DNA from: a virus
Length of the DNA: 49,557 nucleotides
Direction: 5' to 3' (one strand)
Virus record (IMG/VR): IMGVR_UViG_3300037245_000401
Coordinates: 1 to 49,557 of that record
Positions within the stretch are counted from its first letter, which is position 1. Each line of letters opens with the position of its first letter. The position numbers were made by a program, and so were the translations under genes. The notes under the pieces are model-generated. The model made no database searches and was not told the DNA's origin. It worked only from the letters and a program-made list of their open reading frames with translations. Shown here piece after piece: positions 1-49,557 of the stretch.

Positions 1-127
1 TACGTCTACAGCAGCGTCATCACCCAGATCGACGCCATCTGCGAAGAATCTGATCTTTGCACTGTTGCCAAGGATCACAAGCTTAATACCCAACCGTATA
101 TAAGTATCAGCCTCTGGAGTAATCAGC
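1..127. repeat. Terminal direct repeat (assembly overlap), left copy
   Basis: These 127 bases are identical to the last 127 bases of the window (49431-49557). The exact length, and the fact that a gene reads through the join in frame, mean this is the overlap of a circular assembly and not a biological long terminal repeat. The unique genome is 49,430 bp. A linear virion genome that is circularly permuted, or one with terminal repeats collapsed elsewhere, would look the same. Confidence 0.93.
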
Positions 128-747
128 CCCGTAGATGACTGAGCTGAACCTGCACCAGCTTCGTTATAGGCTATGATAATGTCATTGCCATCACCTTCAA
201 GGATAGCAAAGCCAATGTAGTCAATTGCACCAAGTGCAGCTGCGTCACCATCGAACACTCCTTTGGCATTTGCTGCTTGGGCTGGCTCAGCGAGTCCTAC
301 GAAAATACCCAAGTCTGCGTCAGTTATAGTGCTGACCTTTATTCTAGTCTCCCACCAGAATCGTTTCTGCTCACCAGTCTTAGGCGTCCTGATAATTCCC
401 TGAACATTAAAACCAGTAACGGCACAGTTTACGTCCTGATCTGTCGTATCTCCAAGCTGCTGGAGTACGCCAATATCATTCTGAGGTATGGAGAAATCTA
501 CAAGCTTAGTAGTTTCTACAAATTCATACCAGTTAATATCTCCGCCGAGTCTACCCACACTTGACGTAAAGTCAGTGCTGCTTGCAGTTTCTTTGAGAAC
601 TATAGAGTTCTTAAAGTCATCAAACATGTGAATACCGCTGCCGGGGTCTTCTTGGAACTTCTGGATCGGGCAGTCAGCCCAGATCGAAGGACTAGGCCCA
701 CGCGCTACAATATTGTCGGCTACTTTTGATCTTACAACATCTCCCAT
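1..747 (-). CDS. Lectin-like structural protein, N-terminal 249 residues (gene continues across the circular junction to 49302)
   Basis: Start ATG at 747 is preceded by AAGGAA. The frame stays open to base 1, resumes at 49430 and stops at 49302, giving a 291-residue protein. The N-terminus carries RGPSPSIWADCP followed by a DDF motif. The middle has WWETRIKV and IGFAILEGDG segments, and the C-terminus ends DWVRFAQEY. The same layout is seen in two other proteins here (9472-10521 and 46693-47736). The pattern of short beta-strand blocks with a conserved FxxDG near the end resembles concanavalin/LamG-type jelly rolls; that fold call is inference. It lies directly downstream of the major capsid gene, which suggests a decoration, fibre or other abundant virion protein. 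Confidence 0.85.
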   Translation of the reverse strand, partial: MGDVVRSKVADNIVARGPSPSIWADCPIQKFQEDPGSGIHMFDDFKNSIVLKETASSTDFTSSVGRLGGDINWYEFVETTKLVDFSIPQNDIGVLQQLGDTTDQDVNCAVTGFNVQGIIRTPKTGEQKRFWWETRIKVSTITDADLGIFVGLAEPAQAANAKGVFDGDAAALGAIDYIGFAILEGDGNDIIIAYNEAGAGSAQSSTGLITPEADTYIRLGIKLVILGNSAKIRFFADGVDLGDDAAVDV

Positions 748-779
748 TTCTATATTCCTTTTAAATAAATTTTGAAAAC

Positions 780-807
780 AGTGAGCCACCCGAATTGGCA
801 GCTCACT
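780..807 (-). terminator. Hairpin after the major capsid gene, terminator-like
   Basis: Read leftward, a 7-bp perfect stem (AGTGAGC/GCTCACT) closes a 14-base loop and is followed by GTTTTC. It sits between the capsid gene stop (825) and the next start (747). The T-run is short, so it may attenuate transcription or stabilise capsid mRNA 3' ends and not stop all transcription. Confidence 0.6.
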
Positions 808-824
808 ATAATAACTTACAACTA

Positions 825-1913
825 TTAACTTGCCTTATGAAGAACAAAGCCAGCTGTACGCCTGTTAGTACACAGGTTATTATGTGCACCATCAAGGAAG
901 ACTGTGAATACAGTATGCTGACCACGGTCAGTCATAGGTTCGCCTTCGTCCATCCAGTAACCATCCTGAACATAAGGTACGAACTTAGCGAAGTCAATAC
1001 AGTAGATAGGAGTATAGTCTGCCCCTTCAAGCTGCGGAATATAAACTACCGGGAGTCTGTTGATGTAGCACAGCCCACCGTCATCTACCTTAAGATTGCT
1101 AAGAACATCTTTGCCAGTATGCTTATCGTCTTTCTGATCAGCCAAGTCCATCAGTCTCGCTGTGGTATCGCTATCAGTGTAAATACGCTTAGCCGCAGTG
1201 CGTTTTCTTGATGGATCGTTTATGAACAGCGGGACTTTGAACCGTGTCTTCATAAATGCTACACGGAAAATCTTGAGCATAGCATTATCAATGTTCACAT
1301 AAAGTGCACAGTAGTTGCGCCATTTAGCTTCAGCCGCTGCATCAATACCAGCGATAGTCGAAGTAAGACTGCTATCCTGAAACTGAGCTGCTACGCCATT
1401 AAACCCAGCACCAGTGTTAACTGTACCGCTACTATCGGTGAAGAAATTCAAGTAGTAAGGCACACCGTAAGGATGCTTATCATCAGTCGCAGTATCAGGC
1501 GTCTTCCATGCCCGCTCTTCGATAAGATTGGCCAAGTCCCACAGTCCGTCTACACGTCTGGTCTTCAGCAAGTTAACGAAACCCTTGGCAGAATTTTTGT
1601 TCCGCATGATCTCGACCTTGTCCCAACTGTAGTTGGTCCCGATCTGAGTCCACGGCACAGTGATAGTATGCAAAACACTACCGACTGCCGGTGTATCAGT
1701 ATCATACAGCCTACGGTAACTGGCGTTACCTGTGGGATCAAGCATAACTTTACGCTCGATATTCGGGCCACCGTCAATCACCATTCTTTCATTCTGGTAG
1801 ATGCGACAAAACTCGTAATCCTCATTGTCCCACGCTACCTCAAACTCTTGATCTGGCAGATCGTTGATCGTGGATGCGATCAAATCTGCTAGTTGAGCAT
1901 TTTTTATTCCCAT
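825..1913 (-). CDS. Major capsid protein
   Basis: This 362-residue protein sits immediately downstream of a scaffold-like gene and in the order terminase-portal-scaffold-capsid, the usual place for the shell subunit. It opens MGIKNAQLADLIAST and has no signal or membrane segment. It contains tryptophan/aspartate-rich stretches such as VPWTQIG, SWDKVEIMRNKN and DGLWDLANLIEERAWKTP. I recognise this as the type of single-domain capsid subunit common in environmental podovirus-like genomes, presumably HK97-fold. The start has AAAGGA 7 bases upstream and a hairpin follows the stop, consistent with high expression. Sequence alone does not show the fold, and no processing site is obvious. Confidence 0.82.
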   Translation of the reverse strand: MGIKNAQLADLIASTINDLPDQEFEVAWDNEDYEFCRIYQNERMVIDGGPNIERKVMLDPTGNASYRRLYDTDTPAVGSVLHTITVPWTQIGTNYSWDKVEIMRNKNSAKGFVNLLKTRRVDGLWDLANLIEERAWKTPDTATDDKHPYGVPYYLNFFTDSSGTVNTGAGFNGVAAQFQDSSLTSTIAGIDAAAEAKWRNYCALYVNIDNAMLKIFRVAFMKTRFKVPLFINDPSRKRTAAKRIYTDSDTTARLMDLADQKDDKHTGKDVLSNLKVDDGGLCYINRLPVVYIPQLEGADYTPIYCIDFAKFVPYVQDGYWMDEGEPMTDRGQHTVFTVFLDGAHNNLCTNRRTAGFVLHKAS

Positions 1914-1943
1914 AACTTATCCTTTTAATTAAATAATTATTGA

Positions 1944-3098
1944 CTATTTTCCAAAAACTTTTGCTAGTCGTTCAGACGCATTGGCTATTGCCTTCTCAGT
2001 CGTCTTCTTACCAGTGTCACCTTCCACGTTGGCTACTCTGCCAGAGGGCTTAAGTGAAATTCCCTTTGACCTCTTCACTACTTTAGCCATAATATCCTCA
2101 CGGATAATCTTTTCTCTGATAGGCTCAGTAACCATAAGATGCGCCCTCTCTAGGGCTTCTGCTAATGGCATTTCTCTTCCGAGTGCCACAGCACCCACGA
2201 CCAGTTCATCTGCTCTTTCTAAGACTGCTACGCGGTTCATCATCTCAGCGGGCATTAAAGTAGTCCATTTAGTGTCCCCTTGCTCTGGGGCACCGTACTC
2301 GCTGACATACTTCGCCATATCCTTAGAACCAAAGAAGCTCTCTATCTGCTCGGCAGAATGTTTATCCTGCTCTTCTGAGAGTTCCTTGCTGTGACTGCTG
2401 GCAGCATCAGTCGTTATAACTGATTGCTCGTTCATCTGATCCTGCATGCTTACAATCTGATTCTGTTGCCCGTCTATCAGATCAGCTAAAACATCACCAT
2501 GCTCTGCCCGTATACTCGTGGTGTCTACCTTCTTGTATGCTGGTTTATCAGCTGGCTTGTCTTTCTGCTTATCTTCAGCATCTTTTTCGGCCTGCTGTTT
2601 CTTGAATCTGCCAATGTCGGCAAACTCCTGTGAAGCACGATTCATAGACTCATGCATCTGGCCAAATGTCCTCAATGCTAGATCAGGATCAGCCTTCATA
2701 AGCTTGACTATATCATCGTCAGTGTACTTGTTGTGGATCGCAGCTCTGTAGTAGGCATCAGAAATCTGTGGCTTATCTTTCTGATCTTCATCCTTATGAG
2801 CTTCCTCATCCTTGTCATCTTCAGTGTCGTCCTTGGCCACATCGTCTTCTTCGTCCTTCTTGTCATCATGCGGGGTAGGGTCATCTTCCTCATCAGCATC
2901 CTCTGCCGGTTTCTCATCTTCATCTTCCGGGGTAGAGTCTTCTTCGTCGTCGGATTCATCTGCCACATAATCACCATCAAGAACTTTTAGTCTTTCTTCT
3001 GTCTTCTCTAGCAAATCTTTTTCATCATCTGCCTCTTCTGTCTGGACTTTTACTTCAGCCGCTATTGCATCTTTGTCAAAATCTTTTTCCTCTGCCAT
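1944..3098 (-). CDS. Scaffold-like capsid assembly protein, highly acidic N-terminal third
   Basis: This is a 384-residue protein. Residues about 1-115 are almost entirely D, E and K. A charged helical region with likely coiled coil (about 150-260) follows, then a basic C-terminal tail (KRSKGISLKPSGR ... SERLAKVFGK). An acidic/helical body with a basic tail directly upstream of the capsid gene is typical of phage scaffolding proteins, whose basic C-terminus contacts the coat protein. No protease signature (such as a catalytic Ser/His motif) is visible. An unusually strong hairpin (3124-3140) lies 26 bases before the start. Confidence 0.7.
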   Translation of the reverse strand: MAEEKDFDKDAIAAEVKVQTEEADDEKDLLEKTEERLKVLDGDYVADESDDEEDSTPEDEDEKPAEDADEEDDPTPHDDKKDEEDDVAKDDTEDDKDEEAHKDEDQKDKPQISDAYYRAAIHNKYTDDDIVKLMKADPDLALRTFGQMHESMNRASQEFADIGRFKKQQAEKDAEDKQKDKPADKPAYKKVDTTSIRAEHGDVLADLIDGQQNQIVSMQDQMNEQSVITTDAASSHSKELSEEQDKHSAEQIESFFGSKDMAKYVSEYGAPEQGDTKWTTLMPAEMMNRVAVLERADELVVGAVALGREMPLAEALERAHLMVTEPIREKIIREDIMAKVVKRSKGISLKPSGRVANVEGDTGKKTTEKAIANASERLAKVFGK

Positions 3099-3123
3099 TT
3101 CATTTTTCCTTTAAATTAAGCTG

Positions 3124-3140
3124 CCCGGCAACGAGCCGGG
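3124..3140 (-). other. GC-rich intercistronic hairpin
   Basis: CCCGGC and GCCGGG pair around a 5-base loop between the zinc-ribbon gene (stop 3147) and the scaffold-like gene (start 3098). No T-run follows on the leftward transcript. An mRNA-stabilising or processing element is therefore more likely than a terminator. Confidence 0.5.
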
Positions 3141-3146
3141 GGTAGG

Positions 3147-3542
3147 TTACTTAACGGATGCTCCACATTCCCAATTTTTTATTGTCATAACTTTCTTTGG
3201 TCCGGTTCTAAGTTTGCCCGGATGCTTCACGAACCCTACTTTTTCTAGGTAAGCTTCATGCTGTGCATAATTCTCCATGATCGGCTGACCTTCAGGTGTT
3301 ATCTTAACATCTGGGAAAGCTCTCTTATGCTCTTCGATCTGATCCATGCTAACTGCCATAGTATCAGATATGACAGGATTGTCATACCTATCAGATGCAG
3401 CATGAGGGAGGTCTGCCCGGAAGTCACGCTGGATAATACGTGAACACTCATCACATTGTACTATATCCTCAGACTCAGACATGGGCCTGACCACCTCTTT
3501 CGTTACCATGCAGTGAAAGCACTTAAATGAATATGTTGGCAT
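3147..3542 (-). CDS. FmdB-type zinc-ribbon protein
   Basis: The first 45 residues match the FmdB/putative regulatory zinc-ribbon pattern: MPTYSFKCFHC, then VQCDECSRIIQRDFRA, giving two CxxC knuckles (C8/C11 and C30/C33). The remaining 80 residues are a phage-specific extension with charged helices and a final WECGA. Proteins with this N-terminus recur between portal and scaffold/capsid genes in tailed phages, but their role is unknown; zinc binding is the only safe prediction. It is flanked by a 3-base gap to the upstream lysine-rich gene, so the two are likely translated together. Confidence 0.72.
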   Translation of the reverse strand: MPTYSFKCFHCMVTKEVVRPMSESEDIVQCDECSRIIQRDFRADLPHAASDRYDNPVISDTMAVSMDQIEEHKRAFPDVKITPEGQPIMENYAQHEAYLEKVGFVKHPGKLRTGPKKVMTIKNWECGASVK

Positions 3543-3544
3543 AG

Positions 3545-3838
3545 TTAGTACCCCCCACTTTTGCTAGATGAATTATGCGAGTTGTGAGAACTCTTCTTCT
3601 TTCCTCTAAGTTTAGCTATTTCTTTGTCAGATAGACCTGACTTCTTGAGCCGCTTTTCAATATCTGCGGTTCTCTTGGTCTTAAAGCTTTCCTTTTTCTT
3701 CTTCTTCTTTTTGTAGCCGCCGACCTTCTGCATACCTTCGCCCCATTTCCTCTGAGTCTCTTTCTGCTTGGCGAAGTATCCCTTCACTTTTTTCTTGAGC
3801 CGGTCTACCCAATTATCTTTCTTCTTTTTCTTCGGCAT
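3545..3838 (-). CDS. Small lysine-rich basic protein
   Basis: This 97-residue protein starts PKKKKKDNWVDRLKKKVKGYF, has a second run of seven lysines near residue 50, and ends in a Ser/His/Asn tail. Its net charge is extremely positive. It lies between portal and zinc ribbon and starts from a good site (AGGAG 6 bases upstream). Such a protein could neutralise DNA in the capsid or act as a head-completion/DNA-binding protein; this is inference. No family recognised. Confidence 0.7.
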   Translation of the reverse strand: MPKKKKKDNWVDRLKKKVKGYFAKQKETQRKWGEGMQKVGGYKKKKKKKESFKTKRTADIEKRLKKSGLSDKEIAKLRGKKKSSHNSHNSSSKSGGY

Positions 3839-3846
3839 AGTTTCTC

Positions 3847-5628
3847 CTAAAAAGTCTGCTGGGCTTCACCAGCTGTTGTCTGAGCGTCCATGTTATCCTG
3901 CTGCCCCTGAGAAGTACTCATCTTAGGAGTAGTAGACACACCTTTGTTCTGACCGGGTTGCTGCTGTCCGCCACCTTTACCCGGATTCTGCGGACCCATC
4001 TGCATCATAATATTCATCTTCTGTTGGAACTCAGGATCGTCGAACCAACCCTGTACATCCTGTGTTAGCCCCTGCTGCTCTGCAAGGTCAGTCAGGCACC
4101 TCTGCAAATTAAATGCAACACCCATCTGCATAGCAACCATGGCAGCTTGAGTTACTGATGGTAAAATATTTACTGCAAACTCTGTCATCAGCCGTGCCCG
4201 CTGTTGAGGGTCCGCTGGTGCCAACGATTTTGCCTTAAGTTTAAAAGTATAATTCCAAAAATCACCTTGTCTCTGCTCAGGTGTCAGCATAATCTGCTGA
4301 TACTCTCCACCTGTTGATCTCTTTATAAGTGGTAGGTTTATCAGCGGATCATTGTGAAGATACCAGCCTATCTTTTTATTAACTTCAGCAGTCTGATCAA
4401 TGATTATACCTCTGGCATCCTGTATGCCTGATGCGGCATTAGACTGCCTTATAGAAGCTTTAGTCGCTGTCTCTTTTCCGCCAGAACGTGTATCCTGACC
4501 GGCTACTGTATCAGGATCACCGGCCATGTAGTTATACCACATATGAAATGTCTGGGTCATTTCCTGATTCTTCTTAGTGGCCCCGCCGAATGACAAAACC
4601 TTAGCAGCCTCTGGATCAGTTACCGCCACATAATCACCATCTGTGGCATCAAGGAGGTCCTGTGCCTCATCAGCAAATTGTGGTTTAAAAACAAGGATGT
4701 CTTTTTCTCTATCAGCCTGCTCCATCATCCGTTTGAATGTCCTGTTGGCTATCTTGTGCATGTCATAGACCTGAGCTACAGGCGCGATTGGCAGGGGATT
4801 ACCCTCTATTACTGGTGTAAATGACAAGAATGTATACTGACCGTCATTGGGTCCATAGTAGTCCTCTGTACGCAAATACTTCGGAAGTATAATCTGTCGT
4901 GGATCAGGTGTAGTAACCATAGCCTGCGCTTCTGGGACCCAACACTCTACTACATCAACGTAATCTTGCAGTGTGTACGACTCTGAAGTGGCCGCTGCCT
5001 TTTTGGTGAAATTATCTACTCTCTCAGATTCATTGAACTTAGATGTAGGCAACCTCATTACCATATCGTGATCATAGCCTGTGGTGTCTAACAAAATCTG
5101 TCTGGGCACCCTTACCCGATTACCTAAAAAACTTGCCTCACGTAATGAATTGCATATCGGATCAAATGTAAAGTCATCAAGATCAACTGTCTTAGTATAT
5201 ACTTGACCGGGGTCAATTAGCTGATCACCATACTGTATCACGCTTTCAGCTGAAGCTATACTCGTCTTCATAATTCCGAATGCGAAGAACGCTGAAGCTA
5301 TCCACGCTCTCAGAGTCTGCTTAAGCTTGATGTCTATGTTAACCTGATCAATAGCCAGTCCCAGCATTTCAGCATAGGGCTTGTGGGCCAAGAATTTTGA
5401 CTCTACTACGTTGATAGGATTGTGCGTAACCAGTGAAGGCACAAATGCTGCCAGAGTCTTAAACATAAGATTAAGCGGCTCATCACCAGTCATTCCCTGA
5501 CTATCACGATAGTACTGTCCTGCGAATGCACGCATAAACATAGCTCTGGCTCTGCGGTATTTTTTAATTCGCTCGAACCCTCTTCGCACTACGTTTTGAA
5601 ACTTAACTGGGGTTATCTCGGCAGGCAT
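3847..5628 (-). CDS. Portal protein
   Basis: This 593-residue protein lies immediately downstream of the large terminase (3-base gap) and upstream of capsid genes. That position, its length and its content fit a podovirus-type portal: a basic helical N-terminus, many aromatic/proline-rich loops, and a Q/G-rich flexible C-terminus (GPQNPGKGGGQQQPGQ). The portal forms the dodecameric DNA channel at one capsid vertex. The C-terminal 60 residues are low complexity (Q, G, T, S), as in portals whose barrel/tail extends into the capsid. No sharper motif is diagnostic, so the call rests partly on gene order. Confidence 0.8.
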   Translation of the reverse strand: MPAEITPVKFQNVVRRGFERIKKYRRARAMFMRAFAGQYYRDSQGMTGDEPLNLMFKTLAAFVPSLVTHNPINVVESKFLAHKPYAEMLGLAIDQVNIDIKLKQTLRAWIASAFFAFGIMKTSIASAESVIQYGDQLIDPGQVYTKTVDLDDFTFDPICNSLREASFLGNRVRVPRQILLDTTGYDHDMVMRLPTSKFNESERVDNFTKKAAATSESYTLQDYVDVVECWVPEAQAMVTTPDPRQIILPKYLRTEDYYGPNDGQYTFLSFTPVIEGNPLPIAPVAQVYDMHKIANRTFKRMMEQADREKDILVFKPQFADEAQDLLDATDGDYVAVTDPEAAKVLSFGGATKKNQEMTQTFHMWYNYMAGDPDTVAGQDTRSGGKETATKASIRQSNAASGIQDARGIIIDQTAEVNKKIGWYLHNDPLINLPLIKRSTGGEYQQIMLTPEQRQGDFWNYTFKLKAKSLAPADPQQRARLMTEFAVNILPSVTQAAMVAMQMGVAFNLQRCLTDLAEQQGLTQDVQGWFDDPEFQQKMNIMMQMGPQNPGKGGGQQQPGQNKGVSTTPKMSTSQGQQDNMDAQTTAGEAQQTF

Positions 5629-5631
5629 AGA

Positions 5632-7539
5632 TTATCCTTTATTAAAGTCAAAAGAAGTTCTCCAACTACGAGACTTCTTATTTTTCCTAAGTTTAGCTAG
5701 CTTCCTTGCACCCACTGACCTAGCTGGATAGCCCGGTCCTGTATGCTTAGTCTTACCAAATTCTTTAGAGTCGATGGTTAGGGCATCAGCTATTACTACA
5801 TCACCATGTGTCTTTCTGGCGGACGCATTCTCTACAACAAGGTCTGAAGGACCAATGCCACCATCCTTAAAGTAGATATATGTTTCCATCTCATCTAAGC
5901 CAAAGATACTGTGGTTAACATACCCACCATGAGCTATAGCTCTGTCATAAGCCCCTAACAACTCCTGCTTACTGTCCCTGCTGGAATGCCATCCGTACTT
6001 ACTCATCTTCTTTTCGCTGCGATCACCTATCCTATCCATGTAGTAACAGTATGGAAACTTGAAGGTCTTAACAATTTCTTTACCGAAATCTACGCCGGGG
6101 CCATTCTTCTCCCATTTCATAAACGGCAGACTCTTCGGCTTTCTACCACCGCACCATATAGCAAGGGCTATGGCCACTCGTGCCATGGCATGAGGCGGAG
6201 TATTGGCGTCACGCCATTCAGCGATCTTCTCACCAGTCTCACGACACTTGATCGAGATCACAGAGTTTGAAGCACCCTGACCTTTACCAATATCAATACC
6301 GAACACATAAGTCTTCGTCTGGTCAGGTCTACCTAGAGTCAACTCGCTCCACACTCTTAGTGGTCCATTTTTACCGCGCGTCAACTTTACGGCTCTGTAA
6401 TCCCTCATCTTTATTTTCTGGAACACAGCAGAGTCGGCTATCTTCTTATCAAGATTTATATGATAACGATAACGAGCTTCTCTGCCGAATAGAACTTTAT
6501 GTTTCTTGACACTATCCAGTGAGAAAAACAAGTCACCAGACTCAGTATCCTTCATGTCAATTTCACGAGCCATTTCTTTTGGTGATCTACGTTTACCTTC
6601 TACTACATACCATGGTGACGTGATGTGCCACTCGCCATTATCGTCTTGATAAACAGTGCGCCCGCAACCTTTTTCAGGATGCTCCCACCATGCCAGCTGG
6701 AACACTTCTATCTGGCCTGACTTTTTCCAGCGGGCATACTCAGTGCCCGGACCAGCAGGGGTCGAGTTAACGATCCTGAATGGACCTACATCAGATGTTG
6801 ACGACCTAATCAGTGATCCTTTTTCTACTTTGGCAAATTCATCAAGAAGAGTTACTTTGCGCCTGTCACCTGAGCCTGCATTCTCTGTAGTTGACTCGCC
6901 ATCTATACATGATCCATTGAGAATGTTCTTCATGTGCATCTTGGTCCTATACTTCTGACCTACTGCGCAACCCGGAGGAACCATCCATTCTGGCAACCAT
7001 TTATTTATATAGTCATGTTTCTGGAACAAAGCTTTCATGTTACCAGCTTTGTCTACATAATCTTCGGTACGTGACATCTCAAGCAGCTGAGACTCGTCTA
7101 CAAATAACCATACCCAGTGCATGAAATCTATCCCGCACCAGCTAGCACCCATATCTCGTGACTTATCTATCAGTATGTCTTTCGGGTGCTTGAGTCTATA
7201 CACGAGCTTCTCGAACAGCTCGTCCTGTACAGCCCATGTTATAAATGGAACATGCTCATACTTCACCACTGTCTCGTGTCCAGTCAGTGGATCAATATCC
7301 TTTTGATGGTATGTCCATGCAAATGCATTTACCCAGAATTTCAAGGATTCTCCGCACAGGCTCATTAAGTCCTGCTGTAGTATTGGGTCCTTCTCTGCGT
7401 TACGAAGAAGCTCTCCCCTCCATATCACATTCTCTTGTGGCCGTTTAGGCACTTTAATGCCAGATAATGGACAAGTCCAATACTGCTGAACATTAGGAAA
7501 CGGTGCCCTTAGAACTGGCTTAAGGAGTGTATCAAGCAT
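5632..7539 (-). CDS. Terminase large subunit (packaging ATPase/nuclease)
   Basis: The 635-residue protein has an ATPase half with a Walker-A-like loop at residues 126-133 (KSRDMGAS, the classic-variant K/R-S-R-x-x-G-x-S form) and Walker B LLDEFA at 231-236. The nuclease half begins at YVFGIDIGKGQG, where D416 is the expected first metal ligand. A further acidic site lies near the C-terminus (HGDVVIADALTI). It powers DNA translocation into the prohead and cuts concatemers. Its start overlaps the 3' end of the small-subunit candidate by 8 bases. The C-terminal tail is basic, as is common for portal contact. Confidence 0.9.
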   Translation of the reverse strand: MLDTLLKPVLRAPFPNVQQYWTCPLSGIKVPKRPQENVIWRGELLRNAEKDPILQQDLMSLCGESLKFWVNAFAWTYHQKDIDPLTGHETVVKYEHVPFITWAVQDELFEKLVYRLKHPKDILIDKSRDMGASWCGIDFMHWVWLFVDESQLLEMSRTEDYVDKAGNMKALFQKHDYINKWLPEWMVPPGCAVGQKYRTKMHMKNILNGSCIDGESTTENAGSGDRRKVTLLDEFAKVEKGSLIRSSTSDVGPFRIVNSTPAGPGTEYARWKKSGQIEVFQLAWWEHPEKGCGRTVYQDDNGEWHITSPWYVVEGKRRSPKEMAREIDMKDTESGDLFFSLDSVKKHKVLFGREARYRYHINLDKKIADSAVFQKIKMRDYRAVKLTRGKNGPLRVWSELTLGRPDQTKTYVFGIDIGKGQGASNSVISIKCRETGEKIAEWRDANTPPHAMARVAIALAIWCGGRKPKSLPFMKWEKNGPGVDFGKEIVKTFKFPYCYYMDRIGDRSEKKMSKYGWHSSRDSKQELLGAYDRAIAHGGYVNHSIFGLDEMETYIYFKDGGIGPSDLVVENASARKTHGDVVIADALTIDSKEFGKTKHTGPGYPARSVGARKLAKLRKNKKSRSWRTSFDFNKG

Positions 7540-7903
7540 CGCCTAGTCCTCCAGCTTTAGCTATTCGCTTCAACCCTTCATCAGTTACCCTCTTGGCGGT
7601 AGATGGACGTGTATCACTGTCTTCTACAGCAGTGGGTGCCCGTCCTTCTACACGATCCATCAGTTCTTTAGCCACCTTCATATCAGGCTGATGCATTACT
7701 TTCTTGGAGGGGCCATCATCATAAACAATTGTTTCCTCATATCCCAGAGCTTGTCTCCACATCTTGCGCGCCATAGCCTCGTATTTAGTGACCATACGGT
7801 CGTCATCAGTGGGACTTTCTCCTAGCAGGAGTTCTGTTTCTTCTTCGCCCACCATCCTTAGAATCTTTGATAGCAGTCTACCATTCTTCATTTCTCTGCT
7901 CAT
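7532..7903 (-). CDS. Putative terminase small subunit
   Basis: This 123-residue, mostly helical, charged protein is encoded directly before and overlapping the large terminase gene. The segment ALGYEETIVYDDGPSKKV followed by DMKVAKELMDRVEGRAPTAV resembles the C-terminal part of small-terminase-like proteins, which describe repeated substrate or cofactor counts ending in DRVEGRAP. No clear N-terminal helix-turn-helix is visible. The assignment is by position plus this motif. The start overlaps the preceding gene's stop by 4 bases (ATGA). Confidence 0.6.
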   Translation of the reverse strand: MSREMKNGRLLSKILRMVGEEETELLLGESPTDDDRMVTKYEAMARKMWRQALGYEETIVYDDGPSKKVMHQPDMKVAKELMDRVEGRAPTAVEDSDTRPSTAKRVTDEGLKRIAKAGGLGDA

Positions 7904-8094
7904 TTTCGCCCCCCTGCCTCTCTAACTTTAGACTCTAAATCTAGCATGGTGTAGCTTGCAAGTATACTCAAGAAGTCAAGATCAATTTCGAGAGACTCAC
8001 TCGGAACAAAGATGTGAGCGTTGTCACTGTTGTCAAGCTTGTACATAATAGCGCAGAGTCTCTCCTGAATTTCCTTCCGCGTCAATTGTACCAT
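7900..8094 (-). CDS. Small hypothetical protein
   Basis: This 64-residue acidic/helical protein (MVQLTRKEIQERLCAIMY start) has AAGGA 8 bases before the ATG. It is coupled by ATGA overlap to the downstream terminase small-subunit candidate and overlaps the upstream membrane-protein gene by 62 bases in another frame. No family recognised. The length of that overlap is unusual but both starts have good ribosome sites. Confidence 0.55.
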   Translation of the reverse strand: MVQLTRKEIQERLCAIMYKLDNSDNAHIFVPSESLEIDLDFLSILASYTMLDLESKVREAGGRK

Positions 8095-8254
8095 AGCAAA
8101 TATCCTTACGTGTCTTAATTTCAGACGGATGCTTGATCTTCTTAGGAGGTTTGGATTTCCTGCTATTCACTGGAGGGGGGCCACCGACATAGAACGCCCA
8201 GCCTAACATAGCCAGCATAGCTACCACCATCAGGTACACCCACAAATTTTTCAT
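8033..8254 (-). CDS. Small single-pass membrane protein
   Basis: The 73-residue protein starts MKNLWVYLMVVAMLAMLGWAF, a single strongly hydrophobic segment (about residues 4-23). A GGPPP turn and a very basic region (RKSKPPKKIKHP) follow. The topology fits an N-in anchor with a periplasmic or cytoplasmic basic tail. Its place between structural and packaging genes is a common site for holin or spanin-like genes, but the single segment and lack of a recognised family leave function open. Start is supported by TTGGAG upstream. Confidence 0.6.
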   Translation of the reverse strand: MKNLWVYLMVVAMLAMLGWAFYVGGPPPVNSRKSKPPKKIKHPSEIKTRKDICYGTIDAEGNSGETLRYYVQA

Positions 8255-8255
8255 A

Positions 8256-9023
8256 TTAAAATCTCCAAGACTCGAACATTATTTCGTCAGCGTGTGGAAC
8301 GTAGCCCATAGGAGCATGACCCTCGGTTACTGTGGCTGTGCCTGTGGATGGTGGTGCATTGCCAACAGGAGCAAAATCAGCAATAAGCGTTGTTGCATTG
8401 AACCAACGCGGGTCAACAGTTGCGTCTTGAGATAGTGGGCTAGTCTTGGTTATATACCAAAAGTTATTACTTATTCTCTGTCTTACATAATAATTAACAT
8501 CAGCCCCACCAGCTCCATCTGCATGAGTTAGGATACTTTTATAAACTCTTTCACCATTATAGATACCTAAAGGTTCGGCACCTGATGTAAAGTCTGTAAA
8601 TTTGTCCCAAAGGTATTCATCTATTGGTCCGGTTACTAACTCATAAACCAGCACAGATGGAACAGTACCGACAAACGCCGAGTCGGCTCTAAGTGTAAAA
8701 GCTGTACCGTTAGCAACTAACAGTTCAGTGAATGTATCCGAAGTGGCCCTAGCTGTCCCTAGCGCCGTCCCAACTACAGGAGTTAACGTTCCCGCTGCTC
8801 TTGTCATTTCAAGGATTATAAGGTACGTTTTACCAGCCGTCAGAGGAGGTACGTCGATGACAAGATCGGAATCAGCTACTTGCGTACCGTCACAGTCTGC
8901 CGGGTCTGGAATTGTCCAGCCAACGCCCTTTGTCCATCCTGTATCTACTGCAAAATCCTCATCTATGTCCGCCGCCCCAGCCGGTACTTGAATATCTCCA
9001 GTTACGGTAACTTTGGTGATCAT
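8256..9023 (-). CDS. Putative fibre/appendage structural protein
   Basis: This 255-residue protein is rich in T, A, G, V and D with alternating hydrophobic residues, typical of beta-rich virion proteins. Residues about 15-130 look like a carbohydrate-binding jelly-roll module (DTGWTKGVGWTIPDP, then AGKTYLIILEMTRAAGTLTP). The C-terminal half contains NNFWYITKTSPLSQD and ends ADEIMFESWRF. A tail-fibre or capsid-associated adsorption role is inferred from composition and context only. The start lies just after the previous gene's stop with GGGGAT upstream. Confidence 0.6.
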   Translation of the reverse strand: MITKVTVTGDIQVPAGAADIDEDFAVDTGWTKGVGWTIPDPADCDGTQVADSDLVIDVPPLTAGKTYLIILEMTRAAGTLTPVVGTALGTARATSDTFTELLVANGTAFTLRADSAFVGTVPSVLVYELVTGPIDEYLWDKFTDFTSGAEPLGIYNGERVYKSILTHADGAGGADVNYYVRQRISNNFWYITKTSPLSQDATVDPRWFNATTLIADFAPVGNAPPSTGTATVTEGHAPMGYVPHADEIMFESWRF

Positions 9024-9028
9024 AATAA

Positions 9029-9397
9029 TTATCCCCTATAAAGGATGTAAACCTTTGCCCCATTAGTGGCCCCGTAGAACTTCAGATGGGCTGGATTAGA
9101 AACTGGAACTGGCAAATAAACGAATGACAGCATCAAGAAGTCTTCTACAGCAGCATCGCCTTCACCAATTTTCATGCGAACATCAGAGCCATCAGTCCAA
9201 ACAATAGTAGACCTGCACGCCTGATTGGTGCCCCCGGCTTTATTTCCAATGATGGTTAATACTTCAGTTCCACCGCCCACACTATTCTTAGACAATGACG
9301 CAACGGCCTCATTGAATATCAATGACTGATTTTCTTCAATGGCAGGGTTAATCCTTTTGCCATCTTTGTTTGAAATATAAAATTCACCTTGACTCAT
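9029..9397 (-). CDS. Hypothetical virion-associated protein
   Basis: A 122-residue, beta-rich protein with repeated short motifs (SNKDGKRINPAIEENQ near the N-terminus; HLKFYGATNGAKVYILYRG at the C-terminus). It is preceded by TAGGAG and by a strong terminator hairpin (9423-9451), so it may begin a new transcript or be expressed by read-through. It lies in the structural block; no family recognised. Confidence 0.6.
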   Translation of the reverse strand: MSQGEFYISNKDGKRINPAIEENQSLIFNEAVASLSKNSVGGGTEVLTIIGNKAGGTNQACRSTIVWTDGSDVRMKIGEGDAAVEDFLMLSFVYLPVPVSNPAHLKFYGATNGAKVYILYRG

Positions 9398-9422
9398 ATT
9401 TCTCCTATGTTAAACGAAAACT

Positions 9423-9451
9423 ACCCCGGACAGATTATCTCCATCCGGGGT
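9423..9451 (-). terminator. Rho-independent-type terminator
   Basis: An 8-bp perfect stem (ACCCCGGA/TCCGGGGT) encloses a 13-base loop. Read leftward it is followed by AGTTTTCGTTT. It lies right after the structural gene 9472-10521. A nearly identical terminator with the same loop core (AATCTG) follows the paralogous gene at 49302, so gene end and terminator were duplicated together. Confidence 0.75.
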
Positions 9452-9471
9452 CAGTTGTTAATTAGTATATC

Positions 9472-10521
9472 TTAATACTCCTGTGCAATACGAACCCAGT
9501 CAATAGAAGCTACAATAGTAGTAGCACTTGCCGAGTCTATGGCAAAGTAAAATCCCATCTCTTCGCCATTCGGGAAATTAGCAGCACTTATCTGGACAGT
9601 ATCTGCTAAGGCCACGCCATCAATATAAAAGGTAATGGTTTCACCATCAGAGCGGATGCCCAACTTGGAATAACTGTTGATCACGATAGTCCCGCCTGTT
9701 GCTGACAATACGGTATGCCCGGCAGTATTATACTGAGTCTGCCACTGATCTCCGTCAGCCTGTTCAATTTTGAAGCCGACGTAAGTAACGTCTTTCATTC
9801 CGCCACCAGCGACACTCATAAGTTCATCTGTGGCCATCTGAGCTTCTTCTGAAAGACCACAGAACAGATTGATCTTATCATTAGTTACGTTATCTACTTT
9901 AATTCTGGCTTCCATCCAGAACTTCTTGCCCGCGACGAAGCTAAACATGCCAGCTGTCTCAATGTTCTGAGGATATGCAATTCTACCGTCTGCGTCTTCA
10001 TCAGTAGTAACGGTAAGCGTTACCACTCCGTGAACATCAGTAGCCAACGTGGTAACAGTGACACCTGTCAATGTGAACGCTGCCCAGTCACCCACGGTTC
10101 CAAGTGCGGCAGCAGCAGAAACCGACTGATTGGCAGCTACTACAATTCCGTCATGGAAATCATCTAAGAAGTGCGCACCAAGCTGAGGATTCAATGTGTA
10201 GTCAAGCACAGGACAATCGCCCCATATCGCAGGGCTGGGTCCGCGACCAGCAGCTGTACCATACGCAACAGGTACATCAGCTATAACTGCGTTAAAATCA
10301 GAACTAGTGTTGGAACCTTCATTAACGTACGCTGAAGTGTTCGCCCCGCCGGTAGTCTTCTTAAATATCGCTCCTGTGATGTAGCCCGCTGTTCCGTCTA
10401 CCGGAACTATAGTGCCATACGCCTCGATAATTCCATCAGCTGATCTCAGTGTCGGCTGTGGCGTTACGTTAGATGCAGGATATAAAGTATTCTGCATCTG
10501 TGAATAGTTGTTCAAACTCAT
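9472..10521 (-). CDS. Lectin-like structural protein, paralog A
   Basis: The 349-residue protein starts at ATG 10521 (AAGGAG 5 bases upstream; an in-frame GTG lies 6 bases further up). It has the signature RGPSPAIWGDCP at about residue 100, then GAHFLDDFHDG, a beta-rich C-terminal half with WMEARIKVDN, GFKIEQADGDQW and FYIDGVAL, and it ends DWVRIAQEY. Two other genes share this order (junction-spanning gene; 46693-47736). I infer a virion protein with a ConA-like C-terminal domain; carbohydrate binding is possible. It is isolated by a hairpin upstream and a terminator downstream, consistent with high independent expression. Confidence 0.75.
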   Translation of the reverse strand: MSLNNYSQMQNTLYPASNVTPQPTLRSADGIIEAYGTIVPVDGTAGYITGAIFKKTTGGANTSAYVNEGSNTSSDFNAVIADVPVAYGTAAGRGPSPAIWGDCPVLDYTLNPQLGAHFLDDFHDGIVVAANQSVSAAAALGTVGDWAAFTLTGVTVTTLATDVHGVVTLTVTTDEDADGRIAYPQNIETAGMFSFVAGKKFWMEARIKVDNVTNDKINLFCGLSEEAQMATDELMSVAGGGMKDVTYVGFKIEQADGDQWQTQYNTAGHTVLSATGGTIVINSYSKLGIRSDGETITFYIDGVALADTVQISAANFPNGEEMGFYFAIDSASATTIVASIDWVRIAQEY

Positions 10522-10554
10522 TACCACTCCTTCTTTCTAAACTATATTATTAGT

Positions 10555-10578
10555 AACCCCCAGTTACGCAACCGGGTT
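10555..10578 (-). other. Intercistronic hairpin
   Basis: AACCC and GGGTT pair, with an inner GTT/AAC, between the 110-residue gene (stop 10586) and the structural gene start (10521). It is short and lacks a T-run. It may be a processing or weak attenuation element. Confidence 0.35.
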
Positions 10579-10585
10579 CTTTTAG

Positions 10586-10918
10586 CTAAAGTTTGACTCC
10601 GATCTTCTTCGCGGCAATTTTACGCATATCAGCAAGATGATCCTGTGTAGCTGATAGCATGCCCACATTACCGTCCTGAGATTTCGGTCTGAAGTTCATG
10701 TCCCATAGACTCTGGAAGAGCAACTGCGCGGACTCTTCGGACATAGTAACAAGTGGATCACGCTGCTGGAATGGTCCGATCTCTTCAAAAACTGGGGAAT
10801 GCACTGCACACACTGTTTTACCCAGAGAATCATACGTGGTTGCATAGACTGCTATTGACCTGTGGTGCTGGAACATTCTCGCTACGTCAAGCTCTACATT
10901 TACCTTTGCTTCATCCAT
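10586..10918 (-). CDS. Hypothetical protein
   Basis: A 110-residue soluble protein, MDEAKVNVELDVARMFQHHRS start with AAGGAG 9 bases upstream. It has mixed alpha/beta composition and a tail rich in charged residues (DHLADMRKIAAKKIGVKL). No motif recognised. It lies between small accessory genes and the structural block. Confidence 0.6.
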   Translation of the reverse strand: MDEAKVNVELDVARMFQHHRSIAVYATTYDSLGKTVCAVHSPVFEEIGPFQQRDPLVTMSEESAQLLFQSLWDMNFRPKSQDGNVGMLSATQDHLADMRKIAAKKIGVKL

Positions 10919-10930
10919 AGTTTACTCTCC

Positions 10931-11104
10931 TTAATTCATTGAACTAGGAAGTACGAGAGGACTGTGTTTACGTTTTTTCTTGCCCCTGATTACCTCAGTA
11001 CACTCTTGGATGAAGGCGTCCTTGGACATGTCTTTTTGCGGTAGCTGGTCGAACACTCGACTCAGCATCTGCTCTGACAATTCTTTTGGGCTTGGTTCTG
11101 GCAT
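10931..11104 (-). CDS. Small hypothetical protein (overlaps another frame)
   Basis: A 57-residue open frame starts ATG 11104 with AAGGGGAAAA upstream and ends 10931. Its composition is protein-like: an amphipathic helix around KELSEQMLSRVFDQLP, then a basic stretch GKKKRKHS. It overlaps the 3' two-thirds of the 10995-11186 frame. The overlap could be a true nested pair, or the C-terminal part of the other frame could be non-functional. Confidence 0.5.
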   Translation of the reverse strand: MPEPSPKELSEQMLSRVFDQLPQKDMSKDAFIQECTEVIRGKKKRKHSPLVLPSSMN

Positions 11105-11186
11105 TGCTTTTCCCCTTGAATTTTATGAGTTCGTCGTAAAGTTTACGGGCCGTCTTTAGAAACTGCTCCCGGCTTACTGATTTCAT
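10995..11186 (-). CDS. Small basic hypothetical protein
   Basis: A 63-residue frame with an excellent ribosome site (GGAGGT 5 bases before ATG 11186). Residues 1-30 form a plausible basic helix (REQFLKTARKLYDELIKF). The second half is Arg-rich and shares DNA with the 10931-11104 gene, so its C-terminus may be a frame-shadow. It overlaps the upstream zinc-ribbon gene by 44 bases. Confidence 0.45.
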   Translation of the reverse strand: MKSVSREQFLKTARKLYDELIKFKGKSNARTKPKRIVRADAESSVRPATAKRHVQGRLHPRVY

Positions 11187-11343
11187 TACTGACCTCCGCG
11201 ACCATTACGCCAAGGCATTTAGCGCATATATACTGATGGAGCTTAAAAACTCCCTGCTTACTTTCCATCAGAGCTATGGGAACAGTGCTGCCACATTTAT
11301 CAGTGCAGCGCAGGGTGCCTCTCAGAATTCTTCTGGTATCCAT
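11143..11343 (-). CDS. Small zinc-ribbon-like protein
   Basis: The 66-residue protein contains LRCTDKCG near residue 11 and YICAKCLGVMV near residue 38, two cysteine pairs (CxxxC and CxxC) spaced as in a small zinc ribbon. AAGGAG lies 6 bases before the start. It belongs to a run of small Cys-rich proteins (11.1-12.2 kb) in this accessory block. Function unknown; nucleic acid or protein binding is the general expectation for such folds. Confidence 0.55.
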   Translation of the reverse strand: MDTRRILRGTLRCTDKCGSTVPIALMESKQGVFKLHQYICAKCLGVMVAEVSNEISKPGAVSKDGP

Positions 11344-11429
11344 AGTAATCTCCTTAAGTTTATCTGAAGCAGCAGCTTTGGTCCCTACGATTAGTACTAC
11401 TGCCCCAGATTATAAAATGCCGAGGCGTA

Positions 11430-11816
11430 TTAGCTCGTTATGTTTAACGAGTCCCCCGGATAAGAGTTTAAATAACATTCAGCGATTATCGTTTCAAGTT
11501 CCTGACTTACTATTTCACTGCTGTCTTCGCCCATCTTAGTTTTACCAAACGTAACGACGTGCAACATCTCGTGTATGACAACCTGATACATGCTGACATT
11601 TCCAGCCTTACATATTCCTCTGCTGATGTTTACATTCGCCTGTAGTAAATTCTGGTCCACTTCGCACAGTCCATGACAATCAGCATGATAGCCGACCGGC
11701 CACATCTTTAGTGTAATATCCCAGTCACGGAGATTCATCTTTCTCTTACACCAGTTTATGCATTTCATTAACTGCCGTGCAGTGACTGCATTGTAGGGTA
11801 GATTATATCTCGGCAT
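11430..11816 (-). CDS. HExxH zincin-type metallopeptidase-like protein
   Basis: The 128-residue protein carries VVIHEMLHVVTFG (HExxH, residues about 83-87), the zinc-binding helix of zincin metallopeptidases. A downstream conserved acidic stretch (SSEIVSQELETII) could supply the third ligand. The N-terminal part, KMNLRDWDITLKMW, resembles the strand region before the helix in SprT/WLM-like small phage peptidases. No signal peptide is present, so it acts in the cytoplasm or virion. The substrate is unknown. AGGAG lies upstream of the start. Confidence 0.65.
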   Translation of the reverse strand: MPRYNLPYNAVTARQLMKCINWCKRKMNLRDWDITLKMWPVGYHADCHGLCEVDQNLLQANVNISRGICKAGNVSMYQVVIHEMLHVVTFGKTKMGEDSSEIVSQELETIIAECYLNSYPGDSLNITS

Positions 11817-11824
11817 GTCATCTC

Positions 11825-12004
11825 CTATCTATAGATGTTCGAGCAGTCAGGGCATATCATGTTATTCTCGGAGATCATCTCCCACCCTCTTGCTACAAAT
11901 TCTGCGACTGCATGCTCGCTGGTAAAACTTTCATCCGGGTCTTTTATCACCGCCGTAGCTTTACATATGCATTCCACGTGCCACACATTATGTTGCTTAT
12001 CCAT
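11825..12004 (-). CDS. Small zinc-ribbon protein, paralog 1
   Basis: A 59-residue protein. Start chosen at ATG 12004 because AGGAGATGAC precedes it and an earlier start would overlap the upstream gene. It has VECICKA, then SEHAVAEFVARGWE, then MICPDCSNIYR: a CxC/CxxC pair around an EAxxxFxxxGW core. The neighbour at 12013-12225 has the same layout, so the two are diverged duplicates. The role is unknown. Confidence 0.62.
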   Translation of the reverse strand: MDKQHNVWHVECICKATAVIKDPDESFTSEHAVAEFVARGWEMISENNMICPDCSNIYR

Positions 12005-12012
12005 GTCATCTC

Positions 12013-12225
12013 CTATTTCTTTAACAGACAAGTCGGGCACCACCACCCTCTCAAGTATTTATATCTCCAACCTACGAGTTCAAAGTTATATGCCGCTTCT
12101 GCTTTTGATATTTCATGGGAGCAGTCATTAGTGTTAATAGACTCTTTACATCTATTACAGGTCAGGTGGTGAATCTTCTCAGTGTATATCGAGCCGAGTC
12201 CCACGCGATCACCTTTTCTCGCCAT
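12013..12225 (-). CDS. Small zinc-ribbon protein, paralog 2
   Basis: A 70-residue protein starting at ATG 12225 (AGGAGAAAGAAG upstream). It has LTCNRCKES, then KAEAAYNFELVGWR, then WWCPTCLLKK, the same CxxC - EA...F...GW - CPxC pattern as paralog 1. It begins 11 bases after the stop of the PAPS-reductase-family gene, so these are probably co-translated. Confidence 0.62.
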   Translation of the reverse strand: MARKGDRVGLGSIYTEKIHHLTCNRCKESINTNDCSHEISKAEAAYNFELVGWRYKYLRGWWCPTCLLKK

Positions 12226-12235
12226 CTTCTTTCTC

Positions 12236-13132
12236 CTATCGGTAAGCCACTCCCAATTCATCTAGCACTTCGCATCCGCCATGTGCCTCAAGGTTCTTAA
12301 ACTGACCGGGAGAACGTGCCCTCATGCGCTGAAAACGATTAGGCTCCGATTCCATATGGGCACCAAACATACAGTATTTGCACCCTGTCCGCTCTTCGCC
12401 TTTATCATAGATACTGGAGTAGGGTAGCTCGTATTTCTTGATATACTCCCACACGTCCTCTTCTTTCCAGAACGCCATTGGGGAGGAAATTGGAGTAGCC
12501 TGATCAAATGAATTGCACCCAGATTTAAGATACATCACTCTACGCATGGATGACTCACCGGCCATCATTCCGGTGAACGCTTTTCTCCCTGACTCTCTGG
12601 CATATGTCTTCAGTGGTTTTTTCTTCATCACATTGCAGCACTGCTCAGAACATTTGAACGGGGCATCTATCAAGTAGTGCCACTTTATTGGAATTGTCCT
12701 CTGCTGCTTCTTTCCGCTGGTAGGATTTATCCCGCCATGCAGGCGCAACTCTTTTTGAAGCTCGCTTTTAGTACAACGGTATCTTGACAGTCCCATTGAC
12801 ACCTGCTTGCTAACTACTGGCCAGCCATACTTTTCCACAATCTGCCAGAACGTCATAGTCGGTTTGATCCAGACCACGTTATTAACTGTCTTTACGAAAT
12901 CTATTATCTCTTTATACTCAAGTCCAGTATTTACGAACACTGCTGGCACATCAGGATAAATCTTACGGACCTGATCAAGCAGAACCGTAGAGTCTTTGCC
13001 ACCGGAGAAGCTGATGTACACTTGGCCATGCCAATGCTCGTACCATGAGATGATTCTCTTCTCAGTGTACTTCTCCTTCATCCACAGTGGCATGGCCTGC
13101 CGCACCTGAAGCTGCCATCTCTGTAACTTCAT
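12236..13132 (-). CDS. PAPS reductase family (PP-loop) protein
   Basis: The 298-residue protein has the PP-loop nucleotide-binding motif SFSGGKDSTVLLDQV (about residues 42-56), the hallmark of the adenine nucleotide alpha-hydrolase/PAPS reductase family. Additional family-type regions are VFVNTGLEYKE and the two cysteine clusters CSEQCC (about 165) and GCKYCMFG (about 256), which could hold an Fe-S cluster or zinc. Phages commonly encode this family. Known relatives reduce PAPS, activate sulfate, or act in DNA phosphorothioation (DndC), and the phage substrate is not established. This is the first gene of the leftward block after the 1-kb control region. Confidence 0.8.
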   Translation of the reverse strand: MKLQRWQLQVRQAMPLWMKEKYTEKRIISWYEHWHGQVYISFSGGKDSTVLLDQVRKIYPDVPAVFVNTGLEYKEIIDFVKTVNNVVWIKPTMTFWQIVEKYGWPVVSKQVSMGLSRYRCTKSELQKELRLHGGINPTSGKKQQRTIPIKWHYLIDAPFKCSEQCCNVMKKKPLKTYARESGRKAFTGMMAGESSMRRVMYLKSGCNSFDQATPISSPMAFWKEEDVWEYIKKYELPYSSIYDKGEERTGCKYCMFGAHMESEPNRFQRMRARSPGQFKNLEAHGGCEVLDELGVAYR

Positions 13133-13296
13133 CTTCTTTCTCCAATTAAATAAGGTAGTCCCTCTATATACTCCACCGAATTAGCTGATCTTGCACTATT
13201 GGCCGGACAAATCCCTGAATTTTATGCAGATTTCCGTTTATCCGTATAATATAGCCAGATAGTGCCAGTTATACTCTATCGGGGTGTAGATAATAA

Positions 13297-13323
13297 AGGT
13301 CTACTAGACCTATACTGTCTACA
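13297..13323. repeat. Palindromic element 1 of GTCTASTAGAC family
   Basis: AGGTCTACTAGACCT is a perfect palindrome about a central C. It is followed after 5 bases by GTCTACA, a half-site of the same motif. Sister copies lie at 13451, 13520 and 13994. Confidence 0.75.
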
Positions 13324-13450
13324 TTATAAAAATATTATATATCTCCGTCGACCTAGTTAGGGGTCCCGACTTCCTCACGTAAAAATGTCGAGGGTGTCAC
13401 CGGGGGGCGTCCGATAACTACGTGTTGGTCCGATAATACACAGACATAGC

Positions 13451-13477
13451 AGGTCTAGTAGACCTCGTACGTCTACA
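13451..13477. repeat. Palindromic element 2 of GTCTASTAGAC family
   Basis: AGGTCTAGTAGACCT is a perfect palindrome about a central G. It is followed after 5 bases by GTCTACA, exactly as in element 1 (154 bp away). Confidence 0.75.
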
Positions 13478-13519
13478 GATCAGGCGTAGGCAGGGCGAAA
13501 CACCTATTATAGAGGTAAG

Positions 13520-13542
13520 AGGTCTAGTAGATCTAGTAGACC
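13520..13542. repeat. Palindromic element 3 (extended)
   Basis: GGTCTAGTAGA is joined directly to TCTAGTAGACC, giving a double-length element. A TGTATGTATACATACA palindrome follows at once. Confidence 0.7.
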
Positions 13543-13632
13543 CTGTATGTATACATACATTACATGCGACAATCGTAAGTCGTTACTACATAAGGGGTTA
13601 ACGTTATCCTGGACATTGACGTGTATTGTACT

Positions 13633-13667
13633 GTTCATATTTGAACTAAGCATATTCATATATGAAC
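13633..13667. promoter_or_regulatory. Tandem operator-like palindromes
   Basis: GTTCATATTTGAAC (13633-13646) and ATTCATATATGAAC (13654-13667) share the consensus RTTCATATWTGAAC. Their centres are exactly 21 bp apart, two helical turns, so two dimers would sit on the same face of DNA. This is a typical arrangement for a repressor or initiator pair. Confidence 0.55.
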
Positions 13668-13685
13668 ATTTGCTGCCATGGCAGA

Positions 13686-13713
13686 TGGCGTAGATAGATA
13701 TTTACCTACGCCA
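13686..13713. repeat. TGGCGTAG hairpin, copy 1
   Basis: TGGCGTAG and CTACGCCA form an 8-bp perfect inverted repeat around ATAGATATTTAC. A near copy is at 13935-13963. Confidence 0.6.
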
Positions 13714-13748
13714 CCATAACCCACTATCCTATAAGCACTTACATAAAT

Positions 13749-13900
13749 ATGGTATAGGTGGCATAGTAAAACTTGACCTCACTCCTTATAGGAATAGAGA
13801 TGTACACAAGATAATAATAGTAGACACACTATAAACACTAATATACGTCTATATTTTACTATGAAGGAATATGACTTTTTACTATACCACCTACGCCATA
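13749..13900. repeat. Long inverted repeat pair
   Basis: The segment 13749-13771 (containing GGTATAGGTGGCATAGTAAA) and the reverse complement of 13877-13900 (GGCGTAGGTGGTATAGTAAA) match over about 24 bp with about three differences. The arms point towards each other across roughly 105 bp and contain the GGYRTAG core of the hairpins on either side. Confidence 0.55.
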
Positions 13901-13934
13901 TCTTCATAAATATAGTAGTAGTAAAGGTTTACAG

Positions 13935-13963
13935 TGGCGTAGATAGATTATTTACCTATACCA
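13935..13963. repeat. TGGCGTAG hairpin, copy 2
   Basis: TGGCGTAG pairs with CTATACCA (one mismatch, one G-T) around ATAGATTATTTAC. The loop is almost the same as in copy 1, so the whole element is repeated. Confidence 0.55.
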
Positions 13964-13993
13964 CATGCCACGGCAATCTCTAACGGATAGAAT

Positions 13994-14020
13994 AGGTCTA
14001 GTAGATGTTTAATGTCTACA
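13994..14020. repeat. Palindromic element 4 of GTCTASTAGAC family (half)
   Basis: AGGTCTAGTAGAT keeps the left half of the palindrome. GTCTACA follows at the same distance as in elements 1 and 2. It ends 45 bp before the early promoter -35 box, a position suitable for control of that promoter. Confidence 0.65.
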
Positions 14021-14064
14021 GCTATAAATATTTAGGGTTTATTCGAGAATATTTAAAATAGTTG

Positions 14065-14093
14065 TTGACAAATGATAGCCTGTGAGTTATACT
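14065..14093 (+). promoter_or_regulatory. Sigma-70-type early promoter P1
   Basis: TTGACA (14065-14070), a 17-base spacer, and TATACT (14088-14093). This is near consensus, 40 bp before the first rightward gene, and is the likely entry point for host RNA polymerase. Confidence 0.85.
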
Positions 14094-14132
14094 ATAATAA
14101 AGTAAATACTGTTTAGGTAGAGGAAAATAATT

Positions 14133-14330
14133 ATGAAAAGATCAAAGATCAATAAAATTAAGAAGCAAAACAACTGGAGACAGGGGCGACCCGATGCCCA
14201 TTGTGATATTTGTGTCTCAATAGATTCATACCAGTATAATGGTGGGTTTGGTACAAGGTTACAGAAAACATGCAAGACGTTGAAGATAAACACGGACGGC
14301 GTTACTGTTTGCGACCAATTTAAAAAATAG
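14133..14330 (+). CDS. Small basic Cys-containing early protein
   Basis: The first rightward gene encodes 65 residues with a lysine-rich start (KRSKINKIKKQNNW) and four cysteines (HCDICVS ... QKTCKTLKI ... TVCDQF). A small zinc-binding or host-takeover protein is possible. A strong promoter lies 40 bp upstream. No family recognised. Confidence 0.65.
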   Translation: MKRSKINKIKKQNNWRQGRPDAHCDICVSIDSYQYNGGFGTRLQKTCKTLKINTDGVTVCDQFKK

Positions 14331-14333
14331 TTC

Positions 14334-14362
14334 TTGACTTCTCATATAAAATAGTGTATAGT
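14334..14362 (+). promoter_or_regulatory. Sigma-70-type early promoter P2
   Basis: TTGACT (14334-14339), 17-base spacer, TATAGT (14357-14362). The spacer end and -10 box (ATAGTGTATAGTA) are the same as in the promoter at 18256. It begins inside the gap after the first gene and drives the next gene at 14412. Confidence 0.85.
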
Positions 14363-14369
14363 AATAATA

Positions 14370-14399
14370 GTTGTTTAATTGTTAATCGTTGTTTAATTG
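14370..14399 (+). repeat. 12-bp direct repeat in leader
   Basis: GTTGTTTAATTG occurs at 14370-14381 and 14388-14399, 18 bp apart, between promoter P2 and the ribosome site. The TGTTTAATTG core recurs before other early genes (for example 15547). Confidence 0.6.
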
Positions 14400-14411
14400 G
14401 AGATTAGAATA

Positions 14412-14702
14412 ATGGGTAACAAAATGCCAGAAACTAAACCAAACCTTACCACTAAATGCCCTTGCGGCGAAACTATCGCGGTAATCTGGGGTTACGATGA
14501 TTTATTCGATGAGTATTGTTATCAAATTTGTAACATTAAATGCCCTAAGTGCGGCAGAACATCGACAGGCGGCAACTGCAAGACTGGCGAAGTTTATCCC
14601 GACTGGATTACACCTAGGGACCTCGCACGTTCAAACGCTGAATATCAAGCTCAGTGCTTTGATGCTGACAATAACGAGTTTTACGGTCGTGGTAATTGGT
14701 AA
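14412..14702 (+). CDS. Zinc-ribbon-type early protein
   Basis: The 96-residue protein starts at ATG 14412 with GGAG 9 bases upstream. It has two CxC/CxxC knuckles: TKCPCGETIAV near residue 15 and NIKCPKCGRTSTGG near residue 42, plus further Cys. The tail is acidic and aromatic (FDADNNEFYGRGNW). A zinc-binding adaptor is likely; the target is unknown. It has its own promoter (14334). Confidence 0.7.
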   Translation: MGNKMPETKPNLTTKCPCGETIAVIWGYDDLFDEYCYQICNIKCPKCGRTSTGGNCKTGEVYPDWITPRDLARSNAEYQAQCFDADNNEFYGRGNW

Positions 14703-14737
14703 GATACACCCTGAATTTGACTATAAGTATAAAAATG

Positions 14738-14793
14738 ACTAAATATTCAATAGTAGTCAGCAAATTACGGTTGACTACTATCAAGTATTTAGT
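14738..14793 (+). other. Long two-part RNA hairpin
   Basis: ACTAAATA/TATTTAGT (8 bp) and ATAGTAGTCA/TGACTACTAT (10 bp) form one stem with a 4x4 internal loop and a 12-base apex. It lies after the zinc-ribbon gene and 33 bases before the first leader hairpin. There is no T-run, so RNase processing is as likely as attenuation. Confidence 0.6.
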
Positions 14794-14825
14794 AGTTCTT
14801 TAAAAAGTTAATAAGCGGATAAATG

Positions 14826-14874
14826 GTTAATGGTTGCCAGTTGTGGATATTGTGCCGCACTGGTTACCGCTAAC
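14826..14874 (+). promoter_or_regulatory. Covarying leader hairpin 1
   Basis: GTTA-AT-GGTTGCCAGT pairs with ACTGGTTACC-GC-TAAC: a 4-bp outer stem, a 2x2 internal loop, then a 10-bp inner stem (one T-T, one G-T) and a 17-base loop. It is followed by CTATTTATTACTTTAATGAAGGG and the start of the 58-residue gene. It is preceded by TAAATGGTTAA, matching the TAAATGCTTA box of the other copies. Confidence 0.7.
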
Positions 14875-14903
14875 TATTTATTACTTTAATGAAGGGACAA
14901 AAG

Positions 14904-15080
14904 ATGTATGCAATAAAGTTTGAACGCAAGAAAGCCGAAAAGCTTACAACTAAAAGACTGCGTAACAGGTTTACATCAAGACTGTTTAAGCTCAATAACT
15001 TCTATTCGTTATTGAAGAGTCAACAGGAATTAGTCGATAATGCTGTTAATGAATTTCTGGCAGGTAAGGCGGTGACATAA
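14904..15080 (+). CDS. Small basic protein, duplicated family, copy 1
   Basis: A 58-residue, strongly basic helical protein. The start at ATG 14904 is chosen because GAAGGG lies 10 bases upstream and the paralog at 15569 shares exactly this start. The C-terminal two-thirds (LTTKRLRNRFTSRLFKLNN, then LVDNAVNEFLAG) is almost identical to that copy. A nucleic-acid-binding role is possible. Its stop overlaps the next start (TAATG), implying coupled translation. Confidence 0.7.
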   Translation: MYAIKFERKKAEKLTTKRLRNRFTSRLFKLNNFYSLLKSQQELVDNAVNEFLAGKAVT

Positions 15081-15217
15081 TGAAAAAACTTCGTAGGATA
15101 GAACTTTGGTGGTCGAATTATTATAAGTTTGGCCGGAAATTTTACAAGTTTAACTGCGGTAAGAAACTTTATTACTATCGGTTAGGCAAATTAGGTCTAT
15201 TTATCAGAGGTAAATAA
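15080..15217 (+). CDS. Small basic aromatic protein
   Basis: A 45-residue open frame coupled by TAATG to the preceding gene. It is very rich in K, R, Y, F and W (MKKLRRIELWWSNYYKFGRK start; GKKLYYYRLGKLGLF near the end). It is too short for family assignment. In the second cassette the equivalent slot is filled by an unrelated 72-residue gene (15745-15963). Confidence 0.55.
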   Translation: MKKLRRIELWWSNYYKFGRKFYKFNCGKKLYYYRLGKLGLFIRGK

Positions 15218-15291
15218 CATGGAATTTGGAATAACCTTCTTGATAATGTATTGGTTAGTTAAAAAGTTACATAAATATGGTATACTTTAAA
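15209..15291 (+). repeat. 83-bp direct repeat, copy 1 (second copy 15981-16063)
   Basis: The two copies, 772 bp apart, differ at only two positions. Each includes the ribosome site, a 23-codon frame and the following A. The repeat ends in ACATAAATATGGTATACTTT; its first 15 bases (ACATAAATATGGTAT) also occur in the 1-kb control region at 13741. Confidence 0.85.
15219..15290 (+). CDS. 23-residue hydrophobic microprotein, copy 1
   Basis: ATG at 15219 follows AGAGGTAAATAAC, a good ribosome site. The product MEFGITFLIMYWLVKKLHKY... has a hydrophobic core flanked by a basic end, like a single-pass membrane peptide. It is duplicated at 15991 with one amino-acid change (L to F). Alternatively the conserved DNA itself may be the functional element. 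Confidence 0.5.
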   Translation: MEFGITFLIMYWLVKKLHKYGIL

Positions 15292-15301
15292 AGGGGAAAA
15301 T

Positions 15302-15496
15302 ATGTTAAAATGGAGATATGTTGAAACGATGCAAGATCGTGACTATTATTGTGCCGCATCGGCGTGTAAAGATAAACGTCCCTTGTTTAATTGCTGTGAT
15401 AGAGGTGCAAAGTTTGACCAAAATACAACTGGAGGTTATTACTGTCTTGAATCGTTAATGTCACTTAAACGTCAGAGATACTTTACTACGAAGTAA
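15302..15496 (+). CDS. Small Cys-rich early protein
   Basis: A 64-residue protein with five cysteines (YYCAASACKD, FNCCDRG, YYCLES), basic ends, and AAGGGG before the ATG. The spacing could bind one zinc. No family recognised. The stop codon is immediately followed by the ATGCTTAA box and leader hairpin 2. Confidence 0.62.
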   Translation: MLKWRYVETMQDRDYYCAASACKDKRPLFNCCDRGAKFDQNTTGGYYCLESLMSLKRQRYFTTK

Positions 15497-15500
15497 ATGC

Positions 15501-15538
15501 TTAAGTTTTGCCAGACCTGAAAAGCTGGCAATTCTTAA
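15501..15538 (+). promoter_or_regulatory. Covarying leader hairpin 2
   Basis: TTAAG-TT-TTGCCAG pairs with CTGGCAA-TT-CTTAA around the loop ACCTGAAAAG. It is followed by CTATTTATTGTTTAATTG and GAAGGGA before the 58-residue gene copy 2. It begins 4 bases after the TAA of the preceding gene. Confidence 0.8.
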
Positions 15539-15568
15539 CTATTTATTGTTTAATTGAAGGGACAAAAG

Positions 15569-15745
15569 ATGTATGCACTAAAAGAAGCACGGATCAAACG
15601 TCAGAAGTTAACCACGAAAAGACTTCGTAACAAGTTTACATCAAGATTGTTTAAGCTGAATAACTTCTATTCGTTATTGAAGAGTCAACAGGAATTAGTA
15701 GATAATGCTGTTAATGAATTTCTGGCAAGTCGGGCGGTGACATAA
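15569..15745 (+). CDS. Small basic protein, duplicated family, copy 2
   Basis: A 58-residue paralog of the gene at 14904. The first dozen residues differ (MYALKEARIKRQK against MYAIKFERKKAEK); the remainder is nearly the same (FTSRLFKLNNFYSLLKSQQE shared). The start at ATG 15569 is fixed by GAAGGGA upstream and by the paralog. The stop overlaps the next ATG. Confidence 0.7.
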   Translation: MYALKEARIKRQKLTTKRLRNKFTSRLFKLNNFYSLLKSQQELVDNAVNEFLASRAVT

Positions 15746-15963
15746 TGGAGTATATTTGGGTTACTAAAGGCGGCTGGTCAGCGTTTAGGAGTAAAAGAGA
15801 TGCCCTTGATTATCTTAAGGGTTTACGTTTTATTGCTATTGCTGATAGGGCCGAACGAAAAGAAAAAGCACCTAGTAAAATAGTGAAGTCAAACGATGGA
15901 AATAAGTATTACTTTACTTTCGGCTGTAACAGTCGGGCCATAAGGAAAGTAATCTTACAATGA
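15745..15963 (+). CDS. Small hypothetical protein in cassette 2
   Basis: A 72-residue basic protein coupled by TAATG to the gene before it. It has an N-terminal WVTKGGWSAFRSKRDALDYL and a C-terminal YYFTFGCNSRAIRKVIL. It occupies the slot held by an unrelated 45-residue gene in cassette 1, so cargo has been swapped between conserved flanks. Function unknown. Confidence 0.6.
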   Translation: MEYIWVTKGGWSAFRSKRDALDYLKGLRFIAIADRAERKEKAPSKIVKSNDGNKYYFTFGCNSRAIRKVILQ

Positions 15964-15980
15964 TAATCGAATTAACTGGA

Positions 15981-16063
15981 GGTAAATAACATGGAATTTG
16001 GAATAACCTTCTTGATAATGTATTGGTTTGTTAAAAAGCTACATAAATATGGTATACTTTAAA
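15981..16063 (+). repeat. 83-bp direct repeat, copy 2
   Basis: This is the second copy of the segment at 15209-15291, with two base differences. The flanking 58-residue genes have diverged more, so this part is either more recently copied or under stronger constraint. Confidence 0.85.
15991..16062 (+). CDS. 23-residue hydrophobic microprotein, copy 2
   Basis: Same as the frame at 15219 apart from Leu13 to Phe and one silent change. GGAGGTAAATAAC precedes the ATG. The stop runs straight into ATGCTTAA and leader hairpin 3. Confidence 0.5.
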   Translation: MEFGITFLIMYWFVKKLHKYGIL

Positions 16064-16066
16064 TGC

Positions 16067-16104
16067 TTAAGTCTTGCCAGAACTGAAAAGCTGGCAATTC
16101 TTAA
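16067..16104 (+). promoter_or_regulatory. Covarying leader hairpin 3
   Basis: TTAAG-TC-TTGCCAG pairs with CTGGCAA-TT-CTTAA around the loop AACTGAAAAG. It is followed by TTTATTATTTAATTGAAGGG before the gene starting at 16137. Confidence 0.8.
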
Positions 16105-16136
16105 ATGTTTATTATTTAATTGAAGGGAAAAGAATT

Positions 16137-16400
16137 ATGAAAGCGAAGTTTCGTTTGTACACAGAAGATTTAAATCGGGATTTAGTCGAAAAGCTAATTG
16201 CTAAATCGTTTAAGGGATTTACAGTTATAGAAGCAATGGGCTATTGGAACGGAATCAGAGAAAACACCCTGATAATTGAGATAATCGCAACCAAACAAGA
16301 CTTGCACCTTATAGAGCATATTTGCGAAAAGATTAAACAGCTTAACAAACAAGAAGCGGTCCTATTCACAGTCGATTACATCGACTCTGTTATGATATAG
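16137..16400 (+). CDS. Hypothetical early protein
   Basis: An 87-residue protein starting ATG 16137 (GAAGGGAAAAG upstream). It begins MKAKFRLYTEDLNRDLVEKL and is of mixed alpha/beta composition with regular hydrophobic spacing, like a small ferredoxin-like fold (inference). It is the only gene between hairpins 3 and 4. No family recognised. Confidence 0.62.
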   Translation: MKAKFRLYTEDLNRDLVEKLIAKSFKGFTVIEAMGYWNGIRENTLIIEIIATKQDLHLIEHICEKIKQLNKQEAVLFTVDYIDSVMI

Positions 16401-16418
16401 TTTGAGCCTGTTAAATGC

Positions 16419-16454
16419 TTAACTTTCGGCAGGGTAAAAGCTGCCGTCTGTTAA
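16419..16454 (+). promoter_or_regulatory. Covarying leader hairpin 4
   Basis: TTAAC-TTT-CGGCAG pairs with CTGCCG-TCT-GTTAA around the loop GGTAAAAG. Compared with hairpins 2 and 3, both stems keep pairing through compensatory changes (TTAAG/CTTAA becomes TTAAC/GTTAA; TGCCAG/CTGGCA becomes CGGCAG/CTGCCG). Confidence 0.82.
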
Positions 16455-16486
16455 CTATTTATTATTTAATTTGGAGACTAGAAAAA

Positions 16487-17239
16487 ATGAATGAAAAAAT
16501 TAGCACGTGGTTGCCTGTATTTAACGGGTTTTATGGTTCAGGGTTAGAAGATGACAACGATTTAGAGTATACACTGTTTAATGATCCTGATAATACCAGA
16601 ATAAACGAGAAGCATAGAGATTGGTTGCTAGAAAATATAACGGATTATATAAACTATACTGATTATCACAACGCAATGGCAGTAGCAATTTGCTGTGCTA
16701 TTAGTGAAGAGTTGGAAAGTCATGGACTAATTAAAAGTTTTGAGTTTGATAATCTGGTTAGTCCTAAATTTTACAACTTTAGTAATGACAGCATTGATGT
16801 AATATTTGAGGTCGATATAGAATCATTGACAACGCTGTGTGAAGAGCAAGATGAAGAGTTTGAAGAGTATCTCAAACAGAGGTATACAAGCTATGACGGT
16901 TTTAGTAGCAGTTACTCAAATGACCCCCAAAAATGGTTTGGGACTTTAGACGATTATACTGATGGTCTGATTGCGAATAACACTGGTCATTGCGTAGGCT
17001 CGATATTAAACTTTTTACTCGGCGATACTGGCAATGAGTACATGAGTTTAATTTATGAAGCCGTGTCAGAGGTTTATATTGGGGAATTTATCGACTATGA
17101 AAAGTTAATCAGTGACTTTAACGAAGAGTTTGGAACCTCTTGCACTAGCATAGAAGATATTGAGCTAGGTGCCGACGCTGGCCCCGAAGAGGTAGCTCGA
17201 AGAGACATAAAAGGCCAATCGTTAATGCAGTTCGAGTAA
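16487..17239 (+). CDS. Large acidic early protein
   Basis: A 250-residue protein. The start at ATG 16487 is chosen over an in-frame ATG at 16415, because that one lies inside hairpin 4's box while GGAG precedes 16487. It is strongly acidic, with motifs LPVFNGFYGSGLEDD at the N-terminus and LVSPKFYNFSNDSIDVIFE in the middle, then a Glu/Asp-rich stretch. I have an impression that this SPKFYNFSNDS pattern recurs in mobile-element proteins, but I cannot name a family. Its high acidity would fit a DNA mimic that blocks a host DNA-binding enzyme; that is speculation. Confidence 0.65.
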   Translation: MNEKISTWLPVFNGFYGSGLEDDNDLEYTLFNDPDNTRINEKHRDWLLENITDYINYTDYHNAMAVAICCAISEELESHGLIKSFEFDNLVSPKFYNFSNDSIDVIFEVDIESLTTLCEEQDEEFEEYLKQRYTSYDGFSSSYSNDPQKWFGTLDDYTDGLIANNTGHCVGSILNFLLGDTGNEYMSLIYEAVSEVYIGEFIDYEKLISDFNEEFGTSCTSIEDIELGADAGPEEVARRDIKGQSLMQFE

Positions 17240-17243
17240 ATGC

Positions 17244-17279
17244 TTACTCGTTATCAGGTTAAAATCTGGTAACGTGTAA
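17244..17279 (+). promoter_or_regulatory. Covarying leader hairpin 5
   Basis: TTAC-TC-GTTATCAG pairs with CTGGTAAC-GT-GTAA around the loop GTTAAAAT. The stem sequence differs from the other copies but the shape is kept. The TAAATGCTTAC box overlaps the preceding stop. Confidence 0.75.
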
Positions 17280-17311
17280 ATATTTAATTGTTAAATTTAG
17301 GAGATTGTGCA

Positions 17312-17545
17312 ATGGAATTTCTAAAGAGCGGTATTGACGAACGAATTAGACAGCGTAATTTAACCGAACGAATAGTAACTTTAAGTAGTTGCCTTGATAC
17401 TAAAGATAGGACAATAGTGTTAATGAGGTTTAGAGGTGGTTACGCATACGCAGAAATAGCTAGCTTATTAAATGTCCACTATACGACAGTATCAAGACGG
17501 GTTAAAAGGATACTAAGGACCATAGCTAAATTCAGGAGGTTATAA
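17312..17545 (+). CDS. Sigma-70 region-4-like HTH protein
   Basis: A 77-residue protein starting ATG 17312 (AGGAG upstream). Residues about 20-70, LDTKDRTIVLMRFRGGYAYA followed by IASLLNVHYTTVSRRVKRIL, match the sigma-70 region 4/ECF helix-turn-helix: a bend helix, then the recognition helix with TTVSRRV. Region 2 is absent, so it cannot be a full sigma factor. It may recruit or redirect host RNA polymerase at -35 elements, for instance for late promoters. It is headed by leader hairpin 5. Confidence 0.72.
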   Translation: MEFLKSGIDERIRQRNLTERIVTLSSCLDTKDRTIVLMRFRGGYAYAEIASLLNVHYTTVSRRVKRILRTIAKFRRL

Positions 17546-17546
17546 A

Positions 17547-18035
17547 ATGTATAAAAAAGCCATTGAGAAATCATGCACAAAATGTAAGAAAGTTTACCCT
17601 GCCACAACTGGTAACTTTAGCCGAGACTCAAGGGCTTCTGATAACTTTCAGTCACAGTGTAGAACGTGCTGTAACAAGGCCAGTAACGACCATTACAAAC
17701 GTAATAGAACAGAGCGTAGAAAACAGCGTGCAGAATATAAGGCAACCAAAAGGGGCTATCTTAAAGCTATTTATCACAATATCACTTGGCGTTGTTCAGG
17801 TAAGTGTAAATTGAAGAGATTCAGGTGCTATAACGAGCAGCAGACGGTCAACAGATTTAATTCGTCTGACGATTTTGTAAACTACGTGCTCAATGTACTA
17901 AAAGTCGATCCACGTGGCAAAGACTGCCACCGTATTGACCCTGATGGTCACTATGAACCGGGGAACATTGAATTTCTTGCACCTTTAGAGCACAGGAGAG
18001 TACATGCTAGGATGCGTAAAGTAGCTATATCGTAA
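17547..18035 (+). CDS. HNH homing-type endonuclease
   Basis: A 162-residue protein. The N-terminal zinc finger (CTKCKKVYPATTGNF ... QCRTCCNKA) and the C-terminal block KDCHRIDPDGHYEPGNIEFL, then HRRVHARM, form the H-x-I/D...N...H core of HNH nucleases. The free-standing form with a leading Cys-finger is common for phage homing endonucleases that sit between early genes. It starts one base after the preceding stop and is in the same operon. It is basic, as expected for DNA binding. Confidence 0.75.
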   Translation: MYKKAIEKSCTKCKKVYPATTGNFSRDSRASDNFQSQCRTCCNKASNDHYKRNRTERRKQRAEYKATKRGYLKAIYHNITWRCSGKCKLKRFRCYNEQQTVNRFNSSDDFVNYVLNVLKVDPRGKDCHRIDPDGHYEPGNIEFLAPLEHRRVHARMRKVAIS

Positions 18036-18077
18036 GTGCCGATATTGTAACGAGTTAATTAAATTTAGGGGAACAAA

Positions 18078-18236
18078 ATGAATATAAGACAAGCTGATAA
18101 AAATAAAAAAGTTCACTATATGCTTGACCAAACAGCTGGAGCTTGCGGGCGATATACAGCGAAAGTTACAAAAATAACCCTGCTAGTCACATGTAAAGAC
18201 TGCAAAAAGATACTCGACAAGGGCATAAGTTTTTAA
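18078..18236 (+). CDS. Small Cys-containing protein
   Basis: A 52-residue frame with AGGGGAAC before ATG 18078. It contains AGACGRYTAKV and LVTCKDCKKIL, giving a C...CxxC set that could bind zinc. It is basic. It is the last gene before promoter P3. No family recognised. Confidence 0.6.
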   Translation: MNIRQADKNKKVHYMLDQTAGACGRYTAKVTKITLLVTCKDCKKILDKGISF

Positions 18237-18255
18237 TTTAATTTAAAGATTATGC

Positions 18256-18284
18256 TTGACTTTGCTATTTATATAGTGTATAGT
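18256..18284 (+). promoter_or_regulatory. Sigma-70-type early promoter P3
   Basis: TTGACT (18256-18261), 17-base spacer, TATAGT (18279-18284), with the same ATAGTGTATAGTA end as P2. It precedes the five-gene cluster at 18326-19648. Confidence 0.85.
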
Positions 18285-18325
18285 ATAACTAGTGATAAAA
18301 CAATTTTTGATTTAAGGAAAATAAA

Positions 18326-18571
18326 ATGGACGATGGCATAATTGATATTACTTTGGGTGGTCTGAAGTCGGCTTATGCAGACAGTGAGACAAAATTGCTG
18401 GAATTGGCTGTTATGATTGGTCAGCTAGAAGCCAACAGTACAGATGATTACTACGACATGCATAGTCAGTTTAGTTTGCGTGAAAGTGCAAAACGGTTGA
18501 TCAAGTACCGCATAGACGATTTAGAACGTAACGATGAAACATATGCTATGACCATAAACAGGGGGATTTAA
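18326..18571 (+). CDS. Hypothetical helical protein
   Basis: An 81-residue acidic, helical protein (residues 35-70 DYYDMHSQFSLRESAKRLIK). It is the first gene after promoter P3, with TTAAGGAAAA upstream. No motif recognised. Confidence 0.62.
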   Translation: MDDGIIDITLGGLKSAYADSETKLLELAVMIGQLEANSTDDYYDMHSQFSLRESAKRLIKYRIDDLERNDETYAMTINRGI

Positions 18572-18572
18572 C

Positions 18573-18824
18573 ATGGACCTTTATGAAGTAGAGACAGAAG
18601 AAGAGTTAATTAAATCTATGCAAGAGCTGATAAACACAGGTATGGCGTGGAAAATGGAAGGGTCAGTGGGTCGTCAGGCAATGAGCCTGATAAAATCTGG
18701 GCACTGTGTATTAGGTGAACAGGGCCACTACGACTATTACGGAAATTATGTACCTTCGCGTACTGAAGTTAAAGCAGGCACGAAGGGATCAATAGAATAT
18801 CAGCAAGAAATGATGGAGATTTAG
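18573..18824 (+). CDS. Hypothetical acidic protein
   Basis: An 83-residue protein with acidic N-terminal (DLYEVETEEELIKSMQELI) and a Tyr/Gly-rich middle (GHYDYYGNYVPSRTE). It starts one base after the previous stop, with GGGGAT ribosome site. Unknown function. Confidence 0.6.
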   Translation: MDLYEVETEEELIKSMQELINTGMAWKMEGSVGRQAMSLIKSGHCVLGEQGHYDYYGNYVPSRTEVKAGTKGSIEYQQEMMEI

Positions 18825-18826
18825 TT

Positions 18827-19069
18827 ATGAACATCGAACAGGCAAAAGTATACCTAGAAATGGGAGATGACGTTGTGCTTTGTATCGACTACGGAACGTG
18901 GCATAATCCGTTTACGGACACTGTGAATGAACCGCTGCACTTGTCGATTATCTTGCAGGCTAGTGATTTTGATCCTGATACATTTGATGAACGGATGGAA
19001 GGGTTGACACGCGGTTATGAGTATACGCTGACTAAAGATACTGGTGTCGGATTGGAGGTATTGAGGTGA
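18827..19069 (+). CDS. Hypothetical acidic protein
   Basis: An 80-residue protein (DVVLCIDYGTWHNPFTDTVN in the N-terminal half), acidic, likely alpha/beta. It is preceded by TGGAGAT. Its stop overlaps the GTG start of the next gene. Confidence 0.6.
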   Translation: MNIEQAKVYLEMGDDVVLCIDYGTWHNPFTDTVNEPLHLSIILQASDFDPDTFDERMEGLTRGYEYTLTKDTGVGLEVLR

Positions 19070-19362
19070 GATACTTCATAAATCAGCATGGTGAGATAAT
19101 TGTGGTTGATGAGCATAAATCATATGCCAACAGGGTGCTGCATATGTCATTGAGAAAAGTGCTGCTTACTCATGTTCGCGTCAAGATATATCGTGATAAC
19201 TTTTGTTTAGACACCCGACAGTGTGCCTTGACCAGTTCACAGAAAAGAACTGCCCAGAAGTTATATCGAGAGTCAAGGTGCAGTGCCTATACTAACTTGA
19301 TAAGTGACAAGTTTTATCAGTCAAGTAATTTTGATCATTCACCAAGAATAATTTGGCAATAA
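19066..19362 (+). CDS. Hypothetical basic protein, GTG start
   Basis: A 98-residue basic protein. Start GTG 19066 has GGAGG 8 bases upstream and overlaps the previous stop by 4 bases (GTGA). It contains an RKVLLTHVRVKIYRD segment and a Ser/Arg-rich C-terminus. No family recognised. Confidence 0.6.
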   Translation: MRYFINQHGEIIVVDEHKSYANRVLHMSLRKVLLTHVRVKIYRDNFCLDTRQCALTSSQKRTAQKLYRESRCSAYTNLISDKFYQSSNFDHSPRIIWQ

Positions 19363-19384
19363 TATTTAAATGAAGGGTTTTAAA

Positions 19385-19648
19385 ATGGCGGTAAACCAAA
19401 AGAAGATGTCGAGGATGCAGAAACAGGTTGACGGTATAGTGGCTAAGGCATTGGGAGCTATGCCATCAACTATGACTAGGCTGGTGCATGAGAGCGAAAA
19501 GCACGGTGACGGTGAACTGACCAGCTATGACGACTATCACCTTCGTAGCTGGACTGGCCACGCGATCACCACGCTAATCAGACACCATCAGGCCAGATTG
19601 GGCAGTAATAACGACCGAGTAGTAGTATTTTTTGCCAGCGAGCAATAA
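19385..19648 (+). CDS. Hypothetical protein
   Basis: An 87-residue protein. ATG 19385 is preferred over ATG 19370 because GAAGGG lies inside the 15-base interval, as for the duplicated 58-residue genes. It is basic at the N-terminus (VNQKKMSRMQKQVDGIV), with a His-rich middle (HEKHGDG-like, HAITTLIRHHQ). Unknown function. Confidence 0.58.
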   Translation: MAVNQKKMSRMQKQVDGIVAKALGAMPSTMTRLVHESEKHGDGELTSYDDYHLRSWTGHAITTLIRHHQARLGSNNDRVVVFFASEQ

Positions 19649-19705
19649 TTTAACAGATTTTAAAGATTTATCCTGCTAAAAGTGCAAGATAAGCTAATAT
19701 TCTCT

Positions 19706-19711
19706 TATAAT
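19706..19711 (+). promoter_or_regulatory. Possible promoter -10 element
   Basis: A consensus TATAAT lies 20 bp before the two-HTH gene. The -35 region is weak (GTGCAA, 18-base spacer), so it may need an activator. Confidence 0.4.
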
Positions 19712-19730
19712 ATAGAAGGGGTAGTTAATT

Positions 19731-20123
19731 ATGGAAAGAAATATTTCAGAATTTGAAGAGTCAGTCATCAGACTGGTGCACCATGAATTTGCCGGTATGA
19801 CACAGGCAGAGGCGGCTAGAGAATTACATGTAAGTGAATCTATGATAAGTCGGGCACTTGATTCTATCGTTGAGAAAGCTAAGAATTGTCGTCCGATAAG
19901 AATCCTGCTGCCAATTTTGACCAAGCAGCAATACGCAGTCTACATTGATATAGCTGAGTTCGGAATATCGCTGGAAGCGACGGCTGCACACCTTGATATG
20001 ACTGTCGGAAGTGTAAGAGATACTTTGTACAAAATCAGGAAAAAAGGCAAGTACGTTCCGTCACCTGCCAGACATGAAGCGTTTCACGATGGCATGGAAG
20101 GTAGCATAAAACTAAATTTCTAA
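19731..20123 (+). CDS. Tandem helix-turn-helix regulator
   Basis: A 130-residue protein with two HTH units. The first is about residues 22-50 (MTQAEAARELHVSESMISRA), typical of sigma-70 region-4/LuxR-type helices. The second is about 68-105 (GISLEATAAHLDMTVGSVRD). Two region-4-like HTHs in one small protein suggest a transcription regulator that may bind direct or inverted half-sites. Candidate targets are the palindromes in the 13.1-14.1 kb region, but nothing in the sequence proves this. It follows GAAGGGG and a TATAAT box. Confidence 0.68.
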   Translation: MERNISEFEESVIRLVHHEFAGMTQAEAARELHVSESMISRALDSIVEKAKNCRPIRILLPILTKQQYAVYIDIAEFGISLEATAAHLDMTVGSVRDTLYKIRKKGKYVPSPARHEAFHDGMEGSIKLNF

Positions 20124-20132
20124 GGGGCCAAT

Positions 20133-20297
20133 ATGAAACGAATGAGCCAAGCAGAAGCTGGTCTTCATGCAGGAAGGCTTGAGCATAAGCTGATATGCCA
20201 CGTTGGTGTTAGGAACGCGGCTTTGATCGCTAGGCTGCTGGGGAAAAGACTCAGGAAACAGCTAGCCGACCAAAAGAAAATAAACAGTAAGGGGTAA
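20133..20297 (+). CDS. Small basic helical protein
   Basis: A 54-residue frame after AAGGGGCC; ATG 20133, stop 20297. Very basic and helical (AALIARLLGKRLRKQLADQK). A nucleic-acid-binding peptide is possible. It ends 2 bases before the next start. Confidence 0.55.
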   Translation: MKRMSQAEAGLHAGRLEHKLICHVGVRNAALIARLLGKRLRKQLADQKKINSKG

Positions 20298-20299
20298 AT

Positions 20300-20818
20300 A
20301 TGACAGGTGAACTAAAAGACAGCGGCAAGCGTGAAGATTTTTCATCAGGCTGCGTAAGAGATGCATCAGAAAATAAGCCCAGACCAGATTTAATATCACC
20401 ATATTTTAGTATGCGGATTGGTGATCATCTTGACGCTGGGGCTAGAAAATATGCTGAGCGCAATTGGGAGAAGGGTATGCCAATAAGTAGGTGCATCGCT
20501 TCTCTTGAGCGTCACCTCATGCAGTATAAAATGGGCCTCACAGATGAGGATCACGTAGCGGCTATCGGGTGTAATATAATGTTCATCGCTCACTATGAAG
20601 AGATGATCAAGCGTGGTTTGCTTCCAAATGAACTTAATGATCTGCCCCGTTATGAACAGCAGATACCGCATGTTAAAGAGCTAGCAGGTGCACCTATTGA
20701 TCAGGCTTATGTTGATGCTATTCAGGGCATCGAAACAGGCAAGTACAATTGCTTTGCTGGTCATCTTGATGTGATATGTAACTGCATGAGATGTACTGTT
20801 TATCGTAAACATTCTTAA
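20300..20818 (+). CDS. dATP/dGTP diphosphohydrolase-like protein (DUF5664/PF18909 type)
   Basis: A 172-residue protein. Residues about 27-105 match the dATP/dGTP pyrophosphohydrolase N-terminal pattern found in many phages: KPRPDLIS, then GDHLDAGARKYAERNWEKGM, SLERHLMQYKMG, DEDHVAAIGCNIMF. This family (all-alpha, MazG-related) removes pyrophosphate from dATP/dGTP; one relative acts in 2-aminoadenine (Z) DNA phages. No PurZ homologue is present, so a Z-genome is unlikely. It sits beside two other nucleotide-linked genes (21118, 21563). The C-terminal 50 residues are Cys-rich (CNCMRCTVY). Confidence 0.72.
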   Translation: MTGELKDSGKREDFSSGCVRDASENKPRPDLISPYFSMRIGDHLDAGARKYAERNWEKGMPISRCIASLERHLMQYKMGLTDEDHVAAIGCNIMFIAHYEEMIKRGLLPNELNDLPRYEQQIPHVKELAGAPIDQAYVDAIQGIETGKYNCFAGHLDVICNCMRCTVYRKHS

Positions 20819-20836
20819 CCTTAACGGAGAATACAA

Positions 20837-21118
20837 ATGAGTAGAAAAATCAGACAGAAGATTCAAGCAGCAGCATTTATAATCCTGATGCTGTGGATCA
20901 TGGCATTGCTGCATGGCTGTGCCGATATTACACGTACAGCTCCAGATGGCTCTGTCATCAAGTACAGCAGGATCGGCAACCAGCAGATAAGCAGGCTGGG
21001 GATAGTCGATACGCCCAATGGTTTTCAGCTTCAGATGGAAGGCCAGCAGGCTCTGAATGATCAGTTCGCTGAACGTATCGCTGCTGGTGTCGTTCGTGGT
21101 CTAATGGGAGCAAAGTAA
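20837..21118 (+). CDS. Small lipoprotein
   Basis: A 93-residue protein with a basic N-terminus, a hydrophobic segment (AAFIILMLWIMALL) and a lipobox-like LLHGC at about residues 24-28, followed by ADITRTAPDG. It would be exported and lipidated at the inner or outer membrane. A role in lysis (o-spanin-like) or superinfection exclusion is possible; length and lack of proline richness are not decisive. It overlaps the next gene by one base. Confidence 0.62.
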   Translation: MSRKIRQKIQAAAFIILMLWIMALLHGCADITRTAPDGSVIKYSRIGNQQISRLGIVDTPNGFQLQMEGQQALNDQFAERIAAGVVRGLMGAK

Positions 21119-21570
21119 TGAGGATTAAAATATATTTAAGTCATGCTATATCAAAAGGAAATGCAAGTACACCACTGGAAAATCAGCAGATCAACTGTGA
21201 AGTAGCTCGGCGGATCGGGAAAGTTCTCAAGCGTGAGCTGAATCGTTATATCGCTACGGATATTTATATTCCCGGTGGCTCTACTGAGCAGTTCGTGCAG
21301 AAAGCTTATCTCAAGGGTTACTTGAGCGTCGATCAGATTCTTGAGATCGACTGTGACATCATCAGTGAATGTGATTTTGTCCTATGTTACGTGCCGGAGT
21401 TCGATCAGCTGCAAGGTGGCAGGAAGGTAGAAATTGAACACGCTTCTAAGAATGATATTCCGTATTACGTGTTTGAGGACACTGACCACGCTATTGAATT
21501 TGTCAGGGCTTTCTTCAAGGATGAGATAAACTGGAGAGATAATTTAAGTCAGGAGATCGACTATGAGTAA
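21118..21570 (+). CDS. Nucleoside 2-deoxyribosyltransferase-like protein
   Basis: A 150-residue protein that opens IKIYLSHAIS, continues with DIISECDFVLCYVPEFDQLQ and ends with GGRKVEIEHASKNDIPYYVF. This is the beta-alpha pattern of DUF4406/deoxyribosyltransferase-superfamily proteins: a YLxxAI strand, then an SDFVLxxVP strand and a catalytic-type E in EIEHA. Relatives exchange or hydrolyse nucleobases on deoxyribose. It overlaps the metallophosphoesterase gene by 8 bases and follows the dATP/dGTP hydrolase-like gene, which supports a nucleotide role. Confidence 0.55.
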   Translation: MRIKIYLSHAISKGNASTPLENQQINCEVARRIGKVLKRELNRYIATDIYIPGGSTEQFVQKAYLKGYLSVDQILEIDCDIISECDFVLCYVPEFDQLQGGRKVEIEHASKNDIPYYVFEDTDHAIEFVRAFFKDEINWRDNLSQEIDYE

Positions 21571-22258
21571 AGTATTATGTATTGGGGACCTCCATTTACC
21601 AGTGGCTCATTCAGGTTACTTACAGTTCTGTAAGGACCTTTATCGTGAATGGAGCTGTGACACTGTAGTGTTCATCGGAGATGTGGCTGATCAACAGGCT
21701 ATTAGTTTTCATGCGGCTAATCCAGAGTGCCCCGGCCCCAGTAATGAGTTTTCACTGACCAAGCAAGAGATTGCAAAGTGGTACAGGGCCTTCCCAGAAG
21801 CGCGAGTATGCCTTGGCAACCATGATATGAGGGTGTTGCGGCTAGCAGAGTCTGTTAATATCCCTAAAAAATACCTTCGCAATCATTCAGATGTATGGAG
21901 CACTCCGGGGTGGGAGTGGGACTATAGTTTCTTCATAGACGGTGTGTACTACTTTCATGGCGAAGGTACAGGTGGACTTTATCCAGCTGCTAATGCTGCT
22001 AGAAAGATGCTATGCTCAGTTGTTATGGGGCATACACACGCGGCATCAGGCATATATCATGTGGCCAATCCGCACAGCAGGACCTTCGGGATGGACACTG
22101 GCTGTGGGATAAATGTCAGGGCATTTCAGTTTGCTTATGGCAAGCATTACTTACGCAGGCCGATATTGTCAGCTGGCATAGTCCTTGATGGTATTCCCTA
22201 CCATGAAATTATGCCAATAGGGCCAAACGAGCCATACCACCACTCTAATTTTGAATGA
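21563..22258 (+). CDS. Calcineurin-like metallophosphoesterase
   Basis: The 231-residue protein has the ordered metal-binding motifs of the family: GDLHLP (8-13), VVFIGDVADQ (about 34-43), LGNHD (about 82-86) and VVMGHTHA (about 152-159), with a later H-containing strand. A two-metal phosphoesterase acting on nucleic acids or nucleotides is expected. Phage relatives sit beside DNA polymerase, as here. Ribosome site AGGAG; 8-base overlap with the upstream gene. Confidence 0.82.
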   Translation: MSKVLCIGDLHLPVAHSGYLQFCKDLYREWSCDTVVFIGDVADQQAISFHAANPECPGPSNEFSLTKQEIAKWYRAFPEARVCLGNHDMRVLRLAESVNIPKKYLRNHSDVWSTPGWEWDYSFFIDGVYYFHGEGTGGLYPAANAARKMLCSVVMGHTHAASGIYHVANPHSRTFGMDTGCGINVRAFQFAYGKHYLRRPILSAGIVLDGIPYHEIMPIGPNEPYHHSNFE

Positions 22259-22266
22259 GGTGAAAG

Positions 22267-22548
22267 ATGAACAGAAGAAAATTTCTTAAAGTTTTAGCAG
22301 TAGTTCCTGTGGCACCAGCAGTGCTCGCAGCTGTGCCTGCTAAGAAAGTAATGATGGGCGTAGACTTGGCCAAGGGTGAGAGTCAGATAGTCCACCAATG
22401 GGTCGCCTATGGCAAAACCTACAAATTCAGTGATTCTGTAACTATAGGTGAACGGTACAGGAAAGAATACCTTGACAAGCTGAGAGAACAGATGCGTAAA
22501 GCATTTAAGAATACACGATTCAAGAAACCTGTGTTCAATAGTGGTTAA
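22267..22548 (+). CDS. Small protein with twin-arginine-type signal
   Basis: A 93-residue protein starting MNRRKFLKVLAVVPVAPAVL. RRKFLK followed by a hydrophobic stretch and AVPA is a Tat-type signal with a possible cleavage site after about residue 25. The remainder is basic (RYRKEYLDKLREQMRKAFKN). Export of a folded small protein to the periplasm is predicted. Phage proteins with RRKFLK starts recur, but their role is unknown. Confidence 0.65.
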   Translation: MNRRKFLKVLAVVPVAPAVLAAVPAKKVMMGVDLAKGESQIVHQWVAYGKTYKFSDSVTIGERYRKEYLDKLREQMRKAFKNTRFKKPVFNSG

Positions 22549-22678
22549 TGGACAAGCCGGTAAGGGGTCTACTTACCGTAAAGTAGACAAGAAAAAATAT
22601 GATAAAAATTATGACATGATATTTAAAAACAAAAAGAAGGAGTTAAAAGATGGGAACAACAAAACTACCCGACCCTGA
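22541..22678 (+). CDS. Small conserved-type basic phage protein, GTG start
   Basis: A 45-codon frame from GTG 22541 overlaps the previous gene by 8 bases and runs 29 bases into the next. It has NGQAGKGSTYRKVDKKKYDK, then YDMIFKNKK. The AGKG..YR.VD..KY...YD.IF pattern is one I recognise from tiny proteins in many tailed phages, near the pol region. No strong ribosome site is visible, so it may be coupled to the upstream stop. It shares DNA with two mutually exclusive hairpins (22558-22588). Confidence 0.55.
   Translation: MVNGQAGKGSTYRKVDKKKYDKNYDMIFKNKKKELKDGNNKTTRP
22558..22588 (+). other. Mutually exclusive hairpins
   Basis: CGGTAAG (22558-22564) can pair with CTTACCG (22572-22578, 7 bp), or GTCTACTT (22567-22574) with AAGTAGAC (22581-22588, 8 bp). 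The two share bases, so only one can form. They lie about 60-90 bases before the start of the acidic 340-residue gene. Confidence 0.5.
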
Positions 22679-23672
22679 TGTACATCTAGCTAAGAAAGAA
22701 CGTTATGATCGACTGCGAGCAGCTATTCAAACGCTGTCCACGAAGAGGTACAGAAAAATGCCAATGAACAGGTGGTTGCTGAATTTTATTCCGCTACTGA
22801 AACGTACTGATCGAGACTGCGGAGCGTTGCCTGTCTACTCAAGAGAGTACACTGCACAGAAGCCTAACAAGGACCACGCTCTACTGTGCCTGATCAGCAT
22901 GCTGGTACAGGTATACTGGTCCATCGCTGATGAGTCAATAGCTACCGACAGTATCGAGTACAGTGAGTTCGACTCACGTCTGGAACGTCTGGAGCTTATT
23001 GTTGCCACTGGCTATGATAATTATGTGATCGCCGGTAAATCTCCGCACTATATGCTGCTCACTGAAGCTGAAATAGCAGATGATCAGACGAAAGTATGTC
23101 TAGCCGAGATCGAAGGGGTCAAGCAGGATAAGCTGCGGGACGATGAGGAAGCTATACAACGTACTGCTGACGAGTTGGTACAGAACGCCGTAGAGCTGGG
23201 CCTTGACACTGGAGAAGATGATGGCTCGGACCCTACGGAGGAACATTCAGCTACGGGGCCTATTGGAGATGGTGCTGGTCCACCAGAAGACGTAACGGCT
23301 ATTTCACAGGATACTAATCAGCTATCAGTTGAAGACGCAGACAAGTGTCTGGGTGACTGTGATACATGCGAGCCTGACCAGCATGCTACATGTGACGGTT
23401 TCATAGAAGAGGTGACTGAAATCGTTATCGAACTTGATGAAGATGCCGCTGATGAGGCACTTGACGAATTACGTGCCGATGAACATGAAGTTGCACGTCG
23501 TCAGGCTCAGGACGATGACAACGAACAGTATCCTGACGTAGAGGACCTTGAGCAGTCAGCCAAAGATGCGATCCCGCCGATACCCGGTGACGATGACGAA
23601 AGTTCAACGGCTGGGAATGAAGCTGAGGATGACGACAGCGACGATGACGACGAGCCGTACTACACCAATTAA
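22650..23672 (+). CDS. Acidic hypothetical protein upstream of DNA polymerase
   Basis: A 340-residue protein. Residues about 1-150 are a mixed globular domain (KRYRKMPMNRWLLNFIPLLK; DHALLCLISMLVQVYWSIAD). Residues 195-340 are low-complexity, mainly D/E with a small Cys cluster (CLGDCDTCEPDQHATC). It ends DDDSDDDDEPYYTN. It starts from AGGAG and is directly followed by the polymerase gene. The acidic tail could contact the polymerase, SSB or a host factor; no family recognised. Confidence 0.62.
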   Translation: MGTTKLPDPDVHLAKKERYDRLRAAIQTLSTKRYRKMPMNRWLLNFIPLLKRTDRDCGALPVYSREYTAQKPNKDHALLCLISMLVQVYWSIADESIATDSIEYSEFDSRLERLELIVATGYDNYVIAGKSPHYMLLTEAEIADDQTKVCLAEIEGVKQDKLRDDEEAIQRTADELVQNAVELGLDTGEDDGSDPTEEHSATGPIGDGAGPPEDVTAISQDTNQLSVEDADKCLGDCDTCEPDQHATCDGFIEEVTEIVIELDEDAADEALDELRADEHEVARRQAQDDDNEQYPDVEDLEQSAKDAIPPIPGDDDESSTAGNEAEDDDSDDDDEPYYTN

Positions 23673-23689
23673 CTTAACGGGGTGAAAAC

Positions 23690-25672
23690 ATGGACACCTA
23701 CACTGCTAAACTTGAAGCCGCCGGTTACCCGGAAGATTGTCTGATGATTGATTTTGAGTGCTACTTTGATGTAGATTACTCTATCACTAAGATGTCTACC
23801 ATAGAGTTTATCACAGATGAGCGATTCGAGTTTACTGGTGTAGGCTGGGGTGACTCACCTAACTGGTATGCATGCTTTCAGCATGACGTGCCTAAAGCGA
23901 TCAAGGGATTGCAAGTACGTTACGGTGATCAGCTGGAACGTATCACAGTAGTATTCAAGAATGCTAAGTTCGATGCTACTATATTACAGGAAAAATTTAA
24001 CATAGTACCTCCTTATATCGTGGACATCGACGACATTGCGAGACATTACGACTCTCGGATGTCACATAGTTTAAAAGACTTGGCTATAATGTTCAAGCTT
24101 GAGGCTAAGGGTGATACAATGCAGTTCAAGGGGGGCCACCTCATTGACATGGCTCAAGATAAGAAGGACGCACTTGAGTTGTACTGTAAGGGAGATATAA
24201 GGATACAAGCGAGGGTATACGAGATATTGATGGACTATTTGACGTGGCCAGAGATGGAAATTCCAATTGCTCGTCATACTTTAGGACTCTATCTCAACCC
24301 CCGCTTAAGTTTTGACTTTGATCTAGCCAATGAAGTGCTGGGCAAGATGCAAGATTTACTCAACGAAATTACCGAGCCGACCGGCTTGACCGCTAAGGTA
24401 CTCGGAAGCAGGGACGGATTCTGCGATGCATTACAGGAGCTGCTACCAAAGGGAGAGCTTGTCCCGTATAAGCAAGGTAAGAACGGGCTTACACCCGCAT
24501 TTGCTAAGGGTGACGTAGAATTTCAGCAGCTCCTTAGCCATGTCGATCCTAAAGTATCAAGATTATGTAATGCTAGGCAAGCTGTGAAAAGCTGGCCGCT
24601 ACACATCAGTCGTATCAAAAAGATGACTGCTCAGGCATGGGCATCCTATGGATCGCTTAGAGTTCCTCTTCATTATTACGGGTGCCACACAGGCAGGCCC
24701 AGTGGTGGAGAAAAGATCAACCTATTAAACCTTGGCGGCAAGGGTCGCACAGGTCAGGGGACTCACAAGTTAATAGCTATGATCAGAAAGATGCTGTTAG
24801 CTCCAGAGGGTCAGTCACTGGTGATAAATGACTCAGCTCAGATCGAATGCAGACTGTTGGCATGGCTAGTCGGTCAGTCTGATCTAATGATCGGCTTCGC
24901 AAATAAGGAGGATATATACAGTGTATTCGCTACTGAATTGTTTGGAGAGTTCGTTAGAAAATCTAAAGACAGTGACCTACCGGAAGAAAAACGGCTATTC
25001 GATCTGCGTAGAGGCTTTGGTAAGGATGCGATTCTTGGCTGCGGTTATGGAATGGGACCGACAAGATTCCATGAGAACTGCCTGTCTAACCCTGACCTCC
25101 GGCCTATGTTCGATGACGGTACATACACTTATGCATTCATTGAGAGACTCATAAGAACTTATCGCAACACATACAGTAAAGTGCCTGACTTTTGGCGGCA
25201 AATAGAAAAATTGTTTAAGTTCGTGACTACCTTCCCAAAAGAGATAGTCTATTACAAACGCGGCACTACAGGTATGTTTGACGCAGAGGGGGCACTGCTC
25301 ACGCTATGGAACAATGGTGGAACAGTGTGCATTAAGCTACCATCTGGACGTGTGTTATATTATAGACACTGTTCAGTTACTCGTGACAAGACGATCAATT
25401 GGCAATGGGGACATCTGTGGGGTGGAAGCCTTACGGAGAACATAATCCAAAGTATAGCAAGAGACTTACTTATGCTGTGGATCGTTGAATGCGAAGCAGA
25501 AAACATACCAGTTGTGACACACTGCTATGATGAAATTGTAGGGCTGGTAAATGATGCTGAAGCAGAAGAGTGCCTTGACATCATGGATCAGATAATGTGC
25601 GAGCCGCCTGAGTGGGCACTAGATTTACCTCTGGCGTCAGAGGGAATGATAAGCAAATTCTATACTAAATGA
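23690..25672 (+). CDS. Family A DNA polymerase with 3'-5' exonuclease
   Basis: A 660-residue replicative polymerase. Exonuclease motifs: D21/E23 in MIDFEC, D95 in NAKFDATIL, Y165/D169 in YCKGD. Polymerase motifs: A at about 379-386 (INDSAQIE, D381), B with K445 in FGKDAILGCGYG, and C at CYDE (D614/E615), where the usual HDE is YDE, a variant seen in phage pol I enzymes. The 5'-nuclease domain is absent. It copies the phage genome together with the primase-helicase (31693). The GGGGTGAAAAC ribosome site precedes the ATG. Confidence 0.9.
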   Translation: MDTYTAKLEAAGYPEDCLMIDFECYFDVDYSITKMSTIEFITDERFEFTGVGWGDSPNWYACFQHDVPKAIKGLQVRYGDQLERITVVFKNAKFDATILQEKFNIVPPYIVDIDDIARHYDSRMSHSLKDLAIMFKLEAKGDTMQFKGGHLIDMAQDKKDALELYCKGDIRIQARVYEILMDYLTWPEMEIPIARHTLGLYLNPRLSFDFDLANEVLGKMQDLLNEITEPTGLTAKVLGSRDGFCDALQELLPKGELVPYKQGKNGLTPAFAKGDVEFQQLLSHVDPKVSRLCNARQAVKSWPLHISRIKKMTAQAWASYGSLRVPLHYYGCHTGRPSGGEKINLLNLGGKGRTGQGTHKLIAMIRKMLLAPEGQSLVINDSAQIECRLLAWLVGQSDLMIGFANKEDIYSVFATELFGEFVRKSKDSDLPEEKRLFDLRRGFGKDAILGCGYGMGPTRFHENCLSNPDLRPMFDDGTYTYAFIERLIRTYRNTYSKVPDFWRQIEKLFKFVTTFPKEIVYYKRGTTGMFDAEGALLTLWNNGGTVCIKLPSGRVLYYRHCSVTRDKTINWQWGHLWGGSLTENIIQSIARDLLMLWIVECEAENIPVVTHCYDEIVGLVNDAEAEECLDIMDQIMCEPPEWALDLPLASEGMISKFYTK

Positions 25673-25684
25673 GAGGGAAGTAAA

Positions 25685-25840
25685 ATGTTAATAGCAAAAA
25701 TTATATTTACGCTAATTACTGTAACATACTCTATAGCTATCGTGGGTAACGTGATCGGGAGGCATGATGTGCCAGCTAATATAGTAATAATGGATGGCAT
25801 CGGTATCACTGGACTGCTAACCTGTTTCTTTTACTGCTGA
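25685..25840 (+). CDS. Small membrane protein
   Basis: A 51-residue frame with GAGAGGGAAG upstream. Two hydrophobic stretches (MLIAKIIFTLITVTYSIAIV and GIGITGLLTCFFYC) are separated by a charged turn (GRHDVP), giving a hairpin topology like class II holins. Size is at the small end for a holin. It sits between polymerase and a nuclease, so lysis function is uncertain. Confidence 0.55.
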   Translation: MLIAKIIFTLITVTYSIAIVGNVIGRHDVPANIVIMDGIGITGLLTCFFYC

Positions 25841-25848
25841 GGTGATTG

Positions 25849-26301
25849 ATGAAACGAAAAACTAAAAAAGAACAGATTCGGATACTCGGCAAAGGTATCT
25901 GCGACATTATACATCACGGTAAACCACAAGGTCGCAAGGATGGATCAATAGGTACTAAGCCTTCTGTTCCGTGTCCTGATGTACTTGAAGCTGAAGTGCT
26001 CAGTGACGTTGAAGGCTGGTTACTCCGCAACAGAATAGTCTATGATCGCAATAATACCGGCATGGGCGACATCAGAGGCGACGGTAGAAAATATCGTTAT
26101 GGCATCAAAGACGCTGGAGATATAATTGGCCTGTTGCCTAGCGGTAGGCACCTTGAGATCGAATGTAAACGTGGACGGGGTGGATCATGGAGTCTTGGTC
26201 AGCAGCACCGTTGTAAAATAATACGTGAGAATAATGGTGTATACATGCTAGTGCACGGCTTACCTGAATTAGAAATTCTTATGATAGAGGAACTGCTATG
26301 A
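25849..26301 (+). CDS. VRR-NUC domain nuclease
   Basis: A 150-residue protein starting at ATG 25849 (GAGGTG upstream; an in-frame TTG precedes it directly). It shows the VRR-NUC pattern of the PD-(D/E)XK superfamily: DVEGWLLRNRIVYDRNN, then KDAGDIIGLLPSGRHLEIEC (catalytic D ... E-x-K, continuing KRG), then a conserved Q (GQQHRCKII). Phage VRR-NUC proteins act on branched DNA or in recombination. It overlaps the RNA ligase start by 4 bases. Confidence 0.78.
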   Translation: MKRKTKKEQIRILGKGICDIIHHGKPQGRKDGSIGTKPSVPCPDVLEAEVLSDVEGWLLRNRIVYDRNNTGMGDIRGDGRKYRYGIKDAGDIIGLLPSGRHLEIECKRGRGGSWSLGQQHRCKIIRENNGVYMLVHGLPELEILMIEELL

Positions 26302-26921
26302 AAAAATATTCAAAGATTCAGACTATTTTCAAGAGAGACATGTCGAATAAGGGTGCACTAATAGCCGGGAGCTATAGTCAGCCTGAATTTGAGTACCTCT
26401 ATGATAATGAGTGGGAGTATACTGAAAAGATTGATGGCACTAACATCAGGGTCATGTGGGACGGTGCTAATCTAAAGTTTGGTGGTCGCACAGACAATGC
26501 TCAGATACCTGTGTTCTTATACGATGAGCTAAACAGGATGTTCAGCAAGGAAAAGTTTTCCGAGATATTTGGCAGTGATCCAGTGACTCTCTATGGCGAG
26601 GGATACGGCAAAAAGATACAAAAAAGAGGCAGCAGTTATATCTCAGATGGAGTCAGTTTCGTGCTGTTCGATGTGTTGATCGCCGATTGGTGGCTCAAGA
26701 GGGACGATGTCCTAGACGTGGGCTGTAAGCTCAGTATAGGTGCAGTTCCAGTTATCGGGAGAGGAACATTAGGTGCCGCGGTCAACTTAGCTGAAATGGG
26801 TTTTGACTCTGTGTGGGGTGAATTTGAAGCCGAAGGGCTAGTCCTTAGACCTACCACTGAGTTGAGAACAAGGGCAGGTCACAGGATAATTACCAAGATC
26901 AAGTGCAGTGATTTTAAATAG
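26298..26921 (+). CDS. RNA ligase family protein
   Basis: A 207-residue nucleotidyltransferase. Motif I is EKIDGTN with the adenylated lysine K44. Further motifs are FGGRTDNAQIP, LYGEGYGKKIQ (motif III type), FVLFDVLIA, EGLVLRPT (motif IV) and IITKIKCSDF (motif V). The short C-terminus fits the Rnl2/DRB0094-like or phage RNA-ligase group. It seals RNA 3'-OH/5'-P nicks, often as repair of host tRNA cleavage; no polynucleotide kinase is seen in this genome. GAGGAACTGCT precedes the start. Confidence 0.82.
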   Translation: MKKYSKIQTIFKRDMSNKGALIAGSYSQPEFEYLYDNEWEYTEKIDGTNIRVMWDGANLKFGGRTDNAQIPVFLYDELNRMFSKEKFSEIFGSDPVTLYGEGYGKKIQKRGSSYISDGVSFVLFDVLIADWWLKRDDVLDVGCKLSIGAVPVIGRGTLGAAVNLAEMGFDSVWGEFEAEGLVLRPTTELRTRAGHRIITKIKCSDFK

Positions 26922-26931
26922 GAGAGTATCT

Positions 26932-27072
26932 ATGAATTATATTATTTATACTGATGCAGGGGGAGACATAGCTAAGTTTAAGAACGAATACGACAGGGAC
27001 ATATGCTCGGAAACATTGGCGTATGAATTCCCTGACTGTGAATTTTTAACTCGTGATGAAGTGGAAGGATAA
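26932..27072 (+). CDS. Small acidic hypothetical protein
   Basis: A 46-residue frame with GGAGAG upstream of ATG 26932: NYIIYTDAGGDIAKFKNEYD start, acidic end (FLTRDEVEG). It fits exactly between the ligase and the next gene with a 3-base gap. Unknown function. Confidence 0.55.
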   Translation: MNYIIYTDAGGDIAKFKNEYDRDICSETLAYEFPDCEFLTRDEVEG

Positions 27073-27075
27073 AAA

Positions 27076-27684
27076 ATGAAAGCATTTCGTGTGGTATTCT
27101 ATAAATCAAAGTGGTTCGATGGTCACAAGATCGACAACATCATCGACATCTGGACCTGCTTGGTTAACCTGCCTTACGTTACGTATAAGGCTAAGCTGAA
27201 TCTCAAAGACATCTGGGCATTCATCAAGATGAACTATTCGCATGTCGAGAAGTGGACTCCCTATCAGGGTATGCATAATCCACGTAAGTGCGACTGGTGG
27301 AACGGTGAGATGAGCACCTCCACTATGCGTGATGATGTGAACGGCACCGTGCGTAGACCAGCTAGAGGTGTGCTCAGAAATCCTGAGCGGTGGGATGCTA
27401 CTGAGTTCGGTGTTCACAGCTTGAATTTCATGGTCGCTGAAACGTGGGAGTCCATTGAAGTGGATTACAATCTTGGCTACGGCAAGGAAGACATTGGAAA
27501 GTTTTTCCCTGTCGTACGACACTTTGTCGGCGATCCTAAGCGGAACATCTGCTCAGAGTTCGTGAACAACTACCTAGTGAAGTGTGGGGTGCTTCCAGAA
27601 TTCAGGGTGCTGTCACCTAGACTTCTAGCTTGGCTGCTTTATAAGAATCTTGGTAAGAAATTCAGACCAGTTAGGAGCATGTGA
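27076..27684 (+). CDS. YiiX-like permuted papain-fold hydrolase, possible lysis or processing enzyme
   Basis: A 202-residue protein. MNYSHVEKWTPYQG (about residues 54-67) resembles the SHVEI catalytic-histidine strand. RNICSEFVNNYL (about 155-166) resembles the CSELV catalytic-cysteine helix of circularly permuted NlpC/P60 (LRAT/YiiX-like) proteins, where His precedes Cys as here. This family includes amidases and thioesterases. With no other lysis enzyme visible, a cell-wall or protein-modifying hydrolase is a reasonable guess. It lacks a signal peptide. Confidence 0.55.
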   Translation: MKAFRVVFYKSKWFDGHKIDNIIDIWTCLVNLPYVTYKAKLNLKDIWAFIKMNYSHVEKWTPYQGMHNPRKCDWWNGEMSTSTMRDDVNGTVRRPARGVLRNPERWDATEFGVHSLNFMVAETWESIEVDYNLGYGKEDIGKFFPVVRHFVGDPKRNICSEFVNNYLVKCGVLPEFRVLSPRLLAWLLYKNLGKKFRPVRSM

Positions 27685-27794
27685 TGGAAGTCGAAATGAT
27701 CGAAATGATTGAAAACGTAGAAACAATAAAGAACTTCGTAATATTTATGTGGATGATGCAGCTGGCCATCTTCCTTGTCACAATAAGGAGATAA
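27684..27794 (+). CDS. Small membrane peptide
   Basis: A 36-residue frame overlapping the previous stop (ATGTGATGG). An acidic N-terminus (EVEMIEMIENVETIKNF) is followed by one hydrophobic segment (VIFMWMMQLAIFLVTI) and RR. A single-pass membrane peptide coupled to the hydrolase gene; it could be a holin-like partner (inference). Confidence 0.5.
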   Translation: MEVEMIEMIENVETIKNFVIFMWMMQLAIFLVTIRR

Positions 27795-27797
27795 AAT

Positions 27798-28991
27798 ATG
27801 AAAAAACACTGGAAATTATCAGCGAGTTTTATCAAGACATTCAAAGAGTGCGCTTTTAGGCTCTACGCTCAGTACGTTTTAGGCATCAGAGTCATAGACA
27901 AGCCAGAGACACTCCGTGTGGGCACGAACTGGCATAGGTTGTTGGAGGTCCTAAGAATGGATACGAGCCAGCCTTGCCCTACGTGCTTTGAAGAGGGGCC
28001 AGATGAAGACTGTTACCTGTGCGGGGGCACAATGAAGCTGGATGAGTCCCCGTTAAACAATGTAATGAATGCCCTTAATGCTGCATATGACAACAGGCCA
28101 GTCAGTATATCAGAGGCTGACTGGGCAGCTGAGCGAGAGAAACTGTGGACGTGTCTGGTAGGGTACAATAACTATTACGCCACTGATGACTATGAGGTTC
28201 TCGCTCAGGAGGTGCCATTTGACATCCCACTGATGACTAAGACTGGCAGAGCGTTGCCCGGCGTGAGACTCGTGGGCAAGATCGACAAGATTGTCAGGGC
28301 ACCCGATGGTAACATCTACATCGACGAGCATAAGTCAACCAGTAAACCGATTGACAGTGACTCACAATATTGGAGTCATCTTAATCTTGATACCCAGACT
28401 ACGTTGTATGTCTATGCTGCAAGGACACTTCAGCTATGGAGTGAGCTTGAACAGTATGGCATATCAGCTTATGATCCACTGATCGCTGGCATCCGACTTG
28501 ATGCTTGGCATAAGCCACAAATTAAACCCAAAAAGTTGACAATCGCTGAGAGCAAAAAATTTGTAGAGACTGGCGAGTACATGGATGAGAAGTTTGAAGT
28601 TAAATATCGCATGGGTTATAGCAGTGTCAACGGTGTAGAGGCTGAAGTCACCCCGGCTAAGAAGGAGGGTGAGTTCGCTATCAGGGAAACAGCTGAGATG
28701 TATGGTGCCCGGATGTTCAAAGATATTGTTGATGATCCTACAAAATATTTTGCTAGGAAAAATGTGTCTCGCACCCACGATGATCTCGTGCGATTCGAGA
28801 GAGAGCTTCAGGGGATTTATCGTACAGTAAAGTTTATGGAGAAGGGTGGCTTCTGGTGGAAGTGTGAAGCTCAGTGTGAAGCAACTTTCAAATGTCCATA
28901 CATCGGCACATGTTATACTAATGCTACACTTGATCCTGATAACCCGCCAGAAGGTATGCACTGCATCTATAAAAAGGAGGACGAAGGATAA
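27798..28991 (+). CDS. RecB/Cas4-like PD-(D/E)XK exonuclease
   Basis: A 397-residue protein. The N-terminal LSASFIKTFKECAFRLYAQY and GTNWHRLLE correspond to the PDDEXK_1 entry motifs. Catalytic residues are D163 in VGKIDKI and E177/K179 in IDEHKS, then a Q-containing helix (DTQTTLYVYAA). The C-terminal CEATFKCPYIGTC fits the Fe-S cysteine cluster of Cas4/AddB-type nucleases. An unusual inserted zinc knuckle, CPTC...CYLC (C60, C63, C72, C75), lies between the first motifs. Likely 5'-3' exonuclease in recombination with the Sak4-like ATPase. Confidence 0.82.
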   Translation: MKKHWKLSASFIKTFKECAFRLYAQYVLGIRVIDKPETLRVGTNWHRLLEVLRMDTSQPCPTCFEEGPDEDCYLCGGTMKLDESPLNNVMNALNAAYDNRPVSISEADWAAEREKLWTCLVGYNNYYATDDYEVLAQEVPFDIPLMTKTGRALPGVRLVGKIDKIVRAPDGNIYIDEHKSTSKPIDSDSQYWSHLNLDTQTTLYVYAARTLQLWSELEQYGISAYDPLIAGIRLDAWHKPQIKPKKLTIAESKKFVETGEYMDEKFEVKYRMGYSSVNGVEAEVTPAKKEGEFAIRETAEMYGARMFKDIVDDPTKYFARKNVSRTHDDLVRFERELQGIYRTVKFMEKGGFWWKCEAQCEATFKCPYIGTCYTNATLDPDNPPEGMHCIYKKEDEG

Positions 28992-29179
28992 TGCTAGCAA
29001 GTCAGCGAGCTTTTAGAAGAATAAAACAAGAGAACGAGCTACTCATAGCCAAGGCTAATGGTGCCACAGAAGATTTAGCTAAGCTACAAGTAGAGTACGA
29101 CCGACTAAGTAAAGTTTACCTCAAGCAGAAGGTTGTGATAGGTGATGTTCAGAGAGCACTGCGAGGTAGCGTAAGATGA
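28991..29179 (+). CDS. Small coiled-coil protein
   Basis: A 62-residue, mostly helical protein with heptad-like spacing (ENELLIAKANGATEDLAKLQ). Its start overlaps the exonuclease stop (TAATG). AGGAGG lies upstream. A small structural or adaptor role is likely; unknown. Confidence 0.58.
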   Translation: MLASQRAFRRIKQENELLIAKANGATEDLAKLQVEYDRLSKVYLKQKVVIGDVQRALRGSVR

Positions 29180-29493
29180 CAAATCATTATGAAGAACTGA
29201 ATAAATATTTCTTAGAACTGTGTGACGAGCTGAAGGATGATCAAATATTCTTTCACTTTGAGCTTATGCCTCCTGAGATGGAAGAGAAATATGGAGTTGA
29301 TTACCAGCTGCTTATGGACATAGTTACGTGGTCAGGCATCACTAAATTAGAGGTGGAGAAAAATCTTACATCCGAGGCACGAAAAAGATTAGTGGCAGCT
29401 AGAATGGATCACGTATGTGAAAGTGCCATCTGTAGGTTACAAGAAATTCAAGAAAAACTTAAGGGAGAAATAAATGCCAGCAACAAAACGTAG
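29176..29493 (+). CDS. Hypothetical acidic protein in recombination cluster
   Basis: A 105-residue acidic helical protein (NHYEELNKYFLELCDELKDD start). It overlaps the previous gene by 4 bases and the Sak4-like gene by 20 bases. Its tight coupling in the exonuclease-ATPase cluster suggests a recombination accessory role, without a recognised domain. Confidence 0.58.
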   Translation: MTNHYEELNKYFLELCDELKDDQIFFHFELMPPEMEEKYGVDYQLLMDIVTWSGITKLEVEKNLTSEARKRLVAARMDHVCESAICRLQEIQEKLKGEINASNKT

Positions 29494-30391
29494 ACGTCCG
29501 GCCAGCTCTAAAAGTAACGTATCTGGTGCAGCTCAACCAGCTGCCCCGGCTACACCAGTGAAAAGATTTACGATAGGTACAGGCAGTACTGTGCGGGGTA
29601 AGAAGGTTATCATCTATGGTGGATCAGGCATGGGAAAATCATCACTGGCTGTGATGGCACCTAAGCCTATTATCATTCCACTTGATGACGGTACAGCTGA
29701 TTTACTTGATCCGTTCACAGGCAAAAAGATACAACAGGTAGAGGACTGCTATACTTTCGAGGACACCAGAGCTGCCTTGCATCAGTATGATCTATATGAC
29801 GACTTCGATACCGTGATCATTGACACTGCCACTAAGCTGCAAGACCTGAGCCATCAGTACATGTTCAAGACGATCAAGCATGAGAAGGGTCATACAGTCA
29901 GCAGTATAGAGGGCTATGGATATGGTAAGGGTTACAGTCATCTGTATGACGTGATGAAAGAAATTCTCATGGACGCTGATGAGCTTATCCATCGTGGTAA
30001 GAATGTCATCATAGTCTGTCAGCTTTCAGTTCGTAGTATACCTAATGCAGAGGGTGACGATTACTTGTGCAACACCGTGAGACTCTATCCGGGTTCCAAG
30101 AATCTACCTCCTGTATCAGATTTGTACATTGAGTGGGCTGATCATGTACTATTTATAAATCATGCCAATAAAGCAGTCAGCAATAAAAAGGTGACAGGTG
30201 ATGTGACCAGAGCAGTGTTCACAGCTGATGAGCTACACTATAAGGCTAAGTCAAGGGTACTACCCGGTGGTAAACACGTTCCGCCAGTGGTAAGCTTTGA
30301 AGCCGTGGATGATGATTCTATTTGGGCCTATTTATTTGAAGGAGAGAAGGATGAAGCGATACAAACTGCAACCTTACCGCCGGAAGAGTAG
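29474..30391 (+). CDS. Sak4-like RecA-fold ATPase (recombinase)
   Basis: A 305-residue protein. Walker A GGSGMGKS (49-56) follows a basic/Pro-rich N-tail, and Walker B is DTVIIDTA with D117. A later strand, GKNVIIVCQLS, and the lid-like region RVLPGGKHVPPV fit the AAA_24/Sak4 single-strand annealing-promoting ATPases of phages. Sak4 proteins work with an SSB; here an SSB-like gene lies just downstream. ATG 29474 has AGGGAG upstream. Confidence 0.78.
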   Translation: MPATKRRRPASSKSNVSGAAQPAAPATPVKRFTIGTGSTVRGKKVIIYGGSGMGKSSLAVMAPKPIIIPLDDGTADLLDPFTGKKIQQVEDCYTFEDTRAALHQYDLYDDFDTVIIDTATKLQDLSHQYMFKTIKHEKGHTVSSIEGYGYGKGYSHLYDVMKEILMDADELIHRGKNVIIVCQLSVRSIPNAEGDDYLCNTVRLYPGSKNLPPVSDLYIEWADHVLFINHANKAVSNKKVTGDVTRAVFTADELHYKAKSRVLPGGKHVPPVVSFEAVDDDSIWAYLFEGEKDEAIQTATLPPEE

Positions 30392-30755
30392 GAAGATCGG
30401 CAGGAATGAGCCTTGTCCATGTGGCAGGATAAGAGAGACTGATGCTATAGATGAAGATCACCTGAAGCATGCAGAGTTCAGTAGAGTGCAGTCCAATGCT
30501 GCATCTAACATAGACGATACTACCTTCAAGACAGTGGCTCGTGTTCCCATGAAGTACAAGAACTGCTGCGGTGATCCTGATAATCAGCGGTCGATGCGAG
30601 CTGTTCAGTATCACATTAGTAGCTTCATAAATAGACTAGTAGCTAAGAGGAAAAAGAAAAGCTTTATCAGTAAGCTAGCAGGATTTTTCAAGCGTGATAA
30701 GCTTGAAAAAGATAATCTCAATGACGTAAGAACAAAAAATAACAATATTGTTTAG
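30351..30755 (+). CDS. SEC-C-type zinc-binding protein with interrupted motif
   Basis: A 134-residue very basic protein starting ATG 30351 (GGAGAGAAGG upstream), overlapping the Sak4 gene by 41 bases. GRNEPCPCGRIR matches the first half of the SEC-C motif (GRNDPCPCGSGKKYKKCC). The second half, MKYKNCCGDPDNQRS, comes about 38 residues later, so the usually contiguous four-Cys site is split by an insertion. The C-terminal part is Lys/Arg-rich. It likely binds zinc and nucleic acid or protein. Confidence 0.65.
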   Translation: MKRYKLQPYRRKSRKIGRNEPCPCGRIRETDAIDEDHLKHAEFSRVQSNAASNIDDTTFKTVARVPMKYKNCCGDPDNQRSMRAVQYHISSFINRLVAKRKKKSFISKLAGFFKRDKLEKDNLNDVRTKNNNIV

Positions 30756-30767
30756 AGGGAGATTCAC

Positions 30768-31676
30768 ATGAATACAACAGGTAGTTTTAGAGGCACAGTA
30801 CTTGACGGGGCCGTGAGTGCTTCATCAGGTGGGTTTGCTCAGCTTGTGCTTAAGGTACACGCTGATGAGATGTATGACGATAGTGAAGATGCCAAGGAAT
30901 GGGGCGACTGGGGAGAGTTTGCATGGGAACCCAACGAGATTGATGACCGAGACATCACGATTTACGTGATGTTGTTCGGCGAGAAGGGTGCAACCTTCAA
31001 TGTCGATACAGTCAAAAAGATATTCGGCTGGGACGGTCAGTCACTAGGTGCCTTGGATGCCTTGGCTGTTGAAGGTGTCAAGGTACAGTGGCAGAATAAG
31101 TACCACACTTATAATGATGTCACCAAGATTCAGGCAGACTTCATCAGTGAGTTCGATGCACCACCCGGTGGATCACTCAAGAAGCTCGACGCTAAAGGTC
31201 TTGCCGAGCTGGATGCTAAATTCTCTAAGTTCCTCAAGGGTGAAGTCAAACCTGAGAAAGCTGCTACGGGTGGTAGAAAACGTCAGGCACGTAAGACTGC
31301 TACTGAAGCTACAACTGAGACACCTGCTAAGGCTGAAGAAAAAACTGAGGCACCAGTGGAAGAGAAGACGACTAAACGGACTGGCCGGGGTAAGAAAAAA
31401 GTTGAGCCTCCAGTAGAAAAGACCGAGGCACCTGCTGAAGATTCTGGTCCACCTGAAGAGAACGTGCTCGACAACGCTGGGCCATGTACAAAGGCCGAGG
31501 CATGGAAGGGTATCAATAAAAAGATACCTGATGGAGTTACTGAGGCACAAGTAGCTAGCGCGTGGACGAAAGTTATCAAGCTTATCGCTGGTGACAGAAA
31601 ACAGGCCGAGCTTTCTGACGAAGAGTGGGGAGCTGTAAAAGCTAATGTCCTTGATGACATAGGAATCCCGTTCTAA
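30768..31676 (+). CDS. SSB-like protein with acidic PF tail
   Basis: A 302-residue protein. Residues 1-150 are beta-rich (GSFRGTVLDGAVSASSGGF; FAQLVLKVHADEMYDDSED; ITIYVMLFGEKGATFN), compatible with an OB-like domain. Residues 165-245 are a Pro/Glu/Lys/Thr linker. The C-terminal domain ends DDIGIPF, close to the DDDIPF tip by which bacterial SSBs recruit partners. Together with its place between Sak4 and primase-helicase, a single-strand DNA-binding role is likely. AGGGAG lies upstream. Confidence 0.6.
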   Translation: MNTTGSFRGTVLDGAVSASSGGFAQLVLKVHADEMYDDSEDAKEWGDWGEFAWEPNEIDDRDITIYVMLFGEKGATFNVDTVKKIFGWDGQSLGALDALAVEGVKVQWQNKYHTYNDVTKIQADFISEFDAPPGGSLKKLDAKGLAELDAKFSKFLKGEVKPEKAATGGRKRQARKTATEATTETPAKAEEKTEAPVEEKTTKRTGRGKKKVEPPVEKTEAPAEDSGPPEENVLDNAGPCTKAEAWKGINKKIPDGVTEAQVASAWTKVIKLIAGDRKQAELSDEEWGAVKANVLDDIGIPF

Positions 31677-31692
31677 CTAGGAAGGTTGTTCA

Positions 31693-33999
31693 GTGAAAAT
31701 CGAAAAAGAGCTACTTGAAACCATGCAAAAAGCTTTCGCTGAAAATGTTCTCAGTGATAGCATGATTCAGCCTCTGGTTGATGAGCTGGGTGTAAGTGTA
31801 GGCTCATTGACGAGATTAGGTATCGGTTGCCGTATTGGTGACGGCGACCGTACCTACACTTTCCCAGTTAGAAATAAAAAAGGTGAGCTGGTAGGCATAC
31901 AAAGGCGGTATGAAAATGGTAAGAAGTTCTTCATCCCCGGCTCAGAGCAAGGACTGTTTTATGAGCATGAAACTGTGGCCTTGTCAGAAGCTCCTGTACG
32001 AGCAACTGAAAAAAGATTCATCAGACTTGAAGACGCAGGTGTTACTTGTCCCGTATGCGGCAAACCTGACTGGTGCCTCGTGGAGCGTGGAGATGTCAAT
32101 GATCCTTCAGCAGCTATATGCAGCAGAACTGAAGCTGGATCAGTACGGCACATAGAGAACAGTGGCTACCTCCACATACTGAAGTCTGATGGCGACACAC
32201 GTAAGAAAAAGAAGAGCACATTCAGTGAAGATGATGATTACATTCTGGTAACAGAAGGAATGTCAGACACTGCCGCTGGCATGGACCTCGGCTTCGATAC
32301 AGTGGGTAGAACCAATGCACTGTGCGGCACCAAAGAGTTGCCCGATCTGCTACGTGGTAGAAGAGTTATTATAGTAGGTGACAATGATTCAGTAGAGGCT
32401 AAAGAAGTAGGGCAACGTGGTATGAATCAGGTAGCTACTGCTCTGGTGTCTGCGTGTAAAGAGGTAGTAAAGATTCTGCCTCCGTCAGAGTTCAAGGACC
32501 TACGGGGGTGGAAGACATCTGTTAAACTTACTAAGTCACAGTTCTTGGACTGGGTACAGTCAGCTGGTAACAGCGATGACGGATCAGCTATGCTCGTAAG
32601 CGACATTGCCTATGACATCAGTAGAGGGTGGCTTGCTAAGTATCACACAGTTGACGGGTTGCCTACTGTAAGGTGGCACCGTGGCGAGTGGTCAATATAT
32701 GACGGTGAGCACTACGCTATGTGTCCTGTTGAGCAGCTGCGGGGAGAATTCTATGAGTACCTCAATGGTAAACTCTACATCAAAGACAACGGAACTACTG
32801 TACCTTACAAGCCTACACGTGCAAAGGTTAGTGATCTGCTCGACAGTATGAGCGGGCAATGTTTTATTGATCGGGATGCACCATGCTGGCTTGATGGTAG
32901 AGAAAGTCCATCACCGCTTAACATGATAATATTTAAGAATGGTATACTTGACATAGAAGAGTATGTCAAGGGTAAGATCAAGATGATCGATCCTACACCG
33001 GCACTGTTCAGTTATAATGTATTGCCATATGACTTCGACGAAGACGCTCACTCACAATTGTGGGAGGACTTTGTGGATCAGATTTTCAACGGTGACGATA
33101 AAAAGTTTGATCTGCTATCACAATGGTTCGGCTACAACTGTGTGCCTGATATGTCCTATGAGAAGTTGATGCTTCTGACAGGCAGGCCAAGATCAGGTAA
33201 GGGCACAGTGCTTAGTGCTATGACAGCTATGCTAGGCGTGGGTCAGTTCACAAGTTCCAGTTTCCAGAATCTTAATTCCGAGTTTGGCTACCAGTCATTG
33301 TACGGTAAACTTGCCGTGATCATGGGTGACGCTAAGATCGTTAAGCGCAACGATTGTGGCAGGGCACTGGAAAAGATTCTCCAGATCGTAGGTGGTGACA
33401 CTGTCGGTATCAGAAAAATGTATAAGGGAGAGCTGAAGGAGGCTAGACTAACATGTAGATTCACTATGGCTATGAACGACCTGCCAAATCTACCTGATAA
33501 TGCTAATGCACTTGGCCCTAGAATGAATGTACTTAACTTCACTAATTCCTACGTTGGCAGAGAAGACAGGAGTCTGAAACGTCGTCTGTCACATGAAGCC
33601 GAACAGGGAAAACTTATCGGCTTCGCTCTAGCAGGTTTAAAGAAGCTGAGGAATGAGCAGGCATTTGTTGTCCCTGATGACGCTACGGGCATCGTTACTC
33701 AGATGAAAGAACTTACTCAGCCAGTGTCTGCATTTGTTGAAGAGTGCTGCGAGATGATGCCCGCTGGATCAGATGAGAATGAATATCATATTGAGATAGG
33801 TGAGATGTACGATGTGTGGGCACAGTGGTGCAAGCTTACTGGTAGACAACCGGGTAATAGTAGTACGTTCGGTAGATGGATGTCGATGGCGTGCCCTACG
33901 GTGGGCACTACCCGCATTCAAGTGAAGGGCCGAAGGAGGGGAGTCTATAGAAAGATCAGACTCGCTCCATGGGTTACTAAAGAATATTTCGGGAGATAA
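31693..33999 (+). CDS. Primase-helicase (TOPRIM + D5-like SF3 ATPase)
   Basis: A 768-residue protein from GTG 31693 with AGGAAGG upstream. An internal zinc knuckle CPVCGKPDWCLV ... CSRTEAG (about 118-150) precedes a TOPRIM domain (about 183-255: ILVTEGMSDTA, IIVGDNDS). The C-terminal half is a D5/poxvirus-type SF3 helicase: Walker A TGRPRSGKGT (496-505), B-like AVIMGDAK, and sensor FTMAMNDLP. It primes and unwinds DNA for the family-A polymerase. A winged-helix-like C-terminus (NSSTFGRWMSMA ... RRRGVYRKI) follows, as in D5 proteins. Confidence 0.87.
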   Translation: MKIEKELLETMQKAFAENVLSDSMIQPLVDELGVSVGSLTRLGIGCRIGDGDRTYTFPVRNKKGELVGIQRRYENGKKFFIPGSEQGLFYEHETVALSEAPVRATEKRFIRLEDAGVTCPVCGKPDWCLVERGDVNDPSAAICSRTEAGSVRHIENSGYLHILKSDGDTRKKKKSTFSEDDDYILVTEGMSDTAAGMDLGFDTVGRTNALCGTKELPDLLRGRRVIIVGDNDSVEAKEVGQRGMNQVATALVSACKEVVKILPPSEFKDLRGWKTSVKLTKSQFLDWVQSAGNSDDGSAMLVSDIAYDISRGWLAKYHTVDGLPTVRWHRGEWSIYDGEHYAMCPVEQLRGEFYEYLNGKLYIKDNGTTVPYKPTRAKVSDLLDSMSGQCFIDRDAPCWLDGRESPSPLNMIIFKNGILDIEEYVKGKIKMIDPTPALFSYNVLPYDFDEDAHSQLWEDFVDQIFNGDDKKFDLLSQWFGYNCVPDMSYEKLMLLTGRPRSGKGTVLSAMTAMLGVGQFTSSSFQNLNSEFGYQSLYGKLAVIMGDAKIVKRNDCGRALEKILQIVGGDTVGIRKMYKGELKEARLTCRFTMAMNDLPNLPDNANALGPRMNVLNFTNSYVGREDRSLKRRLSHEAEQGKLIGFALAGLKKLRNEQAFVVPDDATGIVTQMKELTQPVSAFVEECCEMMPAGSDENEYHIEIGEMYDVWAQWCKLTGRQPGNSSTFGRWMSMACPTVGTTRIQVKGRRRGVYRKIRLAPWVTKEYFGR

Positions 34000-34316
34000 T
34001 GATGGATAATTTAGACCACAACATATGTTTCAAACGAGAAGGAAGTGCTATTAAAGTGTATATCACAACGAGATTACCTCATAAAAGTGATGAGAGTGGA
34101 GGCACTGACTTTGTTTTTTCGTACGATTGTAAATGTACTCAGTACGCAGGGCTGCTGCTGAAGTATCTGAGAGAACAACACCTTGATTCTATCGTGGCAA
34201 TACGTAAAGCAGAGTTTAAATCTGGATGGAAGCATGGTAGGGCCAAGAAAAAAGGTTTGAAGTATTACCTTGGGTGGTTCATGTCAACAATGAAACCAAT
34301 AGCCTCTCACACGTAA
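33999..34316 (+). CDS. Hypothetical basic protein
   Basis: A 105-residue protein. ATG 33999 overlaps the primase stop (TAATG), and a second ATG follows at once (34002), so the start is ambiguous by one residue. The N-terminal half is beta-rich (ICFKREGSAIKVYITTRLPH) and the C-terminus basic (KHGRAKKKGLKYYLGWF). Unknown. Confidence 0.6.
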   Translation: MMDNLDHNICFKREGSAIKVYITTRLPHKSDESGGTDFVFSYDCKCTQYAGLLLKYLREQHLDSIVAIRKAEFKSGWKHGRAKKKGLKYYLGWFMSTMKPIASHT

Positions 34317-34326
34317 GGAGGTAACT

Positions 34327-34620
34327 ATGACGATAAAAGAGGCACGGACGTTAAAAGAGGTACGTAGAAGCTACTATAAGACGCGGGCTAGGCCAGAAAC
34401 CCATGAGCTGCACGTGAGTAGAAAAGACACTATGAAGTGGCTACTGCTGTACCACAGTATGGACCTGTACGGGTTTCCCTTGGCCATGTTTGTTTCCGAA
34501 GTGCTCAGTGGGCGGTACGAGGGCCTGTGTTTTAAGGGAATACTCGTTAAACTAAATTGCGATGGACCAACTGGATTTGTAGAGAAGGGGGCTACTGATG
34601 CCAAAGATCATATTGAATAG
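34327..34620 (+). CDS. Hypothetical protein
   Basis: A 97-residue protein with AAGGAGG upstream; basic N-terminus (KEARTLKEVRRSYYKTRARP), hydrophobic middle (KWLLLYHSMDLYGFPLAMFV). It overlaps the next gene by 23 bases. No family recognised. Confidence 0.6.
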   Translation: MTIKEARTLKEVRRSYYKTRARPETHELHVSRKDTMKWLLLYHSMDLYGFPLAMFVSEVLSGRYEGLCFKGILVKLNCDGPTGFVEKGATDAKDHIE

Positions 34621-34933
34621 AGAGCAGCTGATACTGTACTTAGCTAGTCATCTGTCTTACAGGTATCTTGTCAAGGCCCTTTACGATGGTGAAGTTGAGA
34701 ACCTTGGATCATTTGACATACGTGGTAAAGCTGGATGGCTGGTGCGGATACGGACGATCATCAGCGGGAAAGATTTCTACATAGGTGTATCCCCTACATA
34801 CGGGATACTGGTTACTGATGTACCTCCGGGTTGGAAGTACTGGATAGGCAACGAGTGCGTCAACGATCTCTACCGTGGTGATCACCCAGATAAGTATTTA
34901 AAATTAAAAGAACAGGAGCTAAGCAATGGTTAA
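34598..34933 (+). CDS. Hypothetical protein
   Basis: A 111-residue protein from ATG 34598. It has an N-terminal helix (ILNREQLILYLASHLSYRYL), a beta-rich centre (GWLVRIRTIISGKDFYIGVS) and a charged C-terminal helix. It overlaps both neighbours, so translation is coupled. Unknown. Confidence 0.6.
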   Translation: MPKIILNREQLILYLASHLSYRYLVKALYDGEVENLGSFDIRGKAGWLVRIRTIISGKDFYIGVSPTYGILVTDVPPGWKYWIGNECVNDLYRGDHPDKYLKLKEQELSNG

Positions 34934-35153
34934 CTTTGCATCGAATAAGTACATAGCATTGAGGGCATTAGCACCAGAAGTCTTCAAGCTTACAGGAGTT
35001 ACTCGTGCTCCTAGCACGATGATCTCATGGGCACGCTATGGCAAGAGCAATAGGCATGGACGATTGGTGAAACTTAAATTCGTCAGGAGGCTAGGTACAA
35101 AGTATTCTACTGTTGAGTGGTTGAGGAAATTTATTAGGGAGGTGAGCGTATGA
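34926..35153 (+). CDS. Excisionase/DUF1580-like winged-HTH protein
   Basis: A 75-residue basic protein. TRAPSTMISWARYGKSNRHG, then LVKLKFVRRLGTKYSTVEWL, resembles the small MerR/excisionase-like DNA-binding pattern: recognition helix, a G-rich wing, then a strand ending in an S/T-x-E-W/A-L helix. It may be a local regulator or an architectural DNA-binding protein; no integrase is present in the genome. Confidence 0.55.
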   Translation: MVNFASNKYIALRALAPEVFKLTGVTRAPSTMISWARYGKSNRHGRLVKLKFVRRLGTKYSTVEWLRKFIREVSV

Positions 35154-35323
35154 AGATATTTAGAAACATATGTACAGGTTTAGTGGTGATGACAGTTATG
35201 TTTATTGTATTCTTCGGGATATTAGCCGTGGTAAATAACATAGCTGTTGAGTTAGAGGCATCAAGACTAGGCCAGAAGATAAACTACTGGCTAGAGCCTC
35301 CCGCAGAAGAGGTGAGCGAATAA
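35150..35323 (+). CDS. Small single-pass membrane protein
   Basis: A 57-residue frame with GGAGGTGAGC upstream, overlapping both neighbours by 1-4 bases. A basic N-terminus (MKIFRNICTG) is followed by a long hydrophobic segment (LVVMTVMFIVFFGILAVV) and an acidic tail. A small inner-membrane protein, possibly holin-like or a superinfection factor. Confidence 0.58.
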   Translation: MKIFRNICTGLVVMTVMFIVFFGILAVVNNIAVELEASRLGQKINYWLEPPAEEVSE

Positions 35324-35664
35324 TGCACACGCAATATAAGACTGCTACCATAATTACCACACATCTGAGCCATCGTTTGATGCTAATTGAACATTCACCA
35401 ACTACATTAAATAGGTTGATAGCCAGCGGTGATTACCTTGTGTGGTGTAACCACGGACAGCACAGACTGATAACTAAGCAGGTCTTGGCCGAGTACAAGA
35501 GGCTACATGACGATCACGAGCTTGCTATGTCAAGAGCAAAGTTAGACATAGGTCCATGTAAAGCAGCTATATACTGGGACGACTGTATAGTCATCCCAGA
35601 AAATATAGCCAACATATTATTTGACAGCGAGGATGATAAGCCCAGTGATGAGGGAAGCGGTTGA
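35323..35664 (+). CDS. Hypothetical protein, last rightward gene
   Basis: A 113-residue protein coupled to the previous gene (TAATG). It has a HTH-like start (SHRLMLIEHSPTTLNRLIAS) and an acidic tail. Its final 48 bases are also coding on the opposite strand (35617-35793). No family recognised. Confidence 0.62.
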   Translation: MHTQYKTATIITTHLSHRLMLIEHSPTTLNRLIASGDYLVWCNHGQHRLITKQVLAEYKRLHDDHELAMSRAKLDIGPCKAAIYWDDCIVIPENIANILFDSEDDKPSDEGSG

Positions 35665-35793
35665 TCCCAATAAGACAATAGTGGCGGCCCAGTGATGACG
35701 CAGATGCGTTGTTAACTGGGCTGCTAAATTATCCTGCTTCATTTCAATTCTGGTTAGCATTACCTTGACTGACTCACTCTTTTTCTCTGCCAT
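35617..35793 (-). CDS. Small membrane protein, holin or XhlA-like candidate
   Basis: A 58-residue leftward frame. Its ATG (35793) overlaps the stop of the 1375-residue virion gene (TAATG). A charged helical N-terminus (MAEKKSESVKVMLTRIEMKQ) is followed by one hydrophobic segment (AATIVLLGSTASLITGLIIL) and a short AVK end. The layout (coiled N-terminus, single TM, at the end of the late operon) recalls XhlA/holin-associated proteins. It is the last leftward gene and overlaps the last rightward gene antisense by 48 bases. Confidence 0.6.
   Translation of the reverse strand: MAEKKSESVKVMLTRIEMKQDNLAAQLTTHLRHHWAATIVLLGSTASLITGLIILAVK
35684..35724. terminator. Hairpin at the convergence of the two transcription units
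   Basis: GCGGCCCAGT pairs with ACTGGGCTGC (10 bp, one G-T) and encloses an inner ACGC/GCGT stem. It lies 20 bases after the last rightward stop and inside the leftward 58-residue gene. There is no T-run on either strand, so it may act as a bidirectional pause or dsRNA processing site. Confidence 0.45.
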
Positions 35794-38700
35794 TAGTACT
35801 TTACCCCCGGTGTTTCATTAGATTTTTTCTTAGACTTCAAAGCGTATTTACTCCACACTAATTCGCGGAAGTCTTCTGTCTCTCCAGTAGCTAAGTTCCA
35901 CGCGCCTTCAGCAGTGGTAACTGCCTGTAACGGCACCCTTCCACCTGACCATGCGCCAATAGTCCTCGCACCATACTTCGCTATCTTCTTAGGATCACCA
36001 CGTTTTATAGCTGATGCCAGCCTACCAGTCTCAAGCATAGGCGTGGTAGCAATATTATTCGATGGTCCCCAGTCACCAGCAAGTACGTTGTAAGCTAGGC
36101 GACCAAGAAAAACGAACGGTGATAGCAAGTGTGCAGCCATGTCCTTCATTATTTCTCCGGCAGACTCAGGCGGACGACCTCTTGAGATCATACCCAGCAG
36201 TAATGCTGGCATGATCTGTGACACCATCAACCTATAAGCCATTTGCGTGTTGTTAATATTCTTAGCCTTGCGCTCACCAAATATGTTGTACCACAGCATC
36301 TGACCATTCTGATTAACCTGATTCTGAAATATAGTCAGGGTCTTCTCAAATTCACTACCCCTGAAGTACGTAGGCAGATCGACTGCATTAGCCATAGGCT
36401 GCGTATCCTGAACTACGCCATCGGCAAACTGTACTGACTCCTTCTCATTCATGCCTTCACTCTGTGACAACTGGTATGCCGAGTACCACACAGCAGTAGT
36501 AGTGTGCTGATCAATATTCATGGCGAATCGCATTGATATTGGTGATAGCTTCTTGCCCTGATAAAATTTCCTGACTGATTTCTTGTCCCACGCTGCGCGG
36601 AGATCACGGTTCCAGTCTCTTGTCTTCATCAGGGTAGACTTGCCTTTAACTTCTGCCTGCATCTTAGCAAAATTGGCAGGTGTAGCCCCCTTGGTGAGAT
36701 TAGCTATGACCAACGGTATCATCTTAGGACTAGCGAGCATACCTTGCAAGGACGATACACCCTGCTTACCTGCTAGTAGTATCTTAAAGCCCACCACGTA
36801 GTTCATACTGCTGGTCCTCAACCACTTGAGCATGGGAGCAAACGCTGAAGAATCATAGGCAGCTTTGCCACGCACTGAATCTTGTAGCCACCTGCTCATC
36901 AGCTTAGAGCCATGACCATAAGTGACATTGTTGAGGTTGTTCTTAAACCCACGATGGTTCAAGATTGATCCTACCTTAGTAGCAACTGGTGCCATAGCCT
37001 TAAATCGTTCAATAGATTTAGTTGCTCTTGCGTGTATAACAAACACATTTAGCTCAAGCTGCCTTCTAGCCCTTGGTTTACGTGCTATCGCACGCTCTTC
37101 ACCGGGTACGTGTTTACCTTCACCGAGCTGCTGGGTCAGACCTTCAAGGAAGTCAGGACTATCAAGTCCATCCTTATCCATCACGAATGCAGTGATATAG
37201 TTATCCTCTTTGACCAGACCTTTAACCCCGGTAGCCTTGGCAATGGCCTCAAATTCGTACCATCCATGCTCAAAGTAGCCAGTAATCTCTGCCACGACTG
37301 CCATTTCGGCAGGTGTCTCTTCGACAGATTTGACAACTTTGTCAATTTCACTCTGCTCTAGGCTAGCAAGTAAGTGATTAGCGGTCTTTTCATTCTTAGA
37401 TAGTGCGTAGACGCCTATACGTTCAGCAGTGGTCAGCTTATCCTTGATGCCAATGTCCTTAACTTCCAGCATCATACTGTCAATATCTATGCCCTGTTGC
37501 TCAAAAGAACCCTTCATGCTCTCCATGACAGATGTGAAATTAGACACAGCTTTGGACTCAGCGTTACGCACAGCTCTGAATATGTACCGGGTGAATGGGC
37601 CGTCCTCTTCGTAGTTGTCAAGTGCTCTGGTGATACGACGGACTCTTGAGTTGTTCAGGAAGTAGAAGGATACTCCACGCTTAATATCGTACAGGGCTTT
37701 CCTCATCGTTGTCATGGTGCGCCTGTCACGTCTGGTAAGAGCTGGCTTCTGTACACGTTCACGCATCTTAGCCATCAGCTCACCAACAGGCGTGGTGTCA
37801 ATGCCTTCTATATTAGCACCCTGCTCTTTAGCTTCACGCTCAAGGAACATCATCACCTGCTCACGCTGCGCGGGGACCATCTGGGTGAGTGACTCTTTAC
37901 CAGTGATCCTCTTCTGTATTGCGCGACGTTTGACAATGTCATAGCCGAGCAGATCAGATAGATTATGCACACGGTTCATAACTTCTTTTTTCGTCAACAC
38001 CTTGCCTTCGATGGGTGCCGTGTCACGGTCAAGCAATGATACAAGATTCTTTCTGTTCTTGGACAGGAATTTTAATTCTTTCTCCTGCATGAATGTCAAG
38101 TCTCGCTTGGCTCTAGTCTCAGATAATTTTCTGTATCTTACCTCAGCGTTATCTAATTTCTGCTGAGCGTCATGAGATGTCAGGCCATATTCTTTAGCAG
38201 TGCTGTCAGTCTCTTCGTCCAGCTGGATAGACATAATTCTTTTTCTTTCGTCCATGGCTAGTCGAGCGATCCTCTGTTCGTTCTGCATCTGCGCACCTTG
38301 CGTGTACAGGTCATAACTTTGCGAGCGTTTCTTTTTAGACATACCTTCTAATGCCTGAGCTTGAGACTGCGACCATTCTTCAAAGCCCATGACCTCGTGC
38401 TGCACAGGTATAGTCTCACCTGTCTCAAGATTAAATACAGATGACTGGTTGTTACGAAGTCCCAGTTCCATAGCTTCGGCCTGAGTCTTAGCTACCTGAA
38501 CTATATCTATATGAGACTGGTTGCTCTCTTTGTCATACCACGTATTTACTTGTGCGTTAGGAGCAGCCAGCTCCTGAGCATGTTCTACTTGGAATTCAGT
38601 TATCTGATCAGGTGTAATCACTTCACCTTCTATGACTACTTCTGTGCCGGTATCTACTGGGAAACCCTGAGTCAGTGACCTACCTGTCTGCTTACTGACC

Positions 38701-39920
38701 ACAGAACCCTTAGACTTGTTGTGGGTATCAGCGATAGTCTCATCAATCACCTGACGATGAGCGATCATAGGAGTTATACCTTCATCAACTTTGCTGGCCA
38801 TGGACTTAGCCTGTTTAGAATTATAACCAGCGTCCTCGAATTTACCCATCAGTCGCTTACCCTTGATGCCTGCATGGAAATCTACAGCAGCTCCGGGTAT
38901 AGGCAGGAGTGCCATCGCAGTAGCTGACTGCTTAGCAGTGTTCCACAGCTTCCAGCCTTTTTCTTTCAGTTCTTCTACAGATACATCCATGCCCATACCG
39001 CTGAATAGTCCTGCTAAATCTTCAGCGATCATACCTACTGCTTCCTGAGCTACTTCTTCAGTAGTTTCCATGCCTAACGTCATGCCATATTTCTTAGCTA
39101 CATGAGCAGCTATGCGGAGCATGGATTTGTTGATAGCTTTTGTGGCGGCTTGCCGAACACCCGGTATAAGATGATCTACCTGAAGCTGCTCGATCAGTGC
39201 ATAAGGTATACCAGCTACTCTGGCCACCATGTCAGCTACATTTTTCTTGATGCCCTTCTCGCGCATAGACAACTGCATAGCACCAGTACCCTGCTTGTAC
39301 CACGCAAGAGTAGTGCCAGCTTTAAGTCCTACTGCCAGTCCCACAGGTGCACCTACTCCACCAGCAGCCGCGCCCATGAGCGTGCCACCGATCATAGTTG
39401 GTACTGCCTGTCTAGTTCCTTCGAGCATACCGGGCATTATGTTAGCCGCACCGTAGGAAGCCTTAGCAAGTAGATTGCCGTCTACGCCTATAGGATCAAG
39501 TGTATCTCTGGCTTTGCTCTTCTTCCACTGCTCGTAAAGTTTGTCAGCCTTGGCGGTATCACCTGCCATAGAAGCTTCATAGTATTGCTGGTTAACAGTA
39601 AAGTTTTCTTTACCACGTGAATAGGATTCTTTAAGGTTTTCAATGTGACTCCTTGGGGTGCGAGTGGCACCTCCCTTTATCCATTCAGTAGCCTGACCGC
39701 GTTTCTCAAAAGATTCTCTTGTGAAAATCTTTACGCCCTTGTCAGCAGTTCTACGATATTGATCATACGCAAAGTCCACTTCTTCTGTAGAATAATTTTC
39801 CTGCGGAGGAAGCAGACCCATCTTCTGACTCTGTTGTTTCCAAGTATCGAACCCGCCGCTCTCTTTAGGAGGCATAATACCCATGCTTTTACTTTCTTCT
39901 AGCCAGTCTTCATAGCTCAT
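35793..39920 (-). CDS. Large internal virion (ejection) protein
   Basis: At 1375 residues this is the longest gene. The N-terminus has two copies of an EDWLEESKSMGIMPPKES / FDTWKQQSQKMGLLPPQE repeat. A glycine-rich hydrophobic stretch (GGTLMGAAAGGVGAPVGLAV, about residue 178) could insert in the membrane. Long charged helical regions follow (about 400-800). Podovirus-type giant ejection proteins form the trans-envelope channel. No lytic transglycosylase E/GLMQ-type motif is evident. It is last but one in the late operon, after another helical virion protein. Confidence 0.7.
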   Translation of the reverse strand: MSYEDWLEESKSMGIMPPKESGGFDTWKQQSQKMGLLPPQENYSTEEVDFAYDQYRRTADKGVKIFTRESFEKRGQATEWIKGGATRTPRSHIENLKESYSRGKENFTVNQQYYEASMAGDTAKADKLYEQWKKSKARDTLDPIGVDGNLLAKASYGAANIMPGMLEGTRQAVPTMIGGTLMGAAAGGVGAPVGLAVGLKAGTTLAWYKQGTGAMQLSMREKGIKKNVADMVARVAGIPYALIEQLQVDHLIPGVRQAATKAINKSMLRIAAHVAKKYGMTLGMETTEEVAQEAVGMIAEDLAGLFSGMGMDVSVEELKEKGWKLWNTAKQSATAMALLPIPGAAVDFHAGIKGKRLMGKFEDAGYNSKQAKSMASKVDEGITPMIAHRQVIDETIADTHNKSKGSVVSKQTGRSLTQGFPVDTGTEVVIEGEVITPDQITEFQVEHAQELAAPNAQVNTWYDKESNQSHIDIVQVAKTQAEAMELGLRNNQSSVFNLETGETIPVQHEVMGFEEWSQSQAQALEGMSKKKRSQSYDLYTQGAQMQNEQRIARLAMDERKRIMSIQLDEETDSTAKEYGLTSHDAQQKLDNAEVRYRKLSETRAKRDLTFMQEKELKFLSKNRKNLVSLLDRDTAPIEGKVLTKKEVMNRVHNLSDLLGYDIVKRRAIQKRITGKESLTQMVPAQREQVMMFLEREAKEQGANIEGIDTTPVGELMAKMRERVQKPALTRRDRRTMTTMRKALYDIKRGVSFYFLNNSRVRRITRALDNYEEDGPFTRYIFRAVRNAESKAVSNFTSVMESMKGSFEQQGIDIDSMMLEVKDIGIKDKLTTAERIGVYALSKNEKTANHLLASLEQSEIDKVVKSVEETPAEMAVVAEITGYFEHGWYEFEAIAKATGVKGLVKEDNYITAFVMDKDGLDSPDFLEGLTQQLGEGKHVPGEERAIARKPRARRQLELNVFVIHARATKSIERFKAMAPVATKVGSILNHRGFKNNLNNVTYGHGSKLMSRWLQDSVRGKAAYDSSAFAPMLKWLRTSSMNYVVGFKILLAGKQGVSSLQGMLASPKMIPLVIANLTKGATPANFAKMQAEVKGKSTLMKTRDWNRDLRAAWDKKSVRKFYQGKKLSPISMRFAMNIDQHTTTAVWYSAYQLSQSEGMNEKESVQFADGVVQDTQPMANAVDLPTYFRGSEFEKTLTIFQNQVNQNGQMLWYNIFGERKAKNINNTQMAYRLMVSQIMPALLLGMISRGRPPESAGEIMKDMAAHLLSPFVFLGRLAYNVLAGDWGPSNNIATTPMLETGRLASAIKRGDPKKIAKYGARTIGAWSGGRVPLQAVTTAEGAWNLATGETEDFRELVWSKYALKSKKKSNETPGVKY

Positions 39921-39921
39921 C

Positions 39922-40836
39922 TCACCAGTATCCTAATTCAGAACCTTGTTTAAATGATTCAGGAGTTGCCTTACGGCGTAGCTCTTCAGCGGTAGGCGCA
40001 GACTTATCAGTGTCAGGTAAATGTTTCTTGGCCTTGCTGTTCAGTTCTTTCTGAAACGATCTACCTATAGGTGTAACATTAGCCATGCCCTTGGCTGCTC
40101 CTATCATTGCATCTACACCTAGTTTCTTGACAGCAATTTTACCAAGTCTGCCTCTTGACCTAAGTGCCCTTACTTCAGCTATGACTTCCCTCTTACCCTC
40201 ATCAGCGAACCAGTTACGGGTAGCCTTGTCATCACGCATAAGGGCATCCCATTGTATATCAAGCTGATTCCTATGCCTTTGGTCCATCTCAGGTGAGTCA
40301 TACCCTGATGCAGCTCGCCAGTCAATGTACGTTCCTACCATGTCGGACTTAGCTTTTTGAGCTGTGCCCCACTTAGCCTTCTCTAACCTGCCCGGCTCTT
40401 TTATCCCAGCTACGAACTCGCCCATCATTGTACGAGCTGATCTTAGAGCAGATGCTGACAAAGGCTGGGCACGCACGCCAGCCCTAGCAGCTTTAGGAAA
40501 TCTTGCAGCATAAGTTTCGTGTGGCAAGACCATCTTCCAACCAGCCTGATATGCGTCCTGACCTGTCATCTCGCCCCTGCCTGCCATGGCTTTGATCCTA
40601 TTAAGCTCACCTATACGTGACTTGAACTCAGCTGTCTGACCACTGAGTATGTTATTGTAACGAGAGTTCAGCTGGGCACTTTTTTCTTTGTACTCATTAT
40701 CAGTAATAAACTCTGACTGCAAGGCGCGCTCGTCCTGTTGGAACTGTCTGCCCAGTGTGTACTGCATGTCTTTGAACTTACTCTGAATTACAGCATATGG
40801 ACTATTCGGCATGTCCTTAAATTTTTTCTCAGGCAT
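39922..40836 (-). CDS. Helical internal virion protein
   Basis: A 304-residue, highly charged, helical protein (FKDMQYTLGRQFQQDERALQ; YNNILSGQTAEFKSRIGELN) without a signal. The stop is one base from the next gene's start. Position before the giant ejection protein and composition suggest an internal core or ejection protein. GGGAGAGA lies upstream. Confidence 0.6.
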   Translation of the reverse strand: MPEKKFKDMPNSPYAVIQSKFKDMQYTLGRQFQQDERALQSEFITDNEYKEKSAQLNSRYNNILSGQTAEFKSRIGELNRIKAMAGRGEMTGQDAYQAGWKMVLPHETYAARFPKAARAGVRAQPLSASALRSARTMMGEFVAGIKEPGRLEKAKWGTAQKAKSDMVGTYIDWRAASGYDSPEMDQRHRNQLDIQWDALMRDDKATRNWFADEGKREVIAEVRALRSRGRLGKIAVKKLGVDAMIGAAKGMANVTPIGRSFQKELNSKAKKHLPDTDKSAPTAEELRRKATPESFKQGSELGYW

Positions 40837-40855
40837 TAGTCTCTCCCACTTATTG

Positions 40856-41137
40856 CTAAAGTATCATATCTCTACGGAATACTTGTTTAGTTTCTTCAGC
40901 GATCATTGCCAATCCACGATTGATAACCTTGGTAACACGATCACCTAACATACTTTCCACGAGTTCCTTCGTGCTTGAGTGCTTGTCTACCAGCGGAGCC
41001 ATACTTCCATCTTCAGGGTCAACCCAGTCTGGATCAAATATCTGCGGCATTGGGTGCGCTTTTAGCCACCCATCCTCCATCATTTTCTTTGTTAGTGCCA
41101 CGTCTTCTATTTCCACTACTAATCTTACTGTTGCCAT
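40856..41137 (-). CDS. Hypothetical protein
   Basis: A 93-residue protein (MATVRLVVEIEDVALTKKMM start; AMIAEETKQVFRRDMIL end), GAAGGA upstream. It sits between fibre and ejection genes; a small structural or chaperone role is possible. No family recognised. Confidence 0.58.
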   Translation of the reverse strand: MATVRLVVEIEDVALTKKMMEDGWLKAHPMPQIFDPDWVDPEDGSMAPLVDKHSSTKELVESMLGDRVTKVINRGLAMIAEETKQVFRRDMIL

Positions 41138-41167
41138 CTATTTTAATCCTTCATTTAATTATTTGGT

Positions 41168-43054
41168 TTACTCCAGAACTATATAAGACACAACTATCAC
41201 TGTTATAGTAGTAGCAGCGTCACTTGATCCGTGTCTTAACACCCCGCTGGCATTAGTCATAGCAGAAAGTATCGCAATACTTGAAACCCCATTGCCCGCA
41301 AATGCACCAACCCCAAAGGGTGTGTTCGTGCTAACCATAGCTCCATAAGTTTCACTTCCGTAGTCACTGTTTTTAACTGAATAAGTCCCGCTAAAAGAGC
41401 CAGCTGAAACCTGTAGCATCACAAGTGCCTTGTTGGCCCCTACTACGGCGGAGATGTCAAGGTCTTGAAAAGTGTTCGCAGCGTCTACTGTTGTAGAAAA
41501 TACTAGAGTAGAAGGAGCACCTCTTGTTACAATATCAGCCTCTGCCCACTTCATGCCACCTGACTCGCCAGAGTCAGCAGTCAGCACATAATCATTAGTA
41601 GGTCCTGTGTCCAATTTCAAGTTAGCCTCGTCAACCACATTATCAGTTATAGTCAGAGCTGTGGCACCAGTTACTTCGCTGGAATGAGTAGCGTTGGTCA
41701 CTTTAGCTGAGTTAGTTGCTATGTCACCATGGGCAAAAGTAGTCTCATGGTTCGCTGCTAGCCACGTAGCTGCCCTTGCATCAGTGTGATACTGGGTGTG
41801 ATCGTCATCGCCAAGACCGGACAGTGCACCATGATCTGTAACACCTCCGCCAGAACTAGGATTACCATCTTTGATGGCTAGGTAATCAATTAAGTAAGCG
41901 TGTACCGCGACTCCATTACCTGAGTGGCTAAATCTCACTCTCGCGGCCCCACCGCTTGTATAATCTGTTATCATACCGCCGCCATCTGCGACGCTAAAGC
42001 TGTCAAATATCAGATTACCAGTACTATCAGTCATAGTTATATCGTCAATAATATCCCAACCAGCAGTATCATAGTTATACATCTCAAGCTCAATGATATG
42101 TCCACCGCCTCCATCGTAGCTCCAGTTTATTTCAATGAGATTTGGCTCATGCCCAGCTGTAATCCCGCTGAATTCAAATGTGGCTACCCAGTTAGGGTCG
42201 GGTGGTCCAGCAGTCTCATCAGGGGCATACTCATTGCCATCATCTATAATCTGAGTATCAGACACAGAACCTACTGCTGATCCTACATCCATAGCAACAG
42301 AGTCAGCTACATGAGTCACTATTGTAATTTGGTCCTTCACTTCTGCCAAAGCAGCTTCCACGTCAGTAGCCACGAATAAACTCATAGCATCTTCGATACC
42401 TATCAAGGAGGCACCAAGAGCGTTAGCATTAGACCCCAGCTCTACTTCAGTGTAGTATCTGGCGTCAAATGTTGCCGCTGTTGTTGCATCGAATGCTGTT
42501 AATCCATTTAGTGAGCCACCCACAGTTAAATTAGCGAATGTGGGAGAGGCACCAGTATGTATATCCTGTGGGCCAGATATAGTTATCGAGCCATCACCGT
42601 CATTAGATACAGTCACTCTGTTGGCAGTGCCAGCTACCCACGCTGTTAGGTCCTCAACAGAATCTACGACCTCGCTACCATCTCCGAAAAGTAATCTACT
42701 CGCAGTAAGGTTACTGAGTGTAAGACCAGCGAATGTGGGAGAGGCACCAGTATGTATATCCTGTGGGCCAGATATAGTTATCGAGCCATCACCGTCATTA
42801 GATACAGTCACTCTGTTGGCAGTGCCAGCTACCCATGCTGTGAGATCAGATACTGATTCGACATTCTTGTCAGCATCACCATAAAGTAATCTACTCGCAG
42901 TAAGGTTACTGATGCTCAGAGAGTCTAAATTCAATCCTGCAAACGTAGGTGTAGACTCTGGACCAAGAGAAAGTTTGGAGAACGTATTAAGTGCACGTCT
43001 AAGGTCCACCCAATTGTTGTCTCTAATTCGTGGCATTGTCCTAGCTTTACCCAT
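41168..43054 (-). CDS. Tail fibre with internal sequence repeats
   Basis: A 628-residue protein. Repeats containing LTASRLLFGDGSEVV, LTAWVAGTANRVTVSNDGDG and IHTGASPTFAGLTL occur at about residues 45-115 and 110-180; this NRVTVSNDGDGSITIS/IHTGASPTF pattern is typical of phage tail fibre shafts. A possible C1q/jelly-roll domain occupies the middle (TFEFSGITAGHEPN ... IIELEMYNYD). A VTDHGALSGLGDDDHTQYH motif, another fibre hallmark, lies near residue 410. The C-terminus is beta-rich. It likely binds the host receptor. Confidence 0.83.
   Translation of the reverse strand: MGKARTMPRIRDNNWVDLRRALNTFSKLSLGPESTPTFAGLNLDSLSISNLTASRLLYGDADKNVESVSDLTAWVAGTANRVTVSNDGDGSITISGPQDIHTGASPTFAGLTLSNLTASRLLFGDGSEVVDSVEDLTAWVAGTANRVTVSNDGDGSITISGPQDIHTGASPTFANLTVGGSLNGLTAFDATTAATFDARYYTEVELGSNANALGASLIGIEDAMSLFVATDVEAALAEVKDQITIVTHVADSVAMDVGSAVGSVSDTQIIDDGNEYAPDETAGPPDPNWVATFEFSGITAGHEPNLIEINWSYDGGGGHIIELEMYNYDTAGWDIIDDITMTDSTGNLIFDSFSVADGGGMITDYTSGGAARVRFSHSGNGVAVHAYLIDYLAIKDGNPSSGGGVTDHGALSGLGDDDHTQYHTDARAATWLAANHETTFAHGDIATNSAKVTNATHSSEVTGATALTITDNVVDEANLKLDTGPTNDYVLTADSGESGGMKWAEADIVTRGAPSTLVFSTTVDAANTFQDLDISAVVGANKALVMLQVSAGSFSGTYSVKNSDYGSETYGAMVSTNTPFGVGAFAGNGVSSIAILSAMTNASGVLRHGSSDAATTITVIVVSYIVLE
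42533..42841. repeat. Recent 114-bp direct duplication inside the fibre gene
   Basis: Segments 42533-42646 and 42728-42841 (195 bp apart, in frame) differ at a single base. This repeats one shaft motif of the fibre. The identity indicates a recent event or ongoing repeat exchange. Confidence 0.85.
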
Positions 43055-43056
43055 AG

Positions 43057-43914
43057 TTACACTCCGAAGTTCCAGTCGGTTGCTGACATAATATCAGATG
43101 ATTTTAGATTCTCCAAGAAGCTACCTATGCCTGATCCACCTACTCCAGTGGGTATGTGCTGACCAGCTGCTGGTGCAGAGGGTGCAGAATACGTTGACTG
43201 TGTAGGAAATGATGACATCTGCGGCGTAGGTCTATTCATGGCAGTGAGCATCATCTGATTGCTTAAACTTGTCTTGTCTTGTGTTACAGAGAATTGTCTG
43301 TTGAGAGCTGACTCAGAAGTCGTAAGTGCCCTGTTAGCTGCTGATTCAGAGGAAGCGAATTCTCTACCGAGTGTCGCCTGATAGCCGCCCTGTTCCATCT
43401 GTGCACCCATGACATCAAGACTAGATATGGCCTGTGCCCTTCTGCTCTCCAGATCAGCTCTGGCCGGTGACGCGACTTCTTCTTCATATTGTTTTCGGAG
43501 TCCTGCTCCCATAGATGTGCTGGCTAGACCAGAGCTTACTAGTGACTGCGTGCCTGCCGCTACAGACTTTGTCGCACCGCGCTCTAGCTTGGCTTCAAGT
43601 CCTTTGCCATATGCTCCACCGGGAGCGTACATTGCCTTAGCAGTCTCTAGGGCCTTAAGAGCTTTGGCAGATACAGCTGAGCCACCTGCTGTGCCTGTTG
43701 CTCCTGTTGCTCCTATTGCACCTACTTTTCCAGCAACGGGTGCGGCTGTAGGAGTGGCTTTAGATGCAACTGGGCCTGCTTCCCTTTTAGTTCTGGCCTC
43801 GAAGTCCTTACGATACTTGCTATACTTAAATGCACTTGGATTTGTTTGATAGTGCCCCCATGCTATGTTGGCCCTGTCAGCTGCCAGCTTAGCCGCGTTC
43901 ATTACAAATGGCAT
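43057..43914 (-). CDS. Ala/Ser/Gly-rich virion protein
   Basis: A 285-residue protein. The N-terminal 60 residues are basic and aromatic; then an A/T/G-rich linker (GAIGATGATGTAGGSAVSA), helical repeats rich in Ser/Ala (SSESAANRALTTSESALNRQ), and a Pro/Ser C-terminus. Low-complexity helical composition in this slot fits an internal-core or head-tail protein of podovirus-like phages. It abuts the upstream gene (overlapping base 43914). Confidence 0.6.
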   Translation of the reverse strand: MPFVMNAAKLAADRANIAWGHYQTNPSAFKYSKYRKDFEARTKREAGPVASKATPTAAPVAGKVGAIGATGATGTAGGSAVSAKALKALETAKAMYAPGGAYGKGLEAKLERGATKSVAAGTQSLVSSGLASTSMGAGLRKQYEEEVASPARADLESRRAQAISSLDVMGAQMEQGGYQATLGREFASSESAANRALTTSESALNRQFSVTQDKTSLSNQMMLTAMNRPTPQMSSFPTQSTYSAPSAPAAGQHIPTGVGGSGIGSFLENLKSSDIMSATDWNFGV

Positions 43915-45458
43915 TACTTAATCCTTCCTGATGGTTTAATCGTTCCATAAAATTTCTCGAACGACCATGATTGCGCTATTGTGTTGCTGCCTAATTTTAT
44001 TCCTAAGTATGCTCCGTCAATTTTATGCATCCTTCTGTTATTAGATCGCCTACCCGGAGCTACGAAAGTTCCACCTGCTCTGGGTATCCCATTGGCCATC
44101 ATTTTTTTAATGACTCCTTCAGGTGTAAGATCAGTGTAGACTTTAAAGTATATGTCATCAAAGTCTGCTTGTGGTCCGCCAGATGACATGAGATTATATG
44201 CAGTTAACTTTCCAGTGCGATCCAAGTCCTTAGACATGGGATAAGGCTCAAGTGTCACGTAGCTATCTATGGCCTTGTCAGAAGCTCCTATATCATCGCT
44301 CTTTGTATTGCGATCAAACCTTCTTATGTAACCATCCAGACTTCCCACTAGCAAATCTTTATCTTCAGGATTATTAGCAGGATAGTAGAAGCTAGAATAT
44401 ACCGTGCACTGGTTGGGATATGACTCAGGGAAAAATCCTTCGGTTGATAAGTCATAGAACCAATTAGAATTAGTGCCACTTGATAGATGAGTTATGAACA
44501 CATTGATGCCATTGTTGCGCCTGTCAAAACCCAGAGATATTCTATGACTACGAGGATCAGCAGCCTCATCTTTAACTAGATCAGGTAAGCGCATCTGCGA
44601 TATGCATACTGGTGCCCCCGGTATGGTAGATGTATAAAGCCCATTAGTACCCCAGAAGTATAGCGAGCTATTACCGTTCTCATCCTTCGGCCCGAAGCAC
44701 CAGCTGAACGGTCCGTACATTCCAGTACTTAGATCAAGACTGTTCAGTGTGCCTCCATAGGCTGGATCGTCAGCTGCGTACCATATAGTAGTAGCACATC
44801 CGAATATCAGATAGTCATCTTTGTAGGGAATAAGTGCTCTTACAATGTCACCTATTTCACCCATATTAGAGTTGCCACCTTTAACTGCGGTCTGGGCATC
44901 TCCGGCTGCATAGTCATAATCAAATATGTCCCCCTGCCTTGACATGTACCATTGAAATGGTGAATTAGGATTACCAGACAGTACCGCTCTACCTCTATAC
45001 AAGCACCCTATGGTAACTTCATCTGGTAAATCAAATGTCTTGCTGGGATGCGTCACCCAGTCATACCATAATGGCCCATCAGTTCTGTCTGTTACCGCAT
45101 CAGGAGTATAACTAGCAGGGTCCATAGTCGTGCCACCTACGTCATCAGAAGACACGGCACCGTTAGTGTCAAACGCAGCTGTGGTTATCCTGAATCCGTA
45201 TATAATCTTCAAGCCACTGTCTATCGAGTCAACCAACATTTTCGCGCCAGTCCCGGCTTGTGTGAGGGTGTCACCCTTTAGTGGATACGCTGCGTATCCA
45301 GCGTTGAATGTAGTACTTGAGTTAGTGAAGTCAGCTATCTTTTTATTAGTACCATTAACTACGCACAGCTTCTGGTAAGCCTCGAAGGCCATCAGTTGCT
45401 CAGTAGTGTCAATGTCATCTATAGACGCGGTCAGCACGACCATCTCTCCTGTAGCCAT
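43914..45458 (-). CDS. Tail hub/needle-type structural protein (C-terminal part of a split gene?)
   Basis: A 514-residue, beta-rich protein. The start at ATG 45458 is chosen (GAGGATATTTAA upstream) over one 10 residues earlier that would overlap the previous gene. Segments KLCVVNGTNKKIADF, YRGRAVLSGNPNSPFQWYMS and RALIPYKDDYLIFGCATTIW resemble propeller-like strands of large podovirus tail proteins. In related phages a similar region is joined to a GFPLxGxDKG...RPGL N-terminus, found here as a separate gene (46450-46680). Confidence 0.68.
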   Translation of the reverse strand: MATGEMVVLTASIDDIDTTEQLMAFEAYQKLCVVNGTNKKIADFTNSSTTFNAGYAAYPLKGDTLTQAGTGAKMLVDSIDSGLKIIYGFRITTAAFDTNGAVSSDDVGGTTMDPASYTPDAVTDRTDGPLWYDWVTHPSKTFDLPDEVTIGCLYRGRAVLSGNPNSPFQWYMSRQGDIFDYDYAAGDAQTAVKGGNSNMGEIGDIVRALIPYKDDYLIFGCATTIWYAADDPAYGGTLNSLDLSTGMYGPFSWCFGPKDENGNSSLYFWGTNGLYTSTIPGAPVCISQMRLPDLVKDEAADPRSHRISLGFDRRNNGINVFITHLSSGTNSNWFYDLSTEGFFPESYPNQCTVYSSFYYPANNPEDKDLLVGSLDGYIRRFDRNTKSDDIGASDKAIDSYVTLEPYPMSKDLDRTGKLTAYNLMSSGGPQADFDDIYFKVYTDLTPEGVIKKMMANGIPRAGGTFVAPGRRSNNRRMHKIDGAYLGIKLGSNTIAQSWSFEKFYGTIKPSGRIK

Positions 45459-45459
45459 A

Positions 45460-46440
45460 TTAAATATCCTCGTACCATAAAGTGTCATTAGAAAATGCTA
45501 TCAGTCTTGTATTCGTGGGCACATCGGCTAAAGTTGTAACGTCGAATCTGTATAGATTGCCACTGGCTTCTGACCCGCCAAATATTTTATCACCAAATAT
45601 TCCATCGTCAAATGTTATCAGACTGGTTATATCAGTTTCGCTATCTGGCTGCGCAGTTGCTGCTGCCCAAGCGTTAGACCCGTTCCATTTCAACAGTTGC
45701 GCGGTAGGTCCTGACCCTGCATAGAGTTCATCGTTAAATATAGTCATGGACCACAGCTCGTTTAAGCTTCCTAGCTTTGGTGCTACCTCTGTCCAAGCAT
45801 TTGTTCCATTCCATTTAAGAAGCTTACCACCGGGCGTGCCGCCATTAGAGCAGCCATACAACTCGCCTTCAAATTCTATGAGGGACTGAGCAGCTGTCGA
45901 TCCTAGTGTTGAAGTCTTCGCCACCCATGCACTTACGTCATCCCATTCGTAGAGGATGCCAGTAGTGGCTCCACCACCGTATAACTTGTTATTGAAAACT
46001 AACAGGCTATAAATTCCTGATTGTGATCCTGCCTGACCAGCTACTTGTGCCCATGCATTCGTGCCATTCCATTTGAACAGTCTTGCTCCGCCTGAAGTCG
46101 CACCGTAAAGCTCATCCTTATAGACAGCTAGTGCTCTTATATTAGCCTGACTGTTCAGCTGCGGAGCTACCTCTCCCCATGCATTAGTTCCATTCCACTT
46201 AAACAGTCTACCAGTGCTAAATGTTCCACCATAAAGTTCACTGTCAAATACGACTAGTGACTGAATTCCTATCTGACCATTCAGTTGTGAAGCTACAGAG
46301 GCCCACGCGCTTGCGCCGTCCCATTCAAACAGTCTTCCAGCAAGCTCAGTGCCACCATACAATTTTCCTTTAAAGGCAACGAGCGCGTGAATGATACCCT
46401 GACTTGCCAATTGCGAGGCCATCTTAGTCCATAGTGCCAT
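45460..46440 (-). CDS. Seven-bladed beta-propeller protein
   Basis: A 326-residue protein consisting of seven repeats of about 42 residues. Each has the form NGTNAWxxVAxQLxSQxxI followed by SLxVFxxxLYGG and GRLFKW. Examples are WASVASQLNGQIGIQSLVVF and AEVAPQLNSQANIRALAVYK-type units. Seven Kelch-like blades would close one propeller. A receptor-binding or tail-attached role is likely. The gene lies between the two possible halves of a tail protein (46450-46680 and 43914-45458). Confidence 0.75.
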   Translation of the reverse strand: MALWTKMASQLASQGIIHALVAFKGKLYGGTELAGRLFEWDGASAWASVASQLNGQIGIQSLVVFDSELYGGTFSTGRLFKWNGTNAWGEVAPQLNSQANIRALAVYKDELYGATSGGARLFKWNGTNAWAQVAGQAGSQSGIYSLLVFNNKLYGGGATTGILYEWDDVSAWVAKTSTLGSTAAQSLIEFEGELYGCSNGGTPGGKLLKWNGTNAWTEVAPKLGSLNELWSMTIFNDELYAGSGPTAQLLKWNGSNAWAAATAQPDSETDITSLITFDDGIFGDKIFGGSEASGNLYRFDVTTLADVPTNTRLIAFSNDTLWYEDI

Positions 46441-46449
46441 GGTAGCTCC

Positions 46450-46680
46450 TTATTCTAAGGATGATACTGAAGTAATAAATACGATAGGTAAACCACCTCC
46501 CAGCTGATCTCCGTTAGCCCATTTGTTGAGGCCGGGGCGTTGTCCGCCCCTTAGCCTCTTATCAGCTGAATCAAATGGCCTAACATTTAACATGTCGGGG
46601 GATGTCTGGACAGGCTGCTCAGTCGTAGCTCTACCCTTGTCTATCCCCTGTAGTGGAAATCCTATTTCCATATTAGCCAT
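46450..46680 (-). CDS. Short tail protein, N-terminal-module-like
   Basis: A 76-residue protein: MEIGFPLQGIDKGRATTEQP, then TSPDMLNVRPFDSADKRLRG and GQRPGLNKWA. I recognise GFPLxGxDKG...TSPDxxNVRPFD...RGGQRPGL as the start of long tail or stabilisation-type proteins in other podovirus-like phages. Here the frame stops shortly afterwards, before the propeller gene. It may work as a separate small subunit or be the severed N-terminus of 43914-45458. Confidence 0.6.
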   Translation of the reverse strand: MANMEIGFPLQGIDKGRATTEQPVQTSPDMLNVRPFDSADKRLRGGQRPGLNKWANGDQLGGGLPIVFITSVSSLE

Positions 46681-46692
46681 GTCAATCTCCCA

Positions 46693-47736
46693 TTAAGACC
46701 TTGCACCTTCTTGAAGAATACGAACCCAGTCAACACTTAGTTCAGCATCTTTAGAGGCACCTTCTGTTTGTGCTACGAAGCTAAGAGCCATTACTGCATT
46801 GGGTACATTTCCAGTCACTGAACTTGTGTGGACCAGAACACCATCCTGATACCACTTGACGCTAGTGAGTCCGTCTATCACGAAACCAAGATTAGTGTAA
46901 GCCCCATCAGCTACAGTAGCTTTATCAGTATCAATATCTTCCGCAGATGTTCTGGCTGTTATTACGCTCAGCCTATCAGCAGTAGTTCCAGCATGACTGA
47001 AAAACCCAGCTTTGTCAACAGTGTCATCAATGACGCCAGTGTTGATAACTGGGTCAACTATTCCGCAAAGCCCAATAAAGAACTGGCTTATGTTAGCACT
47101 GGTATCATTCATTTTGACTCTTGCTTCAAAACGAATGGTCCTACCAGCCACTGGTTTAAACAGACAGTTAGAAAGCTGTGCCTGTACGCCATCGTCAGGA
47201 GCACCATTGCCCGCTGAGTCAAAGAGCATCACTCCACCATCTTCTGTGGCCACAGGAGCAATAGCACCTGAGTTAGTTGTAGCGATAGTCCAGCCATCAC
47301 CAGTAGTTACATCAATGAGATCAAGGAAATCATTGAAGTAGTAGAACCCCTTAGATGGGTCCAGCATTATTTCAAACAACAGTGCATCGTCCCATATCAA
47401 AGGACTGGGACCCGCATCAGCTGCTAAGGTGGCCTGATATGCCTCCTGAAGACCAGCCACTTCAGCAGCAGTACCAGTAAGAGCTTGGAAGCTAGATACT
47501 GATCCGGCAGCTGCCTCATTGATGTATACAATTGAAGACGCTCCGTTTACGCGAACGTAAAGACACCCCGGTGCGTATGTGTCAGCGTCCTCGGCGTTTA
47601 GCACTGATACAGCAGAAGTTCCGTAGCATTGGAGGATACCGTCCTCGCCTTTGTATGTTACCTGTACGACCGCTGTGGCGGCTGGCCCACCGATCATATT
47701 GTGAAGCTGAAAAGCTTGATTAAATTCACTACCCAT
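46693..47736 (-). CDS. Lectin-like structural protein, paralog C
   Basis: A 347-residue protein with AGPSPLIWDDALLFEI, FYYFNDFLD, RFEARVKMNDT and a C-terminal end DWVRILQEGARS. These match the conserved positions of the other two copies (9472-10521; junction gene). It is the most diverged copy and lacks the shared terminator. The ribosome site is weak (AGAAAG). Virion location and possible glycan binding are inferred as for the others. Confidence 0.72.
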   Translation of the reverse strand: MGSEFNQAFQLHNMIGGPAATAVVQVTYKGEDGILQCYGTSAVSVLNAEDADTYAPGCLYVRVNGASSIVYINEAAAGSVSSFQALTGTAAEVAGLQEAYQATLAADAGPSPLIWDDALLFEIMLDPSKGFYYFNDFLDLIDVTTGDGWTIATTNSGAIAPVATEDGGVMLFDSAGNGAPDDGVQAQLSNCLFKPVAGRTIRFEARVKMNDTSANISQFFIGLCGIVDPVINTGVIDDTVDKAGFFSHAGTTADRLSVITARTSAEDIDTDKATVADGAYTNLGFVIDGLTSVKWYQDGVLVHTSSVTGNVPNAVMALSFVAQTEGASKDAELSVDWVRILQEGARS

Positions 47737-47749
47737 AATTTTGTTCTTT

Positions 47750-49081
47750 CTAATTAAATGTTATGTCATTAAAAGTTCGTTCTCTGTAGCTATTCTTATC
47801 CGTACTATTTACATTTGATGAACCTAAAGTTCTGGGGGCACTCCTGCGGTCTAAAGCATGAGCTTTCTTAACGTCAATCTTGTAGAAATTCTCCACAAAG
47901 CCCCTGCCAGTTAAGTCTTCTACTTCTATTTCAGCCCTAGCCATACAGGCTGATAGAACATAATCGTCAAACCTATATCCGGCTGGATGAAGATCAGTCA
48001 CCGGAGTTACCACAAAGTAACTTTTATCCTCTGGAGCAGTCCCGCCTGACGGGTCAGTTCCACCAGCTGAGCCATCTATACTTAGCCAGTCAGCTACAGT
48101 AAATGCACCTGTCGAGCCAGCATAGTCAGTCACTAGAGCATAACTATTTTTACCTGTTCCACTTATGATCTTGATCAGCCACCCATTAAAATAGTCATCA
48201 GGATAAAGAGCTGCTAGATCACTATCAGTTAACGAAGTAGTATCTCCAGCGGATGATCCACCTGTCTCCATCCGCACCTCATTAGTAAACACGCTATAAG
48301 GAAATTCTACAGTATCATCAGCTACAGGTTCAGGATCAAAGATGATCTCGAACCTTCTCTTGGGAGTCGCTCCAGATGCATATGGTTCCAGCTGTCTCAG
48401 GGCCGCGTAGAGTGGATAGCTACTTATTACAGTAACCGATCTCCGTCGTCTGATGAATGCCTCATCTCGCCAGTCAATATGTGCCGCATGATTCGTATTC
48501 TCAGCGTAATGGATTTCTCCATCGGGTGATCCACCAAAGTTCTCTGGTAACGGATAGCGATGAATATCTCCGCCTACTGTTTCGACAGGTGTTAACACAA
48601 AACTATCAGTAGCTGCTGGAGTCGTCCCACCAGTATTACCACGCACGTCAAGCCACGCACTAACAGTGATCTTCCCAGTTGCCCCAGTGTAGTCAGTAAT
48701 CTGCGCGTAGCTTCCCTCTCCAGTTCCGTCAGTAATATATACATACCAGCCGTTAAGATCATCATTGGTGTCATAGGTATCAGCCAGTGTGAGATCAGTA
48801 ATAGATGTCGAGTCAGCTGCATCAGCTGTACCTTCAACTCTTGTAGAGGTCATGGTCACGCTCATCAACCTTCGCATCCATCTCCAGCCTTTAGCCGGAG
48901 GTGAAGCTATGAACAGCCTTATGCCATCATTCACTATGCGAAGGCACAGATCAAGATTATCATCATCTATGGGAATCATGGCTCTCTCTTGGCCAGTAGC
49001 ACCATGGAAAGCTATACCAGATTCTCTAGCTACTCTTAGCACTAGGCCCTCTATTGACAGGGCCGAGGTTGGTTCACTCAT
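47750..49081 (-). CDS. Putative head-tail or tail structural protein with duplicated module
   Basis: A 443-residue protein. A module reading TSITDLTLADTYDTNDDLNG, then GWYVYITDGTGEGSYAQITDY and VLTPV, occurs at about residues 86-160. A related copy (TSLTDSDLAALYPDDYFNGW, then GTGKNSYALVTDY, VVTPV) is at about 265-345, so an internal duplication exists. The N-terminal FHGATGQERAMIPIDDDNLD part and C-terminal charged helix frame these. Gene order suggests a head-tail connector/tail-tube-type protein of podovirus-like phages; not certain. Confidence 0.62.
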   Translation of the reverse strand: MSEPTSALSIEGLVLRVARESGIAFHGATGQERAMIPIDDDNLDLCLRIVNDGIRLFIASPPAKGWRWMRRLMSVTMTSTRVEGTADAADSTSITDLTLADTYDTNDDLNGWYVYITDGTGEGSYAQITDYTGATGKITVSAWLDVRGNTGGTTPAATDSFVLTPVETVGGDIHRYPLPENFGGSPDGEIHYAENTNHAAHIDWRDEAFIRRRRSVTVISSYPLYAALRQLEPYASGATPKRRFEIIFDPEPVADDTVEFPYSVFTNEVRMETGGSSAGDTTSLTDSDLAALYPDDYFNGWLIKIISGTGKNSYALVTDYAGSTGAFTVADWLSIDGSAGGTDPSGGTAPEDKSYFVVTPVTDLHPAGYRFDDYVLSACMARAEIEVEDLTGRGFVENFYKIDVKKAHALDRRSAPRTLGSSNVNSTDKNSYRERTFNDITFN

Positions 49082-49247
49082 CTTTTACCTCTTTCTTAGC
49101 CTCCTTTTGCGCGTCATTAGCAGTGCATGCTTCTTTAACGATCAGCATACTTTCGCCCAAAGTAACATGCGCCGCTCTGTTCATCTCAACTGTTGCCACT
49201 ACTATATCAACATTTTTAAATGCCTGTTCTAATGTTAGCTTGGCCAT
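49074..49247 (-). CDS. Small helical hypothetical protein
   Basis: A 57-residue frame with GGAGGATACT upstream of ATG 49247. It has LTLEQAFKNVDIVVATVEMN and a charged C-terminal helix (NDAQKEAKKEVKDE). Its stop overlaps the next gene's start (ATGAGTGA), so it is translationally coupled. It sits at the head of the tail gene block after the terminator at 49267. Confidence 0.6.
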   Translation of the reverse strand: MAKLTLEQAFKNVDIVVATVEMNRAAHVTLGESMLIVKEACTANDAQKEAKKEVKDE

Positions 49248-49266
49248 AGTATCCTCCGCGAAAAAT

Positions 49267-49294
49267 ACCCCGAACAGATTCCTCCATCCGGGGT
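49267..49294 (-). terminator. Rho-independent-type terminator, second copy
   Basis: On the leftward transcript, ACCCCGGA pairs with TTCGGGGT (8 bp including one G-U) and is followed by ATTTTTCG. The stem and loop core match the terminator at 9423-9451, which also follows a paralog of the same structural gene. Confidence 0.78.
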
Positions 49295-49301
49295 CAATTG
49301 T

Positions 49302-49557
49302 TTAGTACTCCTGAGCGAATCGCACCCAGTCAGTAGAAAGAGCATCGTCACTACCACCGCCACTACCTGTCACCATAGAGATAACAAGGTCCATGTCGGT
49401 GTCACCCGGCCAGTTGACATTAGTACCGGATACGTCTACAGCAGCGTCATCACCCAGATCGACGCCATCTGCGAAGAATCTGATCTTTGCACTGTTGCCA
49501 AGGATCACAAGCTTAATACCCAACCGTATATAAGTATCAGCCTCTGGAGTAATCAGC
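49302..49557 (-). CDS. Lectin-like structural protein, C-terminal end (same gene as 1-747)
   Basis: This is the 3' end of the 291-residue gene that begins at 747. On the circle it runs 747 to 1, then 49430 to 49302. The last residues shown here are SDDALSTDWVRFAQEY. In the window, bases 49431-49557 repeat the first 127. A TTG in this stretch is not the true start; the real start is at 747. Confidence 0.87.
   Translation of the reverse strand, partial: LITPEADTYIRLGIKLVILGNSAKIRFFADGVDLGDDAAVDVSGTNVNWPGDTDMDLVISMVTGSGGGSDDALSTDWVRFAQEY
49431..49557. repeat. Terminal direct repeat (assembly overlap), right copy
   Basis: Identical to bases 1-127. This marks a circular assembly; see the left copy. 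Confidence 0.93.

Follow-up and report, generated by a model that had tools for sequence, protein, structure and literature searches.

The window analysed here is the whole 49.6-kb record IMGVR_UViG_3300037245_000401, which derives from an uncultured phage. The structural genes point leftward and fill the first 13 kb together with the last 14 kb. Rightward from ~14.1 kb lies an early/replication region, and the locus described below is the AT-rich start of this region. Searching annotated phages with the window DNA gave no match. The window terminase has only distant counterparts among these phages (<60% identity, none covering 80%), and nothing in phages matches the 593-aa portal-like protein. 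An identity as a T4-like myovirus was rejected, given the ~50-kb record, the distant terminase and the missing portal match. At the gathering score, Rfam returned no match over the whole window.

Between the divergent gene blocks, at 13285-14020, there are five imperfect palindrome copies around GGTCTAGTAGACC (D2, I1, I5-I7), which are perhaps operator sites or an origin; ACATAAATATGGTATA, near 13741, is similar to the end of the 23-aa repeat described below (D7). An HNH-type gene at 17547-18035 is single in the window. Four copies or fragments of it lie in the early region (679-6601) of the relative L013, which lacks leaders, and represent a further route of turnover there. In the late region, a 628-aa protein (41168-43054) contains the near-exact internal repeat VTVSNDGDGSITISGPQDIHTGASPTFA.

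All features of the locus lie on the + strand. Two putative sigma-70-type early promoters, TTGACA-17-TATACT at 14065-14093 (11/12 consensus) and TTGACT-17-TATAGT at 14334-14362 (10/12 consensus), precede a set of small genes separated by copies of a hairpin, here termed the leader. Leader 1 (14820-14880), with a 19-nt loop, is followed by a 58-aa gene (copy a, 14904-15080), a 45-aa basic/aromatic gene (15080-15217) that overlaps it at TAATG, a 23-aa hydrophobic frame (copy a, 15219-15290) whose last part coincides with an extended -10 promoter-like site (15259-15286), and a 64-aa Cys-rich gene (15302-15496). Leader 2 (15494-15545) opens with the stop codon of this last gene. After leader 2 come a second 58-aa gene (copy b, 15569-15745), a 72-aa gene (15745-15963) and a second 23-aa frame (copy b, 15991-16062; promoter-like site 16031-16058), on the stop codon of which leader 3 (16060-16111) begins. 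Further downstream are an 87-aa gene (16137-16400), leader 4 (16412-16461), a 250-aa gene (16487-17239), on whose stop codon leader 5 (17237-17286) begins, and a 77-aa sigma-70 region-4-like HTH gene (17312-17545; PF08281, E=2.9e-11). Gene spacing and the promoter-like sites suggest that the early RNA is polycistronic.

The initial annotation had recognized three leaders, at 14826, 15501 and 16067. These are real elements, with true starts at 14820, 15494 and 16060, and the number rises to five with the extra copies at 16412 and 17237, besides a related hairpin, also bipartite, that precedes leader 1 (hairpin 0, 14741-14800). The 250-aa and 87-aa genes match phrog_37559 and phrog_16022 (E=1.6e-7 for the latter), phage families of unknown function; Cellulophaga phage phi17:2 and Curvibacter phage PCA1 carry relatives of the 250-aa gene, and no leader is found near these. 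Structure prediction gave a single long helix for the 58-aa protein and an unusable model (pLDDT 48) for the 250-aa protein.

Leader structure

Each leader is a bipartite hairpin of 50-61 nt. Its arms, of 21 positions each, form 6 bp, a 1x1 site, 5 bp, a 2x2 internal loop and 7 bp; the arm length is rigid and the loop varies from 8 to 19 nt. From its 5' end, the element consists of UAAAUG, the 1x1 site, a UUA-rich 5-bp helix, the 2x2 loop, a 7-bp stem ending in CAG, the loop, and a mirror arm ending in UAUUUA. It typically starts on the UAA stop of the upstream gene and ends just before the ribosome-binding site of the next gene. Leaders 1-5 share one fold, with z values of -1.6 to -4.8 against shuffles; leader 3 by itself is only modestly below its shuffles (z -1.55). 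Hairpins of this geometry occur 13 times on the + strand between 14.0 and 18.5 kb, compared with a mean of 2.6 and a maximum of 5 in shuffled sequence.

In an alignment of eight leaders, which was fitted to the model and is therefore biased toward pairing, 95.8% of the cells are paired and 7 of the 18 pairs show double-sided, compensatory changes. Pairing falls to 38-45% once the pairing register is shifted by one column. Covariation scores 0.379, compared with 0.134 in shuffled alignments, and none of 500 shuffles matched the leaders in any measure. An earlier MAFFT alignment of six sequences recovered this structure too, five of its pairs being compensated. Furthermore, the leader pairs contain 16 G.U cells and a single A.C cell, an excess indicating that the structure acts in RNA of the + (early-gene) strand. 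Thus, the leader is a structured RNA of the early-gene strand, strongly backed by covariation and G.U bias.

Some features of the leader could also be read as translational control. In such a scheme, the leader AUG opens a short upstream ORF, and ribosomes that end on the UAA begin anew at this AUG, melting the hairpin, which would couple processing, or initiation at the next gene, to translation of the previous gene. The AUG is present at the hairpin base in all eight leaders and would open an ORF of 7-24 codons, one of which is in frame with the next gene. In five of the eight, the leader's first codon, the UAA just before or overlapping the AUG, terminates the upstream ORF in frame, and one G.U pair is kept in all eight although A-U would be stronger. 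However, the encoded peptides (MVNGCQ.., MLKFCQT, MLNFRQ.., MLIQYQN) are not conserved, and by eye no clear Shine-Dalgarno sequence precedes the leader AUG. A conserved upstream-ORF peptide was rejected, given that its residues are not conserved among the leaders. We regard translational control as an unlikely account of the element.

Duplicated cassettes

The proposal that the locus holds a duplicated cassette with swapped cargo was borne out. The repeats comprise a 212-nt pair (14871/15536, 86%), an 85-nt pair (15207/15979, 98%) and the leaders. The former (D1) covers the two copies of the 58-residue gene, and the latter carries the 23-residue frame, with 83 of 85 nt identical (2 differences). 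The intervening genes of 45 and 72 aa are indeed unrelated, showing no BLASTP match and a DNA similarity no better than that of shuffles (p=0.39). The two cassettes had been described as sharing order and flanks; this is so for the 58-aa gene, the 23-aa frame and the leaders, but the 64-aa Cys-rich gene is found in cassette 1 only.

The 58-aa gene on one side and the 23-aa repeat on the other, not the leaders, delimit the swap of the 45-aa and 72-aa genes; other repeats must therefore also take part. Moreover, the two 58-aa genes differ at 7 positions in the last 114 coding nt versus 19 in the first 60 nt (Fisher p=2e-5). Given this non-uniform identity, the two cassettes form a mosaic and are not uniform duplicates. 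Duplication and gene conversion alone could produce such a mosaic.

Leaders in related and unrelated phages

The relative L034 (IMGVR_UViG_3300037246_000237) encodes a DNA polymerase 65-66% identical to that of the window and has a single leader, at 1106-1157. Upstream of this leader, the flank agrees with the one before leader 1 (local score 44, against a null maximum of 28) and with that of no other leader, and the gene following the leader (1178-1939) is a 63%-identical orthologue of the 250-aa gene after leader 4. Accordingly, the block of eight frames that extends from leader 1 to leader 4 in the window (58a, 45, 23, 64, 58b, 72, 23b and 87 aa) is missing in L034, where a single leader stands in its place. 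The gene upstream of the leader-1-type flank also differs between the two phages. Hairpin 0 has a counterpart in L034 with a changed stem and a common loop and flank. A homologue of the 58-aa gene is located elsewhere in L034, at 4270-4449, with a different partner gene: it is followed by a 28-codon hydrophobic frame that replaces the 45+23 or 72+23 arrangement.

In addition, L034 has a second family of intergenic repeats of its own, TTTGAACA..CGTATAAGTATTTGA, at 738-813, 1032-1092 and 1921-1996, one copy of which abuts its leader. Its 250-aa gene is flanked by a 24-nt inverted repeat (I3), TAATATGGCTAGCGGTAATAAATG / CATAAATTACCGCTAGCCGTATTA, of 88% identity at 1088-1111 and 1951-1974 (6940-6963 and 7803-7826 in L035 coordinates); long-range pairing between the two copies is possible.

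Scanning 2.9 million viral contigs with the leader-skeleton pattern recovered only the contig of L034 and L036/L047. The latter phage carries two leaders (E 6e-9 and 2e-6) at the boundaries of its first small early genes, and these too start on stop codons. The proteins of L047 have no detectable similarity to those of the window, L034 or L013, and its terminase is different. When model R1 was run on twenty related viral records, the leader was carried by those of L034 and L036 only; the relative L013 had no leader in a model R1 search. In 257 Gb of bacterial and archaeal genomes (GTDB), the pattern matched once, within a Flavobacterium coding sequence; this match misfits the leader model and was rejected as chance. 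A single chance match in 257 Gb indicates that the pattern is specific. Close relatives were sought in viral contigs by the 58-aa protein and, separately, by the 23-aa peptide pattern, and neither search found any. Before the first early gene of L036, by eye, there is a promoter-like site with a hairpin, AATAGCCCAA...TTGGGCTATTTTC (11229-11350), which looks like an attenuator in a 5'UTR.

A rival history would be ordinary tandem duplication followed by divergence, in which a later replacement or loss affected the middle gene and the leaders, being 5'UTRs, were simply copied along without any role in recombination. The 58-aa and 23-aa copies are clearly paralogous, as this history expects, but the uneven identity of the 58-aa copies, with 19 of 60 against 7 of 114 positions changed, does not sit well with it. 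Neither do the genes after leaders 4 and 5, which are unrelated to the duplicated ones, nor the leader stems, which differ by compensated changes. Moreover, the block missing from L034 is bounded by leaders, and the leader occurs in the unrelated phage L036/L047. Being already partly refuted by L034 and L047, plain tandem duplication has in our judgement quite a small chance of being the full explanation.

These comparisons instead support a modular exchange of small early genes, as the initial annotation had suggested. The early-gene set of L034 differs from that of the window where a fixed, colinear set would have spoken against exchange, and the leader is also present in a phage whose proteins show no detectable similarity. 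As to the parts thought to permit the exchange, conserved leader/gene and repeat flanks, the leaders and the 23-aa repeat fit the role, but the 58-aa gene is itself mobile in L034.

Comparison with known systems

RNase III cuts the early mRNA of T7 at five intercistronic sites (PMC4858673). When the T7 early intercistronic gaps were folded alongside the leaders, four of six gave bipartite hairpins of similar size, likewise placed between small early genes and served by host-type promoters. The leaders share one hallmark of these R sites, a long bipartite hairpin of about two helical turns in an intercistronic position of early, presumably polycistronic, RNA. In contrast, the sequences are unrelated, and cleavage of the leaders is suggested by analogy only. 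We know of no description of T7 R sites as mobile joints common to unrelated phages.

The promoter early stem-loops (PeSLs) of T4-type phages (Arbiol et al. 2010, Comeau et al. 2014) are reported, as cited in PMC4503421, to mediate early-gene shuffling, and are titled composite promoter-terminator motifs of T4-like myoviruses. As described there, PeSLs resemble the leaders in being repeated intergenic stem-loops among small early genes. Gene content between the elements likewise varies among related phages, as with the leader 1-4 block absent in L034. The leader differs from the PeSL in having a covarying bipartite stem that often starts on a stop codon, and in belonging to a phage of ~50 kb that is not T4-like.

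If the leaders were true PeSLs, each would end one transcript and start the next. The extended -10 promoter-like site in the 23-aa repeat, with leader 3 starting beside it, would suit such a composite. The site adjoins leader 3 only, and the overall count of promoter-like sites, 31 versus 23 +/- 4.2 in shuffles, is a modest excess. Most leaders are without an adjacent strong promoter; leaders 2 and 5 lie behind coding sequence and have no strong match to a promoter just before them. A terminator-like U-tract was looked for and is present at none of the leaders, which therefore lack a defining PeSL feature, the terminator. A promoter-terminator composite is thus very improbable.

In cluster K mycobacteriophages, the SAS/ESAS elements are similar in layout to the leaders, with a repeated inverted repeat and a variable spacer just upstream of many non-structural start codons; departures within the ESAS arms do not preserve pairing in RNA, and the elements were proposed to act as DNA sites (PMC3203893). 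The leaders are set apart from ESAS by arms that pair, strongly supported by covariation and G.U bias, and reading of the sequence between the leaders and the ATG showed that the 13-bp SAS GGGATAGGAGCCC at the start codon is absent. That the conserved and partly palindromic arms, TAAATGCTTAA/TTAACTATTTA, form an ESAS-like DNA operator or cruciform bound by a protein regulating transcription is already disfavoured and hardly credible, given the compensatory changes in the arms, the ratio of 16 G.U to 1 A.C, and a spacer that varies from 8 to 19 nt while arm length stays rigid.

Discussion

We consider it fairly probable that the leaders are intercistronic RNA-processing hairpins which double as homology joints for early-gene turnover. 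Judged by analogy, they would work like T7 processing hairpins and T4 PeSLs combined. In the proposed model, the early transcription unit, driven by the putative promoters near 14.06 and 14.33 kb, would be divided by the five leader copies. A host double-strand RNase of the RNase III type may cut the hairpins, and the cuts would separate the small early mRNAs and protect their ends. Recombination between leaders, within or between phages, would then add, delete, duplicate or swap early genes with expression presumably undisturbed, because most of these genes, singly or in groups, have such a joint at either end. Such leader-to-leader exchange predicts both the block difference in L034 and the leader in L047, and the duplication of the 58-aa and 23-aa frames with swapped cargo is probably one of its products. 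This reading of exchange is based on two leader-bearing relatives, L034 and L036/L047.

More tentatively, the leader might be a portable stop-hairpin-RBS adapter that unrelated phages in the same habitat have in common. Whatever gene is inserted between two such adapters would be correctly terminated, processed and translated, so that single early genes could be traded, with translation up to the stop/AUG gating the cut.

In summary, what is new here is the RNA structure of the leader, the leader-bounded presence and absence of genes, and the spread of the leader across phages. Small early phage genes, often directed against the host or its defences, turn over very fast. To our knowledge, there is little explanation, except in T4-like phages, of how a single early gene can be acquired with expression left intact. 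In another lineage, a joint for such gene gain would be supplied by a covarying RNA element found in phages whose proteins show no detectable similarity, and model R1 provides a sequence and structure handle for swappable early genes in metagenomes.
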